NCBI GenBank assembly: GCA_003963145.1
Contig: RXJJ01000004.1
Span: forward strand, 1,482-64,661
From: Bradyrhizobiaceae bacterium
Lineage (GTDB): Bacteria > Pseudomonadota > Alphaproteobacteria > Rhizobiales > Xanthobacteraceae
DNA length: 63,180 nucleotides
Reading direction: 5' to 3'
Below the pieces are notes generated by a model. That model was not told the DNA's origin, did not search any database, and saw only the letters and a list, made by a program, of their open reading frames with translations. Made by a program: the position numbers and the translations under genes. Below are positions 1 through 63,180 of the stretch, in pieces; position 1 is the first letter of the stretch; each line of letters begins with the position of its first letter.

Positions 1-3
1 CGT

Positions 4-1164
4 TCAAGCGACCGTTCGTGACTCTCTAAGTAGTACGGTTGAGAGGGTTCTCCAAGCTTCGATCACGTAATTGATCTCCGCTTCGGACGTATCCCACCCC
101 AGACTGAGCCGCACGGCTCCCTGAGCGAGATTTTGTGGAACTCCCATCGCCGCCAGCACATGGGAGGGCTGGACCTTGCCGGAGGAACAGGCCGAGCCGG
201 AGGACACCGCGATCCCCTCAAGATCGAAGGCGATCACGGCAGTTTCCGCCTTCATGCCGGGCGCGGAAAACAGCGTCGTGTTCGGCAGACGCGCCACGTC
301 CGCGGAAAAAACCGTGACGCCGGGAGCGGCCTTCAGGGCGTTTTCCAGCTGGCGATGGAGCTTGGCCATACGCGCCATAGCCGGCTCCTGGATTTTAACC
401 AGAGCGTCTGCCGCTGCGCCAAAACCGGCAATTCCCGGCACATTTTCGGTTCCGGCGCGGCGTCCCTTTTCCTGACCGCCTCCCCGGATCAGGGCCTCGA
501 AGCCGCCGCCAAGCGATTCACCCAGAACCAGAGCGCCAACGCCCTTGGGACCACCGATCTTGTGCGCCGACAAAGATAGCAAATCTGCATTTAACGCATT
601 GATATCAAAATAAATTCTTCCAAGCGCCTGCACCGCATCGACATGCAGGAGACCGCCATGGGAATGGACGATCCCGGCAATTTCCGAAACCGGCTGGATC
701 GCGCCGGTCTCGTTGTTGGCAAGCATGACCGACACCAGCGTCGGTGGCTGACCGGAAAGCATCGCCGTCAGGCGGTCGAGATCGACCACCCCCGAGGAGG
801 AGACAGGCGCGAGCAGAACCTCGCTCTGATCGAACTGCCCTCCCGCAAGCACAGACGGATGCTCGATTGCCGACACGATCAGACGTGTCACGGGTTCGGT
901 ATCCTTGCCATGCAGGCCCGGCATTAACGCCAGAACGTTGGCTTCCGTCCCACCGGACGTGAAAACCACATTGCGCGGCGCGCTTCCGATGACAGCGGCG
1001 ATCGAGGCGCGCGCGTCTTCGACGATCCGACGCGCCGCGCGGCCTTCCGAATGTACCGAGGACGGATTGCCGGTCAGATCGAAACTGCGCGACATGGCTG
1101 CCCTGGCCTCGGGCCGAAGCGGCGCGGTTGCATTCCAGTCGAGATAGACTCGGGGACGTGTCAT
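4..1164 (-). CDS. Cysteine desulfurase (class V aminotransferase fold, NifS/IscS type)
   Basis: A 386-residue PLP enzyme that takes sulfur from L-cysteine, giving alanine and an enzyme persulfide used for Fe-S cluster or thio-cofactor assembly. Visible landmarks are the PLP-binding lysine in SAHKIGGPKG (K202), the SGGTEAN segment near residues 69-75, and the catalytic cysteine loop SSGSACSSGK (C326). The short SACSSG loop and length fit the NifS/IscS class I type rather than SufS. It starts with ATG at 1164 and its stop lies at 4-6, so the gene is complete. In related genomes a cysteine desulfurase of this kind sits at the edge of the suf operon, so suf genes may continue left of the window; that is inference. 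It is transcribed divergently from the hydrolase at 1432. Confidence 0.93.
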   Translation of the reverse strand: MTRPRVYLDWNATAPLRPEARAAMSRSFDLTGNPSSVHSEGRAARRIVEDARASIAAVIGSAPRNVVFTSGGTEANVLALMPGLHGKDTEPVTRLIVSAIEHPSVLAGGQFDQSEVLLAPVSSSGVVDLDRLTAMLSGQPPTLVSVMLANNETGAIQPVSEIAGIVHSHGGLLHVDAVQALGRIYFDINALNADLLSLSAHKIGGPKGVGALVLGESLGGGFEALIRGGGQEKGRRAGTENVPGIAGFGAAADALVKIQEPAMARMAKLHRQLENALKAAPGVTVFSADVARLPNTTLFSAPGMKAETAVIAFDLEGIAVSSGSACSSGKVQPSHVLAAMGVPQNLAQGAVRLSLGWDTSEAEINYVIEAWRTLSTVLLRESRTVA

Positions 1165-1431
1165 TTTGATCCAGCCGCACAGACGATGCGGCGTCTATTA
1201 CGATTATTTGCGGATTCGGGCCGCTTTTGACAGCGAAACAGGGCAATACGATGCTCAATATGCTTGCTTTTTGCCCCGTCGCCCATGCTAGAAACCGGCC
1301 TCACGTTTCCACGCGTCGCTGGCGCCGACGCCGCGACACCCTGATGAATGCCATCCGCGCGATTTGATCTGCGCAGATTTCGCGGCCCGGCGCTTCACGA
1401 GGCATCAAGGACCGCCTACTCAAGGACACCC

Positions 1432-2079
1432 ATGCCAGAGGTTATTTTCACCGGCCCCGCGGGCCGCCTCGAAGGCCGCTATCATCCGGCCAAACAAAAG
1501 AACGCTCCGATTGCGATGGTGCTGCATCCACATCCGCAGTTCCAGGGCAACATGAATCACCCGATTGTCTATCAGGTGTACTACTCCTTCGTCGCGCGCG
1601 GGTTCTCCGTGCTGCGATTCAATTTTCGCGGCGTCGGCCGCAGCCAGGGCTCGTTCGACCATGGCACCGGCGAATTGTCGGATGCGGCGGCCGCGCTCGA
1701 CTGGGCGCAGAGCATCAATCCTGAAGCGCGCGCCTGCTGGGTGGCGGGCTTCTCGTTCGGCGCATGGATCGGCATGCAGCTGCTGATGCGCCGGCCCGAG
1801 GTGGAAGGGTTCATCTCGATCGCACCGGAACCGAACCGCTACGATTTCTCGTTCCTCGCGCCCTGCCCGTCATCGGGACTGATCGTCCACGGCGACAAGG
1901 ATATCGTCGCGCCGGCCAAGGACGTCACGACACTGGTCGAGAAACTGAAGACGCAAAAGGGAATCGTGATCGACCAGCAGATCATTCCCGGCGCCAATCA
2001 CTTTTTCCAGGACAAGCTCGAGCCGCTGATGGAATCAGTGACGTCCTATCTCGACATGCGGCTTGCCAACGTTCGCTGA
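1432..2079 (+). CDS. Alpha/beta hydrolase, dienelactone-hydrolase-like
   Basis: A 215-residue cytoplasmic alpha/beta hydrolase. The reading frame is open upstream, but the ATG at 1432 (MPEVIFTGPAG) follows an AAGGA-like ribosome site and is the start seen in this family. Landmarks are the HPHPQFQGNMNHP segment after the first strands (residues 32-44), the nucleophile elbow GFSFG with S108, and GANHFF near the C-terminus holding the likely catalytic histidine. The family is widespread in alphaproteobacteria and its substrate is unknown. It converges with anmK, with only 8 bases between the stops. Confidence 0.88.
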   Translation: MPEVIFTGPAGRLEGRYHPAKQKNAPIAMVLHPHPQFQGNMNHPIVYQVYYSFVARGFSVLRFNFRGVGRSQGSFDHGTGELSDAAAALDWAQSINPEARACWVAGFSFGAWIGMQLLMRRPEVEGFISIAPEPNRYDFSFLAPCPSSGLIVHGDKDIVAPAKDVTTLVEKLKTQKGIVIDQQIIPGANHFFQDKLEPLMESVTSYLDMRLANVR

Positions 2080-2087
2080 CTCAGGCG

Positions 2088-3182
2088 CTATGGCCTGACC
2101 AGCACGCCGCCGCTCAACGGCGTCTTGACCCCTGTTGTGCCGGGATAGGTCAGAGGCAGGCCCTTCAGGCTGCGAACAGCGAGATAAGCGAATGCCTGCG
2201 CCTCAATGGCATCGCCCGACCAGCCGAGTGAATTGCCGGTAATGACGCGCGCCGGCGCAAGTGCATCGGCCAGCATCTTCAGCAAAGTCGGATTATTGGC
2301 CCCGCCGCCGACCACGATCCAGCTTCGCGGCGGACGCGGCAGCAGCGGCACAATCCGCGCGATCGACTCCGCAGTAAAGGCCGTCAGCGTGGCTGCGCCA
2401 TCTTCGGGCTTCATGTCCGCAATGGTGAACGCTGCGAAGTCGTTGCGATCGAGAGACTTCGGTGGAGGCAACGCGAAGAAGGGATGCGCGAGCGCCCGCG
2501 CGATCCAGCCGCGATCCGGCGTTCCACGCGCGGCAAGAGCACCGTCGCGATCCACCGCTTCGCCGGTCTGGCGCAGCATGAAGTCGTCGAGCAAGGCGTT
2601 GCCCGGTCCGGTGTCGCAGGCGATCAGCGTCTCACCATCAATGTAGGTGATGTTGGCGACGCCGCCGATGTTCAGGATGGCAACTGGCCCGGCGGTATCG
2701 CTTTTGAGAGCAAGCGCCCGATGATACGCCGGCACGAACGGCGCGCCCTCGCCTCCGGCAGCCACATCGGCGGCGCGTAGATCGTAAACCACCGGCAATT
2801 TCAGCGCCCGCGCCAGCGCCGGGCCGTCGCCGATCTGCACCGTCAGATGCGCGTGAGGACGATGCAAAATCGTCTGGCCGTGAAACCCGACAATCCCGAT
2901 CTCGTCGCGCCGCAGGTTGTTGCGCGCAATCAACGCCTCCACCGCCTCGACATGCGCCCGGGTAATCAGCGCCTCCGCCTCGGCGACGACGCCGGGACGC
3001 GCATTGCGGTCCACGATATCGACCGCAGCGGCCAGCGCCGCGTGCAGCGTGGCGCGCTCAGCGGATGAATAGGCGCGGTAACCGACAGGGCCGAAAGCGG
3101 AGATTGTCTCGCCGTCGGTCTCGATCAGCGCGACATCTGCACCATCCAGCGAGGTGCCGCTCATCAGCCCGATCGCCTTCAC
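2088..3182 (-). CDS. anmK: Anhydro-N-acetylmuramic acid kinase
   Basis: A 364-residue cytosolic kinase of peptidoglycan recycling. It opens and phosphorylates 1,6-anhydro-MurNAc released from the wall, giving MurNAc-6-phosphate. The N-terminal phosphate-binding segment GLMSGTSLDGADVALIETDG and the GPGNALLDDFM segment in the middle are diagnostic of the family, and VVGGGANNPTLL marks the C-terminal lobe. The start is a GTG at 3182 preceded by AGGAGGG at good spacing. It lies head-to-head with tyrS, separated by 69 bases, a common arrangement in related genomes. Confidence 0.96.
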   Translation of the reverse strand: MKAIGLMSGTSLDGADVALIETDGETISAFGPVGYRAYSSAERATLHAALAAAVDIVDRNARPGVVAEAEALITRAHVEAVEALIARNNLRRDEIGIVGFHGQTILHRPHAHLTVQIGDGPALARALKLPVVYDLRAADVAAGGEGAPFVPAYHRALALKSDTAGPVAILNIGGVANITYIDGETLIACDTGPGNALLDDFMLRQTGEAVDRDGALAARGTPDRGWIARALAHPFFALPPPKSLDRNDFAAFTIADMKPEDGAATLTAFTAESIARIVPLLPRPPRSWIVVGGGANNPTLLKMLADALAPARVITGNSLGWSGDAIEAQAFAYLAVRSLKGLPLTYPGTTGVKTPLSGGVLVRP

Positions 3183-3251
3183 GGAGCGGCCCTCCTTGGT
3201 TGAATCCGGTGGCGGACCTGATACACCACAGGCCGCTGCAATTCGCCGTCA

Positions 3252-4517
3252 ATGAGCCAGTTCATGAGCGCCTACAAGTCCGATTTCCTCAACGTCCTCG
3301 AAAGCCGCGGCTTCATCCACCAGGTGTCGGAGCCCGAGGCCCTCGACGCACTGGCGGCGAAGGGGCCGATCACGGGATATATCGGATTCGACTGTACCGC
3401 GCCTTCCCTTCATGTCGGCTCGCTTCTGCCGATCATGATGCTGCACTGGATGCAGCAGACCGGCCACAAGCCCATCGCCCTGATGGGCGGCGGGACCACC
3501 CGTGTCGGCGATCCGTCCGGCAAGGACGAAAGCCGCAAGATTTTGAGCGACGCCGACATCGCCGGTAATCTCGCCGGCATTCGCACCGTGTTCGACAAGT
3601 TCCTGACCTTTGGGGACGGCAAGACCGACGCGGTGATGGTGAACAACAACGACTGGCTGGCGCCGCTGAACTACATCGATTTCCTGCGCGATGTCGGCAA
3701 GCATTTTTCCGTCAACCGCATGCTGTCGTTCGATTCGGTAAAGCTGCGGCTGGAGCGTCAGCATGAACTGTCGTTCCTCGAATTCAACTACATGATCCTG
3801 CAGGCCTACGATTTTGTCGAACTGCACAAGCGCACCGGCTGCGTGCTGCAGATGGGCGGATCGGATCAGTGGGGCAATATCGTCAACGGCATCGATCTGG
3901 GGCGGCGTATGGCGAATGCGCAATTGTTCGCCCTCACCTCGCCGCTGCTGACGACCTCCACCGGAGCGAAGATGGGCAAGACCGCCGCCGGTGCGGTGTG
4001 GCTGAATGCCGACCGTCTCAGCGCCTACGACTACTGGCAGTTCTGGCGTAACACCGAGGACGCTGACGTTGAGCGTTTCCTGAAGCTGTTCACGGTGCTG
4101 CCGCTCGGCGAAGTCAAAAAGCTCGCGGCGCTGCAGGGCCAGGAGATCAACGAAGCCAAGAAAGTCCTCGCCACGGAGGCGACGGCACTGGTCCATGGCC
4201 GCGCCGCGGCGGACGCGGCGTCGGACACCGCGCGCAAGACTTTCGAGGAAGGGGCCATCGGCGGCGACCTGCCGACGCTGGAAATTTCGCGCGCCGAGCT
4301 CGATGCCGGCGCCGCCGTGCTCGCGCTGTTCGTGAAAGCGGGATTGGCGTCATCGAACGGCGATGCGCGCCGCCAGATCAAGGGCGGCGGCCTGCGCGTC
4401 AACGATGCGCCTGTCGTCGACGACAAGATGGCGCTGACATCGAACGATCTGACCACGGATGGCGTCATCAAGCTGTCGATGGGCCGCAAGCGTCACGTCC
4501 TGCTCAAGCCGGTCTAG
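3252..4517 (+). CDS. tyrS: Tyrosyl-tRNA synthetase
   Basis: A 421-residue class I aminoacyl-tRNA synthetase that charges tRNA-Tyr. The HIGH signature appears as HVGS (residues 54-57), the tyrosine pocket region YDFVELHKR and [10 protein letters not shown] are clear, and the KMSKS loop appears as KMGKT near residue 240. The C-terminal 80 residues form an S4 RNA-binding domain ([20 protein letters not shown]). An alternative ATG four codons in (3264) is possible. It converges with the AsmA-like gene, with 27 bases between. Confidence 0.97.
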
Positions 4518-4544
4518 GACCAAAGCGATCCGCTCTCAGCGCTC

Positions 4545-7500
4545 TCAGTTCTGAGGGCCGAAATCCTGCGGAATGGTTTGCCGGCCGGTACCGAAGTCGA
4601 AGATCTTGCGGGTCACGCCGGGCATGATCGCAGAGATCGGATTGACGCGCAGCACCGGCGCGCCGGGCGTGCCGACAACCTCGTAAGTCAGACCGATCAG
4701 CCCTTCATTGCTGCCGCCGCCGAGCACAAGGCCGACAACCGGAATCTGCCCGAACATGTTGTTGAGGCCATACATCGGAACGAAGGTGCCGCTCATGCGG
4801 ACCTGGTTGGCGGTGTAGTCGATCCGGCCCTCGATGGTCCCTCCGATGGCGGGCCCGCGCACCACGCCATCCTTGATCAGGAGCTGACCTGTCTGGCGCG
4901 TGAATTCCGTGCGCAGGCGCGAGAATGCGATACCCGATGGAACTCCATTATTGCTCGCCTGCGCGACCACACGATCAAGTCCGGCTTCTCCCTTGATGGT
5001 GAAATCGCTGACATTGAGCAGGCCGTCCTGAGGTGCGGAATCGGCCGTTGGTGTATCCATCGCCACCCACATCGAGCCGCCCGACATTTTTGCGTATGTG
5101 TCGGTGAAACGGAGCAGCGCGCCGGCGTCGTTGGTCTCGAGGAACAACAGGTCGCGGCCCTGCGTGCGCGGACGAAGGCTGCCGTTCAGAGGCGTGTCGC
5201 GCCCGAGCTTGCCGGCCAGCGAGAATGCCTTGATCGTGCCGGCCTTGCGCGTGAGTTTGATATCGACACCCCGAAGCGCTTCGCCATTGAAGCCGGCGAT
5301 TGCCCCCACCTTGGCATCGATATCGACGTCGCCGATTTTCTGCTTGGCCTTGGTCTCGCTATCCTTGCCGGACAAAGCGCTCTTGATAAATCCGCGCCCG
5401 TCGAACACATCGCCGCGCAGCGTTACCTTCAGCATCCCGTCCTGTTGCCGTTCCGCGCGAAGCGACGCCTTGTCGCCTTCCGAAGGTGAGAAGGTCGGAA
5501 AGATGGCGCTGACCAGATCGTTGTTCTGATCGACTTCGACATTGCCCTTGATAAGGGTGCCGCTGCCTTCAATCAGCACGTCCTCGAAACGGGTCGATTG
5601 GGGCTTCTGCACGACATTGAACGTCAGCCGGGTCGATTTGCCGGCAAGCTTGGTCCAGCCCGGAAGAATATTGTCCACCTTGGCGGGCGTCAGATCGGCG
5701 TCGATGCCGAACTTGTTTTCGTGGTCGGCGCCGATCTTGCCGACCAGCTTGACCGGAATGGCGCCCGAAATGCCGGGCCCGAGATCGACCCCGAGCTTGG
5801 CGCGGGCGGTATCGTCCAGCGTCGTCGCCAGGCGCACGTCCGCATCGCCGTCACTGTCCCTGCGATACTCAACCGCGGCCGGCTGGCCTCCGATTTTCAC
5901 GTCGCCCTTGAGCCGGTAGCCCTGATTGTCGGCGACGAGCTTGAGCGAATTGGCCTCAAGCTTCTGGTTCATCGCCAGCTTGTCGACGGCCAGCCCGCCC
6001 AGATCGACGTTGATGGAATATTTCGTATCGTCCTTCGTCAATTCGTTCTTGAGCGGAATGGTCAGCGTGACATTCGCGCCCACCGTTCCCTTGGCCGAGT
6101 TCGGATCGATCGGCGTGCTGTTCACGTCGGTCAGACGGCCGGACTGCAGAACCTCCGCGGCCGCGGGAACGGGACCGTCGATACGGAAACGGATGTTGGT
6201 CGGCGCATCCCTCGGAACAAGGTCAGGGACCTCGAAGGTGAAATCCGAAATGGTCAGCTTGCGGCCGGCTGGCGTATCGACAAGGCCCTGCCCGGCATTC
6301 ACAACAACGGTTCGTCCCGTGACATGGGCGCGCATGTCGACGTCATGGATATCAGGCATTCCGTCCACGGGCCGGACCACGATGTTGTTCGCGACAAGGT
6401 TGACCGCAAGGCCCTCGTCCGGGATCGGGGGACCGCCGCGCACGAGATTCTTCATCGGCGCATTGATGGCGATATCCATGTGCTGAAGCGAGCCGCTGAC
6501 AATGCGCTCGTTGGCCCATTCGCGGACTTCGGCAACCGCAAGGGACGGCCAGATATTTTTCAGTTGCGTCGCCGACATCGGCGTCAACGCCAGCCCCAAC
6601 GTCAGACGCGCGTCGGGCTGCGAGTAGTCGATGGCGCCCGAACCCGCGATGCCGATGTCACCATTGCTGACGTCGCACTGGGTCATCACCATGCGCCGAT
6701 GCTCGGTGTCGAACCGGATACGGATGGCAATGCGGTTGAGGATCAGCGGGTTCTCGTCGTGAATATCGGTGAGCAGAATGGTGCCGCCGCTGATGCCGAG
6801 CTGCCAGTTCGGAACGCTGTCATTCGGCGGCTCCAGATGTGCCAGCAACGTGAGGCGATTGGTGCCGGAGATAATCTGGAACGGCGCGACCATCACCCGC
6901 CGCCCGGCGTCCCAGTCGATCTTCATGTCAACGCGATCGATCGGCATTGGATATTGCGGCGCGAGGCGGTCGTAGATGCTGCCCTTGCCGATCGACATTT
7001 CGCCGGTCAGAAAGGTCGGCATTCCATCGCGCCCGACTTCGCCCTTCAGCACCCCGCTCAGCAGCATATCGTTGGTGGTGAAGTTGAAATCCTTCAGGCG
7101 CGCCGACAGCAGGAGGTTCTTGGTGGGGATTTTGTTGGCGGTCATCTCGATGGCGCGGACGCCGTTTCGCGGCTCGCCGACACCGACCTTCAGAGACCAG
7201 GCGTTTGGCCCGTCCTCGCCAAGGGTCAGAACCACGCCGCCGGCACTGGGGCGGCGCAGGCTGACGTTGATATTTTCAAAGGTGAACCGGCTTTTGCTCT
7301 GCTGATCGTCGACCGACAGCACGCCGTCACGCAAACCTATTTCGGCAAGGCTCTGACCGTCGAGACCCTTAGATCCGGCGGTGTCCAGCCATTCCATGAC
7401 CGCGAGAAGCCCGCTGGCCGGCACCGCTCCGCCGGGCGTTGATGTCTGCGCGGGCGCGGCGGGTCCCGATGACTGGATCGTTGTGACCGGCTTGACCGGG

Positions 7501-8120
7501 ACCTTTCCGGTGGCGAGCGGCTGGGTGGTATTGCCGCCGGCCGAGACAATGACCTCGCCGTCCGGCGTGATACGAACCGACAGTTCGGTGCCGACCAGAC
7601 GCAGGCTTTCCGCACGCAACTTGCCGAGCAGCAGCGCCATGCCCGACAGTCTGACTTCGGCTTTCGGCGCGGTCGCGACAACAGCCTTGTTCCGGTCCCG
7701 CACGACGATGTCGCGCAGCCGCACCGCGATCCGGATGCGGCCCGCCCGCTCGATCTGGGTGCCGCCAACCTCGACCGTATGGTCGTGACCGAGATTTTGC
7801 TCGATCGCCGAAGCGAGCCACGGCGTGACGACGTCGAGATTGATCGGACCGGCGCCCAGCCGGAGCCACAGCCCGACGAAGCTGACACCCGAAACCACGG
7901 CGAGCACGACAAGCGTCAGGGTTGCCCGCCTGAGCCATGTGATGCCGAACAGACGGTGGTTGAGCGTGCCGATCCGGTCGCCGAGCCGATGGAGTCCCAA
8001 GGCGCGCCGCTTTAGAAGCTTGCGCGCCTTGTGGCCGCACTCGGCCTCCCAGCTCGCGTCGTCCAAGTGAGATTCCGCGGCCGCTGCACGTGAGGATCGT
8101 TGACGCTCGTAGCCTGGCAT
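4545..8120 (-). CDS. Large AsmA/YhdP-like envelope protein (DUF3971 and AsmA_2 type)
   Basis: About 1191 residues from the ATG at 8120. The frame is open to a TTG at 8186, so the start is uncertain. One transmembrane segment near residue 70-90 (LTLVVLAVVSGVSFVGLWL) anchors a very long periplasmic beta-rich body with repeated NxxLTLLAHLEP and GTLIKGNVEVD type strands. The C-terminal part carries the AsmA-like segment MSGTFVPMYGLNNMFGQIPV, typical of the YhdP/TamB superfamily, proposed to form bridges that carry phospholipid between membranes. Function here is inferred from the family. It is divergent from bcp across a control region that contains a tandem 24-base repeat. Confidence 0.85.
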   Translation of the reverse strand: MPGYERQRSSRAAAAESHLDDASWEAECGHKARKLLKRRALGLHRLGDRIGTLNHRLFGITWLRRATLTLVVLAVVSGVSFVGLWLRLGAGPINLDVVTPWLASAIEQNLGHDHTVEVGGTQIERAGRIRIAVRLRDIVVRDRNKAVVATAPKAEVRLSGMALLLGKLRAESLRLVGTELSVRITPDGEVIVSAGGNTTQPLATGKVPVKPVTTIQSSGPAAPAQTSTPGGAVPASGLLAVMEWLDTAGSKGLDGQSLAEIGLRDGVLSVDDQQSKSRFTFENINVSLRRPSAGGVVLTLGEDGPNAWSLKVGVGEPRNGVRAIEMTANKIPTKNLLLSARLKDFNFTTNDMLLSGVLKGEVGRDGMPTFLTGEMSIGKGSIYDRLAPQYPMPIDRVDMKIDWDAGRRVMVAPFQIISGTNRLTLLAHLEPPNDSVPNWQLGISGGTILLTDIHDENPLILNRIAIRIRFDTEHRRMVMTQCDVSNGDIGIAGSGAIDYSQPDARLTLGLALTPMSATQLKNIWPSLAVAEVREWANERIVSGSLQHMDIAINAPMKNLVRGGPPIPDEGLAVNLVANNIVVRPVDGMPDIHDVDMRAHVTGRTVVVNAGQGLVDTPAGRKLTISDFTFEVPDLVPRDAPTNIRFRIDGPVPAAAEVLQSGRLTDVNSTPIDPNSAKGTVGANVTLTIPLKNELTKDDTKYSINVDLGGLAVDKLAMNQKLEANSLKLVADNQGYRLKGDVKIGGQPAAVEYRRDSDGDADVRLATTLDDTARAKLGVDLGPGISGAIPVKLVGKIGADHENKFGIDADLTPAKVDNILPGWTKLAGKSTRLTFNVVQKPQSTRFEDVLIEGSGTLIKGNVEVDQNNDLVSAIFPTFSPSEGDKASLRAERQQDGMLKVTLRGDVFDGRGFIKSALSGKDSETKAKQKIGDVDIDAKVGAIAGFNGEALRGVDIKLTRKAGTIKAFSLAGKLGRDTPLNGSLRPRTQGRDLLFLETNDAGALLRFTDTYAKMSGGSMWVAMDTPTADSAPQDGLLNVSDFTIKGEAGLDRVVAQASNNGVPSGIAFSRLRTEFTRQTGQLLIKDGVVRGPAIGGTIEGRIDYTANQVRMSGTFVPMYGLNNMFGQIPVVGLVLGGGSNEGLIGLTYEVVGTPGAPVLRVNPISAIMPGVTRKIFDFGTGRQTIPQDFGPQN

Positions 8121-8280
8121 AGCCTCACGACATTGGAACTGAGCGGCAAATACGGCGTCGGAAGATGCCCGAGCGCTCGATATCAATCGCCCGGATGGCG
8201 ATTATCGACACCATCCTTGTTTGCTTTGGTGGCCCGTCCAACACGGAGCGGAGAATCCATGTCAGCATACCCCGGGGGCG

Positions 8281-8328
8281 GCGGATTTGCCCAGTGAGCA
8301 AAGAGCGGATTTGCCCAGTGAGCAAAGA
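8281..8328. repeat. Perfect tandem 24-base duplication with internal dyads
   Basis: Two identical 24-base units lie head to tail at 8281-8304 and 8305-8328. Each holds the dyad TTTGC-N7-GCAAA (8286-8302 and 8310-8326), so the two dyads are spaced exactly 24 bases apart. The block sits 70 to 120 bases before bcp and about 160 bases before the AsmA-like gene reading the other way. Paired operator sites for a dimeric regulator are one reading; a simple slippage duplication is the other. Confidence 0.75.
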
Positions 8329-8398
8329 TCGGATTGGGTCAAATCGGCTTTAGCCCTGTCCGGTAAGTGAGCGGCGGAAAACGACGAAAGGAAGGCGT

Positions 8399-8953
8399 AT
8401 GTCCAAGAAAATTCAAAAGAAAACAGCCAGGCCCGGTTCCTCCGGTAAAACCGCCGCAAGATCTTCCCCCAAAACCAAAGTGCCGATTCTGGCGGAGGGC
8501 GACAGGGCGCCATCCTTCACGTTACCAGCGGCGGGAGGAGGCAAAGTGTCGCTGGCGGATTTTGCCGGCCAGAATCTGGTCCTGTTCTTTTATCCGCGCG
8601 CGGGCACGCCAGGCTGCACCACAGAGGCATCGGATTTCAGCCGTTTGTCAGGAAAGTTCGATGCATCCGATACCGCGATCCTCGGCGTTTCCGCCGATCC
8701 CATTCAAACAGTCGAGGCTTTTCAAAAAAAGCACTTACTGAAGATTCCTCTAGCAACAGATGAACCACATTCCAGCCTGCAGAAATACGGCGTCTGGGCC
8801 AAGAAATCGATGTATGGCAAGACATTCGATGGAATCGTTCGCACCACCTTCCTGATCGGAAAGACCGGCAAAATTCTAAAGGTCTGGGAAAAAGTAAAAG
8901 TTCCCGGACATGCGGAGGACGTCCTCTCATCAGCCGAGGCCCTTGCCCGGTAA
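8399..8953 (+). CDS. bcp: Peroxiredoxin, BCP/PrxQ family
   Basis: A 184-residue thiol peroxidase that reduces hydrogen peroxide and organic peroxides. The peroxidatic cysteine is C73 in AGTPGCTTEASDF, preceded by the usual FFYPR strand. The first 30 or so residues are a Lys/Ser/Thr/Pro-rich tail that is longer than in E. coli Bcp (about 156 residues) and shows no export signal. No second conserved cysteine follows at the usual PrxQ +5 position, so it is probably a 1-Cys type or uses an external thiol. A strong AGGAAGG ribosome site precedes the ATG. The paired dyads at 8286-8326 lie in its upstream region. Confidence 0.93.
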   Translation: MSKKIQKKTARPGSSGKTAARSSPKTKVPILAEGDRAPSFTLPAAGGGKVSLADFAGQNLVLFFYPRAGTPGCTTEASDFSRLSGKFDASDTAILGVSADPIQTVEAFQKKHLLKIPLATDEPHSSLQKYGVWAKKSMYGKTFDGIVRTTFLIGKTGKILKVWEKVKVPGHAEDVLSSAEALAR

Positions 8954-9039
8954 CCCGGCCTTTCCTGAAAATTAACCATAAACGGGTCAGATCGCCCCTG
9001 TTGTCAGCTTGCCGGTGTCCGGTCGACGCAGGAGTTTCG

Positions 9040-10395
9040 ATGTCATCCCGTTCCGGGCATTATTCCGACCATGCCCACCATCATGGGCACGATCACGGCA
9101 GAGTTCCGCAAAGGCGTCCGGCGCAGAATTATGTGCAGCCACGCCAGCCCAAGAACCCCCACGCTTATACCCTCGCCCATCACGGCAAGCAGGTTCGCGT
9201 CGGTCCGGTGGTGTTCTGGATCGTCACAGGCTCGATCATCCTGATGGGCGTATGGTCGGCCGTGACCGCGACCTATTTTGCCTTCCGCGATGACGTGCTG
9301 ACCCGCCTGATCGCCCGGCAGGCCGAAATGCAATACGCCTATGAAGATCGCATTGCCGAACTGCGCGCGAAAATCGACCGCACCACCAGCCGGCAACTGC
9401 TCGATCAGGAGCAATACGATCAGAAGCTGTCGCAGATCATGCGCCGGCAGGCGACACTGGAATCGCGCGCCAACGCGCTCGGGGCCTTGCCCGATCTTGG
9501 CACGACCGGTTCGATCAAGCCGCGCGCCACGCCGGCCGATCTGAATACGTCGGCGACGCCCAAGCCGTCGCCAATCAGCGATACCGTGATTTTCGTTGCA
9601 CCCGCGGACCGTGAAGCCCGCCTCGAATCCCGTCGTCCTGCGGCGGACGTGCGGACCACCGATGTGGCGCAGTCGCGCGGTGTCGACACTACCCTGGCCC
9701 GCCTGCAGACCGCGCTCGATACGATCGAGACCCGTCAGGTCGCAGCTTTAACCACCGCCGAAGACGCCTACGAGGGCCGCCTTCGCAGAATGCGCGGGGT
9801 ATTTACCGATCTCGGCCTGAACATGGCGCAGATGGATGCCGCCACCCCCAAAGGCGGGCTTGGCGGTCCCTTCATTCCGGTGAAGCCTCCGGGCGCGGAT
9901 GCCGGTCCGTTCGAACGACAACTCTACCGGCTGGCATTGACGCGCGGTCAGGTCGATAAACTCAACCGCACCCTGTCACTGGTACCCTATCGCAAGCCGG
10001 TAATCGGCGAAGTCGAATTCACATCCGGGTTTGGCGTTCGCAGCGATCCATTCCTTGGCCGCCCGGCGTTCCATAGCGGTCTGGATTTCCGTGCGTCGAC
10101 GGGCGATCCGGTGCGCGCCACAGCCAATGGCAAAGTTTCAATGGCCGGATGGTCCGGCGGCTACGGGCGTATGGTTGAAGTCGATCACGGCAATGGTCTT
10201 GCGACACGCTACGGCCACCTCTCGGAAATCAAGGTCAAGGTTGGCGACGTCATCAAGATCGGACAGGTAATCGGGGAAGTCGGCTCAACAGGCCGTTCCA
10301 CGGGACCGCATCTGCATTACGAAACACGCATCGACGGCGAGGCAGTCGATCCGCAGAAATTCCTGCGTGCGGGAATCCGGCTTAGCCAGGGCTGA
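9040..10395 (+). CDS. M23 family murein endopeptidase with His-rich N-terminus
   Basis: A 451-residue single-pass membrane protein. The ATG at 9040 follows AGGAG and is preferred over an upstream TTG. Residues 1-50 are cytoplasmic and very rich in histidine (HAHHHGHDHG). A transmembrane segment follows (VVFWIVTGSIILMGVW), then coiled-coil stretches (about 100-160 and 220-280), and a C-terminal LytM/M23 domain. Its zinc ligands are visible as H345 and D349 in HSGLDF and H424/H426 in HLHY. Such proteins cleave peptidoglycan crosslinks or, if degenerate, activate amidases. All metal ligands are present here, so it is probably active. An AmiC-type amidase lies 4 kb away. Confidence 0.92.
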   Translation: MSSRSGHYSDHAHHHGHDHGRVPQRRPAQNYVQPRQPKNPHAYTLAHHGKQVRVGPVVFWIVTGSIILMGVWSAVTATYFAFRDDVLTRLIARQAEMQYAYEDRIAELRAKIDRTTSRQLLDQEQYDQKLSQIMRRQATLESRANALGALPDLGTTGSIKPRATPADLNTSATPKPSPISDTVIFVAPADREARLESRRPAADVRTTDVAQSRGVDTTLARLQTALDTIETRQVAALTTAEDAYEGRLRRMRGVFTDLGLNMAQMDAATPKGGLGGPFIPVKPPGADAGPFERQLYRLALTRGQVDKLNRTLSLVPYRKPVIGEVEFTSGFGVRSDPFLGRPAFHSGLDFRASTGDPVRATANGKVSMAGWSGGYGRMVEVDHGNGLATRYGHLSEIKVKVGDVIKIGQVIGEVGSTGRSTGPHLHYETRIDGEAVDPQKFLRAGIRLSQG

Positions 10396-10400
10396 AGGTT

Positions 10401-11532
10401 CTAGTCGACATCCTCGACAGCGCCAGGCGATGTGCCGAAAGCCTTCTGCGCCAGTGTCGCAGCCATGAACTCGTCGAGATCGCCGTTGAGCACGCCCTGC
10501 GTATCGGACGTCTGCACGCCGGTGCGCAGATCCTTCACCATCTGATAGGGCTGCAAAACATACGACCTGATCTGGTGACCCCAGCCGATGTCGGTCTTGG
10601 CGGCCTGATCGGCGGCAGCCTGATCCTCACGCTTTTTCAGTTCAACCTCATACAGGCGCGCGCGCAGCATGTCCCACGCCTGCGCGCGGTTCTTGTGCTG
10701 GGAGCGGCCGGCCTGACAAACGACAGCGATGCCGGTCGGGATATGGGTCAGACGCACCGCGGATTCCGTCTTGTTGACGTGCTGGCCGCCCGCGCCTCCT
10801 GATCGCATCGTATCGACGCGAACGTCGGCTTCATTGATGTTGATCTGAATTCGGTCATCCACCACGGGAAAAACCGCGACGCTCGAAAACGACGTATGCC
10901 GCCGCGCGTTCGAATCGTAGGGCGATATCCGCACGAGGCGGTGTACCCCGCCTTCGGTTTTCAGCCAGCCATAGGCGTTATGACCCTTGATCTGAAGGGT
11001 CGCCGATTTGATACCCGCCTCTTCGCCTGGCGTTTCTTCAAGCACCTCGATCTTGTAGCCATGCTGCTCGGCCCAGCGCGTATACATGCGCAGCAGCATC
11101 GAGGCCCAGTCCTGGCTCTCGGTGCCGCCGGCACCGGCATGAACTTCCAGATAGCTGTCGTTGGCGTCGGCCTCGCCCGAGAGCAACGCTTCAAGCTCCT
11201 GACGCGCGACGTCCTTTTTCAAGGCCTTTAATGCATTCTCGGCTTCAAGGACGACGCTTTCATCCTTCTCGCTTTCACCGAGCTCGATCATGCCCACCTG
11301 ATCCTCGAGCTCGCGCTCGATGCGGCCGATGCCCGAGAGCTGCGATTCGAGCGAGGTCCGCTCCTGCATCAGCTTTTGCGCTTTCTGCGGATCGTTCCAG
11401 AGGTTCGGATCTTCGGCGAGTGCGTTCAGTTCGGCCAGACGCGCGGTTGCGGCATCGACGTCAAAGATGCCTCCTCAGCAGCCCGGCTGACTGCTTGATC
11501 TCTTCGACAAGACGTTCAATTTCAGGACGCAT
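10401..11532 (-). CDS. prfB: Peptide chain release factor 2, expressed by +1 programmed frameshift
   Basis: RF2 terminates translation at UGA and UAA. The gene starts at the ATG at 11532 and reads 23 codons ([20 protein letters not shown]...) into an in-frame TGA at 11461-11463. A +1 shift at CTT TGA C continues in the frame that runs to 10401, giving about 376 residues. The body carries the codon-recognition loop as [10 protein letters not shown] (SPY instead of the textbook SPF) and the peptidyl-tRNA hydrolysis motif [13 protein letters not shown]. Annotation of the long frame alone would miss the first about 54 residues. It lies downstream of mrcA on the same strand and converges with the M23 gene. 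Confidence 0.96.
11460..11475 (-). promoter_or_regulatory. prfB: prfB programmed +1 frameshift site
   Basis: Reading the minus strand, an internal Shine-Dalgarno AGGAGG (11470-11475) is followed after three bases by the slippery CTT TGA C. This is the same arrangement as in E. coli prfB, where low RF2 lets the ribosome pause at UGA and slip forward. It is autogenous control: plentiful RF2 terminates at the UGA, scarce RF2 allows synthesis. Confidence 0.95.
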
Positions 11533-11554
11533 TATAAATCCGGTTCGACGAGCC

Positions 11555-11572
11555 GGACGCCGTGCGGCGTCC
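11555..11572 (-). other. Hairpin in the mrcA-prfB gap
   Basis: A perfect seven-base stem (GGACGCC with GGCGTCC) around a four-base loop lies 22 bases before the prfB start. It has no T-run, so it is not a clear intrinsic terminator. It may mark a processing point or partial terminator between mrcA and prfB. Confidence 0.4.
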
Positions 11573-11665
11573 GTTGATTCCATGTTCAGGTGGCGCAGGA
11601 CTTAACCTCTCGCACGCCATGGCGCAATCGGGCGGATGTCCCTGCAGGGAGCGTTCAGGCGGGCT

Positions 11666-14155
11666 TCAATACAAACCGCCGGTTCCCGGACGGATCACGG
11701 CACCGGCGGCATCCGGCGAGACCATCAGGGTGCGGCCATCAGCATCCGCCACGCCCATCGAGGAATAATTATCCGGCGGCGCGGTGCCCGGCTTGAACGC
11801 TTCGAGGATGGTGCGGCTGCTGTCCGGCCCTGCCCGCATTCCTGTCTTCAGATCGATGCGGATCAGCTTGATGCCTGCAGGGACGCGGAAGGGCACCGCC
11901 GGCTTGTCGGCAAGCGCGACCTTGAAGAAATCCCTCGCCACTGGCGCGGCCAGATGGCCGCCGGTGCCGCCACGGCCGAGCGCCTTCGGCTTGTCATAAC
12001 CAAGATACAGGCCGCACACCACGTCCGGCGAAAAGCCGATAAACCAGGCGTCCTTTTCGTCATTGGTGGTGCCGGTCTTGCCGGCGATCGGTTTGCCGAC
12101 ATCGCGCACGACCGTCGCCGTACCGCGCTGGACCACGCCTTCCATCATCGAGGTGATCTGATACGCCGTCATCGGATCGAGCACCTGCTCGCGGCGATCG
12201 ACCAGCGTCGGTTCCGGCTGGTTCTTCCAGCCTTCCGGCGCGTCGCAGCCGCGACATTCACGCTGGTCATGCTTGAAGATGGTGTGGCCGTAGCGGTCCT
12301 GAATGCGATCGATCAGCGTCGCCTTCACTCGCTTGCCGCCATTGGCGATCATCGAATAGGCGGTGACCATGCGCATCACCGTCGTTTCGCCCGCGCCAAG
12401 CGCGTAGGACAGATAATTCGGCAATTCGTCATAGACGCCGAACCTTTTGGCGTATTCGCCGATGATCGGCATGCCGATATCCTGCGCCAGACGCACCGTC
12501 ATGTTGTTGACGGAGTGTTCGAGACCGAAGCGCAGCGTCTGTGGACCGTAATATTTGCCGGTCGAATAGTTTTCCGGACGCCAGACGCCAAGTCCGGCAC
12601 CCTGATCGATCTCGATCGGAGCGTCGACCACGATGCTCGCCGGGGTGTAGCCGTTATCGAGAGCCGTCGAATACACGATCGGCTTGAATGACGAACCAGG
12701 CTGACGATAAGCCTGCGTCGCCCGGTTGAACTGGCTCTGGTCGAACGAGAAACCGCCAGCCATGGCAAGCACGCGGCCGGTGTTCGGATCCATCACCACC
12801 AAGCCGCCGGAAATTTCGGGAATCTGACGCAGCCGGTATTGTCCGTCCACGACCTTGCCGTCCTTCGACAGCAATGGATCGACATAGACCACATCGCCAG
12901 CGCTCAAAACCTGGGAGACGGCTGTCGGCGTGCGTCCGCGCTGCGGACCGGCGGTCGGCTTGGCCCAGCGAACACCGTCCAGCGTCACGAGTCCGGTCTC
13001 TCGTGCTTTCGAAACCGCGCCGCCAAGTTCGCGTGGCGGCTGAAAGCCTATGCGCGCCGACTGGTCGCTCGTTTCAAGCACGACAGCCATCCGCCACGGC
13101 GAAATATCGGACAACGACTTGATGTCCGCGAGCTTGACGCCCCAGTCCCCGGTCAGGTCGATCTTGTTCTGCGCACCGCGCCAGCCCACCGACTCGTCGT
13201 AATTGACGAGCCCGGTCACCATCGCCTTGCGCGCCATGACCTGCAATTTCGGATCGAGCGTGGTGCGGACAGAAAGACCGCCCTCGTAGAGCTTTTTCTC
13301 GCCGTAGCGATCGAGAACGTCGCGCCGAACTTCCTCGGCGAAATATTCGCCCGCGAAAATGTGCGCGGCATTCGAGCGATTCGTCACGACCAGCGGCTCC
13401 TTGCGCGCGGCCGCGGCGTCGGACTGCTTGATCCAGCCGTTTTCGGCCAGACGATCGATCACATAGTTGCGGCGTTCGACGGCGCGGTCACGGTTACGCA
13501 CGGGATGGAGCGCGGCCGGAGCCTTCGGCAACGCTGCGAGATAAGCGGCTTCCGCGATGGTGAGCTCGTTCACCGACTTGTCGAAATAGACCAGCGAAGC
13601 CGCGGCGATGCCGTACGCGCCAAGGCCGAGATAGATTTCGTTCAGATACAGTTCGAGAATCTTTTCCTTGCTGTAGGTGCGCTCGATACGCATCGCCAGC
13701 AGCGCTTCCTTGATCTTGCGCGTGAACGAGACTTCGTTGGTCAGAAGGAAGTTCTTGGCCACCTGCTGGGTGATGGTGGATGCGCCCTGCGGACGGCGGT
13801 TCGATCCGTAATTCTGCGCGTAAAGCACCACGGCGCGCGCAAGGCCCGTGAAGTCGATGCCGCCATGCTCATAGAAATTCTTGTCCTCGGCCGCGAGGAA
13901 GGCGTTGATCACCTGCTTGGGGATCGCCTGAATGGGCAGATAGAGGCGGCGTTCCTTGGAATATTCGCCGAGCAACGAGCCGTCGGACGCGTGAATGCGC
14001 GTCATCACGGGCGGTTCGTAATCCTGCAATTGCGAATAGTCCGGCAGGTCCTTCGAGTAATGCCAGATCAGGCCGGCCACACCAGCCACGCCGACAAGAA
14101 ACACGATCGTTCCGGCCGCGAACAGGAATCCCATGAACCGCAAGAGCAATCGCAT
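11666..14155 (-). CDS. mrcA: Penicillin-binding protein 1A (bifunctional class A PBP)
   Basis: An 829-residue inner membrane peptidoglycan synthase. One transmembrane anchor (residues 8-30) is followed by a GT51 glycosyltransferase domain with the catalytic glutamate E90 in AAEDKNFYEHGG, then an OB-like insert, then a transpeptidase domain. That domain has the SxxK motif (S488-SFK in RQPGSSFKPIVY), the SVNN motif and the KTGTTN box. It polymerises glycan strands and crosslinks stem peptides, and is the target of beta-lactams. Length matches alphaproteobacterial PBP1a. It lies between the amiC-type gene and prfB on the same strand. Confidence 0.96.
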   Translation of the reverse strand: MRLLLRFMGFLFAAGTIVFLVGVAGVAGLIWHYSKDLPDYSQLQDYEPPVMTRIHASDGSLLGEYSKERRLYLPIQAIPKQVINAFLAAEDKNFYEHGGIDFTGLARAVVLYAQNYGSNRRPQGASTITQQVAKNFLLTNEVSFTRKIKEALLAMRIERTYSKEKILELYLNEIYLGLGAYGIAAASLVYFDKSVNELTIAEAAYLAALPKAPAALHPVRNRDRAVERRNYVIDRLAENGWIKQSDAAAARKEPLVVTNRSNAAHIFAGEYFAEEVRRDVLDRYGEKKLYEGGLSVRTTLDPKLQVMARKAMVTGLVNYDESVGWRGAQNKIDLTGDWGVKLADIKSLSDISPWRMAVVLETSDQSARIGFQPPRELGGAVSKARETGLVTLDGVRWAKPTAGPQRGRTPTAVSQVLSAGDVVYVDPLLSKDGKVVDGQYRLRQIPEISGGLVVMDPNTGRVLAMAGGFSFDQSQFNRATQAYRQPGSSFKPIVYSTALDNGYTPASIVVDAPIEIDQGAGLGVWRPENYSTGKYYGPQTLRFGLEHSVNNMTVRLAQDIGMPIIGEYAKRFGVYDELPNYLSYALGAGETTVMRMVTAYSMIANGGKRVKATLIDRIQDRYGHTIFKHDQRECRGCDAPEGWKNQPEPTLVDRREQVLDPMTAYQITSMMEGVVQRGTATVVRDVGKPIAGKTGTTNDEKDAWFIGFSPDVVCGLYLGYDKPKALGRGGTGGHLAAPVARDFFKVALADKPAVPFRVPAGIKLIRIDLKTGMRAGPDSSRTILEAFKPGTAPPDNYSSMGVADADGRTLMVSPDAAGAVIRPGTGGLY

Positions 14156-14324
14156 TCGTCAATCCGTCCCGTTCCGCAGGCTGATATTCCGGGTCCAATG
14201 GCCCGTATCGGTCACGCCTCGACGCTTTCGGCCAGAATCATAGCATTCTGGTGGCGGTTACGGGTGGCCGATTCAACATATTATGCCGAATTCTATACGT
14301 CCGGCGCTGTGTCAAAACGAGGGC

Positions 14325-15626
14325 CTAATTGGAGGTATTGGCAGTTCCGGCAACGCGTTTTCCGAAGAAGGCATCGACCGCGGTGTTGACGGATCCGACT
14401 GTTTTCGACCGCCAGCCTTCCGATACCAGATGCTGCAAGTCGTCCTTGTTCGAGACGTACCCCAGTTCGATCAGAACGGAGGGCACATCGTGAGCCTTCA
14501 GAACTTTAAAACCCGCCGATTTTAGCGGGTTTTTGTGCATCCGGGCCACGCCTTTCATCTCGTTGAACAGGGTCTTGGCGAACCGGGTCGAGAAGGCACG
14601 CGTTTCGCGCTGGGTCAGATCGATCAGGATGTCGGCGACGTCGGTCGGCTCTTCCGTCAGGTTGATACCGGCGATGGCGTCGGCCTTGTTCTCGGATTCG
14701 GCCAGTTTTTCGGCTTCGGAATCCGACGCCTTGTCGGACAAGGTGTAGATGGTCGCGCCCTGAGCGTCGCCCTCGCTCTTTGGCAGGGAGTCGGCGTGGA
14801 TGGACACAAACAGCGCCGCGGTCTCCTTGCGGGCGATTTTCACCCGGTCACCGAGCGGCACAAAAGTATCGTCACTGCGGGTCATGACCACGCGGTATTT
14901 GCCGCCTTTCTCGATGCGGTCGCGCAGCGCCAGCGCAAAGCTCAGCACGAGGTCCTTCTCGTTTTCACCGCTCGTAGCAACGGTGCCGTTATCGATACCG
15001 CCGTGGCCCGGATCGAGCACGATCACGGGACGTGTGTCCGGTGCCTTGAGCGGCGTCGCACCGGTTTCGTCGGGAGCGGCGTCGGCGAAAACCGCCGGGC
15101 GAATTTCTGGCTTGCCGGATTGATCCTGCGTCTGCAACGCGGCCGCCTTGAAGGCGGCGCGGTCCACCGCCGACAGTTCGACGACAAGGCGCGGCGGCTG
15201 CCCATTGGCGGCATCCAGCACATAGGATTTTTCGATCCTGGAGGGGCCGGCCAAATCCAGCACAACGCGCGACGCGCCTGGCATTACCATGCCGTAACGA
15301 AACGAACGGATCAGGCCGCGTCCCGTCGTGCCGCTGCCGGCAGACAGGTTAAACGTGACCTGCGGGATATCGACCACCACACGATAGGGATCCGACAGTG
15401 CGAAGGCGCGCACATCAACCTTGCGGTCAAGATCGAGAATGAACCGGGTCTGCTTGTCGTCTCCCGCGATCCGGGCGTCGGACGCGACCGGAAGCGTTTC
15501 CGCAACCGCCGGATGTGGCGCGACGGTCTCGACCGCGCGCACGACCGAGCCCGGGACGGCAAGACACAGGATCCCGCCGGCCAACGTAAAAGCCTTTAGA
15601 TTCAAGGTGTTTGCTCGGGTTTTCAA
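14325..15626 (-). CDS. N-acetylmuramoyl-L-alanine amidase (AMIN plus Amidase_3)
   Basis: A 433-residue periplasmic zinc amidase of the AmiC type, which removes stem peptides from glycan strands at division. The start is a TTG at 15626, ten bases after GGAGG, and no better start is visible. An N-terminal signal peptide (FTLAGGILCLAVPGSVVRA) is followed by an AMIN domain (about 50-150, septal targeting) and the Amidase_3 catalytic domain beginning at VIVLDPGHGGIDNG, with SIHADS further on. It lies upstream of mrcA on the same strand, 169 bases away. In related species this pair is conserved. Confidence 0.93.
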   Translation of the reverse strand: MKTRANTLNLKAFTLAGGILCLAVPGSVVRAVETVAPHPAVAETLPVASDARIAGDDKQTRFILDLDRKVDVRAFALSDPYRVVVDIPQVTFNLSAGSGTTGRGLIRSFRYGMVMPGASRVVLDLAGPSRIEKSYVLDAANGQPPRLVVELSAVDRAAFKAAALQTQDQSGKPEIRPAVFADAAPDETGATPLKAPDTRPVIVLDPGHGGIDNGTVATSGENEKDLVLSFALALRDRIEKGGKYRVVMTRSDDTFVPLGDRVKIARKETAALFVSIHADSLPKSEGDAQGATIYTLSDKASDSEAEKLAESENKADAIAGINLTEEPTDVADILIDLTQRETRAFSTRFAKTLFNEMKGVARMHKNPLKSAGFKVLKAHDVPSVLIELGYVSNKDDLQHLVSEGWRSKTVGSVNTAVDAFFGKRVAGTANTSN

Positions 15627-16280
15627 CGAATCCGAACCTCCGAACGCCCCTTTTAACCCAATAGGACTCGCCGGTTAACCGGGCCTTACCCACGCGGCAG
15701 CGATAAACAGGTGAGTGTTGCTGCGGCGCGACGCTTCCCTTGCCAGTCCGGGGCAAGCACCGTATGTTTGTTGTGCTGACGGTTCTTAAACTCCCGGTTG
15801 CACCGTGTTCAGCCTTCTCGTGTCGCGTCAGGCACGCATTCGTTTCAAGTGACGTTTGCAGCTCGGACGCATTCAGCCCATCCCCGACCAGCGCAGCGCG
15901 CGATCGACAAGGAGCGGCTCGTACAGGCAGGGGTGGCCAGGACAACTGCAAAACAACCGCCCCAAACGCGCAATCTGCGCCTACGCCACCGGCAGCAACG
16001 AACAAGGCGGCCTTTTGCCGCCACATTGATTAGACGGGCCGACGCTTGATGCGCCAGACTGTAATGCCGATCGGAACCGGCACTCCGGTTCTCTCAACCG
16101 CACAAACGAAGCGACGCGATATCTTCGCGCGCCGCGTTTCTCCGGGGTTGAAGTCGGCACGGCGCTTCGATCCGCGTTTAGGCCTTCCCCTCACCCCCGA
16201 ATCAGGTGGACCGTCGCTTCTTACGGCCGCGCGTTACGCGCAGGCCGCCACGCGGCCTTTCCGCCCTCAAGAGTTCCAAA
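15627..16280. promoter_or_regulatory. Long divergent control region between amiC and rne
   Basis: A 654-base stretch with no convincing gene. It must contain the amiC promoter (leftward) and the rne promoter and leader (rightward). Visible structure includes a 12-base palindrome CCGGTTAACCGG at 15671-15682 and a seven-base-pair hairpin GAACCGG-CACT-CCGGTTC at 16074-16091 within the probable rne leader. In other bacteria RNase E controls its own mRNA through a long 5' leader; the size here would allow that, but no known leader motif is recognisable. Confidence 0.45.
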
Positions 16281-19214
16281 ATGCCCAACAAAATGCTGAT
16301 CGATGCCACCCATCCGGAAGAGACCCGGGTCGTTGTGGTCCGTGGCAACCGCGTCGAAGAGTTTGATTTCGAATCCGCCCAGCGCAAACAGCTTCGCGGC
16401 AACATCTATCTCGCCAAGGTCACGCGCGTCGAACCCTCGCTGCAGGCGGCCTTTATCGAGTATGGCGGCAACCGCCACGGCTTTCTCGCCTTCAGCGAAA
16501 TTCATCCCGACTATTACCAGATCCCGGTTGCCGACCGTCAGGCGCTGATCGAGGCCGACGAGCGCGCGCATCGCGAGGCCGAGGAGGAATCCGAAAACCG
16601 TTCCAGCCGCCGACGTTCGCGCCACCGCAGTTCGCGCCGGCGCGGTCATGGCGAGCGCGTCCAGAGCGATATCGTTGAAAGTGCGCCACTCGATCCGTCG
16701 CAGGCGGAACAGCCCTTCGAGGGCCAGCCGGGCGAACACGATCATGATCACCACATGCATGACGATCATTTACATGACGATCACGCGCATGAAGATCACG
16801 CGCAGGACGGCCATGATCATGACGACGAGCACGCACCGATACCGCATGTGACGGACGGCGATCTTGCGGTCGCGCCGTCGGCTGTGGCATCGCCGGATGA
16901 CACCGCGCATGACGACCACGACGACGAGCATCACGCCGGGGAAGCTCTCGTTCACGACGAAAGCGGAGCGCACGACCATCACGATGAAATCGTGCCCCAG
17001 GGCGACGATCATCAGATCGAGCATCATGCGGACGATGCCCACCCCGTGGAAGCCGTCGCGGGCGAAGCCCTTCCCGACGACCATGACGACGACGAAGAAG
17101 ACGGCGAGGAAGCCGAGGAAGATCAGGTCGAGTCGGTCGGCGGTGACGACGTGCTTGAGGAAGTGCCCGAGCGCGCCTTCCGTCCGCGCCGCCAGTACAA
17201 GATCCAGGAAGTCATCAAGCGCCGGCAGGTCATGCTGGTGCAGGTGGTCAAGGAAGAACGCGGCAACAAGGGCGCTGCGCTGACGACCTATCTGTCGCTC
17301 GCCGGCCGCTATGCCGTGCTGATGCCGAACACCGCGCGCGGCGGCGGCATCAGCCGCAAGATCACGTCGGCACAGGACCGCAACCGGCTTAAGGATGTGG
17401 TGCAGGATCTCGACGTGCCGGAGGGCATGGGCGTCATCCTGCGCACCGCCGGCGCTTCACGCACCAAGCCCGAGATCAAGCGAGACTTCGAATATCTGAT
17501 CCGCATGTGGGAAACCGTGCGCGACCTGACCCTCAAATCGCAAGCCCCTACCCTCGTTTATGAAGAGGGCTCGCTGATCAAGCGCTCGCTGCGCGATCTC
17601 TACAACAAGGAGATCGACGAGGTTCTGGTCGCCGGCGAAACCGGCTATCAGGAAGCGCGCGACTTCATGAAGATGCTGATGCCCTCGAACGTGCGGGCGG
17701 TGAAACAATATCGCGACGGCCAGCCGCTGTTCTCGCGCATGGGCGTCGAAAGCCAACTGGATGCGATGTTCTCGCCGACCGTGACGCTGAGGTCCGGAGG
17801 CTACATCGTCATCAACCAGACCGAAGCCCTCGTTTCGATCGACGTCAACTCGGGACGCTCGACGCGCGAGCATCATATCGAGGACACCGCGCTCAAGACC
17901 AATCTCGAAGCCGCCGAGGAAGTCGCCCGGCAACTGCGCCTGCGCGACCTGGCGGGCCTGATCGTCATCGACTTCATCGACATGGACGAGAAGCGCAACA
18001 ACCGCGCGGTCGAGCGCAAGCTCAGCGATTGTCTGCGGCAGGACCGCGCGCGCATCCAGGTCGGCCGCATCTCGCATTTCGGTTTGCTTGAAATGTCGCG
18101 CCAGCGCATCCGCGCCAGCGTGCTGGAAAGCTCCACCGAGCCCTGCCCGCATTGCGGCGGTTCGGGTCACGTTCGTTCGGTGTCCTCTGTCGCGCTGCAA
18201 TTGCTGCGCGGTCTGGAGGAAATCCTGATGAAGGGCCCGACGCACAATCTCATCGTGCGGACCCGTACCGACGTGGCGCTTTATGTGCTCAACCACAAGC
18301 GAGCTCACCTGCGCGATCTGGAAAGCAGCTTCAAGGTCACCTTGTCGGTGATCGCCGATCCCACGGTCAGCGGCCAGCAGTCCTTTGTGATCGATCGTGG
18401 CGAGGCCGTTCACACCCTTGAGGCGGCGAAAGCCATTCTCGCGGCGCAGGTTGCCGCCTTCCCGCCCGAGACCGAAGAGGCTTACGCCGACGAGGATGAG
18501 TTCGAGGGCGAAGAATTCGAGGGCGACGAGGCTGAGGATGCCGCCGCCGAACTGGCGGATGCGCCGGCCGAGAGCGAAGGCAATGAAGGTCCGAGGCGCA
18601 AGCGCCGCCGCCGCCGCCGCGGGCGCGGTGGAAATCGCGACGCTGCGCAAAATGGCGAACAGGCCGAATTCAGCGCAACAACGGAAAGCGACGAGTCCGG
18701 TGATGCAGCGGACGATGGCGAAGATGACGGCGACGAATCGAATGACGAAGTCCGCGCCGATCAACCGGGCCAAAACGAAACGGGTCATGGAGAACGGCGG
18801 CCGCGCCGGCGCGGACGCCGCGGCGGACGCAGGCGGCGTGGCGGAGGCGAAGGCGCCACGCAGGACGAAGGCATCGCGGCGACCATCGTCGACGATCTCG
18901 AACCCTATACGCCATCCGAGGCTGTCGAAGCGGTTGCGGATCTTGATGCCACGCCCGTAGCTGAACACCATGCGGCATCGGTGCAATCCGAACAGGACAC
19001 GCTACAGGATACCGACAAGGCTGTTCGCCGCCGTTCCACTGTTCGGGAAAAGGTGTCCTTCCTGTTTGGCGATACGCAGTCCGACACCTCGCAGGCCCCT
19101 TCAAGCAGCGAGGAGCCGGCGCACGAACCGCAGCAGGACGTGCAGACACAGAATGTCGAGCCGGCCGATAGCGCGCCGCGCCGTGCGGGCTGGTGGTCGC
19201 GGCGCAGCGAATAA
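16281..19214 (+). CDS. rne: Ribonuclease E with His/Asp-rich insertion in the S1 region
   Basis: A 977-residue endoribonuclease that initiates mRNA decay and processes rRNA and tRNA. The ATG at 16281 gives the start MPNKMLIDATHPEETR usual for this clade. The S1 domain (about 36-120) is split by a long acidic insertion from roughly residue 100 to 290, including an extreme His/Asp run (about 152-200). After it come the DNase I-like catalytic core with D521 (SIDVNSGRS) and D564 (IDFIDMDEKRNN), and the zinc-link CPHCGGSG (C622, C625). The C-terminal 270 residues are disordered with Arg-rich blocks (RRKRRRRRRGRGG) that probably bind RNA and degradosome partners. A strong terminator follows. Confidence 0.96.
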   Translation: MPNKMLIDATHPEETRVVVVRGNRVEEFDFESAQRKQLRGNIYLAKVTRVEPSLQAAFIEYGGNRHGFLAFSEIHPDYYQIPVADRQALIEADERAHREAEEESENRSSRRRSRHRSSRRRGHGERVQSDIVESAPLDPSQAEQPFEGQPGEHDHDHHMHDDHLHDDHAHEDHAQDGHDHDDEHAPIPHVTDGDLAVAPSAVASPDDTAHDDHDDEHHAGEALVHDESGAHDHHDEIVPQGDDHQIEHHADDAHPVEAVAGEALPDDHDDDEEDGEEAEEDQVESVGGDDVLEEVPERAFRPRRQYKIQEVIKRRQVMLVQVVKEERGNKGAALTTYLSLAGRYAVLMPNTARGGGISRKITSAQDRNRLKDVVQDLDVPEGMGVILRTAGASRTKPEIKRDFEYLIRMWETVRDLTLKSQAPTLVYEEGSLIKRSLRDLYNKEIDEVLVAGETGYQEARDFMKMLMPSNVRAVKQYRDGQPLFSRMGVESQLDAMFSPTVTLRSGGYIVINQTEALVSIDVNSGRSTREHHIEDTALKTNLEAAEEVARQLRLRDLAGLIVIDFIDMDEKRNNRAVERKLSDCLRQDRARIQVGRISHFGLLEMSRQRIRASVLESSTEPCPHCGGSGHVRSVSSVALQLLRGLEEILMKGPTHNLIVRTRTDVALYVLNHKRAHLRDLESSFKVTLSVIADPTVSGQQSFVIDRGEAVHTLEAAKAILAAQVAAFPPETEEAYADEDEFEGEEFEGDEAEDAAAELADAPAESEGNEGPRRKRRRRRRGRGGNRDAAQNGEQAEFSATTESDESGDAADDGEDDGDESNDEVRADQPGQNETGHGERRPRRRGRRGGRRRRGGGEGATQDEGIAATIVDDLEPYTPSEAVEAVADLDATPVAEHHAASVQSEQDTLQDTDKAVRRRSTVREKVSFLFGDTQSDTSQAPSSSEEPAHEPQQDVQTQNVEPADSAPRRAGWWSRRSE

Positions 19215-19240
19215 TGCACGGCTGATCGACGAGACAAACA

Positions 19241-19272
19241 AAAACCGCCCGGTGTTGCCGGGCGGTTTTTTT
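19241..19272. terminator. Bidirectional intrinsic terminator between rne and dctA
   Basis: An eight-base GC stem CCGCCCGG/CCGGGCGG (19245-19252 and 19258-19265) with a five-base loop, a run of seven T on the right and an A-run on the left. It ends rne rightward and dctA leftward. Confidence 0.93.
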
Positions 19273-19291
19273 AATGCACGGCGGCCGCAGG

Positions 19292-20614
19292 TCAGCCAGT
19301 CGTGACAGCTGTCTGCATATCAGAGGTATCGACCTGCTTGTTCAGACCCGCCTGCAGCTTGTCGTGGTCAAGTTCGCCTTCCCACCACGCCACGAAGATC
19401 GCAGCGATGCCGTTGCCGGTGATATTGGTCAAGGCGCGCACCTCGCTCATGAACTTGTCGATCGCGAACACGATCGCCATGCCCGGCAGCAGGTCGGGAC
19501 GCACGGCGGCCAGGGTTGCGGCCAGCGTGATGAAGCCGGCTCCGGTGACGCCGCTGGCGCCCTTCGATGTCAGCATCGCCACGACAAGGATCGTGATCTG
19601 TTCGGAGAAGCTCAGGTCAACGCCGAGCGCCTGCGCCACGAACAGGGTCGCGAGGGTCATATAGATGTTGGTGCCGTCGAGATTGAAGGAATAGCCGGTC
19701 GGGACGACAAGGCCGACGACCGGCTTCGAACATCCAAGCCGTTCCAGCTTTTCCATCAACTGCGGCAGCGCGCTCTCGGACGAGGACGTTCCGAGCACGA
19801 TCAGCAATTCATCCTTGATGTAGGCGATATACTTGAAAATGCTGAAACCGACGAACCGGGCGATAGCGCCGAGCACGACGATCACGAACAGAAGCGCGGT
19901 GCCGTAGAACAGTCCGATCAGTCCGATCAGGTTGCCGAGCGCGCTCGGGCCGTATTTGCCGATCGTGAAAGCCATGGCGCCGAACGCGCCGAGGGGCGCG
20001 ACCTTCATCACCAGACCGATGACGCCAAACACGGCGTGCGCGGTATCGTCGATCAGATCGCGCAGGCGGTTGGCCTTCTCGCCCATCGCCATCAGTGAGA
20101 AGCCGAACAGAATCGCGAACAGAAGGGTCTGAAGAATGTCGCCCTTGGCCAGCGCGCCGACGACGCTGTCCGGGATAATGTTCAAAACGAAGTCCACCGC
20201 GTGGGTGTTCTCAGCCTGTTTCACATAGTTTGCGACGGCGGCGGCATCGGGCTTCGCGGCAAGGCCGTGTCCGACCTGGAAGATGTTGGCCATCACCAGG
20301 CCGATCACCAGCGCAAGCGTCGAGACGATCTCGAAATAGATGAGCGCCTTGATGCCGACACGGCCGACCTTGCGGGCATCGTCGACGTGAGAAATGCCGG
20401 ATACCACGGTGCAGAAGATGATCGGCGCGATCACCATCTTGATCAGCTTGATGAAGCCGTCGCCGAGGGCCTTGATCCAGCTGTTGGTGGCGAAACCGGG
20501 AAACAGCCAGCCGACAATGACGCCAAGAGCGATGGCAATCAGAACCTGAATGTAAAGGACCTTGTACCAAGGTTTCTTGGCTGCCGTTCCCGGCGTTATG
20601 GTGGTTGGCGACAT
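19292..20614 (-). CDS. dctA: C4-dicarboxylate:cation symporter
   Basis: A 440-residue inner membrane carrier of the DAACS family, importing succinate, fumarate and malate. The start is the ATG at 20614, five bases after AGGAG; a GTG two codons upstream is too close to that site. Eight or more hydrophobic helices are evident, with the signature loops [17 protein letters not shown] and the NLDGTNIY segment that holds the Na+/substrate-binding residues. No dctBD regulator genes are adjacent, and I see no clear sigma-54 site upstream. Confidence 0.95.
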
Positions 20615-20820
20615 GGACACTCCTCGGCCGTCGTTGCGGCGGAATATGGGGCAGGCCCGCTCCCGGGCGGGTCAGATTGTCGCACCCTACACATGGCGTG
20701 CAGTTCCCGCCAATCGCCTTTGGTCGAAAACGCAAATTTTATAGGTCTATTTTGCAAGGCACAAAGGCGCTGCACTCGGGCCCTATCAGCGATGGGTCGT
20801 CGCTTGTCCCTTGCCCCGGG

Positions 20821-22011
20821 TCAATGGCGCAGCCATTCCGCGACGCGCTTCACGGCTTCCGCTGTATCGGGCGTCGAGCCTGCATAGGAAAAGCGGACGA
20901 ACGAGTGTCCGTGAATGGGGTCGAAGTCGATTCCCGGCGTGGCGGCGACGTAAGCCTCTTCCAGCATACGGCGGGCGAAATCGAAACTGTCGGACGTGAA
21001 CTTCGACACATCTGCGTAAAGATAGAATGCGCCATCCGCCGGCAGAAACCGATCGAGGCCGGCTTTTGGCAAGCCATCGATCAGGACGCGCCGATTGTCC
21101 TGGTAGCCGTTCTTGATGACATCCATTTCGGCCGTGCCGTCGAACGCAGCCTGCGCCGCGATCTGCGAAAGCGTCGGCACTGAAATGGCAAGATTTTGCT
21201 GAAGGGTTTCCACCGCGCGAATGAGCGGCTCGGGCACGACCATCCAGCCCACGCGCCAGCCCGTCATGCAGAAATATTTCGAAAACGAATTGATCACGAG
21301 CGCGTCCGGCGACAGTCCCGCCGCCGTTGTCGCAGGGAATGCGTAATCGAGACCGTGGTAGATTTCGTCGGAAATAAACCGGATACCCGCGCTGTCGGCC
21401 GCAGCGATCAGACCGGCAAGCGCCTCCCGCGTCATCATCGTGCCGGTAGGATTGGCGGGGCTCGCGACCAGCACGCCCTTCAGTGGCGTTTTTGCATGGA
21501 CAGCCAGCAGCATCTCGCCGGTCAGCGCATGACGGCTCTCAGCGGTGGTCTCGATCAGGACCGGTTCGCAGCCGAGCGCCGTCAGAATGTGCCGGTAAGG
21601 CGGGTAGCCGGGCACAGTCACGGCCACGCGGTCGCCGGGCTCGAACAGCGACAGGAAAGCCAGAACGAACCCGCCGGAGGAGCCGGTCGTCACCACGATC
21701 CGGTCCGGATCGACGTCCTGCGCGTGAACCTGCCGGTAATACGCGCTGATCCGGCGGCGCAGCGAGGGAATTCCCAATGCGGACGTGTAGTCCAGACGGC
21801 CAGCCTCGAGCGCTGCCTGCGCAGCGGCGATGGCGGTCCTCGGTGCGGGGGCCGCGGGCTGCCCGACTTCCATGTGAATCACATGTCCGCCCGCAGCCTC
21901 GATCCGGGCCGCGGCCGCCATCACGTCCATCACCATGAACGGGGGAACATTGCCCCGGCGCGATGGCGAAAGCAGGCTTTTAGCCTTGTTCTGCATGGCG
22001 ATATCGAGCAT
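20821..22011 (-). CDS. PLP-dependent aminotransferase, class I/II
   Basis: A 396-residue fold type I aminotransferase. The PLP lysine lies in NSFSKYFCMTGWRVGW, the aspartate/tyrosine pair in ISDEIYHGLDY, and the N-terminal phosphate site in TTGSSGGFVLAF. The start is either the ATG at 22011 or at 21996 (MQNKAKSLL). The closest families are aspartate or aromatic aminotransferases, and the amino donor cannot be set from sequence. It lies head-to-head with the M48 protease gene. Confidence 0.88.
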   Translation of the reverse strand: MLDIAMQNKAKSLLSPSRRGNVPPFMVMDVMAAAARIEAAGGHVIHMEVGQPAAPAPRTAIAAAQAALEAGRLDYTSALGIPSLRRRISAYYRQVHAQDVDPDRIVVTTGSSGGFVLAFLSLFEPGDRVAVTVPGYPPYRHILTALGCEPVLIETTAESRHALTGEMLLAVHAKTPLKGVLVASPANPTGTMMTREALAGLIAAADSAGIRFISDEIYHGLDYAFPATTAAGLSPDALVINSFSKYFCMTGWRVGWMVVPEPLIRAVETLQQNLAISVPTLSQIAAQAAFDGTAEMDVIKNGYQDNRRVLIDGLPKAGLDRFLPADGAFYLYADVSKFTSDSFDFARRMLEEAYVAATPGIDFDPIHGHSFVRFSYAGSTPDTAEAVKRVAEWLRH

Positions 22012-22195
22012 GAACGAAATATCTCTTGAATCGGACGGGTATCATATTTTCAGAAAGAGCAGACGCCGCTCTCCCGCCGCAATTGCCGATTTGATAGAAC
22101 CGTTTTTAACACGCCACAGCGTACGGCTCCATCGCGGTGCGCGGGGAACTGTTATTTCAGCCGAAACCCCGATTTTGACCCCATCGCAAAAACCC

Positions 22196-23599
22196 ATGAC
22201 CCCAGCGGCCCCATTGCCTTCCTGCACTCCCTCATCGCTCGCGAACCGCTTCGTCTCGCTCGTCACGAGCGCGGCTCTGCTGCTGGCGATCTGGCCCACG
22301 GGCATCATCGCACAAGACAGCAGCAAAGGTCCGCCGCTGCTCCGCGACGCCGAGACCGAGCAGTTACTGCGAGATTATTCGCGGCCGATCCTGCGCGCCG
22401 CAGGTCTTGAAAAGCAGAATGTTCAGGTCGTGATCATCAACGATCCCAGTTTCAACGCCTTCGTCGCCGATGGACGGCGCATTTTCGTGAACTACGGCGC
22501 GCTGCGCGAATCCGAGACGCCTAACCAGATCATCGGCGTTCTCGCACACGAAACCGGACATCTGGCCGGCGGACATCTTTCCAGAATGCGCGAACAGGTC
22601 GCGCAGGCGCAGACGTCAATGGTTGTTGCCATGCTGCTCGGTCTTGGCGCCGCCATCGCCGGAGCACGCTCCGGGGCCGGCAGCGCGGGAGCTGCCGCGA
22701 TCGCGGCGCCGCAATCGATGATCATGCGAACCCTGATCTCCTATCAGCGCCAGCAGGAAGAAAGCGCCGACAAGGCCGGCGTCAAGTTCCTGACGATGAC
22801 CGGGCAATCACCGCGCGGCATGTATGAAACCTTCAAGCGCCTCGCCGACCAGACCTTCTATTCGGCGCATGGCGCCGATCCTTATTTGCAATCCCACCCG
22901 CTGCCCGCCGAACGTGTCGAGGCGCTCAGCGGTTTGGCGCATTCAAGCCCGTACTGGGACAAGAAGGATGACCCGGCGCTTCAGCATCGTCACGACATGA
23001 TGCGTGCGAAAGTATCCGGCTTCATGGAACGTCTCGATACCGTTTATCGCCGCTATCCGATGACCGACGGGAGCCTGCCGGCCCGCTACGCGCGCGCCAT
23101 TGCCACCTATCTGCACGGCGATCCGCGCTCGGCGCTGAGCCAGATCGATAGCCTCATCAAGACCGAACCGAACAATCCCTACTTTTACGAGTTGAAAGGC
23201 CAGGCTTTGCTGGAAAGCGGCCGGCCCGTGGACGCCATCGCGCCCCTGCGGCGCGCTGTTCAATTGTCCCAGAACAATGCGCTCATCGAGATGTTACTTG
23301 GCCAGGCGCTGGTCGCGTCCGAAAATAAGGCTTATTCGCAGGAAGCGATCACCATGCTCAAGGCCGCCCTGGCGCGCGAACCTGAAGCCCCGCTTGGCTA
23401 TACGCAACTTGCCATGGCCTATGGACGGGCGGGCAATCTGGCGGAGGCCGATCTTGCGTCAGCGCAGGCCGCTTATCTGCGCGGCGACAACAAGACCGCG
23501 CGCGATCTCGCGTCACGCGCAAAGACACGCTTTGCCATAGGTACCCCCGGCTGGGTCAAGGCAGACGACATCGTTAATACAAAGCCGGTAAAGAACTGA
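22196..23599 (+). CDS. Periplasmic M48 metalloprotease with TPR tail (BepA-like)
   Basis: A 467-residue exported protease. The frame is open upstream, but the ATG at 22196 leads directly into a signal peptide (FVSLVTSAALLLAIWPTG). The zinc motif HETGH (HExxH) lies in VLAHETGHLAGGHLSRM near residues 115-130, with the third ligand probably in the QQEESADKAG glutamate. The last 200 residues are tetratricopeptide repeats (YFYELKGQALLESGRPVDAI). BepA/YfgC-type proteins degrade or help fold outer membrane beta-barrels such as LptD. A DsbA-like protein follows 61 bases downstream and may share the transcript. Confidence 0.92.
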   Translation: MTPAAPLPSCTPSSLANRFVSLVTSAALLLAIWPTGIIAQDSSKGPPLLRDAETEQLLRDYSRPILRAAGLEKQNVQVVIINDPSFNAFVADGRRIFVNYGALRESETPNQIIGVLAHETGHLAGGHLSRMREQVAQAQTSMVVAMLLGLGAAIAGARSGAGSAGAAAIAAPQSMIMRTLISYQRQQEESADKAGVKFLTMTGQSPRGMYETFKRLADQTFYSAHGADPYLQSHPLPAERVEALSGLAHSSPYWDKKDDPALQHRHDMMRAKVSGFMERLDTVYRRYPMTDGSLPARYARAIATYLHGDPRSALSQIDSLIKTEPNNPYFYELKGQALLESGRPVDAIAPLRRAVQLSQNNALIEMLLGQALVASENKAYSQEAITMLKAALAREPEAPLGYTQLAMAYGRAGNLAEADLASAQAAYLRGDNKTARDLASRAKTRFAIGTPGWVKADDIVNTKPVKN

Positions 23600-23660
23600 C
23601 CCAGAAACCGACGATCCGCGCTGCGCATACGCCGCGATGATTGCTGAAAAGGATCATGCC

Positions 23661-24422
23661 ATGACGTTTTTCCGCCCTGTCGTACCGGCCCTGCTCGCAA
23701 CCGCGCTCGCCGTTCTGCCGGCCGCGGCTGCAAGTTTCACCGACAGCCAGCGCGGCGAAATCGAAACCATCGTCAAGGACTACCTGCTGTCGCATCCGGA
23801 GATCCTCGAGGATGTCTCGAATGAACTCGCCAAGCGCCAGGCTGCGGCGGAGGCCGTGAAACATCAGGAAGCGGTTCAGAAGAACGCCGACGCGCTCTTC
23901 AACTCGCCGCGCGGTGTTGTGCTCGGCAATCGCAGCGGAGACGTCAATTTCGTGGAGTTCTTCGACTACAATTGCGGCTACTGCAAACGGGCGATGGCCG
24001 ACATGCTCGACCTGCTCAAGAACGATCCGAAGCTGCGCGTGACGCTGAAGGAATTTCCGGTGCTCGGACCGGGCTCGGTCGAAGCTGCGCGCGTCGCAGT
24101 CGCCGTGCGGATGCAGGATCCGACCGGCAAGAAATATCTCGATTTCCACCAGAAGCTGCTTGGCGGACGCGGCCAGGCTGACAAGGCCAAGGCCCTTGCC
24201 GCCGCCAAGGACGCCGGTCTGGACATGACAAGACTGGAAAAGGACCTCGCCAGCCCCGAAATCGACGCCACCCTGGCCGAGAACTTCAAGATGGCCGAGG
24301 ATATGGGCCTGAACGGCACGCCGAGCTATGTCATTGGCAAGGAAGTCGTCGTTGGCGCAGTCGGACTCGACGGCCTCAGCAAGAAGATTTCGGAAGCGCG
24401 CTGCGGCAAGGCGACCTGCTGA
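23661..24422 (+). CDS. DsbA-family thiol:disulfide oxidoreductase
   Basis: A 253-residue periplasmic thioredoxin-fold protein. The ATG at 23661 follows AAAAGGA and begins a signal peptide ending at AAAAS. A helical N-terminal extension (SQRGEIETIVKDYLLSHPEI) typical of the DsbA/ScsC-like group in alphaproteobacteria may drive oligomerisation. The active site is CGYC (C105, C108) and the cis-proline loop is NGTPSYVIG. Two further cysteines stand at the very C-terminus (CGKATC). It probably oxidises or isomerises exported proteins, and its partner is unknown. Confidence 0.92.
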   Translation: MTFFRPVVPALLATALAVLPAAAASFTDSQRGEIETIVKDYLLSHPEILEDVSNELAKRQAAAEAVKHQEAVQKNADALFNSPRGVVLGNRSGDVNFVEFFDYNCGYCKRAMADMLDLLKNDPKLRVTLKEFPVLGPGSVEAARVAVAVRMQDPTGKKYLDFHQKLLGGRGQADKAKALAAAKDAGLDMTRLEKDLASPEIDATLAENFKMAEDMGLNGTPSYVIGKEVVVGAVGLDGLSKKISEARCGKATC

Positions 24423-24654
24423 CCTCTACCGTTGAGCCGGGATTCAGGCTTTCAGACCAGCGCGACACGCGCCATTGTTAAGATTGGTTAACCAGCAATT
24501 TCCGCTGGTTCCATCGGCATTTTCACCAATCAGATGAGCCGGGAGAAGCCTGCCGCACCGGGCTTCTAGGCTTCCCTCGCGCGCCCATGTTGCCTATAAA
24601 CCCGCGTGACGCTGCATTTTGGCGCGTTCTTTGACGGATACCCCCGGATTTTCG

Positions 24655-25110
24655 ATGGCAAAGACGATTTACGTGCTCAACGGGCCGAACCTCAACCTGC
24701 TCGGCACACGTGAGCCGGACATCTATGGCCACCACACATTGGCCGATGTCGAAAAACTGTGCCGGGACACCGCCGCCAGGTTCGGTCTCACCGCCGAGTG
24801 CCGCCAGACCAACCGCGAAGGTGAACTGGTCGATTTCATTCACGAGGCACGGGACAAAAAGGTAGCCGGCATCGTCATCAATGCGGGGGCCTATTCCCAT
24901 ACCTCGATCGCCATTCACGACGCGCTCGTCGGCGTACAGATTCCCGCTGTTGAAGTTCACGTGTCGAACGTCTATGCACGCGAACGTTTTCGTCATCAGT
25001 CGTTCATTGCCAAGGCGGCGTTCGCCACCCTGAGCGGCTTCGGTATCGAAGGATACGGCCTCGCAATCACCGGACTTGCCAGCAAGATCGGTGCTGCCGC
25101 GAAGAGCTGA
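24655..25110 (+). CDS. aroQ: Type II 3-dehydroquinate dehydratase
   Basis: A 151-residue dodecameric shikimate pathway enzyme that converts 3-dehydroquinate to 3-dehydroshikimate. The N-terminal [17 protein letters not shown] carries the catalytic lid with its Arg and Tyr, [12 protein letters not shown] binds substrate and [11 protein letters not shown] holds the catalytic histidine. The start is the ATG at 24655 ([11 protein letters not shown]). It heads the aroQ-accB-accC run with short gaps (32 and 24 bases). Upstream at 24490-24510 there is an AACCAGC/GCTGGTT hairpin without a T-run. Confidence 0.96.
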
Positions 25111-25142
25111 GTCCTGCTGCAATTCGGAAAGTTTTGACCCCC

Positions 25143-25625
25143 ATGGCCCGACAGCCGCAAGAACCTGCATCGGACAAGGCTAAAACAGGCGACGAACGCG
25201 ACCTTGTTCGCGATCTCGCCGCCCTGCTCGATGAAACCAACCTGTCCGAAATCGAGATCGAGCGCGCAGGCCTGCGCGTCCGTGTCGCACGTAATATCAC
25301 GGTGGCAGCTGCCGTGCCGGCGCCTGTTCATGCCGCGATAGCAGCGCCGCAAGCGGCGAGCGTTGCTGCGACAACCGACGTCGCCAAACATCCTGGAATG
25401 GTCCCCTCGCCGATGGTCGGAACCGCTTATCTTGCTCCCGAACCCGGAGCGCGGCCATTCATCGACGTCGGCAGCAAGGTCAAGGCCGGCGATACGCTCA
25501 TCATCGTCGAGGCGATGAAGACCATGAATCAAATCCCTTCGCCACGCGGAGGAACGGTCACGCAAATCCTTGTCGAGGATGGCCAGCCGGTCGAGTTCGG
25601 CGAACCTCTCGTCATCATCGAATAA
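25143..25625 (+). CDS. accB: Biotin carboxyl carrier protein of acetyl-CoA carboxylase
   Basis: A 160-residue carrier. The N-terminal third ([20 protein letters not shown]) is the usual AccB helix, followed by an Ala/Pro-rich hinge and the biotinyl domain with biotinylated lysine K126 in [10 protein letters not shown]. The start is the ATG at 25143. A TTG three codons earlier is less likely. It is co-transcribed with accC. Confidence 0.96.
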
Positions 25626-25649
25626 ATTCACGCAAGCTCGGGCGTCGCG

Positions 25650-27005
25650 ATGTTCGACAAGATTCTGATAGCCAATCGCGGCGAGATCGCGCTGCGCGTG
25701 CTGCGCGCCTGCAAGGAGCTCGGCATCGCGACTGTCGCGGTGCATTCCACCGCCGACGCCAACGCCATGCATGTGCGCCTTGCGGATGAGAGCGTTTGCA
25801 TCGGCCCGCCCGCGGCCAAGGACAGTTACCTCAACATTCCCGCGCTGCTTGCCGCATGCGAGATCACCGGCGCGGATGCGGTCCATCCCGGTTATGGTTT
25901 CCTGTCGGAGAACGCGCGCTTCGCCGAAATCCTCGCCGACCACAATCTCCACTTCATCGGTCCCAAGGCGGAACATATCCGCACGATGGGTGACAAGATC
26001 GAGGCCAAGAAAACCGCCAAACGCCTTGGCATTCCTGTCGTTCCGGGATCGGACGGTGCCATCAGCCCCGGCGATGACGCCTTGACCGTCGCCCGCAAGA
26101 TCGGGTTTCCGGTCCTGGTGAAGGCCGCGGCCGGCGGCGGCGGGCGCGGTATGAAGGTCGCGCCGACCGAAGCCGATCTGATGGTTGCGCTATCCACCGC
26201 CAGCAGCGAAGCCAAGGCGGCATTCGGCGACGGCTCGGTCTATCTCGAAAAATATCTGGGCAAGCCGCGCCATATCGAAATCCAGATTCTCGGCGACGGA
26301 CGCGGCGGCGCCATTCATCTCGGCGAGCGCGACTGCTCGCTGCAGCGCCGACATCAGAAAGTGTGGGAGGAAGGTCCCTCGCCCGTCATCAGCGCCGCCG
26401 CCCGCGCCAGGATCGGAGAAACCTGCGCGCAAGCGATGCGCGAGATGCAGTATCTCGGCGTCGGCACCATCGAGTTTCTTTACGAGGACGGCGAGTTCTA
26501 CTTCATCGAAATGAACACCCGCATTCAGGTCGAACATCCCGTAACAGAGATGATCACGGGGATTGACCTTGTGCTCGAACAGATTCGCGTCGCCGCCGGC
26601 GGAGACCTGCCGTGCCGGCAGGAGGATGTGGTCATCAATGGCCACGCCATCGAGTGCCGCATCAACGCGGAAAACCCGGTCACCTTCCGCCCCTCGCCCG
26701 GAAAGATCACGCAGTTTCATCCGCCCGGCGGCCTCGGTGTCCGCATCGATTCCGCAGTCTATCAAGGCTATGTGATTCCGCCCTATTACGATTCGATGGT
26801 CGGCAAACTGATCGTTCACGGCAAAACTCGCGGCGAATGCCTGATGCGTCTGCGCCGGGCGCTGGACGAAATCGTCGTGGACGGCGTTGAAACAACCCTG
26901 CCGCTATTTCGCGCGCTGGCGCGGGAACCCAGCATTATCGATGGCGACTATCATATTCACTGGCTTGAAGAATACCTTGCAAGCGGCGATGCTAAGCCGC
27001 AGTAA
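25650..27005 (+). CDS. accC: Biotin carboxylase subunit of acetyl-CoA carboxylase
   Basis: A 451-residue ATP-grasp enzyme that carboxylates biotin on AccB, the first step of fatty acid synthesis. The N-terminal [20 protein letters not shown], the glycine-rich loop [14 protein letters not shown], the active-site segment [16 protein letters not shown] and the C-terminal ECRINAEN are all intact. It lies 24 bases after accB. Confidence 0.97.
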
Positions 27006-27062
27006 GGTCACCGCTGGCCGATAGGAATCGATCGTTGAGATCCGCAGGTTTACGAGAACGAC

Positions 27063-28601
27063 GTGACTCCTGAAGCTGCACGGCGCAGGACGCTGTGGCA
27101 GATCGGCCTGTTGTCGGCCGGCTTTTTCGTGCTGGTCTCAATTAGCGTCATATCTCTTTATCTGGTCAACCGCGCCCGAACCGATTCCGCCTGGGTTGTT
27201 CATACCATCGAGGTTGAAAATCAGATTTCGGTCGCGCAGCTCGAAATGCGCCGCGGCGAAAGCGCGGTGCGTGGTTATCTCCTGACCGGAAATGAAGAAT
27301 ATATAGACGATTTCGACTCATCGGACCGGCGTTTGGGACCGGCGATGCAGCGCCTGCGCGAACTGACGGCGGATAATCCGGTCGAGCAGCACAACATGGA
27401 ATTGATGCAGCCGCTGGCAGAGCGGCGCTTCGACGATTTTCGTCAGGCTATTGCCCAGGCGCGTCTCGGTAAAGTCGAGGATGCCAAGAAAATCCTTGCC
27501 AACAGCAGGGCCGTGAATGGCCTGAATGTGATTCAGACTATTGCCGGTGAAATGCGCGCCGAGGAAGAACGGTTGTTTCACCTCCGCACCCGGTCGGCCG
27601 ACCAGAGCCAGACACTCGCCGCGATTGTCACAACGACGGGATCGGGTCTGGTTCTCGCGCTGGCCGGCGCGTCGTTATTTCTGGTGCGCCGTTCGTCACG
27701 GGCACGCGACGAAGCCCAGCGCAAATTGCGCGAGATCAATCTGAATCTGGAGGCGGCTGTCGATGAACGCACCGCCGATTTGCGCGAGGCCAATCAGGAA
27801 ATCCAGCGTTTCGCCTATATCGTCAGTCACGATTTACGCTCGCCCCTTGTCAACATCATGGGTTTTACGAGCGAGCTTGAGGAATTACGGGCCGATATAT
27901 TCGGGCGTCTTGCAAGCTATAACCGCAACGCAACGATTCAGCCGGCAGCACCCGGACCCGCCGTCGACGCCGATCCTGAAAAGGATTTGTCCGACGACGA
28001 CAGAAGGCTTTCCGAGGAATTCCTGGAGGCGATTGGATTTATCAAATCGTCCATCGGCAAGATGGACCGCCTGATTACAGCGATCCTCAATCTGACGCGC
28101 GAGGGCCAGCGCGAATTCAAGCCGGTCCCGATCGAGACCCGCGAATTGGTGGAAGACATCGTTTCCAGCCTCGCCCATCAGATGCTGGAGGCCAACGCAA
28201 ATATCCGGGTGGAGCCGCTCCCGGACATCGTCAGCGACCGCCTGGCGATGGAACAAATCTTCTCCAATATCGTTGAGAATGCTCTGAAATACCTTCGGCC
28301 CGGTGTGCCCGGCGATATCGCCATCAAGGGCCGCAACAAGCTGGGATTTGTCATTTTCGAGATTACGGATAATGGGCGGGGTATCGACCCCAAGGACCAT
28401 GAGCGGATTTTCGACCTCTTCCGCCGTGCCGGAATTCAGGACAAGCCGGGCCAGGGAATAGGTCTTGCCCATGTCCGCGCCCTTGTCCGTCGCATGGGCG
28501 GCTCCATCTCAGTTGCGTCAGAACCCGGCAAGGGAACGACCTTCACCATCACGCTTCCCGCGCAATGGACAACGCCACTTCAAGGAAACACTTATGGGTA
28601 A
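27063..28601 (+). CDS. CHASE3-domain sensor histidine kinase
   Basis: A 512-residue membrane kinase starting with GTG at 27063. One transmembrane helix (12-33) is followed by a periplasmic CHASE3 domain (about 38-185, with the RRGESAVRGYLLTGNEEY segment), a second helix (187-208), a short coiled coil and a HisKA domain with phospho-histidine H256 (VSHDLRSPLVNI). A 60-residue acidic linker leads to an HATPase_c domain with N box NIVENALKY and G boxes ITDNGRGIDP and GQGIGLAHV. It overlaps the next gene by eight bases. The signal sensed by CHASE3 domains is generally unknown. Confidence 0.93.
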   Translation: MTPEAARRRTLWQIGLLSAGFFVLVSISVISLYLVNRARTDSAWVVHTIEVENQISVAQLEMRRGESAVRGYLLTGNEEYIDDFDSSDRRLGPAMQRLRELTADNPVEQHNMELMQPLAERRFDDFRQAIAQARLGKVEDAKKILANSRAVNGLNVIQTIAGEMRAEEERLFHLRTRSADQSQTLAAIVTTTGSGLVLALAGASLFLVRRSSRARDEAQRKLREINLNLEAAVDERTADLREANQEIQRFAYIVSHDLRSPLVNIMGFTSELEELRADIFGRLASYNRNATIQPAAPGPAVDADPEKDLSDDDRRLSEEFLEAIGFIKSSIGKMDRLITAILNLTREGQREFKPVPIETRELVEDIVSSLAHQMLEANANIRVEPLPDIVSDRLAMEQIFSNIVENALKYLRPGVPGDIAIKGRNKLGFVIFEITDNGRGIDPKDHERIFDLFRRAGIQDKPGQGIGLAHVRALVRRMGGSISVASEPGKGTTFTITLPAQWTTPLQGNTYG

Positions 28602-29034
28602 TCCAGTTAAAATCGTCATGATCGAGGATGACGACGGACATGCGCGGCTGATCGAGCGCAATATCCGAAGGTCCGGCGTGAATAACGAAATCGTGCCTTT
28701 CACCAACGGAACGGAGGCGCTCAAATATTTGATGGGCGCGGACGGCACGGGCATCGAGCACAAGGGACAGGCCCTTCTGATCCTGCTCGATCTGAACTTG
28801 CCCGACATGACCGGAATCGACATTCTCAAACAGGTCAAGGAAAACAATCATCTAAAATGCACGCCGGTCGTGGTGCTGACCACCACCGACGATGTCGAGG
28901 AAATCAAGCGCTGTTATGCGCTTGGGTGTAACGTGTACATCACCAAGCCGGTAAATTACGAGAGCTTCGCCAATGCCATCCGCCAGCTCGGTCTTTTCTT
29001 TTCCGTCATTCAGGTACCCGCGGCCAGAGTATGA
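28594..29034 (+). CDS. Single-domain response regulator (Rcp1-like)
   Basis: A 146-residue CheY-like receiver with no output domain. The ATG at 28594 has an AAGGAA ribosome site and lies inside the 3' end of the kinase gene. The acid pocket is EDDD (11-14), the phospho-acceptor is D66 (LLDLNLPD), and the Thr and Lys switch residues are in VLTTTD and ITKPVNYESF. The GTEALKYL and IKRCYALGCN segments are typical of receivers paired with phytochrome-type kinases. It probably passes phosphate on rather than binding DNA. It overlaps the following gene as ATGA. Confidence 0.93.
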   Translation: MGNPVKIVMIEDDDGHARLIERNIRRSGVNNEIVPFTNGTEALKYLMGADGTGIEHKGQALLILLDLNLPDMTGIDILKQVKENNHLKCTPVVVLTTTDDVEEIKRCYALGCNVYITKPVNYESFANAIRQLGLFFSVIQVPAARV

Positions 29035-30119
29035 ACCCACCCGCTCCGACATTGCTGTATATCGACGATGACCCGGCGCTCGCGCGCCTTGTCGAACGTG
29101 GATTGAAGCGGCACGGTCTTGATGTCGAGCATGCCGCCGACGGCGAAAGCGGTGTCGCGCGGCTCAAGCGCGGCGGGATCGACGCAGTCGCCCTCGATCA
29201 GCATATGCCGGGCCTTGACGGACTTGAGACGCTCGAGCGGATCTATCAGCTCCCGCATTCTCCGCCGGTCATATTCGTCACCGCCTCGCAGGACAGCCAG
29301 ATTGCGATCACCGCGCTGAAAGCCGGCGCATCCGACTATCTCGTGAAAGACACGCAGGGCGAGTTCGTGTCCGCGCTTTACAATGCCGTCATCGGCGCAA
29401 TCGAGACGGCGCGCATGCGGCGCGCGCGCGACGATGCCGAGGCCGAGGTTCATGCCTCACGCGACCGCTATGCGGCGCTCGCCGCCGAGCGCGAGGTTTT
29501 GCTGCGAGAGGTCAATCACCGCGTCGGCAACAGCCTGCAGATCATCGCATCGCTTCTGCATTTGCAGGCAAGCACGAATGGGAACGAGGATGTCAAGGCG
29601 GCGCTGAGCAATGCGATGGGCCGCGTGGCCGCGGTGGCGCAGGTTCATCGCAGACTCTACACCTCGCACGATCTGAATACCGTGATGCTCAATCAGTATC
29701 TGGAGGCATTGCTGGAGGATTTGCGGCGTTCGGCGGAAGGCAACAAGATGTCGCGCCTGACGCTCAAGGCCGAGCCGATCGAGATCGATCCCGACCGGGC
29801 GGTGGCCATCGGCATCATCGTCAACGAGCTGGTGATGAACGCGGTCAAATACGCCTATCCGGATGGTGCGGGTCCGATACATGTCGAACTTCACCGCAAT
29901 GATGACGACATCGAGCTTGCCATTGCGGACAATGGCGTCGGCCTTCAGGCCAAGCGGGACGATCCGCGCTCCACGGGAATGGGTCAACGTATCGTCGGAG
30001 CGATGGCCAATAAGCTCGAAGCCGAGGTCGCGCGCGATCCCTCGCACGACGGAACGCGCATGGTGTTGCGATTCCGGGGCGGCGGCGGGGAAAAGCCGCG
30101 CGTTGCGGCGATCGCATAG
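29031..30119 (+). CDS. Response regulator fused to a HisKA_2-type histidine kinase
   Basis: A 362-residue soluble hybrid. Its N-terminal receiver has phospho-acceptor D56 (ALDQHMPGLDGLE) and SDYLVKD near residue 100. A coiled coil (about 130-160) leads to a HisKA_2 domain with H163 (LREVNHRVGNSLQII) and an HATPase domain (NELVMNAVKYAYPDG, ADNGVGL). HisKA_2 kinases are common in alphaproteobacteria, including the general stress response. No sigma factor EcfG or PhyR is nearby. The ATGA overlap with the receiver gene upstream argues for one relay. Confidence 0.93.
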   Translation: MNPPAPTLLYIDDDPALARLVERGLKRHGLDVEHAADGESGVARLKRGGIDAVALDQHMPGLDGLETLERIYQLPHSPPVIFVTASQDSQIAITALKAGASDYLVKDTQGEFVSALYNAVIGAIETARMRRARDDAEAEVHASRDRYAALAAEREVLLREVNHRVGNSLQIIASLLHLQASTNGNEDVKAALSNAMGRVAAVAQVHRRLYTSHDLNTVMLNQYLEALLEDLRRSAEGNKMSRLTLKAEPIEIDPDRAVAIGIIVNELVMNAVKYAYPDGAGPIHVELHRNDDDIELAIADNGVGLQAKRDDPRSTGMGQRIVGAMANKLEAEVARDPSHDGTRMVLRFRGGGGEKPRVAAIA

Positions 30120-30157
30120 AAGCGGCCATTTGCCGTGATTTATGGCTATAATGGCGC

Positions 30158-30844
30158 ATGAGCTCGCGCGATTCCGTCTCTTCAGAAATCATGCCGGACG
30201 TCCTGCTGCGCGCCTATGCCTGCGGCATTTTCCCGATGGCCGAAAGCGCCGACGATCCGAGCCTGTTCTGGGTCGAACCCGAACTGCGCGGTGTTATTCC
30301 GCTCGATGGATTTCGCGTTTCCTCGCGCCTTGCGCGTACGGTGCGCTCCGACTCCTTCCGTGTCACGGTCGACACGGCATTCGCCGCGACGATCAACGGT
30401 TGCGCCGCGCCGCAGGACGGACGCGAGGATACCTGGATCAACCAGCGCATCCGCCAGCTCTATACGGCGCTCCACCTGGCGGGCCATTGCCACAGTGTCG
30501 AGGCATGGGCAAACGGCGAACTGGTCGGCGGGCTGTACGGAGTTTCGCTCGGCGGCGCGTTTTTCGGCGAAAGCATGTTTCATCGCACGCGCGATGCCTC
30601 GAAAGTGGCGCTGGTGCATCTGGTGGCTCGGCTGATCGCGGGCGGCTTCACCCTGCTCGACACCCAGTTCGTCACGCCCCATTTGCGCTCGTTCGGAGCC
30701 GTCGAGATACCGCGCCGGCGATATCGAACTTTGCTGGATGCGTCGGTTTCACATGACGCCGACTTCTTCTCCCTGCCCGGAGATCAGCCTGTCAGCGGCG
30801 CCGATGTCATGGACATCATCGCGTCGCGAAACTCCCGGACGTAA
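30158..30844 (+). CDS. aat: Leucyl/phenylalanyl-tRNA--protein transferase
   Basis: A 228-residue cytosolic enzyme that adds Leu or Phe from aminoacyl-tRNA to proteins with N-terminal Lys or Arg, making N-degrons. Family signatures are [14 protein letters not shown] near the N-terminus, [13 protein letters not shown], the TWINQRI segment and [14 protein letters not shown]. The start is the ATG at 30158. A ClpS-type adaptor, the reader of such N-degrons, lies 8 kb away at 39077. Confidence 0.96.
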
Positions 30845-30882
30845 ACCTCGTGAGCCTGAGACCGGCGTAAGCCGGACGCCGT

Positions 30883-31860
30883 TTAGCGGAAGCCGGGAAA
30901 CGGATTCGGCGCAGCTGGCGCGGGAGCCTGCGTCGGCAAACGCTGGGCCGGTTGCTGGGTTGTTGTCGCTGTACCGGGCGGACGCTGCACCGGTGGGCGC
31001 TTCTGGGGCTGTGCGGCAGCTGGTGTTGGAGCCGCCGGTGCAACTGGCTTCGCCGGATCGTTTGTCTGCGCCGTAACCGTCGTCTCCGGCGATTTGCAGT
31101 CCGTCAGCCAGACATCGTAGATCGGATGCTCGACGCCGTGCAGGCCGGGGCTTGCCGCGAACATCCAGCCCGAAAAAATCCGCTTCACCTCATTCTGCAG
31201 CGTGATTTCGTCGACTTCGACAAAAGCGTCGGTATTGGCGGATTCGGTCGCGGGCCGGGTGTAGCAGGCATCCGGCTTGATCCGCAGGGCGCCGAACTGA
31301 ACCGTCTCGCCGATCGCCGCATCGAAATTGATGATGCGGCCGGTGATCTTGTCGAGGCCGGAGAACACCGCGCGCTTGTTGACGATCTTGACCGCCGGCG
31401 GCTCGGTGACAATTTCATCGCCGGGCTGCAAGGTGGCGGGTGAAGGCGGCGCGGTCGTTCCGCGCGGCTGCTTCTGCCCCGGAGGCAGTCCGGGCAACGG
31501 ATTGGGCCCCGGAGGAGCGGACGCGACGCCGGGCGTGCCTTTCGGCGCTCCGCCAGGCGGCGGCGGAAGCGGCTGTGACTGGACCGCGGCGGGCGGTGGC
31601 ACGCCCTGCCCGGGCGCCGGACGGCCCGGTGCAGTCCCGGGCGCGGGCAGCAGCTTGCCCTGCGGCAATTCCGGAACGTCCTCCTCGTCAGGCTCCTGAA
31701 GCTGATCGCCATTGTTGGAACCGCGCGGCACGGCCGAAGGCGGACGAGGACGATCTGAAAAGATATTGCCGATCTGCGCGACGGCCGGAGGCGCAAGCTG
31801 CACCAGCGACGATGCTGCGATCAGTGAAACGGCCATAAATGTAAAAGCGATGCGAGACAT
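30883..31860 (-). CDS. DUF2155 periplasmic protein with proline-rich linker
   Basis: A 325-residue exported protein with a signal peptide (ending PPAVAQ), a long Pro/Gly/Ala-rich linker (about 40-160), the DUF2155 domain (about 160-250, with RAVFSGLDKITGRI and FSGWMFAASPGLHGVEHP) and another Pro-rich tail. DUF2155 is almost confined to alphaproteobacteria and its function is unknown. Two cysteines in the domain (ACYTRP, LTDCK) may form a disulfide. It lies downstream of the NDUFA12 gene on the same strand, an arrangement common in relatives. Confidence 0.9.
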   Translation of the reverse strand: MSRIAFTFMAVSLIAASSLVQLAPPAVAQIGNIFSDRPRPPSAVPRGSNNGDQLQEPDEEDVPELPQGKLLPAPGTAPGRPAPGQGVPPPAAVQSQPLPPPPGGAPKGTPGVASAPPGPNPLPGLPPGQKQPRGTTAPPSPATLQPGDEIVTEPPAVKIVNKRAVFSGLDKITGRIINFDAAIGETVQFGALRIKPDACYTRPATESANTDAFVEVDEITLQNEVKRIFSGWMFAASPGLHGVEHPIYDVWLTDCKSPETTVTAQTNDPAKPVAPAAPTPAAAQPQKRPPVQRPPGTATTTQQPAQRLPTQAPAPAAPNPFPGFR

Positions 31861-32082
31861 TGCGCGGCTTACTCGGCGAATCGGGCTCGCGACATCCTAC
31901 AGGCAATGGACCGCGCGCGAGCATCCGGTTAACACGGCCATTGAGGCGGGGAAAGGGCGGCGGGCATCACGCATCAGCCGATCACGGCCCAACTTCGCCC
32001 GAACATGCATCGGCCTTGAAGTCCGAAACCTGCTGCTCCGGTGCGACGGCCCGGTATTGCTGCCGGGTGTTACTGCCAGGTG

Positions 32083-32493
32083 TTACTGGCCCGGTGTCCA
32101 GGCCTGATAATCGCCGGTGGCTTTCGGACGATGTCCGCTGGCCAGCGTCGAGCCCGGAGGTCGGTAGGCTTCCGGCGTCCCCGTCAGGTTGGGCTGATGG
32201 GGCTTCTGCCACTCGCGCGGCTGGTAGGTTTCCTCGGTCGGGGGCACGTCGACGGTGTGATGAATCCAGCCGTGCCAGCCGGGTGGAATCTTCGTGGCCT
32301 CGGCGTAGCCGCTATAGACAACCCAGCGGCGCTCGAACCCGAGCGTGGGATCGATCTTGCCGCCGCGATTGCGGAAATACCGGTTCCCCATCTCGTCGGA
32401 GCCGACGAACTCGCCAAACCGGCGCGTCCAAAGCTGGGTGCCGAACGTGGTGCCGTTCCACCAGGTAAAAATCCTCAGCAAAAACAGCTTCAT
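32083..32493 (-). CDS. NADH:ubiquinone oxidoreductase NDUFA12 (B17.2)-type subunit
   Basis: A 136-residue homologue of the mitochondrial complex I accessory subunit NDUFA12. Diagnostic segments are GTQLWTRRFGEFVGSDEMGN, NRYFRNR and WVVYSGYAEATKIPPGWHGW, with the WHxWIHHTVD stretch. It is found in alphaproteobacteria and mitochondria only and supports assembly or stability of complex I. The nuo operon is not in the window. Confidence 0.95.
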   Translation of the reverse strand: MKLFLLRIFTWWNGTTFGTQLWTRRFGEFVGSDEMGNRYFRNRGGKIDPTLGFERRWVVYSGYAEATKIPPGWHGWIHHTVDVPPTEETYQPREWQKPHQPNLTGTPEAYRPPGSTLASGHRPKATGDYQAWTPGQ

Positions 32494-32639
32494 AACAAAC
32501 GATCCGAGTCAGCGCGCGGGCGCAGGAAAGTCACCCTTGATGCCACTCCCCGCCCCGATTGTCCAGTTTCGCCTGCTGCAGCGCAACCACGAGGGCGGTC
32601 GGGCGTTGGTGGCGATCCGCAATTGCAACCGGATTTGGG

Positions 32640-33797
32640 ATGATCGAATTGCTTCGCAGCGGCTTCGCCGCCGCAGATGAAATGCTTGGCTTTGTTCCGA
32701 ACTGGCTGGTCACGGTCATCCTGCTGGCTGTGGCGGCGGGCGCGGCCCTGCTCGTTTATGCCGCGATCGTGACCCTGATGCGCCAGACGTTCGGCGCGCG
32801 TCATCCACAACTGCGCACGCTTCTCACCAACAGCAAGGGGCCGCTTCGTCTCGGACTGATCGTCCTTGCGATGTCGCTGGCGGTGCGTCTTGCGCCCATC
32901 AGCGATGCTGCCGCGACCATCATCGCCAACGTGCTCAATGTCGCCTTTATCGCCCTGCTGGGCTGGATCGCAGCCACCGCGGTCCAGATTTTTTCGCAGA
33001 TCTATCTGTTTCGTTTCAAGCTCGATACCGCCGACAATCTGCTTGCGAGAAAGCACGTCACCCAAATCCGCATCCTGACCCGCGCCGCCGATGTGCTGAT
33101 TTTCATCGTCACCCTCGCGGCCGCCCTGATGACTTTCGACCAGGTCCGTCAATACGGTGTCAGCCTGTTCGCATCCGCCGGCGTCGCCGGTCTCGCTGTC
33201 GGCCTCGCCGCGCGCCCGCTGATGTCCAACCTGATCGCCGGTGTCCAGATTGCGGTGGCGCAGCCGATCCGGCTCGACGATGTCGTCATCGTCGAAAACG
33301 AATGGGGCACCATCGAGGAAATCACGACGGCCTATGTGGTCATCAAGTTGTGGGATTGGCGGCGCATGGTTGTGCCGCTCAGCTATTTTATCGAAAAGCC
33401 GTTCCAGAACTGGACGCGGGAAACATCGGCACTGATCGGTTCGGTTTTTCTCTATGTCGATTACACCGCGCCCATCGACGCATTGCGGAAGAAACTGGAT
33501 GACATCGTTCGCGGATCGGGTCTGTGGGACGGTCAGGTGGTGGTGCTTCAGGTCAGCGACGCCAAGGAAAGTACGATGGAGTTACGGGCGCTGGTCAGTG
33601 CGCGCAGCGCGCCTGCCGCATGGGACCTGCGCTGCGAGGTTCGCGAGCAGCTTATCGCCTACCTTCAGGAGCACCATCCCGAGGCTCTTCCGCGCAGCAG
33701 GCAAGTCCTTGAGGTGGCAGAGCGCCGGCGGGAGACAGCCGGGGGACCTAGCCTCGTCCCCGAGCGCATGGGCGAGGACCTGCCTCGGTCCCGGTAG
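32640..33797 (+). CDS. MscS-family mechanosensitive ion channel
   Basis: A 385-residue inner membrane protein starting at the ATG at 32640 (MIELLRSGF). Four or five hydrophobic helices lead to the pore helix and MscS beta-domain, recognisable from FASAGVAGLAVGLAARPLMSN and PIRLDDVVIVENEWGTIEEI. The C-terminal alpha/beta domain follows. The protein acts as an emergency valve under osmotic downshock. It is divergent from the NDUFA12 gene. A gating ligand is not evident. Confidence 0.92.
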   Translation: MIELLRSGFAAADEMLGFVPNWLVTVILLAVAAGAALLVYAAIVTLMRQTFGARHPQLRTLLTNSKGPLRLGLIVLAMSLAVRLAPISDAAATIIANVLNVAFIALLGWIAATAVQIFSQIYLFRFKLDTADNLLARKHVTQIRILTRAADVLIFIVTLAAALMTFDQVRQYGVSLFASAGVAGLAVGLAARPLMSNLIAGVQIAVAQPIRLDDVVIVENEWGTIEEITTAYVVIKLWDWRRMVVPLSYFIEKPFQNWTRETSALIGSVFLYVDYTAPIDALRKKLDDIVRGSGLWDGQVVVLQVSDAKESTMELRALVSARSAPAAWDLRCEVREQLIAYLQEHHPEALPRSRQVLEVAERRRETAGGPSLVPERMGEDLPRSR

Positions 33798-33933
33798 GGT
33801 TTCGTTCATGGAACTGCCCCACAAGCGCCTGAATCCAATCGAAAAGTCATTGGAACCCAAGGGAACGTGGCGGCACCCTGCGCGTTTTCTTGTGCAAGTT
33901 CCGGGTGCCGGAAAGAGTCTGGGAGAATCCACA

Positions 33934-34395
33934 ATGATATCCTTCGCAAAAGGTTCGACTCTCAAAAAGAGCATGACCATCGGCGCCCTGGCGCTGATCA
34001 TGCCAATGACAATGATTTCAGCCGGTCACGCCTTCCCGGCGATGACGAGCCCGGCGCTCTCGACCGCAGTCAACGCTGCGCCCAATAGTGACGTCACGAA
34101 AGTCTACTGGCGCGGACGCGGCTGGGGCTGGCGTGGCGGCTGGGGATGGGGCGGTGTTGGCGCAGGCATCGCCGCGGGCGCGCTGATCGGCGGCGCCATC
34201 GCGGCCAATTCCTATCCCTACGGCTATGGCTACGGCCCCGGCTATTACTACGCCCCGCCTCCGACCTATTACGCACCCGCTCCTGCGTATGGCGGCGGCG
34301 ATGCAGTGGCTTACTGCATGCAGCGCTATCGCTCCTACGACCCGCGCAGCGGCACCTATCTGAATTACGACGGCAACCGCTATCCCTGCCCGTAA
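33934..34395 (+). CDS. BA14K-like secreted protein
   Basis: A 153-residue exported protein with a signal peptide, a Gly/Trp-rich stretch (RGRGWGWRGGWGWGG), a glycine-alanine hydrophobic segment, a Tyr/Pro-rich stretch and a C-terminal BA14K motif (AYCMQRYRSYDPRSGTY ending NRYPCP). BA14K proteins, first noted as Brucella immunoreactive proteins, occur throughout Rhizobiales, and lectin-like roles have been proposed. The start at 33934 follows a GGGAGAA site. A strong terminator lies just after the stop. Confidence 0.88.
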   Translation: MISFAKGSTLKKSMTIGALALIMPMTMISAGHAFPAMTSPALSTAVNAAPNSDVTKVYWRGRGWGWRGGWGWGGVGAGIAAGALIGGAIAANSYPYGYGYGPGYYYAPPPTYYAPAPAYGGGDAVAYCMQRYRSYDPRSGTYLNYDGNRYPCP

Positions 34396-34417
34396 GATCG
34401 GGCGATACCGGCAACGC

Positions 34418-34446
34418 AAAGGCGGCGCGTTACGCGCCGCCTTTTT
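34418..34446 (+). terminator. Intrinsic terminator after the BA14K gene
   Basis: Stem GGCGGCGCG/CGCGCCGCC (34421-34429 and 34433-34441) with a three-base loop, flanked by AAA on the left and TTTTT on the right. It can also serve the leftward autotransporter gene ending at 34475 only as an incoming roadblock. Confidence 0.9.
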
Positions 34447-34474
34447 CGTTCGTTCAGGGTGATGCTCTGAAAGT

Positions 34475-36934
34475 TCAGAAAGCCATTTTCACGCCGCCAT
34501 GACCCGTGACGGTATTGCTTGAATCCGACATCGCCTGCACTTCGGCCGCGCCGAATATGGAAAGACCCGAGGCGGTGCGCCAGTCGAAACCACCCCCGAC
34601 ATAACCGCCGAAAACATTAGCGTTGCCCGGTGTAGCAAAGGCCAGAGCCTGCCCAAGCAGAACCGTGTTGACGCCGGAGCCGCCCGCACGCTGCCAGGCG
34701 AGAGCGCCGACTGTTGCGTTGATCCGCAATAACGATCCCTCGCGCTCGCTGGTGGTGCGGGTGAAAGCAAGCTCTCCCCGCTCCTCGAAATTATGTGTGG
34801 TGCGACCGGCGACGGCGAGATCGGTGCTCGATCCGCTTTCCTGATAGCCTCCGAAATTGGCGGCGAGATAGCGCACGCGCGCGGTTGGCGTCATGGTCCA
34901 GTTCTTCGCGATATCCTGCTTCACGCCATAGGCAAGTTCAGGACTGACAAACCAGCCGGTATAATTCGCATTGGTGTATTCATAGCCTCCGGCGGCAAAG
35001 TTGTTGCTCATGCTGCGCTTGACGTTATTGCTGCTGCCGCCGGCAAGAAGCGCAAAATCGAGGAAGGCCCGATTGCTCATCGCATAGCGGCCAAAAACAC
35101 CGCCAAATCCGATGTCGCTCGAGGTACGACCGGCATTCATGTCGATTTGCGATGTGATATTGCCGCCGCCGGCAAAGCCGCCGACTTTCAGGTCCGGCCG
35201 CACGAGCTTGTCGAGACCGATGATGCCGCCATAAAATTCATTCACCGAACGAAGATTGGGGCCATCGGCACTCTGCACGCGCACGCCGCCGAAACCCTGT
35301 GCCCAGATATTGGTGCCGTCCGACGCGGTGAAATTCGGATTGCTCCGCAGTACGCGGTCCTGCCCGGCATAGCTGAGCGCGGGAATGTTGGCGAAAGCAT
35401 CGCTGGCCATGTCGCGCGCGACGTTACCGGACGGTGCAAAACCCATGGCCGCCGATCCGTTTCCGCTCATCGGCGCGGGACTGGTCAGCCTGCTCGATGC
35501 GGCAGACAGAACGGTGCGCGTGAAATCGAGAACGTTGCGGTCCTGAGCGGCAAACGACGTGGGATCGAGAACGGCAACCGTGTCATTGTGAATGACAAAA
35601 GGTGAGCCGCCGATGACATTCACCTTCGCGCCGGTTTCGGTCAGGCTCCCGCAGCCGCATACATCGCCGAAAGTCAGCACCGACGACATGTCCCGGCTGT
35701 AGATATTCACTGTCGTTGGCGGAAGCGCGAAAGAATGCGGCAGCCCGTTGAGAATGATGCTGCCGATGATGCGTGAGCCGGGCAGCAAATTCAGTGTCGA
35801 CTTGGTCGCAAAACCGTATTGCGTCATGTCGATTGCGACACCGAACGGACTTTTCGTGCCGTCGATCAAGCCCGCATTTGTAAACGTCGCCGTCCCGAAA
35901 TCACCAGCAGCGACACCGATCCCGCCCAATATCCGGCCGGTGTTCGTGGCGGAGGCGTTACCGTCCTGCGATCCGACGAAAATACCCGTGTCGTAAGCGT
36001 AAGGCGGAAGCCCCAGCGACGCATCGATCGTTCCCGAATTCTTGAAACTTGCGTTTCCGCTGTAGGTCAGGACATTCACGCCGTTATAGCCGGAAGTAAC
36101 GCTTCCGGAATTGCTGAACGCGGCGTTTCCGGACCCGCTGTTGACGGCCGCCTCCACATCGATATCGCCGAGGACAGTCCCGGAATTGGTGGCGGTCGCG
36201 TTACCGCCATTATTCGTGATCGTTGAAATTCCGATGCCGCCCGGAAATCCGACATACCCGGCATTTGTCGTGGTCGCGTTGCCGCCATTATCAGTGTGGG
36301 TGTCGAGGCCGCCGATGGCAATTCCGCTGCTGCTGTTGAGCGTCGCCGCGTCGCCGCCGCCTGTGGTGTAGGTCACGATCAGAGTGGTCAGGCCGGAATT
36401 GTTGGTTACGGCTTTTCCTGTACCGTCCGTCTCGGTCGTGATCTGAGCCGCCAGGCCGGAATTATTGGTCGTCGCATTGCCGTTTCCGGTCGCATGGGTA
36501 AAAACCCCGCCATAGATGATTCCGGTACTCGAATTGTTCGTCGTCGCATTCCCGTCCACGGTTGTGGTGGTGACGGTGCCGAAGACCGATCCCGCGTTCT
36601 TGGTCGTCGCGTTGCCGCTTTGAGACGATGTGGCGATGTCGACGCTCGTTGCACCCGCCGCATTGATCGAGGTTGCATCGCCTGTCGACGTGCTGACCGC
36701 GCCGACCGGTCCCGGCCCTGGATCGTCCGTCTTGTTCGTGCAGGTGAGATTAGACGCGGTTCCGTTGGGATTGGGTCCGTCGCACAAAAACTCCGCGCGC
36801 GCCGGCCGAGGAGCCGACATGCTGCAAAAACCTGCGGCGATGACAAAAACCAGCAAAAGATACGGTGCGCCCCACGCTCGCGCGCGCCGCCCTCCCTCGC
36901 CACTTACGCCGCTCGACGCCACGCCCTGCCCCAT
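34475..36934 (-). CDS. Autotransporter with degenerate Gly-Asn-Ala-Thr passenger repeats
   Basis: An 819-residue type V secreted protein. An extended signal peptide (about 1-47) is followed by a passenger (about 50-390) built of roughly a dozen copies of a motif like GNATTxNSG, spaced irregularly, consistent with a beta-helix. The C-terminal third is an autotransporter beta-barrel ending in HGGVKMAF with the terminal Phe needed for outer membrane insertion. ANIWAQGFGGVR-type strands (TNIWAQGFGG) mark the barrel start. Unlike adhesins of known role it has no protease or lectin motif. Function is unknown. Confidence 0.9.
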   Translation of the reverse strand: MGQGVASSGVSGEGGRRARAWGAPYLLLVFVIAAGFCSMSAPRPARAEFLCDGPNPNGTASNLTCTNKTDDPGPGPVGAVSTSTGDATSINAAGATSVDIATSSQSGNATTKNAGSVFGTVTTTTVDGNATTNNSSTGIIYGGVFTHATGNGNATTNNSGLAAQITTETDGTGKAVTNNSGLTTLIVTYTTGGGDAATLNSSSGIAIGGLDTHTDNGGNATTTNAGYVGFPGGIGISTITNNGGNATATNSGTVLGDIDVEAAVNSGSGNAAFSNSGSVTSGYNGVNVLTYSGNASFKNSGTIDASLGLPPYAYDTGIFVGSQDGNASATNTGRILGGIGVAAGDFGTATFTNAGLIDGTKSPFGVAIDMTQYGFATKSTLNLLPGSRIIGSIILNGLPHSFALPPTTVNIYSRDMSSVLTFGDVCGCGSLTETGAKVNVIGGSPFVIHNDTVAVLDPTSFAAQDRNVLDFTRTVLSAASSRLTSPAPMSGNGSAAMGFAPSGNVARDMASDAFANIPALSYAGQDRVLRSNPNFTASDGTNIWAQGFGGVRVQSADGPNLRSVNEFYGGIIGLDKLVRPDLKVGGFAGGGNITSQIDMNAGRTSSDIGFGGVFGRYAMSNRAFLDFALLAGGSSNNVKRSMSNNFAAGGYEYTNANYTGWFVSPELAYGVKQDIAKNWTMTPTARVRYLAANFGGYQESGSSTDLAVAGRTTHNFEERGELAFTRTTSEREGSLLRINATVGALAWQRAGGSGVNTVLLGQALAFATPGNANVFGGYVGGGFDWRTASGLSIFGAAEVQAMSDSSNTVTGHGGVKMAF

Positions 36935-37073
36935 ATCCCGCAGCGATTGTTCGCTGATCGGTTTCCCAAGCGGAACCTAGCAGTGTGCCGTTCCAAGGAC
37001 TGTTGCAAGGGGGAGACAACGCCGTTTATTGAGCGAAAAATCGGCGACTGGTAACAGCCGAGCAGCACAGGAC

Positions 37074-37898
37074 CTAGAAACACAGGTCGGTCACGCGGCC
37101 GCCGCGCTTGTCCTTGATGACGATAGGGCAATCCATACGCTTGAGCGCCGCCTTGGCATCCTCGTCACCAAGATCGGCGGCGCGCTGGTAATAGCCTTTC
37201 GCGGCCGCTGTATCCTGAGGGCCGCCCCGTCCGCTTTGCGCGAATGCACCCATCCGCTCCAGCGCGCCGGGATGATTTTGGGCCGCCGCTTTCTGAAACA
37301 GATTTCGCGCGGCGACATCGTCCTTCGGACCGCCCACGCCCTCGGCCATCATCATGCCGAGCTGATATTGCGATTCCGCGTTGGTCTCGGCTGTCTTGGC
37401 GAGCATGGCGCGCGCCTGCGCGGGATTGGCGGACGCACCGCCGCCACCCGACAGCGCTGCCAGATTGGTGACACCGCGAGGATTGCCGGCCTGTGCCGCA
37501 CGCTCGAACAGTTTGCGCGCCTGTTCGGGATCGCTGGCCGCGACGCTGACCCCGAGCTCGACCATCGCCGCTGTGCTGCCTTTGTCGGCCGCCTTTCGGA
37601 AAGCAGCGATCGCCTCCGACGGCTGGTTGTTGGCGGCATAGGCGCGGCCAAGCGCAAACATCGAGCGCCGATTCGCGGACGCCTGCCTGCAGAACTTGAT
37701 GGCCGTCGAAACGTCGGCCGGGGCAATCGTCGCCACACCCTTTACATCCGCCGGCTTGTCGGGATCGGTCGGATCGGCGGCAAGACGATCGCACAAGACG
37801 GCATCGGCGGACTGCGCGTGAACTTGCGATGAGCCCGCTACCGCCATTGCGATTACGCAAAACACGGCGCTGATTATTTTCTGGAACTGAATTGTCAT
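37074..37898 (-). CDS. Sel1-repeat periplasmic protein
   Basis: A 274-residue exported protein with a signal peptide (ending SSQVHAQ) and about five Sel1-like helical repeats, for example AFRKAADKGSTAAMVELG, LFERAAQAGNPRGVTNLA and NLFQKAAAQNHPGALERMG. Sel1 repeats are protein-interaction scaffolds. Cysteines near both ends (VLCDRL, CRQAS, MDCPIV, DLCF) may form disulfides. The partner is unknown. It is adjacent to and co-oriented with the potassium channel gene. Confidence 0.9.
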   Translation of the reverse strand: MTIQFQKIISAVFCVIAMAVAGSSQVHAQSADAVLCDRLAADPTDPDKPADVKGVATIAPADVSTAIKFCRQASANRRSMFALGRAYAANNQPSEAIAAFRKAADKGSTAAMVELGVSVAASDPEQARKLFERAAQAGNPRGVTNLAALSGGGGASANPAQARAMLAKTAETNAESQYQLGMMMAEGVGGPKDDVAARNLFQKAAAQNHPGALERMGAFAQSGRGGPQDTAAAKGYYQRAADLGDEDAKAALKRMDCPIVIKDKRGGRVTDLCF

Positions 37899-37936
37899 GA
37901 TTTCCTGATTATCACGCCCGTGGCTTGCCTTGCCAG

Positions 37937-39001
37937 TCAGAACGTCACGCGTCCGGCACGGACCTTCTCGCGCGGAGCCGCAAACAGCGCATTGACGGGC
38001 TGGCCGCTCCTGCTGACCGCGACGATTCCATCGCCAGCATGAACGCGCATCGACTTCTCCGGCCGCGTGATGGGATCCGCCTCATGCCGGTTGATCTGGA
38101 CGATAAAAAACGCGCCAAGTCCCTTCGCTTCGATTTCCCCGACCGTCAGATCCGTCAACGCTCCCTGCTCCGGGACCACGATGACTTCCACCGCCAGACC
38201 GAGGAAGCGCAAGGTTCGCTCCAGTTCGCGCATCGAATCCGAATCGCGAATGAACCGTGATGTATCGGGGAACAGCAGCATCTCCGCGATGCGCTCGGCG
38301 CCGATATGGGTCGGCAGCACCACCTTGTCGGCACCGGCATGCAGCAGTTTGCGTTCCGTCGAAACGGCATCCCCGCGGGCAATGACTTCGATATCGCTGT
38401 TGAGGCTGCGCGCGCTGAGCGTGATGAACACGTTCGTCGCATCGTTCGGCAGCACGCTGGCAAGCGCGCGGGCCCTGTCGATGCCAGCGTCCTGCAGCGT
38501 GGCCTCGTTGGTCGCGTCGCCCTGCACCACCAGATGTCCCGCGGCGCGCGCGTCGGCGACGCGCCTGTCGTTCTGCTCGACGACCACGACCGAACAGCGG
38601 CCATCCCGCAAAGCCCGTGACAGCTCGACGCCCATGCGGCCGTAGCCGCACACGATGACGTGATTTTCCAGCTTGTCGATTTCAGCCTGCACGCGCCGGG
38701 TACCCAATATCTGCTGGAGCGAGTTGAAGGTCATGAACTGGATCAGCGCACCGGTCAGGAAGATCATGCCGGTACAGCCCACCGCCATGGTCGCCATGGT
38801 GACGACGTGCAGATACATCGTATCGATCGGACGCACCTCGCCATAGCCGACGGTGAAGACCGTCAGCGTGACCATGTAGAGCGCGTCCTGAAAGCTCCAT
38901 CCCGCCTCCCAATAGGCCAGCGTCGCCAGTGTCCACACCGCCACCATGAAGATGGCGCCGCGCACCAGATTGCGCGATGGATAAATCGCCAAACTCTCCA
39001 T
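37937..39001 (-). CDS. Two-helix potassium channel with RCK (TrkA-N/TrkA-C) domain
   Basis: A 354-residue inner membrane channel. Two transmembrane helices flank a pore loop with the K+ selectivity filter TVGYGE (near residue 50). A Rossmann-type RCK domain follows (HVIVCGYGRMGVELSRAL, VVVEQNDRRV) and a TrkA-C domain ends the protein. The layout is that of MthK-type channels, gated by nucleotide or ion binding to the RCK ring. It belongs to the same leftward run as clpS2 and the Sel1 gene. Confidence 0.93.
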   Translation of the reverse strand: MESLAIYPSRNLVRGAIFMVAVWTLATLAYWEAGWSFQDALYMVTLTVFTVGYGEVRPIDTMYLHVVTMATMAVGCTGMIFLTGALIQFMTFNSLQQILGTRRVQAEIDKLENHVIVCGYGRMGVELSRALRDGRCSVVVVEQNDRRVADARAAGHLVVQGDATNEATLQDAGIDRARALASVLPNDATNVFITLSARSLNSDIEVIARGDAVSTERKLLHAGADKVVLPTHIGAERIAEMLLFPDTSRFIRDSDSMRELERTLRFLGLAVEVIVVPEQGALTDLTVGEIEAKGLGAFFIVQINRHEADPITRPEKSMRVHAGDGIVAVSRSGQPVNALFAAPREKVRAGRVTF

Positions 39002-39076
39002 CGCCGCTGTCCGGCCCCTCCCGGCCCCCGGTTTGCCTGGACCGAAATATGGCCAAGAAATGGGGACGCGGAAAGC

Positions 39077-39382
39077 CTATTGCTCGGGCTCGGTGGTGAA
39101 AAACAAAGGGTAGCCCTTGCTTTTGCCTATTTCGGTCGCCTCCCTGGCCTTGGTTTCGGCGACGTCGCGGGTGAACACGGCGATGACGCATGCCCCTTTT
39201 TGATGCGCGGTCAGCATCACGCGATGCGCGATTTCCTCGTGCATCCGGAAGACCGCCTTCAGCACCAGCACGACGAACTCGCGCGGTGTGAAATCGTCGT
39301 TCAGCAGGATCACCTTGTAGAGCGGAGGACGCTGCGGCTTTATCCGCGTGGTGGTCCTTCGTTTAACATCGGTCTGGACCAT
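39077..39382 (-). CDS. clpS: ATP-dependent Clp protease adaptor, ClpS2 type
   Basis: A 101-residue adaptor that delivers N-degron proteins to ClpAP. The start is the ATG at 39382 (MVQTDVKRR). The N-degron pocket residues N28, D29, D30 and T32 (LLNDDFTPREF) and H60 (MLTAHQKG) are present. The methionine gatekeeper of E. coli ClpS is replaced by R34. That substitution and the ending GYPLFFTTEPEQ resemble ClpS2 paralogues of Rhizobiales, which have narrower specificity. clpA is not adjacent, also as expected for ClpS2. A canonical ClpS1 is presumably elsewhere. Confidence 0.88.
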   Translation of the reverse strand: MVQTDVKRRTTTRIKPQRPPLYKVILLNDDFTPREFVVLVLKAVFRMHEEIAHRVMLTAHQKGACVIAVFTRDVAETKAREATEIGKSKGYPLFFTTEPEQ

Positions 39383-39530
39383 CGCCCTCTCCCGGCGGAA
39401 AACCGGTGCCGCACTGCACCGGGAATGTATGGCGATACCTTCCAGCGTCAACCGCTCGATTTTGCTTAACCAGCGCTTGCGAAAACGCCGCCGGCTATTC
39501 ATGATTTGCCGCCGGCAGGGAGATCAAGCA

Positions 39531-39731
39531 ATGGCAGGACTCGATGGACGTCACCGCGATAAGGGCGGCGCAATCAGCAAGAAGCACGGCAACACCAAGG
39601 TCGGTACTTTGCGCAAGGAATACGGTCCCGGCTTTGCCAAGGGCCGCCGCAGCGACATGATGCTCAAGACGCTGCTGGCCGAAACCAAGTGCGAATCCTT
39701 GCACGAATATCTCAAAAAGAAGCACCGCTGA
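39531..39731 (+). CDS. Conserved small basic protein of unknown function
   Basis: A 66-residue protein starting at the ATG at 39531 after a GGGAG site. It is highly charged (GLDGRHRDKGGAISKKHGNT, LRKEYGPGFAKG, EYLKKKHR), predicted soluble, with no signal or membrane segment. I recall similar short proteins of the DKGGxISxKHGNTxVGTLRK type in Bradyrhizobium relatives, none with a known role. It is divergent from clpS2 and followed by a good terminator, supporting a real monocistronic gene. Confidence 0.8.
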   Translation: MAGLDGRHRDKGGAISKKHGNTKVGTLRKEYGPGFAKGRRSDMMLKTLLAETKCESLHEYLKKKHR

Positions 39732-39783
39732 CGCCAAATGCCGACCGCACGCTCTTCTTGGAGCGTCTCCGGTTGAAAGCTTG

Positions 39784-39809
39784 AAAGGCCTCCGCAGGGA
39801 GGCCTTTTG
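39784..39809 (+). terminator. Intrinsic terminator after the 66-residue protein gene
   Basis: Perfect ten-base stem AAAGGCCTCC/GGAGGCCTTT (39784-39793 and 39798-39807) with a four-base loop GCAG and a following T. It also precedes the end of the leftward RND adaptor gene at 39817 and could act in both directions. Confidence 0.88.
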
Positions 39810-39816
39810 CTTTGAG

Positions 39817-41007
39817 CTATTGCGCGTTCGAGGTTTTCTTTTCGCCGTCCTTCGGCTTTGCCCCGGCAATGCGAACCTGATCGCCGTCGACGACTCCATC
39901 CGCGGGTGTCGTGACGATCCTGTCGTCAGCCGAAAGACCCGTCGCGATCTCAATATCGCGGCCGAGGTCGCGCGCGATGGTGACCTTCTTGAAGCGGATG
40001 CGATCCTCCGGATCGACCGTCGCGACCCTCAATCCGTTCTGATCGAAGATCAGCGCGCTGGCTGGAATACTCATCGGCCGCACGTCGCCGGAAAGACTGA
40101 GCGTCACATCGGCATAGGCGCCGGGCCGCAATTCGCCGCCGGAATTGTCCAGCGTCAGCTGCATGCGCGTGGTGCCCGAATTGACGTCGACGGCCAGCGC
40201 GGAGGTTTCCACCGTCCCCGGGAATTTGCGGCCCGGATATTCGGGGACCGAAATCTGCGCCGTGGAGCCGACCTTGATGGAGGCCAGATAGCTCTGCGGC
40301 ACGTTCACGTAGACGCGCAGCTTGCGGACATCGGAAACCACGAACATCGCCAGACCCGCGCCGGTGCCGCCATTGATGAGCGCGCCGACATCGGTATTGC
40401 GCTCGGTCACGACACCGTCGAACGGCGCCTCGACGCGCTTATAGGCTGCGAGAGCCTGCAGCCGATCCACGTTGGCCTGCGCCGCCTTGACCTGCGCATC
40501 CTTGCTGGACAGATCGGCCGTGCGCTCGTCAATCTCCTGAAGCGAGACGAAATTTGAAGCCAGCAAAGATTGACGGCGTTTCAGCGTCGCAGCCGACAGC
40601 TTTGATGCGGCTTCCGCGTTGGCCAGATCGGCACGCGCCTGAAGCAACTGCTGATCGAGATCGGGCGCGTCGATTTCGGCAAGCAGCTGCCCGGATTTGA
40701 CCGGCGCGCCAATGTCGACATACCAGTTTTTCAGATAGCCGCTCACGCGCGCGAAGATCGGCGCGCGATAATACGCCTCGATGCGGCCCGGCAGCGTCAG
40801 CGCGCCGCTCGGCGGCTTCAAATTGGGCGCGGCGACGGCGACCGTGGGGATCGCCTGCGCATCGGTCCACTCACGCAGCGTGGCGTTGCCATTTTCCCGC
40901 ATGACAATGCCCGTAACGACCGTCAGCACAACAACCGCGCCCCCAACGATACCCGCGGTGCGCAGCTTGCGCCGGGAAAGATGAACGCGCTGGTCTTCAG
41001 ACGGCAT
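39817..41007 (-). CDS. RND efflux periplasmic adaptor (membrane fusion protein)
   Basis: A 396-residue adaptor with an N-terminal membrane anchor (GIVGGAVVVLTVVTGIVM), lipoyl halves (YLKNWYVDIGAPVKSGQLL and EAPFDGVVTERNTDVGALI), an alpha-hairpin between them and a C-terminal beta-barrel. The start at the ATG 41007 lies 11 bases inside the permease gene, so the two are translationally coupled. No TolC-type outer membrane gene is present, so the pump must share one from elsewhere. Substrates are unknown. Confidence 0.93.
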   Translation of the reverse strand: MPSEDQRVHLSRRKLRTAGIVGGAVVVLTVVTGIVMRENGNATLREWTDAQAIPTVAVAAPNLKPPSGALTLPGRIEAYYRAPIFARVSGYLKNWYVDIGAPVKSGQLLAEIDAPDLDQQLLQARADLANAEAASKLSAATLKRRQSLLASNFVSLQEIDERTADLSSKDAQVKAAQANVDRLQALAAYKRVEAPFDGVVTERNTDVGALINGGTGAGLAMFVVSDVRKLRVYVNVPQSYLASIKVGSTAQISVPEYPGRKFPGTVETSALAVDVNSGTTRMQLTLDNSGGELRPGAYADVTLSLSGDVRPMSIPASALIFDQNGLRVATVDPEDRIRFKKVTIARDLGRDIEIATGLSADDRIVTTPADGVVDGDQVRIAGAKPKDGEKKTSNAQ

Positions 41008-44000
41008 GCGATGTCTCCGGGGAATTCGGACTGTCCTTCGCGTAACGCTTGTGATGCACAATGCTGAACACGACAGGCACAAATATCAAAGTTGCAACGG
41101 TCGCAAAAATCAGACCGCCGATCACGGCCCGCCCCAGCGGCGCATTCTGTTCGCCGCCATCGCCAAGCCCGAGCGCCATTGGCGCCATGCCGATAATCAT
41201 GGCGAGCGCGGTCATCAGCACCGGCCGGCAGCGCACAAATCCGGCTTCCAAGGCCGCCGCAAGCGGATCGCCAAGATGATCGAGACGCTCGCGGGCGAAC
41301 GCAATCACCAGCACGCTGTTGGCCGTCGCCACGCCCATGCACATGATGGCTCCGGTCAGCGCCGGCACCGAGAGCGGCGTTGCGGTGATAAACAGCATCC
41401 AGACGATCCCGGCGATCGCCGCGGGCAAGGCCGAGACGATCACCAGCGGGTCCGACCATGACTGGAAGTTGACCACGATCAGCAGATAGATGAGCACGAT
41501 GGCGCCGAGCAGGCCGAACAGAAGACCGGAGAACGCGCTGTTCATCGTCTGCACCTGACCGAGCAGCACGACGGAACTTCCCTTCGGCACGTCCTTGGCG
41601 GTGTCGGCGATCACCTGGCGGATGTCTTTTTCGACCGCGCCGAGATCGCGGCCCGTCGTGGTCGCGAAGATCTGGACCATCGTCTGAATATCGTATTGCG
41701 AGAAGATCGCGTTGGACCGCGAGCGATTGATGTCCGCGACGCCGCCCAGAATGGTCAGATTGTTGGCACCCGCGCCCGGCGCGTTGATCGGCACGGTCTG
41801 CAGCTTGTTGAGCGAGTCGATCTGATATTGCGGGGTCTGCATCGCGATAACGTAAGACACCCCGTTATCCGGATTGAGATAATAAGTCGGCGCGACCTGC
41901 GAGGAGCCCGCGAGATTGACCACGAGACTGTTGGTGACGTCGCGCTCCGTTACGCCGAGATATTGCGCCCGGGTGCGATCGACATCCACGTTGAAGGTCG
42001 GATAGTTCGGCGACTGCTGGATGCGCGCATCGGCGACGCCCGGAATCCGGCGCAGCCTGCGCAAAAGATCGTTCGCGTAATTATAGTTGGCATCGAGATT
42101 CGCACCGCGAATTTGCAGATCGATCGGCGCCGGCGAGCCGAAATTCAGAATCTGGCTGACGATGTCGGCGGGCAGGAACGCGAACGACACGCCCGGGAAC
42201 GCGCGTGGCAACTGCTCGCGAAGCGCCTTGATATAGATATCGCTCGGCTGATGACCTTCCTTCAGCTTGATCTGGATATCGCCATCCTGCGAACCGACCA
42301 TGCCCGTGTTGTTGTAGGTCATGTTGATGCCGCTGATCGGCAGACCGATATTGTCGGTCATGGTCTCGAGTTCGTCCGCGGGGATCACCTGACGGATCGC
42401 CTTCTGCACATCGGCCAACTGCTTGGCCGCCTCCTCGACGCGTGTGCCGACCTGCGTGCGCACGTGAATCAGAATTTGTCCGGCATCGACAGAGGGAAAG
42501 AAATTCCTTCCGAGGAACGGCACAAGAAGAAACGAAGCCGCGACGAAGAGCAGAAAGCCGGTCGTGAAGATACCGCGATGCGCCAGCATCAGCCCGAGGA
42601 AATCACGATACGCCTCGCGGAAACGTTCAAAGCCTTGCTCGAAGCCGCGCTGGAAACGCACCAGCGGGTTGCGCGAGGGCTGCGGCGGAAGCGGCTTGCC
42701 GTTCTCGTCGTGCGGGTGCGGCTTGAGCAGGTATTTCGCCATCGTCGGCGCCAGCGTGCGCGACAGGAAAAACGACCACACCATCGCGAACATGACGGCT
42801 TCGGCCATCGGCACGAACAGGAACCGCGACACGCCGGTGAGAAAGAACATCGGCACGAACACGATGCAGATACAGAGCAGCGACACGAACGCCGGCGTCG
42901 CGATCTGCGCCGCGCCATCGAGGATCGACGGCTCGACCGCCTTGCCCTGCTCCAGATGGAAATTGATGTTCTCGATCGTCACCGTGGCGTCGTCGACCAG
43001 AATACCGACGGCAAGCGCAAGACCGCCGAGCGTCATGATGTTGAGGGTCTCGCCGACCAGCGACAGGCAGACAATCGCGCCGAGAACGGAGAGCGGAATG
43101 GACACCGCGATGATCAACGTCGAGCGCCAGCTGCCCAGAAACAGCAGGATCATCACGCTGGTCAGCAGCGCGGCGAGAATGCCCTCGCGCGCCACCCCTT
43201 CAATCGCGCCGCCGACAAAGACGGACTGGTCGCCAATGAGGGACACTCGGAGATTGTCCGGCAACGTATTCTTGACGGCCGCAAGCTTGTTCTTGATGCC
43301 GGCGATAATATCGAGGGTGGATGTCGTGCCGGCCTTGAGGACCATCATCAAGACCGAGCGATTGCCTTCGACATGCACGATATTGGTCTGCGGCGGGTTG
43401 CCGTCGCGAACATGGGCCACATCGCGGATGTAGACCATCGCGCCGTTCACGGTCTTGATCGGCAGGTCGCCGAGCTCAGGCACCCGGATAGGCGAGTTGT
43501 TGAGCTGGATGCTGTACTCGAACTGGCCGATCTTCTGCGTGCCCACCGGCGTGATGAGGTTTTGCGCCGCCAGGGCATTGGCGACGTCCTGTCCCGTCAG
43601 ACCGAGCGACTGAAGCGCCGTCGGGTTGAGGTCAATCTGGATCTGCCGCGTCTTGCCCCCGAACGGAAATGGAATCGCCGCGCCCGGCACCGTGATCAGC
43701 TGGGTGCGGAGCTGGTTGGTGGCGAGGTCGGCAAGATTTTGCTCGGTCAGTCCCTCGCCCGACAAGGCCAGCTGAAGGATGGGCACGGTCGAAGCATTGT
43801 AGTTCAGGATCAGGGGCGGCGTGGCGCCCGGCGGCAGAAATTTGAGAATGGTCTGCGCGATCGCGGTCACCTGCGCATTGGCGGTGCGGATATCGACATT
43901 GGGCTGGAAGAAAATCTTGACGATGCCGATGCCGTTATAGGAATTGGCCGTAATGTGTTCGATGTCGTTGACGGTCGTCGTCAGCGAACGTTCGAACTGC

Positions 44001-44197
44001 GTCACGATGCGGCCGGCCATCAGATCGGGCGGCAATCCCGTGTACTGCCAGACGACGCCGATCACCGGAATGCGGATGTCAGGAAAAATATCGGTGGGCG
44101 TACGGAGGGCGGCGAGCGGACCCACGATCAGCAACAGCACGGACAGCACCACCCATGTGTAAGGCCGGCTAAGTGCGATGCGTACAAGCCAATTCAT
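40997..44197 (-). CDS. RND-family efflux permease (AcrB-like, HAE type)
   Basis: A 1066-residue inner membrane proton antiporter. The twelve-helix plan is visible with two large periplasmic loops. Motifs include FPDIRIPVIGVVWQYTGLPP after helix 1 and the proton relay aspartates in GILVDDATVTIENI in helix 4. The drug cleft cannot be predicted. It is the first gene of a two-gene run with the adaptor, and divergent from the SMR gene, with 232 bases between. Confidence 0.94.
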   Translation of the reverse strand: MNWLVRIALSRPYTWVVLSVLLLIVGPLAALRTPTDIFPDIRIPVIGVVWQYTGLPPDLMAGRIVTQFERSLTTTVNDIEHITANSYNGIGIVKIFFQPNVDIRTANAQVTAIAQTILKFLPPGATPPLILNYNASTVPILQLALSGEGLTEQNLADLATNQLRTQLITVPGAAIPFPFGGKTRQIQIDLNPTALQSLGLTGQDVANALAAQNLITPVGTQKIGQFEYSIQLNNSPIRVPELGDLPIKTVNGAMVYIRDVAHVRDGNPPQTNIVHVEGNRSVLMMVLKAGTTSTLDIIAGIKNKLAAVKNTLPDNLRVSLIGDQSVFVGGAIEGVAREGILAALLTSVMILLFLGSWRSTLIIAVSIPLSVLGAIVCLSLVGETLNIMTLGGLALAVGILVDDATVTIENINFHLEQGKAVEPSILDGAAQIATPAFVSLLCICIVFVPMFFLTGVSRFLFVPMAEAVMFAMVWSFFLSRTLAPTMAKYLLKPHPHDENGKPLPPQPSRNPLVRFQRGFEQGFERFREAYRDFLGLMLAHRGIFTTGFLLFVAASFLLVPFLGRNFFPSVDAGQILIHVRTQVGTRVEEAAKQLADVQKAIRQVIPADELETMTDNIGLPISGINMTYNNTGMVGSQDGDIQIKLKEGHQPSDIYIKALREQLPRAFPGVSFAFLPADIVSQILNFGSPAPIDLQIRGANLDANYNYANDLLRRLRRIPGVADARIQQSPNYPTFNVDVDRTRAQYLGVTERDVTNSLVVNLAGSSQVAPTYYLNPDNGVSYVIAMQTPQYQIDSLNKLQTVPINAPGAGANNLTILGGVADINRSRSNAIFSQYDIQTMVQIFATTTGRDLGAVEKDIRQVIADTAKDVPKGSSVVLLGQVQTMNSAFSGLLFGLLGAIVLIYLLIVVNFQSWSDPLVIVSALPAAIAGIVWMLFITATPLSVPALTGAIMCMGVATANSVLVIAFARERLDHLGDPLAAALEAGFVRCRPVLMTALAMIIGMAPMALGLGDGGEQNAPLGRAVIGGLIFATVATLIFVPVVFSIVHHKRYAKDSPNSPETSHAV

Positions 44198-44295
44198 TTC
44201 TCAGTTCTATTCTAAATTGCGGAGGAGGCCCAATAAGGGCGAAGCGGCTGTGCCGCATTGCGGTATATACGAAAGTAAAGCCAATTTTGGCAACG

Positions 44296-44318
44296 ACACC
44301 TTGGTCACAGTGTGGTGT
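44296..44318. promoter_or_regulatory. Possible operator dyad between the RND pump and SMR genes
   Basis: An inverted repeat ACACC-N13-GGTGT with an inner CAC-A-GTG core lies in the shared upstream region of two transporter genes. Pump genes are often controlled by TetR or MarR repressors bound at such sites, but no regulator gene is adjacent. The match is short and could be chance. Confidence 0.3.
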
Positions 44319-44429
44319 TCTGATCGCTATAAACTATGGTAGCGGCCCATTCACGCTTCGACGGCCGAAAGACGTCGCCATAGCTCGCTTTTTCTCTCTA
44401 GAACCGTCGACTGAAAGCTACGCTGGAAA

Positions 44430-44759
44430 ATGTCATATTTATACCTCGCCATCGCTGTGATATTCGAAATCATCGGCACCGCCGGGCTGCAAGCCTCGCA
44501 ACAATTTACCAAGCCAAAACCACTGATCCTGACGGCGGCCGGATACGCGGCGGCGTTCTACTTCCTGTCGCTGGTTTTGCGAACCATGCCGGTGGGCATC
44601 GCCTATGCGCTCTGGTCCGGCCTCGGGATAATCCTCATCACGATCGTCGGTCTGTTCTGGTTTGGTCAACGACTCGACTGGCCTGCTGTGATTGGCCTGG
44701 CGCTTATCCTCGTCGGTGTTGTTACGATCAATTTGTTCTCCGAAACCGTCGTGCATTAG
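44430..44759 (+). CDS. Small multidrug resistance (SMR) transporter
   Basis: A 109-residue four-helix inner membrane antiporter of the EmrE/SugE family. The essential membrane glutamate is E14 (AVIFEIIGTAGLQAS), and the packing motif GIAYALWSGLGIILI in helix 3 is intact. The sequence is closer to EmrE-type exporters (ALWSGLG) than to the guanidinium-specific Gdx group, so quaternary ammonium or similar cations are probable substrates. No guanidine riboswitch is recognisable upstream. Confidence 0.93.
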   Translation: MSYLYLAIAVIFEIIGTAGLQASQQFTKPKPLILTAAGYAAAFYFLSLVLRTMPVGIAYALWSGLGIILITIVGLFWFGQRLDWPAVIGLALILVGVVTINLFSETVVH

Positions 44760-44816
44760 TAGCGGCGTTCTGCAATATGATGCACATCGGATTCGGGACA
44801 GCAGGATGAACCCGCC

Positions 44817-44966
44817 ATGACCAATCGCAATGCCCTTTATGCCCTGATCGGAGCCCTGATCGTCGTTGTTGCCGTGCTCGGCTACAGTCTCTATCAGGCC
44901 AAGCAGGAGCCGAAGGGACTTAACATCAATATCGGTCCGGGCGGCGTACAGGTCCGGGACAAGTGA
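44817..44966 (+). CDS. 49-residue single-pass membrane protein
   Basis: A short gene starting at the ATG at 44817 (MTNRNALYALIGALIVVVAV). One transmembrane helix (7-24) is followed by a short polar tail with LNINIGPGGVQVRDK. The sequence looks conserved rather than random: a clean membrane anchor, a glycine-rich NIGPGG tail, codon usage like its neighbours and an AGGA site upstream. I recall similar unnamed proteins in Bradyrhizobiaceae. The next small gene follows 23 bases later. Confidence 0.7.
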   Translation: MTNRNALYALIGALIVVVAVLGYSLYQAKQEPKGLNINIGPGGVQVRDK

Positions 44967-44989
44967 TTGCGTCTTTCCCGGCGACAGCG

Positions 44990-45223
44990 ATGAGAATCGT
45001 CCTGCTGGTCTGCGGGGCGCTGGTTGCGGCCCTGAACCCCGCTTCGGCGGACATGGTGACGCGCGAATCCGACATCACGGGCATACGGCTCGGCCAGCAC
45101 ATTCTGGTCGACGATGGCACGTGTCCGACCGGGCAAATCAAGGATATCACCGGCACCAAATTGACGGCGAACGGCATCACGGCGGTCCGCAAATGCGTCG
45201 ACCGGAAAACCGCGCGGCGTTGA
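44990..45223 (+). CDS. Small secreted protein (DUF6719-like)
   Basis: A 77-residue exported protein. The signal peptide MRIVLLVCGALVAALNPASA starts at the ATG at 44990. A GTG at 44963 is also in frame. The mature part (SDITGIRLGQHILVDDGTC, then GQIKDITGTKLTANGI and RKC) has two cysteines that may pair. I recall this pattern as a family of short periplasmic proteins in Bradyrhizobiaceae, with no known role. It lies directly after the 49-residue membrane protein. Confidence 0.72.
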   Translation: MRIVLLVCGALVAALNPASADMVTRESDITGIRLGQHILVDDGTCPTGQIKDITGTKLTANGITAVRKCVDRKTARR

Positions 45224-45531
45224 TCTCGTCCAGCACCATCATTCCGGCTTCGGCTCGCGCCTCGCTGGGAGGCTTCGCCCACGCGGAGCCTGTGGCCGAA
45301 TAAGCCGCTGGCTTACGGGTCGCTGGCCTGGATACCAAATTGAGCCCACCAAAGAGCTCGATCCCATGGCGGCGGATTACCCGCCAGCATGACATCGGAC
45401 CTACTTGTCGACTGTTTTTTTCCGAACTGTTCGCAGTTGCAGCGTGACGGCGGGTTCCATCGGCATAAACTCGCCGGCGGGGCGACGTCCGGCGCCCGTC
45501 CACGAAGGACTCCCGGACTGGAGACGAAAAC
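45224..45531. other. Gene-free stretch with short hairpins
   Basis: 308 bases without a convincing gene. A short hairpin TAAGCC-GCT-GGCTTA lies at 45301-45315 and GGCGG/CCGCC near 45369-45383. Neither has a T-run. The region upstream of the next gene has a GGAG site at its end. No promoter is clear. Confidence 0.4.
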
Positions 45532-45822
45532 ATGTCGGCCACTCTCATTAATCTCATCATCCAGATTATCGCAGGCGCCATTGGCGGAAACGTCGCCGGC
45601 GGCGCGGCCAAGAACATCGATCTCGGTACCATCGGAAACTCGATTGCGGGTGCTGTCGGCGGCGGCGTCGGCGGCCAGATCCTCGCCGCCCTGATCCCGA
45701 TGCTGGCGAACGCGGGATCGACCATGGATATCGGCGCACTCGCCGGTCAGGCCGTCGGCGGCGGTGTGGCTGGCGCCATCGTCACGGCCATCGTCGGAGC
45801 GATCAAGAACCGCACCGCGTAA
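45532..45822 (+). CDS. Small glycine-rich hydrophobic protein
   Basis: A 96-residue protein made of alternating hydrophobic and Gly/Ala stretches (LINLIIQIIAGAIGGNVAGG, GAVGGGVGGQIL, AVGGGVAGAIVTAIVGAI), probably two membrane hairpins rich in GxxxG-like contacts. It resembles unannotated glycine-zipper-like proteins seen in rhizobia. It starts with the ATG at 45532 after GGAGACG. Function unknown. Confidence 0.75.
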   Translation: MSATLINLIIQIIAGAIGGNVAGGAAKNIDLGTIGNSIAGAVGGGVGGQILAALIPMLANAGSTMDIGALAGQAVGGGVAGAIVTAIVGAIKNRTA

Positions 45823-45832
45823 TCCCCCCGAC

Positions 45833-45867
45833 AGGCGGTGAGGACGCCATAAGGCACCTCGCCGCCT
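45833..45867. terminator. Putative bidirectional terminator hairpin between convergent genes
   Basis: An eleven-base stem (45833-45843 with 45857-45867; one G-T pair) around a 13-base loop fills the gap between the glycine-rich gene and creA. There is no T-run on either side, so termination strength is uncertain. Confidence 0.55.
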
Positions 45868-45870
45868 GCC

Positions 45871-46428
45871 TTAGCCGGAAACGAAATCGGCGCATTTCTG
45901 AACCGCATCGGTGCTGCCCCAGGGCATGATCGGCACCGACGAGGTCGAGTTTTTCGGGGAGCCGTCGATCAGCTTGTCCGAATAGACCATGTAAACCAGC
46001 ACATTCCGCCTGGTGTCACAGCCGCGCACGATCTGCATCTTTTTGAAAAACAGCGAACGGCGCTGGCGGAACATGTCTTCGCCCTGAGCAAACTTGGTCT
46101 TGATGCGAATGGGACCGATCTGACGGCAAGCCAGCGAAATATCGGAGACCTGTTCGGCAAGCCCGAGCCACCCGGTAATACCGCCCTTCTCCGGTATCGT
46201 GAAATGGCAGGCAACACCTTCAACATCGGGATCGTCGATGCCGTATGTCGCAAGTTTATCATCGGGACTGAGAAGCTTGAAAACAGTGGAGCGGCGGAAA
46301 ATGAGGTCCGGCTCCTCCGCCTTCGCCGGCCCCGACGCCAGCACGGCTATTGCGAACGAAAGCAGCGCCATCAAGGAAACAAACCCGTGCGCGTTGCGGG
46401 AAACCGCCGGAAATACCATCTTGCCCAT
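45871..46428 (-). CDS. CreA family protein
   Basis: A 185-residue exported protein of the CreA (DUF1131-type, YjeA/CreA) family, named after E. coli creA and of unknown function. The signal peptide (GFVSLMALLSFAIAVLASGPAKA) is followed by the conserved VEGVACHFTIPEKGGITGWLG and RRSLFFKKMQIVRGCD segments, with four cysteines in the mature part. The start is the ATG at 46428 or at 46419. The latter has a better placed GGAG. The frame remains open far upstream into the neighbouring gene, which is not meaningful. Confidence 0.9.
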   Translation of the reverse strand: MGKMVFPAVSRNAHGFVSLMALLSFAIAVLASGPAKAEEPDLIFRRSTVFKLLSPDDKLATYGIDDPDVEGVACHFTIPEKGGITGWLGLAEQVSDISLACRQIGPIRIKTKFAQGEDMFRQRRSLFFKKMQIVRGCDTRRNVLVYMVYSDKLIDGSPKNSTSSVPIMPWGSTDAVQKCADFVSG

Positions 46429-46655
46429 ACTCCAAGACCTCAGATCCTGAGGGAACCGATGTGGGGTGTCGCCAGCGGCTTTGCATGGCCCGAACGGCAC
46501 GTATTTGTGAAAGACGCCGGCGGGGCCGTTAATAAAATCGCGCCGTCCTTCCGGTACATTTAGGCAACACCTGCGGTATTTGGGCGCGTCGGCTGGTGAA
46601 CCCGAAGAGCGTCTGCGACACTTAAATACAGGAATCATCATTGGGGACTGCGCGC

Positions 46656-48251
46656 GTGAAATACGACCTGACCTCGACCGCCGAGACGCCGTTCCGGACA
46701 TCCGGCACAGGCACGACCCTCGTGCTTTTCGGCACAGCCCTTTCGACGATTTTTCTGGCGGCGGCTTTGACTGGACTCCCGTCACCCGTTGCCGCCCAGG
46801 TTTTTTGGGGGCCGGATGACGACTACGCCGCGTCCCGGCGTTTTGAAAGCCGGCGTTTCGAACCCGGATCTTTTGAACAGGATCGGTTCGAGCGCCACAA
46901 GCGCCGCACCGCGCGCAGCAAGCATCGCCGCGATGCAGAGCCGGTCGTCAAGGAAACCTCCAAACCCCAGGGTCCGCTCGTCATCGCCGTTTCGATCGAC
47001 GAGCAACGGCTGAGGCTTTACGACGCCAACGGCCTGTTCGCGGAATCGCCGGTCTCCACCGGCATGCGCGGCCACTCGACGCCAATGGGTGTGTTCAGCG
47101 TCATCGGCAAGGAAAAATACCACCGCTCCAACATCTACAGCGGCGCGCCGATGCCCTACATGCAGCGCATCACATGGTCGGGCGTCGCAATGCATGCCGG
47201 CGTATTGCCCGGCTATCCGGCCTCGCATGGCTGCATCCGCATGCCGATGAATTTTGCGATCCGCATGTACGGATGGACGAGGCCCGGCGCCCGCGTCGTG
47301 ATCGCACCGAACGGATTGTCGCCAGCCGATTTTTCGCATCCGCTCTTGTTCACGCACAAACCTGACCCCGCACCTGTGGCAGCCGCGCCCGCGGATACGA
47401 CGCAGGCCAGCATGGTTTCGGCACCCAAGTCGACCCCTAAGTCGGACAAGGCAACCGCCGATAGTCCGGCAAAAACAGCTGAGAGCGACAAGCCGGAACT
47501 TCGCACCACGCAGGATGCGGTCTCTGGCGTGCAAATCCAGACGGCTGATGCCAGCGGCGCGATGCCAACGAAAATCACCGATGTGGCGGCGAGCCCGTCT
47601 GACGGGAAATCCATTGAAACGACCGCCGTCGATGAGACCAAAGATGCGGCAAAACAGACTGTCGATCCGGAGCTCAAGAAGGACAAGGATCAAACCAGAC
47701 AGACTGCAGAAGACAAGCCGGCAGAGGCCCCTGACGCGGCCAGGTCTGAAGCTGCAAAATCCGACGCAGCCAAATCCGGCTCAAAGACTGACAAGGCTGC
47801 CGCTGCGACAGCGCCGGCCAAACCGCGCACCGGTCATATCGCCGCCTATGTCAGCCGCAAGGAAGGCAAACTGTTCGTCCGGCAGAATTTCGAGCCATTG
47901 TTCGAGACTCCCGTCGAGATCGTTGACCGCAACCGGCCGCTCGGCACCCATATCTTCACCATGAGCGCCGACAAGGATGATGCAAAAACCTATCGCTGGT
48001 CGGTGATTTCTCTGCCAGCCCGCAACTCGGCGGACAACATCCCCCGCCGCAAGAAGGGGGAAACCACAGCGCAAGTCCCGGCCCTTCCGCCATCGTCACC
48101 GGCAGAAGCTCTCGACCGCGTGAAAATTCCCGACGAGGCGATGCAGAAGATCGCAGAAGCCATCGCGCCCGGCGGCTCGATCATCGTTTCGGACCAGGGT
48201 CTCGGCGACGAAACCGGGCTTGGAACTGATTTCATCGTTCCGCTCCGATAG
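46656..48251 (+). CDS. L,D-transpeptidase (YkuD) with a degenerate second domain
   Basis: About 531 residues from the GTG at 46656 (a TTG at 46641 is the alternative). A signal anchor precedes a basic linker and the YkuD domain (about 105-220), with the catalytic motif HAGVLPGYPASHGCIRMP (C193). It crosslinks peptidoglycan by 3-3 bonds or attaches outer membrane lipoproteins. A long Lys/Asp/Ala/Thr-rich disordered linker (about 230-385) leads to a C-terminal domain whose first strands (SRKEGKLFVRQNFEPLFETP) resemble the YkuD start, but no catalytic His-Gly-Cys follows. It may be an inactive copy. Confidence 0.9.
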   Translation: MKYDLTSTAETPFRTSGTGTTLVLFGTALSTIFLAAALTGLPSPVAAQVFWGPDDDYAASRRFESRRFEPGSFEQDRFERHKRRTARSKHRRDAEPVVKETSKPQGPLVIAVSIDEQRLRLYDANGLFAESPVSTGMRGHSTPMGVFSVIGKEKYHRSNIYSGAPMPYMQRITWSGVAMHAGVLPGYPASHGCIRMPMNFAIRMYGWTRPGARVVIAPNGLSPADFSHPLLFTHKPDPAPVAAAPADTTQASMVSAPKSTPKSDKATADSPAKTAESDKPELRTTQDAVSGVQIQTADASGAMPTKITDVAASPSDGKSIETTAVDETKDAAKQTVDPELKKDKDQTRQTAEDKPAEAPDAARSEAAKSDAAKSGSKTDKAAAATAPAKPRTGHIAAYVSRKEGKLFVRQNFEPLFETPVEIVDRNRPLGTHIFTMSADKDDAKTYRWSVISLPARNSADNIPRRKKGETTAQVPALPPSSPAEALDRVKIPDEAMQKIAEAIAPGGSIIVSDQGLGDETGLGTDFIVPLR

Positions 48252-48431
48252 CATCACAAGCCCTGTTGCTGACTGGCACCGGCGCCGTGGTTAACCCTGC
48301 TCCGCCTCACTTCGCCATTTGCCGTGAATTCCATTGGCGACGGCTACATGTCCGGCTAGGCTGATCTCCGCAAACAGGGCGCGCCCGGGTTTTTGCCGGC
48401 GTGGAACTCCTGCCCAGTCGGAGTGATGAGT

Positions 48432-49406
48432 ATGCGTAACGCTGCAGGATTGATTGTCGCGGGTACCGTTTCCCTCTGTGCCGTCAGCGCCGCATGGTCG
48501 CAGGCTCCCAGTCCCCCGCGCCCGTCGGCATCAGCCGCCCCGCAAACCACCGCCACCTCCGCACCGGCCGCATCGATGACGACGGCCACCGCGCCATCGC
48601 CTGCTCCTGTCAAACAGGCGTGCGCCAATCCGAATGCAATCGGTGTCTCACGCGTTGTCGCCATCGACACCACTGGAGGACCGGGCTTCGGTTTCGAGCA
48701 TTTCAAGCAGCTTGATTTTCTGCGCGACAAGGAAGTGGTGCTGACGTTCGATGACGGTCCCTGGCCGGTGAATACGCCCTCGGTGCTCAAGACGCTCGAT
48801 GAGGAATGCACCAAGGCGATCTTCTTCCCCATCGGTCTGCACGCGACTTACCATCCGGAAATTCTCAAGGAGGTCGCGGAGCGCGGCCACACCATCGGCG
48901 CGCACACCTGGTCGCACGCCAATCTGAACAGCAAGAAGCTGACCGACGACCAGCGCAAGGACGAGATCGAAAAGGGCTTCAGCGCCATCGCATGGGCGCT
49001 CGGCACCGCGCCCGCGCCGTTCTTCCGCTTCCCCGCCTTGCAGCATCCGCCGGAGATGGTGACGTATCTCGGCACGCGTAACGTCGCGATCTGGTCATGC
49101 GATCTCGACTCGTTCGACTTCAAGGCGAGCACGCCGAAGAAAGTGGTCGACACCGTCATGACCAAGCTCGACAAGCTCGGCAAGGGCATCATCCTGATGC
49201 ACGATTTCCAGAAGCATACCGCCGAAGCGCTTCCCGAACTGATGAAGCGGCTCAAGGAAGGCGGCTACAAGGTCGTGCAGGTGAAAGCGAAGGCTCCGGT
49301 TCAAACACTGCCGCAATATGACGACGAACTGGTCAAGAGCCTGAAGCTGCCCACCGTCAGCGCACGCCCTGTATCGAGCGTGGTCGAAACGATCTCGGAA
49401 CAATAA
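48432..49406 (+). CDS. Polysaccharide deacetylase (NodB homology domain)
   Basis: A 324-residue exported carbohydrate esterase of family 4. The ATG at 48432 is eight bases after GGAG and opens a signal peptide (MRNAAGLIVAGTVSLCAVSA). An Ala/Pro/Thr-rich spacer leads to the catalytic domain: TFDDGPWP holds the catalytic base and metal aspartates, HTWSHANL the metal histidines, FFRFPAL the active-site arginine, and IILMHD the last motif. It would remove acetyl groups from N-acetylglucosamine in a wall or capsule polymer. The substrate is unknown. Confidence 0.93.
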   Translation: MRNAAGLIVAGTVSLCAVSAAWSQAPSPPRPSASAAPQTTATSAPAASMTTATAPSPAPVKQACANPNAIGVSRVVAIDTTGGPGFGFEHFKQLDFLRDKEVVLTFDDGPWPVNTPSVLKTLDEECTKAIFFPIGLHATYHPEILKEVAERGHTIGAHTWSHANLNSKKLTDDQRKDEIEKGFSAIAWALGTAPAPFFRFPALQHPPEMVTYLGTRNVAIWSCDLDSFDFKASTPKKVVDTVMTKLDKLGKGIILMHDFQKHTAEALPELMKRLKEGGYKVVQVKAKAPVQTLPQYDDELVKSLKLPTVSARPVSSVVETISEQ

Positions 49407-49415
49407 GCTCCGCAC

Positions 49416-49964
49416 GTGCTGATCGTCGAAGGTTACGTCATTGTGTCCGCGAACGGCATGCTCGCGGACCACCATCATGTGATGCCCGACGCGCTGAAAT
49501 TTCCGCAGGACCAGTCCTTCTTCGGGGCGGCACTCGACCGGAGCGACCTCATCGTCCATGGCCGCCACTCCCATGAACAGCAGGCGCGCTCCGACGAGCG
49601 CGTCCGTCTGGTGCTGACCGGCCGGATCGAGGCGCTTGCACCCGATACCGAACACCCCAACGCGACGTTATGGAATCCGCAAGGCGCGTCTTTCGAGGAA
49701 GCCTGCCATCGGGCTGGCGTCACGTCGGGCAACGTCGCGATTATCGGCGGTCCGCCGGTCTATGAGCTGTTTCTCGACCGCTACGATATTTTCTGGCTGT
49801 CGCAGGCTCATAACGTGACCATTGAAGACGGGATCGGCGTGTTTCCGCAGGTGCCGCAATTGTCGCCGCAACAAATCCTCACCGCGCACGGGCTCTCAAA
49901 AAAAGAAACCCGCGTGCTCGAGGCGGCGCAGAACGTCGATCTCGCCGTCTGGCGCCGCAACTAG
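49416..49964 (+). CDS. Dihydrofolate reductase-like protein
   Basis: A 182-residue protein with a GTG start at 49416, nine bases after the deacetylase gene. VEGYVIVSANGMLADHHHVMP resembles the folate-reductase-like N-terminus, and NVAIIGGPPVYELFLDRYD matches the conserved GG-x-x-[VI]-[YF] segment of the DHFR/RibD-C fold. The usual substrate aspartate or glutamate at the position after helix B is not clear, so the true substrate may not be dihydrofolate. It is probably co-transcribed with the deacetylase. Confidence 0.8.
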   Translation: MLIVEGYVIVSANGMLADHHHVMPDALKFPQDQSFFGAALDRSDLIVHGRHSHEQQARSDERVRLVLTGRIEALAPDTEHPNATLWNPQGASFEEACHRAGVTSGNVAIIGGPPVYELFLDRYDIFWLSQAHNVTIEDGIGVFPQVPQLSPQQILTAHGLSKKETRVLEAAQNVDLAVWRRN

Positions 49965-49980
49965 CGCGTCCAAGGCGCGC

Positions 49981-51027
49981 TTATCTGGTTTGCGTCGGGC
50001 CCGCGGTCGGGTTCTTCAGCCACTCTAGCAGCACCTGATGGAAACGCTCAGGCGCCTGAATCTGCGGCGAATGACCGAGGTCCGGAAACTCGATCAGCTG
50101 GGCATGGGGAATCCGCGCCGCAGCTTCCTTGCCGAGCACAGGGTAGTTGCCGAGCGTCGGCCGGATGTCCGGCGGCGCGGTATCCTTGCCGATCGCGGTC
50201 GTATCCTTGTCGCCGATCATGAGCAGCACCGGCCTGGACAGGCGCTCGAACTCGTAGAACACGGGCTGGGTGGCAATCATGTCGTAGAGACGCGCCGAAC
50301 TCCACTGCACGGCTTCCCTGCCCAGACCGCGATACATCCCGGCCAGCATCTGCACCCAGGGCTCGTAGGACGGATCCCACGTTCCCGCATAATAGGTTGC
50401 GCGCTCATAGGCGCGGATTGTATCGGCCGACACACGCTGCTCGCGCTGGAGCCAGCCATCCAGGCTCAGCCATGGCACTCCCTTGGCCTTCCAGTCCTCC
50501 AGACCGATCGGATCGACCAGAACGAGCTGATCCACCGCGTCCGGATACATCAGGGCATACCGGATCGCGAGCATGCCGCCGGTCGAATGGCCCATGATGA
50601 CGGAGTGTTCGATGCCGAGCGAGGCGAGCAGCGCCCGCGTGTTACCGGCCAGCTGCTGAAACGTGAACTGATAATTGTCCGGCTTGCTGGACTTGCAGAA
50701 CCCGATCTGATCGACGGCGATCACCCGATATCCGGCTTCGCTGAGGCTCTTGATCGATCCTTCCCATGTCGCCGCGCAGAAATTCTTGCCGTGCAACAGA
50801 ACCACGGTGCGCCCGTTCGGAGCGGCCGGCTTCACATCGATATAGGCCATCTTCAACGGCTGACGCTGAGACTCGAAACGGAATTCCGAGACGGGATAAG
50901 GATATTCGAACCCTTCCAGCTCCGCCCCATAGGAGGGTTCGCTGTCCGGCGCGGCATATGCCACGAGCGGCACCGCGCTGACAGCGAGGAAAACAGCAAG
51001 GCCAAACAGGGTGACGAAACGGATCAT
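49981..51027 (-). CDS. Exported alpha/beta hydrolase
   Basis: A 348-residue hydrolase with a signal peptide (ending VAYAAP) and a serine hydrolase core: oxyanion region VVLLHGKNFCAATWEG, nucleophile S148 in GHSTGG and the late histidine in DLGHSPQIQAPE. The nearest general families are haloalkane dehalogenase-like and epoxide hydrolase-like proteins, but the substrate is not predictable. It is convergent with the DHFR-like gene with 16 bases between. Confidence 0.88.
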   Translation of the reverse strand: MIRFVTLFGLAVFLAVSAVPLVAYAAPDSEPSYGAELEGFEYPYPVSEFRFESQRQPLKMAYIDVKPAAPNGRTVVLLHGKNFCAATWEGSIKSLSEAGYRVIAVDQIGFCKSSKPDNYQFTFQQLAGNTRALLASLGIEHSVIMGHSTGGMLAIRYALMYPDAVDQLVLVDPIGLEDWKAKGVPWLSLDGWLQREQRVSADTIRAYERATYYAGTWDPSYEPWVQMLAGMYRGLGREAVQWSSARLYDMIATQPVFYEFERLSRPVLLMIGDKDTTAIGKDTAPPDIRPTLGNYPVLGKEAAARIPHAQLIEFPDLGHSPQIQAPERFHQVLLEWLKNPTAGPTQTR

Positions 51028-51171
51028 GATATCTCTCACGCTCAGACGCGGACGATCCGGGCAATATCCCATCGCCGTTATCGTAGCCAGAAGCCGGCGA
51101 TGATTTGTTCGTGATCCGGTCGCGACGTGTCGTCAAATTGCCGCCAGAAACACAATATCGGCGAAACGCGG

Positions 51172-51627
51172 CTAGACCCCGTGATAGCTCGTGGTTTCCG
51201 GCGGCGGCTCCGGACGCGGATAGCCTGCGATCATCAGAAGACCGCCGATCAAGGACAGGTTTTTCAGCGCCTGATACATGTTGATCGTGCGATCGGGGTC
51301 GGTCATCGTCCAAAAATTGTGGAAGTAGTAGATTGTCGTCGCAACAAACACGGCCAGCAGGATCGCGACGACACGCGCACCGAAATTAAGCGCGATCAGC
51401 ACGCCGCAAAGAATTTCAAAAATGCCGGTGGCGATCACGATGACCTGCGCGATCGGCATGCCGGTCATGGTCTCGATCTGCGTCTTGTAGGTCGCGAACT
51501 GGTCAGGGATGGCGATGTGGCTTTCGACCATCGGCATCATTCCGGCAATGTCGTAGAGCTTGCTGGCGCCGGACACCAGAAACAACACGCAGAACAGGAT
51601 ACGTCCAATTGCGGCTAAAGCTGGCAT
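51172..51627 (-). CDS. DoxX-family membrane protein
   Basis: A 151-residue four-helix membrane protein of the DoxX/DoxD-like family. The start is the ATG at 51627, with GAGG five bases upstream; an ATG 18 bases earlier lacks a spaced ribosome site. RILFCVLFLVSGASKLYDI and YFHNFW are typical of the family. Roles proposed for DoxX proteins range from thiol redox to quinone handling; none is proven here. Confidence 0.88.
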   Translation of the reverse strand: MPALAAIGRILFCVLFLVSGASKLYDIAGMMPMVESHIAIPDQFATYKTQIETMTGMPIAQVIVIATGIFEILCGVLIALNFGARVVAILLAVFVATTIYYFHNFWTMTDPDRTINMYQALKNLSLIGGLLMIAGYPRPEPPPETTSYHGV

Positions 51628-51761
51628 TGTGACCTCATCCTTCAAGGATGCGCAAAACTATAAAATCCCACCGACGCCCGCGTGACAAGGCTAATCATCC
51701 GGTCACATCGGGCGCTGGCTTATTTCATTCAATCATCCATTCCCTACGACAACCATCACAT

Positions 51762-54068
51762 TCAGGCGAACAATTGCGGCTGCTGCCCGCGTTCCTGCGC
51801 CTCGACGGCCGCAATGGCCGTCATGTTGAGAACGCCGCGCGCGGTGACCGACGGCGTGAGAATATGCGCCGGCTTCGCCGGACCGATCAGGATCGGGCCG
51901 ACCGGAAGCGCGCCGGACAGCACCTTGATCATCTGATAGGCGATGTTGCCGGCATCGAGGTTCGGCATGATCAGGATGTTCGCCGCTCCCTCAAGCCGCG
52001 ACTGCGGCAGCACCAGCTTGCGGGTGATTTCCGAGAGCGCCGAATCGCCCTGCATTTCGCCGTCCGCCTCGATATCCGGATGCTCGCGCGCCAGAAGCTC
52101 GGCCGCGTGCCGCATCTTGCGTGCGGAATCGGAATCGTGACTGCCGAAATCCGAATGCGAGACGAACGCCACGCGCGGCTTCAGGCCGAAACGCCTGACA
52201 TGCGCGGCAGCCAGCGCCGCGATTTCGCACAATTCCTCGGCGTTCGGATTTTGCCGGACCTGCGTGTCCGCGACAAAATAAGTGCCCTTGCTGGTGATGA
52301 GCAAAGCGAGCGCGGAATAATCCTTCAGCCCCGGTCGGACCCCGATGATCTCGCGTATCCGGCGCAGATGGCTGAGGTAGCGACCATCGACGCCGCAGAT
52401 CAAGGCATCGGCCTCGCCGCGGCTGACGGCCAGCGCGGCAATCACCGTGGCATTGGTGCGCACAAGCGTGCGCGCCGACTCAGGCGTGATGCCGCAGCGC
52501 CCCGCGACCTCGACATAGGTCTGCACATAGGAGCGATAGCGCGGATCGTCCTCCGGATTGATCAGATCGAAATCCTTGCCGGGCTGGATCGACAGCCCGA
52601 ACCGTTCGAGCCGGGTCGCGACCACGTTGGGGCGGCCGACCAGGATCGGTCTTGCGACGTTTTCCTCGATCACGACCTGCGTCGCCCGCAACACGCGCTC
52701 GTCCTCGCCTTCCGCATAGATGACGCGAACGGTCTGCGCCCGCGCCTTGGCGAAGATCGGCTTCATCGCGAGGCCGGAACGGAATGCGAAGCGTTCGAGG
52801 TCTTCCAGATAGGTGTCGAAATTGGCGATCGGGCGCGTGGCAACGCCTGAATCCATCGCCGCTTTCGCCACCGCCGGCGCCACGCGCAGGATGATGCGCG
52901 GATCGAACGCTCCGGGGATCAGCGAACCCGGTCCGAAGGACGGCGTTTCCGAACCGTCGAAACCGCGCTGCACGACGTCGGACGGCGGATCGCGGGCGAG
53001 CTGGGCCAGCGCATCGACAGCCGCAAGCTTCATCTCTTCATTGATCGCCGTCGCGCCGACATCGAGCGCGCCGCGGAAAATGAACGGGAAACACAGAACG
53101 TTGTTCACCTGGTTGGGAAAATCAGAACGTCCGGTGCAGATCATCGCGTCGGGGCGCGCCTTGCGCGCTTCGTCCGGCATGATCTCGGGTGTCGGATTGG
53201 CGAGCGCCATGATCAGTGGACCATCGCCCATGGTCTTGAGCATTTCCGGCGTCAGCACGTTGGGGCCCGACAGGCCGAGGAAAATATCGGCGCCGACGAT
53301 GACTTCGGCGAGCGTCCGCTTGTCGGTCTTCTGCGCGTAGATCGACTTCCATTTGTCCATCAGCGTGTTGCGGCCTTCGTAAACCAGACCGTCGATATCG
53401 CAGACCCAGATGTTCTTGCGCTTGGCGCCGAGTGACACCAGAAGATTGAGACAGGCCAGCGCCGCCGCGCCCGCGCCCGCGGTCACGATCTTGACGTCCT
53501 CGAGCTTCTTGCCGTTCAGGAGCAGCGCGTTGCGCACCGCCGCGCCGACGATGATCGCGGTGCCATGCTGGTCGTCATGGAACACCGGGATTTTCATGCG
53601 CTTCTTGAGCTGATCCTCGATCTCGAAGCATTCCGGAGCCTTGATGTCCTCGAGGTTGATGCCGCCGAAGGTCGGCTCCAGCGCGGCCACCGTCTCGACC
53701 ACGCGCTCCACCGTGTCCGCCTTGATCTCGATGTCGAACACGTCGATGCCGGCGAATTTCTTGAACAGGACCGCCTTGCCTTCCATCACCGGCTTCGACG
53801 CCAGCGGACCGATATTGCCAAGGCCAAGCACCGCCGTGCCGTTCGACACCACCGCGACAAGATTGGAGCGGACCGTCAGTTCGGCTGCCTGCGCGGGATC
53901 GGCGGCGATGGCTTCGCACGCCGCCGCGACACCCGGCGTATAGGCCAGCGCAAGGTCACGCTGGTTGGCGAGCGGCTTGGTCGCCGTGATCTCGAGCTTA
54001 CCGGGCCGGGGAAGCTTATGATAGTTGAGCGCCGCCTGGCGAAGCTCTTCGGAATAAGAGGATGTCAT
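51762..54068 (-). CDS. maeB: NADP-dependent malic enzyme with C-terminal phosphotransacetylase domain
   Basis: A 768-residue bifunctional-architecture protein. The start is the ATG at 54068 behind GGGAG ([17 protein letters not shown]). The N-terminal malic enzyme part (about 1-430) converts malate to pyruvate and CO2, with [12 protein letters not shown], the metal site [12 protein letters not shown] and the Rossmann stretch [14 protein letters not shown]. The C-terminal PTA-like part (about 440-768) is usually regulatory (acetyl-CoA) in rhizobial MaeB. It links dicarboxylate uptake such as by DctA to acetyl-CoA supply. Confidence 0.95.
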
Positions 54069-54119
54069 ATTTACTCCCGAGATGTCCGCCACCGATGTGT
54101 CCCGGCGTGCGGACCGAAT

Positions 54120-55892
54120 TTAGCTTTGTGGAAGATTGAGCCGGATGTGCAACTCGCGCAACTGCTTGGTCGTGACGTCCGAAGGCGCGCCCATCAGCAG
54201 GTCTTCGGCACGCTGGTTCATCGGAAACAGCGAAATCTCGCGCAGATTGTTGGTGCCGCACAGCAGCATCACGATGCGGTCCACGCCTGCGGCCATGCCG
54301 CCATGCGGCGGCGCGCCGTAGTGAAATGCGCGGTACATGCCGCCAAAACGCTCGACCACTGTCTCCTCGCCATAACCGGCGATCTCGAACGCCTTCACCA
54401 TCGCCTGCGGACGATGGTTGCGGATGCCGCCCGAGGCGATCTCAAAACCATTGCAGGCGATGTCGTACTGGAATGCCTTGATGGTGAGCGGATCCTGCGT
54501 CTGCAGCGCCTCGAGCCCGCCCTGCGGCATCGAGAACGGATTGTGCGAGAAGTCGATCTTCTTCTCTTCCTCATTGTATTCGTACATCGGGAAGTCGACG
54601 ATCCAGGCCAGCTCGAACCGGTCCTTGTCGATCAGATTCAATTCCTCACCGAGTTTGGTGCGCGCAAGGCCCGCGAACTTCCAGAATTTTTGCGGATCGC
54701 CGGCAACGAAGAACGCCGCGTCGCCTTCCTTGAGACCAAGTTGTTCGCGAATCGCGGCGGTGCGTTCAGGTCCAATGTTATTGGCCAACGGGCCTGCGCC
54801 CTCACCGCCCTCGCGCCACATAATATAGCCGAGACCGGGCTGGCCTTCCCCTTGCGCCCATGAGTTCATGCGGTCGCAAAAAGCACGGCTGCCGCCGCCC
54901 GGGCCCGGAATCGCCCAAACCTGATTGGTGGCATCTTCGAGCATGCGCGCGAACACCTTGAAGCCCGAGCCGCGGAAATGCCCGGACACGTCCTGCATCA
55001 CCAGCGGGTTGCGCAAGTCCGGCTTGTCGGTGCCGTATTTGCGAAGGCTTTCCGCGAACGGAATACGCGGCCAGTTCTTCGTCACCGGCTTGCCGTCGGC
55101 GAAGTCCTCGAACACGCCGGTGATGACCGGCTCCATCGCGGCGAACACGTCGTCCTGCGTGACGAAGCTCATTTCGAGATCGAGCTGGTAGAATTCGCCC
55201 GGCAGACGATCGGCGCGCGGGTCCTCGTCGCGGAAGCACGGCGCGATCTGGAAGTAGCGGTCGAAGCCCGACATCATCAGCAGTTGCTTGTACTGCTGCG
55301 GCGCCTGCGGCAGCGCGTAGAACTTGCCGGGATGGATGCGGCTCGGCACGAGGAAGTCGCGCGCGCCTTCCGGCGACGAGGCGGTCAGGATCGGCGTCTG
55401 GAACTCGAAGAATCCCGCCTCCTTCATGCGGCGGCGCATCGAATCGACGATCGCGCCGCGCGTCATGATATTCTGGTGCAGCTTCTCGCGGCGCAGATCG
55501 AGGAAGCGGTATTTGAGCCGCGTTTCCTCCGGGTATTCCTGATCGCCGAACACCGGCATCGGCAGATCCCCGGCCTCGCCCAGAACCTCGATGTCGGTCA
55601 CGAACACCTCGACGCTGCCGGTCGGCAGTTCGGGATTATCGGTCCCCTCAGGGCGGCGGCGCACCTTGCCGTCGATTTTCACCACCCATTCGGAGCGCAG
55701 CGTCTCGGCCAGCTTGAATGCCGGCGAATCCGGGTCGGCGACGCATTGGGTGATGCCGTAATGATCGCGCAGATCGATGAACAGCACGCCGCCATGATCG
55801 CGGATGCGATGGCACCAGCCGGACAGGCGGATATTTGCACCAATATCGGAGTCGCGGACGGCGCCGCAGGTATGGGACCGGTAGCGATGCAT
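54120..55892 (-). CDS. aspS: Aspartyl-tRNA synthetase
   Basis: A 590-residue class II synthetase with N-terminal OB-fold ([18 protein letters not shown]), motif 2 ([10 protein letters not shown]), the bacterial GAD insertion domain (about 290-420) and motif 3 ([11 protein letters not shown]). The start is the ATG at 55892 ([12 protein letters not shown]). The frame stays open further left but the extra 44 codons are not family-like. Whether it is discriminating or also charges tRNA-Asn cannot be told without knowing if asnS or gatCAB is present. Confidence 0.96.
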
Positions 55893-56111
55893 GGAAATCC
55901 TGAAAACGTCGCTCGATTGTGGAATCAAGGGGATGCGCGGCAACATGGCGCGCGGGCAGGGTTTAGCCGAGCCGGGCCCATGCGGCAACCGAATGAAACC
56001 CATAAAAACCGCCCTTCGCCGCATAGCGGCATGAAAAAACCCCGGTCAAACAACGCGCTCAGCGGTCAAGCGGGGCGACAAGAGCGAAAAGAAGAGCTAT
56101 GGAGCGTCTCC

Positions 56112-57272
56112 ATGGACTTGATTACCACGACCGCCCAGCTTGCCGCCGTCTGCGACCGCCTCTCCCGCCACCCCTTCATCACGGTGGACACCGAATTCCT
56201 GCGCGAGACCACCTATTATCCCCTGCTCTGCGTGGTCCAGATGGCCAGCACTGACGAGGCGGTGGTGGTGGATACGCTGGCCGAAGGCATCGACCTCGCC
56301 CCGTTTTTCACCCTGATGAAAAACGAGAAGGTGCTGAAGGTCTTTCACGCGGCCCGGCAGGACATCGAGATCATCTGGAACATGTCCGGCGGCGTGCCGC
56401 ACCCCGTGTTCGATACCCAGGTCGCGGCGATGGTGCTCGGTTACGGCGACGCCATCGCCTACGACCAGCTGGTCGAACGCATCACCGGGCATCGCCCGGA
56501 CAAGACGCACCGCTTCACCGACTGGTCGCGCCGCCCGCTGACGCAGGACCAGATGGTCTATGCCGTGTCCGATGTCACCCATCTTCGCGATGTTTACGCC
56601 GCGCTCGACGCCGACCTGAAAAAACGCGGCCGCAGCGACTGGGTGAGCGAGGAAATGGAGGTGCTGACGTCGCCGAGCACCTATGATGCCGATCCCGAAC
56701 GGGCGTGGGAACGGCTGCGGACCCGGGTCCGCAAACCGAAGGAACTCGCGGTCCTGATGGAAGTCGCCGCCTGGCGAGAGCGCGAGGCGCAGACCCGCGA
56801 CGTGCCGCGCAGCCGCGTGCTCAAGGATGACGCCATCGGTGATATCGCCACCCACGCGCCCACCACGCTGGAGCGCCTCGCCCATCTGCGTTCCCTGCCG
56901 AAGGGCTACGACAAATCGAAATGGGGGCAGGATATCGTTGCCGCCGTGCAGCGCGGACTCGCCCGGGACCCGGCGACAATCCCGAAAATCGAAAAGTCAC
57001 GCAACAATGGCAACGGCGCGGCCACGGTCGAGCTTCTGAAAGTGCTGCTGCGGATGACCTCCGAGCGGCACGCCGTGGCCAGCAAGGTGATCGCCACCGT
57101 CGACGATCTCGAACAGATCGCCGCCAACGATCATGCCGATGTCGGCGCGCTGCACGGCTGGCGCCGCGAACTGTTCGGTGAATCCGCACTCGCCCTGAAA
57201 CACGGCAAGATCGCGCTCGGCATCGACAAGGGACGCGTGGTGCTGTCCGAAAAAAACGCGGACAAGACTTAG
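56112..57272 (+). CDS. rnd: Ribonuclease D
   Basis: A 386-residue 3'-5' exonuclease that trims tRNA and other stable RNA ends. The ATG at 56112 has GGAG seven bases before. DEDDy residues are D26 and E28 (FITVDTEFL), D in FHAARQDIE and the [13 protein letters not shown] motif. A HRDC domain lies at about 205-290 and another helical domain after it. The gene's last four bases overlap the end of the convergent ppx. Confidence 0.95.
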
Positions 57273-58882
57273 CCCGCCTGAATCACGCCTGCCCGCTTGA
57301 TGAGCCGCGCGAGCTGCCTGAAGCGGCTGGCGATGCGATCGGACACCAACGCCTCGATCCGCGGATCGAATATCAGGATGAGCTTGTCGCCATAATTGCG
57401 AAAATGCGTCATCGACAGCACACCCGGATGCGCCGCCGAAATCAGGAACGCGACGCGGAACGCGGCACCGAGAAGACGCGCGCGCTCGACCATCGCCGGG
57501 CTCAAAAGCTGGCGAAGCTCCGTCACCGGCTCGTTCTTGTTGCTGATGCCCGCATAGCGATAATAGGACGCAAGCGACAGGAACACCCGGCCCTCGTGGC
57601 TGATCGCGCCGAAATTGCCGTTGGTGATGATGTGCAGCGTCTGCTCGCCGCGATAGTCCGGATGGGCACGCCAGCCGATGTCCGAGAGCAGACACGCGGC
57701 ATGGCGCAGGCGACGATCTTCTTCGGTTTCGCGCAGACGCGCCGCTTTCATGAAGCGGTCGGTCCACTCCACCAGATCCTCCGCGTGACGCGGCGCGCGT
57801 GAGCGCAGGTTGTTCAGCGTACGCGCGTTGGCCAGCAAGCCATCCTGGATCTGTTCGCGCTCGGGCAGCATCTCGAACAACAGGCCCTCGCGCACGCCGT
57901 AAGTCGAGAACACGACTTCGGTCGGCTTCGCCGTGGTGATGATGTTTTCCATCACCAGCGCGGCATAGCCGAGCAACGGACGGCGGGCTTCGGTGACAGT
58001 CTCGATATCGGCCAGTGAATTCGTCGCCACAAGACGGCGCACGCGCCGCGCGAAGTCCAGCGCATCGGCGGCGGGAATGCTGTAGCCGTGCATCACCCGC
58101 AACGGATAACCGCTCTGGATGATATGAATGCGGGCGAAGGCACGCCATGTGCCGCCCACCGCATAGAAAGTCCGGCCCGCGCCGCCTTTCAGTTGCGTCG
58201 ATACCGCCGAAATCTCGTCCTTGACGATGCGCTCCGCCTTCTTCAGCGATTTCTGCGAGGCGTCCTGCAAGGCAAGGCCGCCGAGCGGCAGCGTCACGCC
58301 GGCGCGCACCCGATGGCCGTGAACGTCGATCAATTCCAGCGAACCGCCGCCGAGGTCGCCGACGATTCCATCGGGCTTGTGAACGCCGGAAATCACGCCG
58401 AGCGCGGACAATTTGGCTTCGCGCGCGCCGGACAGAATCTCGATCTTGCAGCCCGTCAGACGCTGCGCCTTGGCGATGAATTCGGGGCCGTTCTTCGCGT
58501 CACGGCAAGCCGCCGTGGCGATGGCGTAGACATGGCCGACCTTCATCACCCTGATGAGCGCGCGAAACCGCCGCAACGCGCCGAGCGCGGTCTCGACTTC
58601 CTTTTCACCGAGCAGGCCGGTGCTCTGCACCTCCCGGCCGAGACCGCACAGGACCTTTTCGTTGAAGATCGGCGCAAGACTGCGCGTCAGCCCCTCGTAA
58701 ACAACGAGACGAACGGAATTCGATCCGATGTCGATGACCGCGACCGTCTTCGCCGGCTTGCGCGGCTTGATCACGCGCGGACGCAAACTTTCGGCAGCGG
58801 CCTGCGCCGCCGGTTCAACAGCGCTAACGCTCTGAACGGCGCGTAAGACGGCGCGGCGAAGATTCTTTAAGCGACTTTCCAC
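57269..58882 (-). CDS. ppx: Exopolyphosphatase / guanosine pentaphosphatase family
   Basis: A 537-residue enzyme that removes terminal phosphates from polyphosphate, or pppGpp 5'-phosphate in the GppA branch. The ASKHA-type ATPase fold is seen in [18 protein letters not shown] and [15 protein letters not shown]. An N-terminal basic tail (about 45 residues) and a C-terminal HD-like domain ([20 protein letters not shown]) complete it. It starts inside the last 59 bases of ppk, so the two are translationally coupled. Confidence 0.94.
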
Positions 58883-61010
58883 GGCCGGACAGACTCGGAT
58901 TTGTCATGAAGTAATTGTGAACGTTGAAAGGCTCCTCGCCTTTCCCGGCCTTCATACGCGTTGACGATCCATCCGGCAACAACTGCCAGCTTTGTTCGTT
59001 GTCTTTCAGATTCGCGACCATGATCTGTTCGAGAACCTGCTGATGAACCGTGGGATTCTGGAGCGGACACAAGACCTCGACGCGCCGGTCGAGGTTGCGC
59101 GGCATCATGTCCGCCGAGGAAATATACACAGCCGACTTCTCGCTCGGCAGACCGTGCCCCATGCCGAAGCAATAGATTCGGCCGTGTTCGAGAAACCGTC
59201 CGATGATCGACTTGACGCGGATGTTGTCCGACAGGCCGGCGACACCGGGACGCAGACAGCAGATCCCGCGCACGACCAGTTCGATCTGCACGCCGGCCTG
59301 CGAAGCCGCGTAGAGCGCGTCGATGACTTCCGGATCGACCAGCGCGTTCATCTTCATCCAGATCGCGGCCGGCTTGCCCTTGCGCGCGTACTCCGCCTCA
59401 GCGGCGATATGTTCGAGTATTCTCCCGCGCAGCGTGAGGGGCGACACCGCCATCTTCTCGATGTCGCTGGGCTCCGCGTAACCCGTGATGAAGTTGAACA
59501 CGCGCGCGGCGTCGCGGGCGATCACGGGATCGGACGTGAAATAGGACAGGTCGGTATAAATGCGCGCCGTGACGGGATGGTAATTGCCGGTGCCGGCGTG
59601 AACATAAGTGGTCAGCCCGCCGTTCTCGCGCCGCACGACGCAGGACAATTTGGCGTGGGTCTTCAATTCAAGAAAACCGTACACCACCTGCACGCCGGCG
59701 CGCTCCAGATCGCGCGCCCAGCGGATATTGGCTTCCTCGTCGAACCGCGCCTTGAGTTCGACCAGCGCCGTCACCGACTTGCCGGCCTCGGCGGCCTCGG
59801 CGAGCGCGCGCACGATCGGCGAGTCGCGCGAGGTGCGGTAGAGCGTCTGCTTGATGGCGACGACATCGGGATCGCGCGCCGCCTGCTGCAGGAACTGCAC
59901 CACGACGTCGAACGACTCGTAAGGGTGATGGACGACCAGGTCCTTCTGGCGGATCGCGGCGAAGATATCGCCGCCATGATCGCGCACACGCTCCGGATGG
60001 CGCGGCACATAGGGCGCGAATTCGAGATCGGGGCGATCGACCCGAGTGAGCTGCGACAGCTCGTTCATCGCCAGCACGCCATCGACAAGCAGAACGTCGT
60101 CGTCGGGCGTCGAGAGCGCGCGCTGCACGAAGGCACGCAAATCCTGCGGCATCGCCGCTTCCATCTCGAGCCGGATGACCGATCCGCGGCGGCGGCGCTT
60201 CAGCGCGCTTTCGAACAGGCGCACGAGGTCTTCCGCCTCTTCCTCGATTTCCAGTTCGGAGTCGCGGATGATGCGGAACGCGCCCTGCCCCTTGACGGCA
60301 TAGCCGGGGAACAGCCGGGCGATGAACAGCGAGGTCGCCTGCTCCAGCGTGATCATGCGGATGCGGCCATCCTTGCCGGCAGGCAGACGGATGAAGCGGT
60401 CGATCTTGCCCGGCATGCGGATCAGCGCGTTCATCGAGCGCCCGTCCGAGCTTCGCGCCAGATGCAGCGCGATGGTGAACCCGAGGCTGGGAATGAACGG
60501 AAACGGATGCGCGGGGTCGATCGCCAGCGGCGTGAGCAGCGGAAAGATGTTGTGCAGGAAGTGATCCTCGATCCAGCTCACTTCCGATTTGGTGACGTCG
60601 CGGCCATCGACCAGCACGATCCCCGCATCGGCCAGGATCGCGTGAAGATCGCGCCAGATCGCCTGCTGATCCTTCGCCAGCCGGGAGACGGCCTCGTTGA
60701 TGAGAACGAGCTGCTCGGCCGGCGTCAGCCCGTCGGGGCTGCGCTCGGTGAAGCCCTCGCGGATCTGCGCCTTGAGACCGGCGACGCGAACCATGAAAAA
60801 CTCGTCGAGATTGTTGGCGGAAATCGACAGGAACCGCACCCGCTCCAGCACCGGATGGTTCGGATTGACCGCCTCCTCAAGAACGCGCCGGTTGAAATGC
60901 AGCCACGACAGTTCCCGATTGATGAACCGCTCCGGCCCGTCCCTGACGGACGGATCCAGCGTTTCGGCCTCGGTTTCGTCATGCCGGACAGTGGCTTGGG
61001 GCGTATCCAT
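58824..61010 (-). CDS. ppk: Polyphosphate kinase 1
   Basis: A 728-residue kinase that makes polyphosphate from ATP. The start is the ATG at 61010. The N-terminal [20 protein letters not shown], the [10 protein letters not shown] stretch and the catalytic histidines in [13 protein letters not shown] and THAGTGNYH region ([10 protein letters not shown]) are canonical PPK1. It and ppx are read leftward from a shared transcript, with a PHO box 72 bases before the start. Confidence 0.96.
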
Positions 61011-61063
61011 CAAAGGGCCTGTGACTTGAAAAAAATGCGGCGGCGCAACAATTTACGCGTGCC

Positions 61064-61079
61064 GGATCATCTTTGATCC
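61064..61079. promoter_or_regulatory. Perfect dyad in the ppk leader
   Basis: GGATCA-TCTT-TGATCC, a 16-base perfect inverted repeat, lies between the PHO box and the ppk start. It could be an operator or an early transcript hairpin. No assignment is possible. Confidence 0.4.
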
Positions 61080-61081
61080 GC

Positions 61082-61099
61082 ATGACAATTCAATGACAT
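61082..61099 (-). promoter_or_regulatory. PHO box upstream of ppk
   Basis: On the minus strand ATGTCAT-TGAA-TTGTCAT is two direct TGTCAT repeats on an 11-base period, the PhoB-binding consensus. It lies 72 bases before the ppk start and 110 bases before the start of the divergent nucleotidyltransferase gene. ppk is a classic phosphate-starvation gene. Confidence 0.85.
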
Positions 61100-61208
61100 C
61101 ATGGGCCAAGGCGGCGGATTGGCCAAGCGGGATGTTGGGGGACTAGCCTTCAAAGCAAAGCACCTAGGTATTATTCGGCGTTTCTCGTTTGTCCTAATAA
61201 AGAAAATT

Positions 61209-62228
61209 ATGGAGGATAATTTGTATATCGCAAAAACTTTGACGCTGATTCAATCTGACCGTTCTCTCTTTGAGAACCGATCTGTGTACGCAAATACTAA
61301 ATTGGGAACGCTCGCATCTCACCTCGGAAAGTCGGAACGTGTAAAAAGCTTTCCTCAACTCGCTATATATACCGCGGGATCCTACGGTCGGCTTGAAGCC
61401 AGCCCCTATTCCGATATTGATCTATTTTTTGTTGTAGCAAAATCACGCGATAGCCTACCCGAATTCCGAGTACCAGAAATAAGACTGCTATCCGACATTA
61501 TTGATATTGGTTTTCGATTAGATTTTCCAAAGTTTTCAAACGACGGCGAGTATCTGAAGATACTTTTTGCCGAAGATATTCTTAACAATCTTGGAAGTCC
61601 TTCGGACGACTATCATAACTATTTCACCGCGAGAATGCTTCTGCTCCTCGAGGGGCGCCCCGTATATGGCGAGGCGATTTATTCTCGCCTACTAAAAAAT
61701 ATCATCAACTCGTATTTCCGAGACTATCGGAATCACCCTGATGATTTTCGTCCAACATTTTTGATCAATGACATATTACGATTTTGGAAAACACTATGCT
61801 TAAATTACGAACACAAGCGCAACGAAGAAGAGTCGCGCGCACGAATCAAGCACAAGATTAAAAACTTTAAATTAGGCTTCAGCAGACTTCTAATTTGCTT
61901 CGCCACTGTCGCCGCACTCGGTGCATATCGGAAAAACGTTACGCCCAATATCGTTCAGAAGATTTGTCGAATGACGCCAGTTCAGCGACTTGCGTTTGCT
62001 GCTCAAACAAGCCCCGCCGTTCAGCAAAAAGTGGTTGAGGCCTTACATCTTCATAGCTGGTTTCTACGCAAAACAGCACTCTCGACAGATCAACTTGAAA
62101 AATACTTTTCCGTTAAGGCAAATAGGATTGAAGCATTTAGTCGTGCGCGCGAGTTCGGAAATAAGATTTTTGAAATACTCGAAATTATGGACAAGGATCA
62201 CAGCAACATGCGATATCTGGTGGTGTGA
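61209..62228 (+). CDS. GlnD-like nucleotidyltransferase of unknown target, in an AT-rich insertion
   Basis: A 339-residue protein from the ATG at 61209; a TTG at 61221 has a perfect GGAGG five bases before it and may be the real start. The nucleotidyltransferase signature AGSYGRLEASPYSDIDLFFV (G57-S58, D69, D71) is the Gly-Ser loop and Asp pair of the pol-beta superfamily and resembles GlnD/DUF294. The rest (FSNDGEYLKILF, FTARMLLLLEGRPVYGE, FLINDILRFWKTLCLNYEHKR) is helical, cytoplasmic, and matches no named enzyme I know. No GlnD HD or ACT domains are present, so it is not a PII uridylyltransferase. GC is about 40% in a sampled line, and codons are unlike the neighbours, indicating transfer. 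Confidence 0.85.
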   Translation: MEDNLYIAKTLTLIQSDRSLFENRSVYANTKLGTLASHLGKSERVKSFPQLAIYTAGSYGRLEASPYSDIDLFFVVAKSRDSLPEFRVPEIRLLSDIIDIGFRLDFPKFSNDGEYLKILFAEDILNNLGSPSDDYHNYFTARMLLLLEGRPVYGEAIYSRLLKNIINSYFRDYRNHPDDFRPTFLINDILRFWKTLCLNYEHKRNEEESRARIKHKIKNFKLGFSRLLICFATVAALGAYRKNVTPNIVQKICRMTPVQRLAFAAQTSPAVQQKVVEALHLHSWFLRKTALSTDQLEKYFSVKANRIEAFSRAREFGNKIFEILEIMDKDHSNMRYLVV

Positions 62229-62809
62229 TGCGTATTTTTTATGGCTTGTATGTTCAAAATGAAAAACTGGCAGCCGCTTTTGATTTAATCCGATTTTTAG
62301 CCGAGCCTAATTTTTTTCGAAGAGCTCACATAACCGTTCGCGGACCTTACACAACTCCGTTGACTATCAATTCGAGCGAGACTTTTACCATTTATCCGAA
62401 AGGGATTGATTCGTTTTTCGACGTTACGCAACGCCAACATACCGTTTTTTTGAAATGCGAAATTCCTGGCATTGAACGAGTCTGGCATAAGCCGGACTTT
62501 GAGGGAAAAATTACGCCGCATATTACCTTCTACGATGGCAAGGAACGCAGCTTAGCATATTCTCTGCTGCGTCAGCTCCAGACGCATAATTGGATATTTC
62601 CAATTCAATCTACAGAACTGGTCGAAGTTGCCCCCAAGGCTGCCGCTGCTTCCTTGAATGAATTCCAACTTCACCAAGAAACTTATAATGAGATACTAGG
62701 ACAAAACATCGACTATCGAATCGTCGGTCAACTGCATTGGCGAAAGCGTATTGATCTTGTTGCGTGGGTTGCAGACTTCGTAGATAAAAATTTTGCACAA
62801 GTGAAATAA
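62228..62809 (+). CDS. 2H phosphoesterase (LigT / 2'-5' RNA ligase-like)
   Basis: A 193-residue cytoplasmic protein. The two hallmark His-x-Thr motifs are H34-I-T36 (RRAHITVRGPY) and H98-I-T100 (ITPHITFYDG), 64 residues apart, which set the two-lobed 2H active site. Family members open 2',3'-cyclic phosphates, hydrolyse 2'-5' linked oligonucleotides or degrade signalling nucleotides. The ATG at 62228 overlaps the stop of the nucleotidyltransferase (TGATG); an alternative GTG is at 62225. It is as AT-rich as its partner. Together they form a coupled two-gene cassette. Confidence 0.85.
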   Translation: MRIFYGLYVQNEKLAAAFDLIRFLAEPNFFRRAHITVRGPYTTPLTINSSETFTIYPKGIDSFFDVTQRQHTVFLKCEIPGIERVWHKPDFEGKITPHITFYDGKERSLAYSLLRQLQTHNWIFPIQSTELVEVAPKAAAASLNEFQLHQETYNEILGQNIDYRIVGQLHWRKRIDLVAWVADFVDKNFAQVK

Positions 62810-62823
62810 CAACCCCAACAATA

Positions 62824-62852
62824 TTGACATCATCTCATATCGTGATTATATT
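62824..62852 (+). promoter_or_regulatory. Consensus sigma-70 promoter
   Basis: TTGACA (62824-62829), 17 bases, then TATATT (62847-62852). This is the best promoter match in the window. A start near 62859 would place the palindrome GCCCCTCATGAGGGGC at the very 5' end of the transcript. What it drives lies beyond the window or is an untranslated RNA. Confidence 0.7.
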
Positions 62853-62863
62853 CCTATTCATCC

Positions 62864-62881
62864 CGCCCCTCATGAGGGGCG
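62864..62881. other. 18-base palindrome at the repeat edge
   Basis: A perfect 18-base palindrome centred on TCATGA (62864-62881) lies about 12 bases after the -10 element of the promoter at 62824. It could fold as a 5' hairpin in a transcript, act as a repeat boundary or be a binding site. Confidence 0.6.
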
Positions 62882-63180
62882 CTCGCGATCGTCACGAACG
62901 CGGGGCGGGTGCGGTGGACGCGGCAGCGTCAGGCGCGATGTGAAGCGGGAGGGCGTCGCCTTGTTTTCAGGTGGGCGGCGTGACCCGCGGATGATCGCGC
63001 TGACGACGATGTTGTTGCGGACGGCCCAAATCGTGTGGTCCTGACGCCCCGGACGTGGCGTCAAGCCGGGGGCGGCGCGGCCTTCAACCGAAGGCGCAGT
63101 GCCGGTCGATCCGGCGACGGTGACAAACAAACGTGCGGTCACCGGGGAGAGCGCGACACAAGCCGTTAAAACCATTGCGT

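Follow-up and report, generated by a model that had tools for sequence, protein, structure and literature searches.

A low-GC nucleotidyltransferase-2H phosphoesterase cassette, apparently acquired as a unit, and the exchange of its hydrolase partner between clades

Near the right-hand end of the window (the whole stretch of 63,180 nucleotides that was analysed) lie two genes on the plus strand, the first for a nucleotidyltransferase (NTase) and the second for a 2H phosphoesterase. The features of the locus are as follows.

58824-61013, minus strand: open reading frame of 729 aa, the left neighbour, which we take to be ppk
61131-62823, strand not given: inserted segment holding two genes only, from the alignment to L108
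61209-62228, plus strand: pol-beta superfamily NTase of 339 aa with a GlnE/DrrA-like fold, PDC-M70A-like (ATG at 61209, TGA ending at 62228, 339 codons; frame open from 61101)
61374-61424, plus strand: NTase signature AGSYGRLEASPYSDIDL (G57, S58, D69, D71), from conservation in alignment A4
61542-61544, plus strand: D112, candidate third catalytic acid, from conservation alone (94/95 in A4)
62211-62225, plus strand: conserved C-terminal NTase tail RYLVV, from conservation in A4; disordered in the structure model
62226-62230, plus strand: stop/start overlap TGATG, from the sequence
62228-62809, plus strand: 2H phosphoesterase of 193 aa (ATG at 62228, alternative GTG at 62225, TAA ending at 62809)
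62327-62335, plus strand: first 2H motif, H34-I-T36 (H in 51/51, T in 51/51)
62519-62527, plus strand: second 2H motif, H98-I-T100 (H in 51/51; T in 47 and S in 4 of 51)

The GC content of the cassette (NTase plus 2H) is 42.7%, compared with 61.7% for window positions 1-61013, and the lowest value among 1,188 windows of 1,601 bp (starts below 59,400, step 50) was 56.6%. GC3 is 0.42 in the NTase gene and 0.39 in the 2H gene, and 0.81 in the left neighbour. In L108, a locus from the same genus whose left-neighbour protein is 94% identical, the counterparts of window positions 60502-61130 and 62824-63180 align with 48 bp between them. Because these flanks are only 48 bp apart, we place the insert at 61131-62823, where it holds the NTase and 2H genes alone. 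The left-neighbour locus was recovered from nine other genomes of the genus, that of L108 among them, and in the flanks compared none of the nine matched the cassette. A sequence-only reading of this DNA had proposed a foreign origin for these two AT-rich genes, and this is now supported by the GC content and by the empty site in L108; the cassette has apparently been acquired horizontally and inserted as a unit. Neither direct repeats nor a target-site duplication were seen at the ends of the insert, and no tRNA was seen at the insertion. The same reading had placed the two genes between ppk and a dispersed repeat. The right-hand element is dispersed, with seven matches in the genome in all, six of them outside the window (two of the six adjacent on contig C11); a second copy in the window was not found. 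The repeat also occupies this site in the cassette-free L108 and is therefore no part of the cassette. The contig stops where the window stops.

The first protein carries the GS...DxD motif and an NTase domain (PF01909, 23.3 bits against a cut-off of 21), which places it in the pol-beta superfamily. Within the signature AGSYGRLEASPYSDIDL, G57 and D71 are found in 95 of the 95 sequences of A4 and S58 and D69 in 94. The structure model is confident, and in a structure search the nearest folds were those of the AMPylases DrrA and GlnE; aminoglycoside NTases also matched, and CCA-adding and poly(A) enzymes were not among the top fold matches. The signature had been read as standing without the other domains of GlnD, and this holds: the best GlnD score is 24.8 bits against a cut-off of 519.4, and HD and ACT domains are absent from the Pfam listing at E 10, so that a GlnD or Rel fragment was rejected. 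Assignment as a CD-NTase was likewise rejected, as PADLOC at E 10 returned PDC-M70A and PDC-S09 alone and no cyclase model. Separately, the best 50 VIA-align rows contain no CD-NTase and the Foldseek list contains one cGAS chain (E 0.46), an observation that is silent on CD-NTase membership. The last block of the model has a mean pLDDT of 64; in the tail, R335 is found in 86, Y336 in 80, L337 in 82 and V338 in 88 of 95 sequences. Self-nucleotidylation of the C-terminal Tyr was dropped as a main idea, given its presence in 80/95 and the other hydrophobic residues with which distant clades end.

The second protein belongs to the 2H superfamily by its two H-x-[TS] motifs and its 2H fold, and phosphodiesterase activity is predicted. 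Its structure model is also confident, with YjcG and CPDase as the nearest folds; PADLOC gave no match at E 10. Both of the paired HIT motifs described earlier are present. By sequence the active sites of the two proteins are intact, and their catalytic residues recur in 94-95 of the 95 NTases and in 51 of 51 2H proteins. The TGATG overlap was likewise found where it had been described, and from it we infer translational coupling of the two genes.

How regularly the two genes occur together was judged from a collection of genomes of 84,980 species scanned with an NTase profile alone, which gave 31 loci in many phyla. A 2H gene lies directly downstream of the NTase in 27 of these 31 relatives, and the NTase-2H pair is almost certainly a real conserved module. 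None of the three outcomes that the sequence-only reading had named as speaking against a coupled system (rare co-occurrence, a GlnD or Rel fragment, a missing active site) was observed. The 27 include one locus whose NTase is cut by the contig start (L024), one whose NTase is split, from a MAG (L029), and two whose 2H gene is cut by the contig end (L008 and L028). The remaining four are L014 and L030, which reach a contig end, L023, where an RNase T-like exonuclease is found, and L032, where the surroundings are known, the partner was not recognised and the NTase has lost the first Asp of DxD (SGID for SDID). The spacing of the two genes was measured in 28 loci, that of the window among them, and in 27 the earliest potential 2H start codon lies between -4 and +5 nt from the end of the NTase frame; only L021, with its long upstream frame, departs from this. 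The distance matrices of the two proteins agree (Mantel r 0.74, 0 of 5,000 permutations, 23 loci, kinship ignored).

The family is patchily distributed. Among 297 genomes of the window's order, the NTase profile matched seven at E 1e-12, its own genome included, and a 2H profile at E 1e-8 found the window's copy alone, in an approximate first look that may miss far relatives. In three phylum samples the NTase profile matched 1/345, 4/346 and 4/398 genomes, with the centre genome counted each time. A class search matched 112 of 289 genomes at E 1e-3, only six of them below 1e-20; six genomes were kept and the others (E of 1.8e-7 or above) were dropped, nearly all being frames of 770-1,270 aa, the size of GlnD. 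Plasmid carriage was set aside as an explanation: there are four plasmid records alone, at 28-30% identity to the window NTase, and the L063 and L091 NTases as queries led to the same four. Phage origin was also rejected, since neither phages nor viral contigs gave a match.

A further 20 NTase loci were obtained by searching the class, the order, the phyla and plasmids, and an adjoining partner was recognised in 17 of them, as follows.

2H partner: L034
SAMHD1/dNTPase-like HD partner: L035, L036, L037, L090, L091, L092, L063
PDC-M70B-type TIM barrel partner: L065, L066, L099, L100, L101
CobC-like histidine phosphatase partner: L064
RNase T-like exonuclease partner: L087, L088, L089

Five types of hydrolase thus stand beside this one NTase family: 2H, RNase T-like exonuclease, SAMHD1-like HD, TIM barrel of PDC-M70B type and histidine phosphatase. 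L035, L036 and L037 are near-copies from one genus, and L063 is an E. coli plasmid in which the HD frame crosses the start of the record. In L104 an HD gene lies about 0.5 kb from the NTase, and its protein matches SAMHD1-like and other HD chains in the PDB; in L038 (L086) and L102 the HD gene is 6-8 kb away. The 2H, histidine phosphatase and rhizobial TIM partners come after the NTase, and the HD, exonuclease and actinobacterial TIM partners before it. Adjoining partners appear intact in two loci where the NTase is broken, being split in L029 and carrying one internal stop in L089.

On a 46-row NTase tree, six partner labels require five changes, which is the minimum; shuffled labels required 17.9 on average and none of 200 shuffles was as low. 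A single branch separates the HD loci from all others (support 91/81, not starred), and single branches do the same for the TIM loci (100/99) and the exonuclease loci (99/97); the 2H loci are likewise set off together, except that L032 lies among them. The 2H and exonuclease clades together form one branch (100/99), apart from the HD, TIM and histidine phosphatase loci, the last of these groups being a single long-branch row. The tree was made without the partial or broken loci L014, L024, L029, L030 and L089 and without the duplicates or near-copies L036, L038, L084, L103 and L105. As the HD2, TIM2, EXO, mt1 and mt2 profiles were built partly from the loci that they matched, matches of their members arise by construction. 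Independent support for the labels comes from: (i) for HD, Pfam, NCBIfam and PDB, a single-sequence profile on L090, L091, L092 and L104, and HD2 matches to L063, L086 and L102, outside its building set; (ii) for the exonuclease, PDB and NCBIfam for L088 and EXO matches to L023 and L089, outside its building set; (iii) for the TIM barrel, Pfam for L066, PADLOC for L065, a single-sequence profile for L099 and TIM2 matches to L100 and L101, outside its building set and (iv) for the histidine phosphatase, Pfam and NCBIfam. The arrangement that these comparisons point to, a constant NTase that keeps a predicted phosphoester hydrolase whose type changes by clade, is new here.

Further parts are attached to the pair in some of its relatives. 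Ten of the 27 2H loci encode a protein of 712-1250 aa that begins with the 2H domain and also contains an N6-adenine DNA methyltransferase; the two HxT motifs and NPPY/W are retained in each of these ten fusions. A type II methyltransferase model scored best for L004, L006, L009, L010, L013 and L015 and a type IIG model for L012, L019 and L020 (nine of the ten fusions were scanned); the methyltransferase of L017 was assigned by alignment and motif alone. The insert in the window has no DNA methyltransferase. An eleventh fusion, in L021, joins 2H to GNAT, and a PIN match in it is weak (18 bits, where the cut-off is 27). A small gene follows the fusion in L010, where it encodes a 2TM effector (PADLOC E 4.7e-19), and in L004 and L013, where it encodes a hydrophobic protein. 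In L012 and L019 the methyltransferase is followed by a protein of 212/213 aa with a D...ECK nuclease-like pattern seen by eye. Assignment of this protein as a PD-(D/E)XK nuclease was by eye only and was not retained: PADLOC gave nothing at E 1 for either protein, Pfam gave L019 a single match below its threshold and L012 none, and the PDB gave nothing for L012.

Genes linked to defence also lie near some of these NTases. In L006 a gene for a patatin-like phospholipase effector (PADLOC E 7.8e-108) lies on the strand opposite to the NTase, whose frame is 106 bp away; the PADLOC models for this protein and for the 2TM effector are CBASS models. Starting 365 bp beyond the pair in L018, on the same strand, are QueC, TGT, an oligonucleotide cyclase, a 2TM effector and OGG, the composition of a type IV CBASS. 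A single-sequence profile from the L018 cyclase, a weak probe for divergent CD-NTases, found nothing else in any locus, and L006 and L010 hold no other open reading frame of at least 180 aa with an NTase motif save a 209-aa MNT-like one in L010. TIR-NTase fusions were met in the query P0142 and in P0166, P0167 and P0168, among the 120 matches listed of 1,658, and type I restriction-modification genes in one neighbour set. These links to defence genes are associations, and we claim no enrichment; the neighbour scan covered 85 ORFs (of 120 selected, in 22 loci), without a control set, and 25 of 181 PADLOC and 25 of 113 Pfam families were listed, the Pfam families listed being mostly housekeeping ones. 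In the window, where the insert is two genes and the contig ends with the window, there is no dedicated effector of CBASS type. Taken together, we consider a role of the NTase-2H family in defence or conflict to be probable. Defence or toxin-antitoxin logic had been suggested from the sequence, and the PDC-M70A match, the TIR and DNA methyltransferase fusions and the CBASS neighbours argue for it.

The housekeeping neighbours bear on a different explanation, in which the pair would carry out nucleotidylation of a protein or small molecule in metabolism or regulation, outside any conflict, in the manner of GlnE/GlnD or of a pair of biosynthetic enzymes. Such a role would suit the fold matches to GlnE and aminoglycoside NTases, the dispersal of HD and NTase in the L086/L102 lineage, and L064, whose NTase and CobC-like phosphatase sit among glycosyltransferase and MFS genes. 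It does not sit well with the patchy, cross-phylum distribution (7/297 genomes in the order; 1/345, 4/346 and 4/398 in the phylum samples), with the low-GC insertion or with the methyltransferase, TIR and CBASS neighbours, and we regard it as improbable.

Repair of RNA 3' ends, in which ribonuclease toxins leave cyclic or terminal phosphates that the 2H enzyme or another hydrolase would remove before lost nucleotides are restored by the NTase, we judge to be improbable to much the same degree, if by a hair less so. In its favor, the ends of nucleic acids or phosphates are possible targets of the partner classes found. Moreover, 2',3'-cyclic ends are cleared by 2H enzymes, and for jumbo phages it has been proposed that NTases of the RlaP type work with RNA ligases and put back bases (PMC7824862). 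However, CCA-adding and poly(A) enzymes are not the top fold matches, the methyltransferase and TIR fusions would be left unexplained and, as a weak argument, RNA ligase is absent among the 25 of 113 Pfam families listed for the 85 of 120 neighbour ORFs. These two explanations, RNA repair and nucleotidylation outside defence, share most of the probability that is left after the two readings considered below.

We favor, tentatively and at somewhat less than even confidence, the possibility that the cassette is a horizontally acquired write-erase module, from a family in which the NTase is constant and the phosphoester hydrolase can be exchanged. In this scheme the NTase, with its GlnE/DrrA-like fold, would attach a nucleotide and make a product resembling an oligonucleotide, which could be a short signal in solution or a tail at the 3' end of an RNA. 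The 2H enzyme, translated together with the NTase, would cut this product again, such that it accumulates only in infection or stress. The output, or an arm that distinguishes self from non-self, could be the TIR domain on the NTase, the 2TM or patatin neighbour, the 2H-methyltransferase or the downstream nuclease-like gene; in the window the NTase-2H pair has no such extra parts. Usb1-type 2H enzymes, Acb1, RNase T and oligoribonuclease have short or linear oligonucleotides and RNA 3' ends as common substrates, and the replacement of 2H by an RNase T-like exonuclease in neighbouring clades fits a shared substrate of this kind. In CBASS, nucleotide signals are read by TIR, 2TM and patatin effectors, which would then fit as outputs of the NTase product. 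The idea of a writer followed by an eraser, already put forward in the sequence-only reading, gains support because the hydrolase is exchanged by clade, and L032, with its unrecognised partner and its missing first DxD Asp, is also in its favor. Substrate, product and the direction of the relationship (eraser or effector) remain matters that we infer.

Several findings stand against the write-erase scheme. Many loci, the window among them, have no recognised effector, which would leave a signal without a reader; the NTase fold is modelled as nearest to protein AMPylases and not to oligonucleotide synthases; a dNTPase-like HD partner would suit an effector better than an eraser of oligonucleotides; two loci have the HD gene at a distance of 6-8 kb and L010 has a second, MNT-like NTase ORF. 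The apparently intact partners beside the broken NTases of L029 and L089 indicate that partners do not always need the NTase. That the hydrolase is an eraser and not an effector is a close call, which we place just short of even.

The reverse arrangement is that known from Clover or from a toxin-antitoxin pair: the hydrolase (2H, HD, exonuclease, TIM barrel or histidine phosphatase) would be a harmful effector, and the NTase would restrain it through an inhibitory nucleotide, like CloB, or through nucleotidylation of the partner, like MntA. In Clover, the CloB product p3diT inhibits the CloA HD dGTPase and NTase active-site mutants are toxic (PMC12265719), and one clade of the present family pairs its NTase with a relative of SAMHD1-type dNTPases. 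Furthermore, the AMPylase-type fold leaves room for nucleotidylation of a partner, the presence of five hydrolase folds is easier to understand if each is an effector than if all of them erase one and the same product, and an NTase-hydrolase pair of this kind would be self-sufficient where further parts are absent. Against this arrangement, the order of hydrolase and NTase varies between partner types, the broken NTases of L029 and L089 adjoin apparently intact partners and the window NTase falls under the MntA cut-off. By itself we hold the restrained-effector arrangement to be rather unlikely; of all the readings the write-erase module is the most likely, and the Clover-like one is nearly as likely.

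A broader form of the write-erase scheme, which we find doubtful and put below both of these readings, is that bacterial immune modules of one general class are built around this NTase family: one enzyme would make a nucleotide mark or a linear oligonucleotide signal, and an interchangeable partner, from one of at least five unrelated hydrolase folds, would remove it. In the 2H-methyltransferase branch this chemistry would have become part of a system resembling restriction-modification, where the methylation status of DNA controls the nucleotide signal instead of or besides cleavage. If this were true, NTase signalling, 2H enzymes and DNA methylation would be linked in one system, and PDC-M70 would be one member of a wider class. 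The five natural types of partner around one NTase family would then also offer an experimental handle on its product.

Of the systems already known, CBASS differs in its cyclase, as the window NTase matches no cyclase model (PADLOC, E 10), and phage Acb1, a 2H antagonist of CBASS, differs in that the window 2H gene lies in the operon of the NTase and is not phage-borne. The type VII toxin-antitoxin system MntA/HepT is unlike in both genes (14.1 bits with the MntA model, whose cut-off is 60; a 2H fold in place of HEPN). Hailong HalB scores 12.6 bits against a cut-off of 190, with a fold match that spans 84 residues only, and GlnD/GlnE and DrrA are set apart in that the window protein, apart from its NTase and helical domains, has no domain of GlnD/GlnE, the GlnD score also lying far under the full-length cut-off. 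In U6 snRNA maturation, the 2H exonuclease USB1 trims an RNA 3' tail added by the NTase TUT1; this is again a pairing of 2H with NTase, yet eukaryotic, with unlinked genes and an NTase of another fold group, and is an analogy only.

The closest likeness is to the PADLOC candidate PDC-M70. Residues 50-324 of the window NTase match PDC-M70A (E 1.4e-24, for a model without a curated cut-off), the TIM-barrel partner of L065 and L066 overlaps the NTase stop, and that of L065 matches PDC-M70B (E 2.6e-106); the window partner, in contrast, is a 2H phosphoesterase and not PDC-M70B. PDC-M70 is named in no paper that we found, subscription literature lying mostly outside the search. Nor did mostly non-subscription literature, including the accessible parts of PMC12839542, PMC10853773, PMC7824862 and PMC5512222, yield a description of an NTase-2H or NTase-2H-methyltransferase module. 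Clover (the CloA dGTPase with the CloB NTase; PMC12265719) is also a two-gene operon of NTase and phosphohydrolase. The window partner has the 2H fold and motifs and not the HD of CloA, with CloB compared by its description only, and CloA is not named among the 31 listed chains matched by the L104 HD protein. Another clade of the present NTase family does, however, pair with an HD hydrolase, and part of the present module may be described in Nicastro et al. 2023, which PMC12265719 cites for a dNTPase-NTase pair.

The assembly breaks within the repeat at window 62824-63180, to the right of the two-gene insert, since this same stretch matches the first bases of two other contigs of the genome, C20 and C29, and also matches a third, C11, from base 12 onward.

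Among relatives of the nucleotidyltransferase (NTase) in other genomes, we observed loci in which the NTase gene is broken beside an apparently intact partner: at L029:38-998 it is broken into split frames next to a 2H gene, and at L089:9638-10654 it is broken by one internal TAG next to an exonuclease gene. In a Chloroflexi MAG (L021:8987-12291), one fusion protein combines 2H and GNAT domains, also matches PIN weakly, and is followed by an ASCH-domain protein.

Pairs were also found on plasmids. The 4.5-kb E. coli plasmid pISHS7_5 bears an HD + NTase pair (L063:1-1706 and 4131-4499); the HD frame spans the start of the plasmid record, and the gene table of the plasmid collection lists no genes there. 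A Mesorhizobium plasmid typed as conjugative bears an NTase + TIM-barrel pair (L066:1161-8855), with a ThiF family gene adjoining on the opposite strand and a SIR2 family gene approximately 3.7 kb away.

At another locus, L010, the NTase and 2H-methyltransferase genes are followed by a 2TM gene and, approximately 0.9 kb past it, by an MNT-like ORF:

L010:12602-13231, minus strand, 209-aa ORF with the MNT-like motif GSYARG...ESDID

In a Bacteroidales MAG (L018:511-6112), a CBASS-like set lies downstream of the NTase-2H pair on the same strand, with these members:

QueC
TGT
oligonucleotide cyclase
2TM effector
OGG
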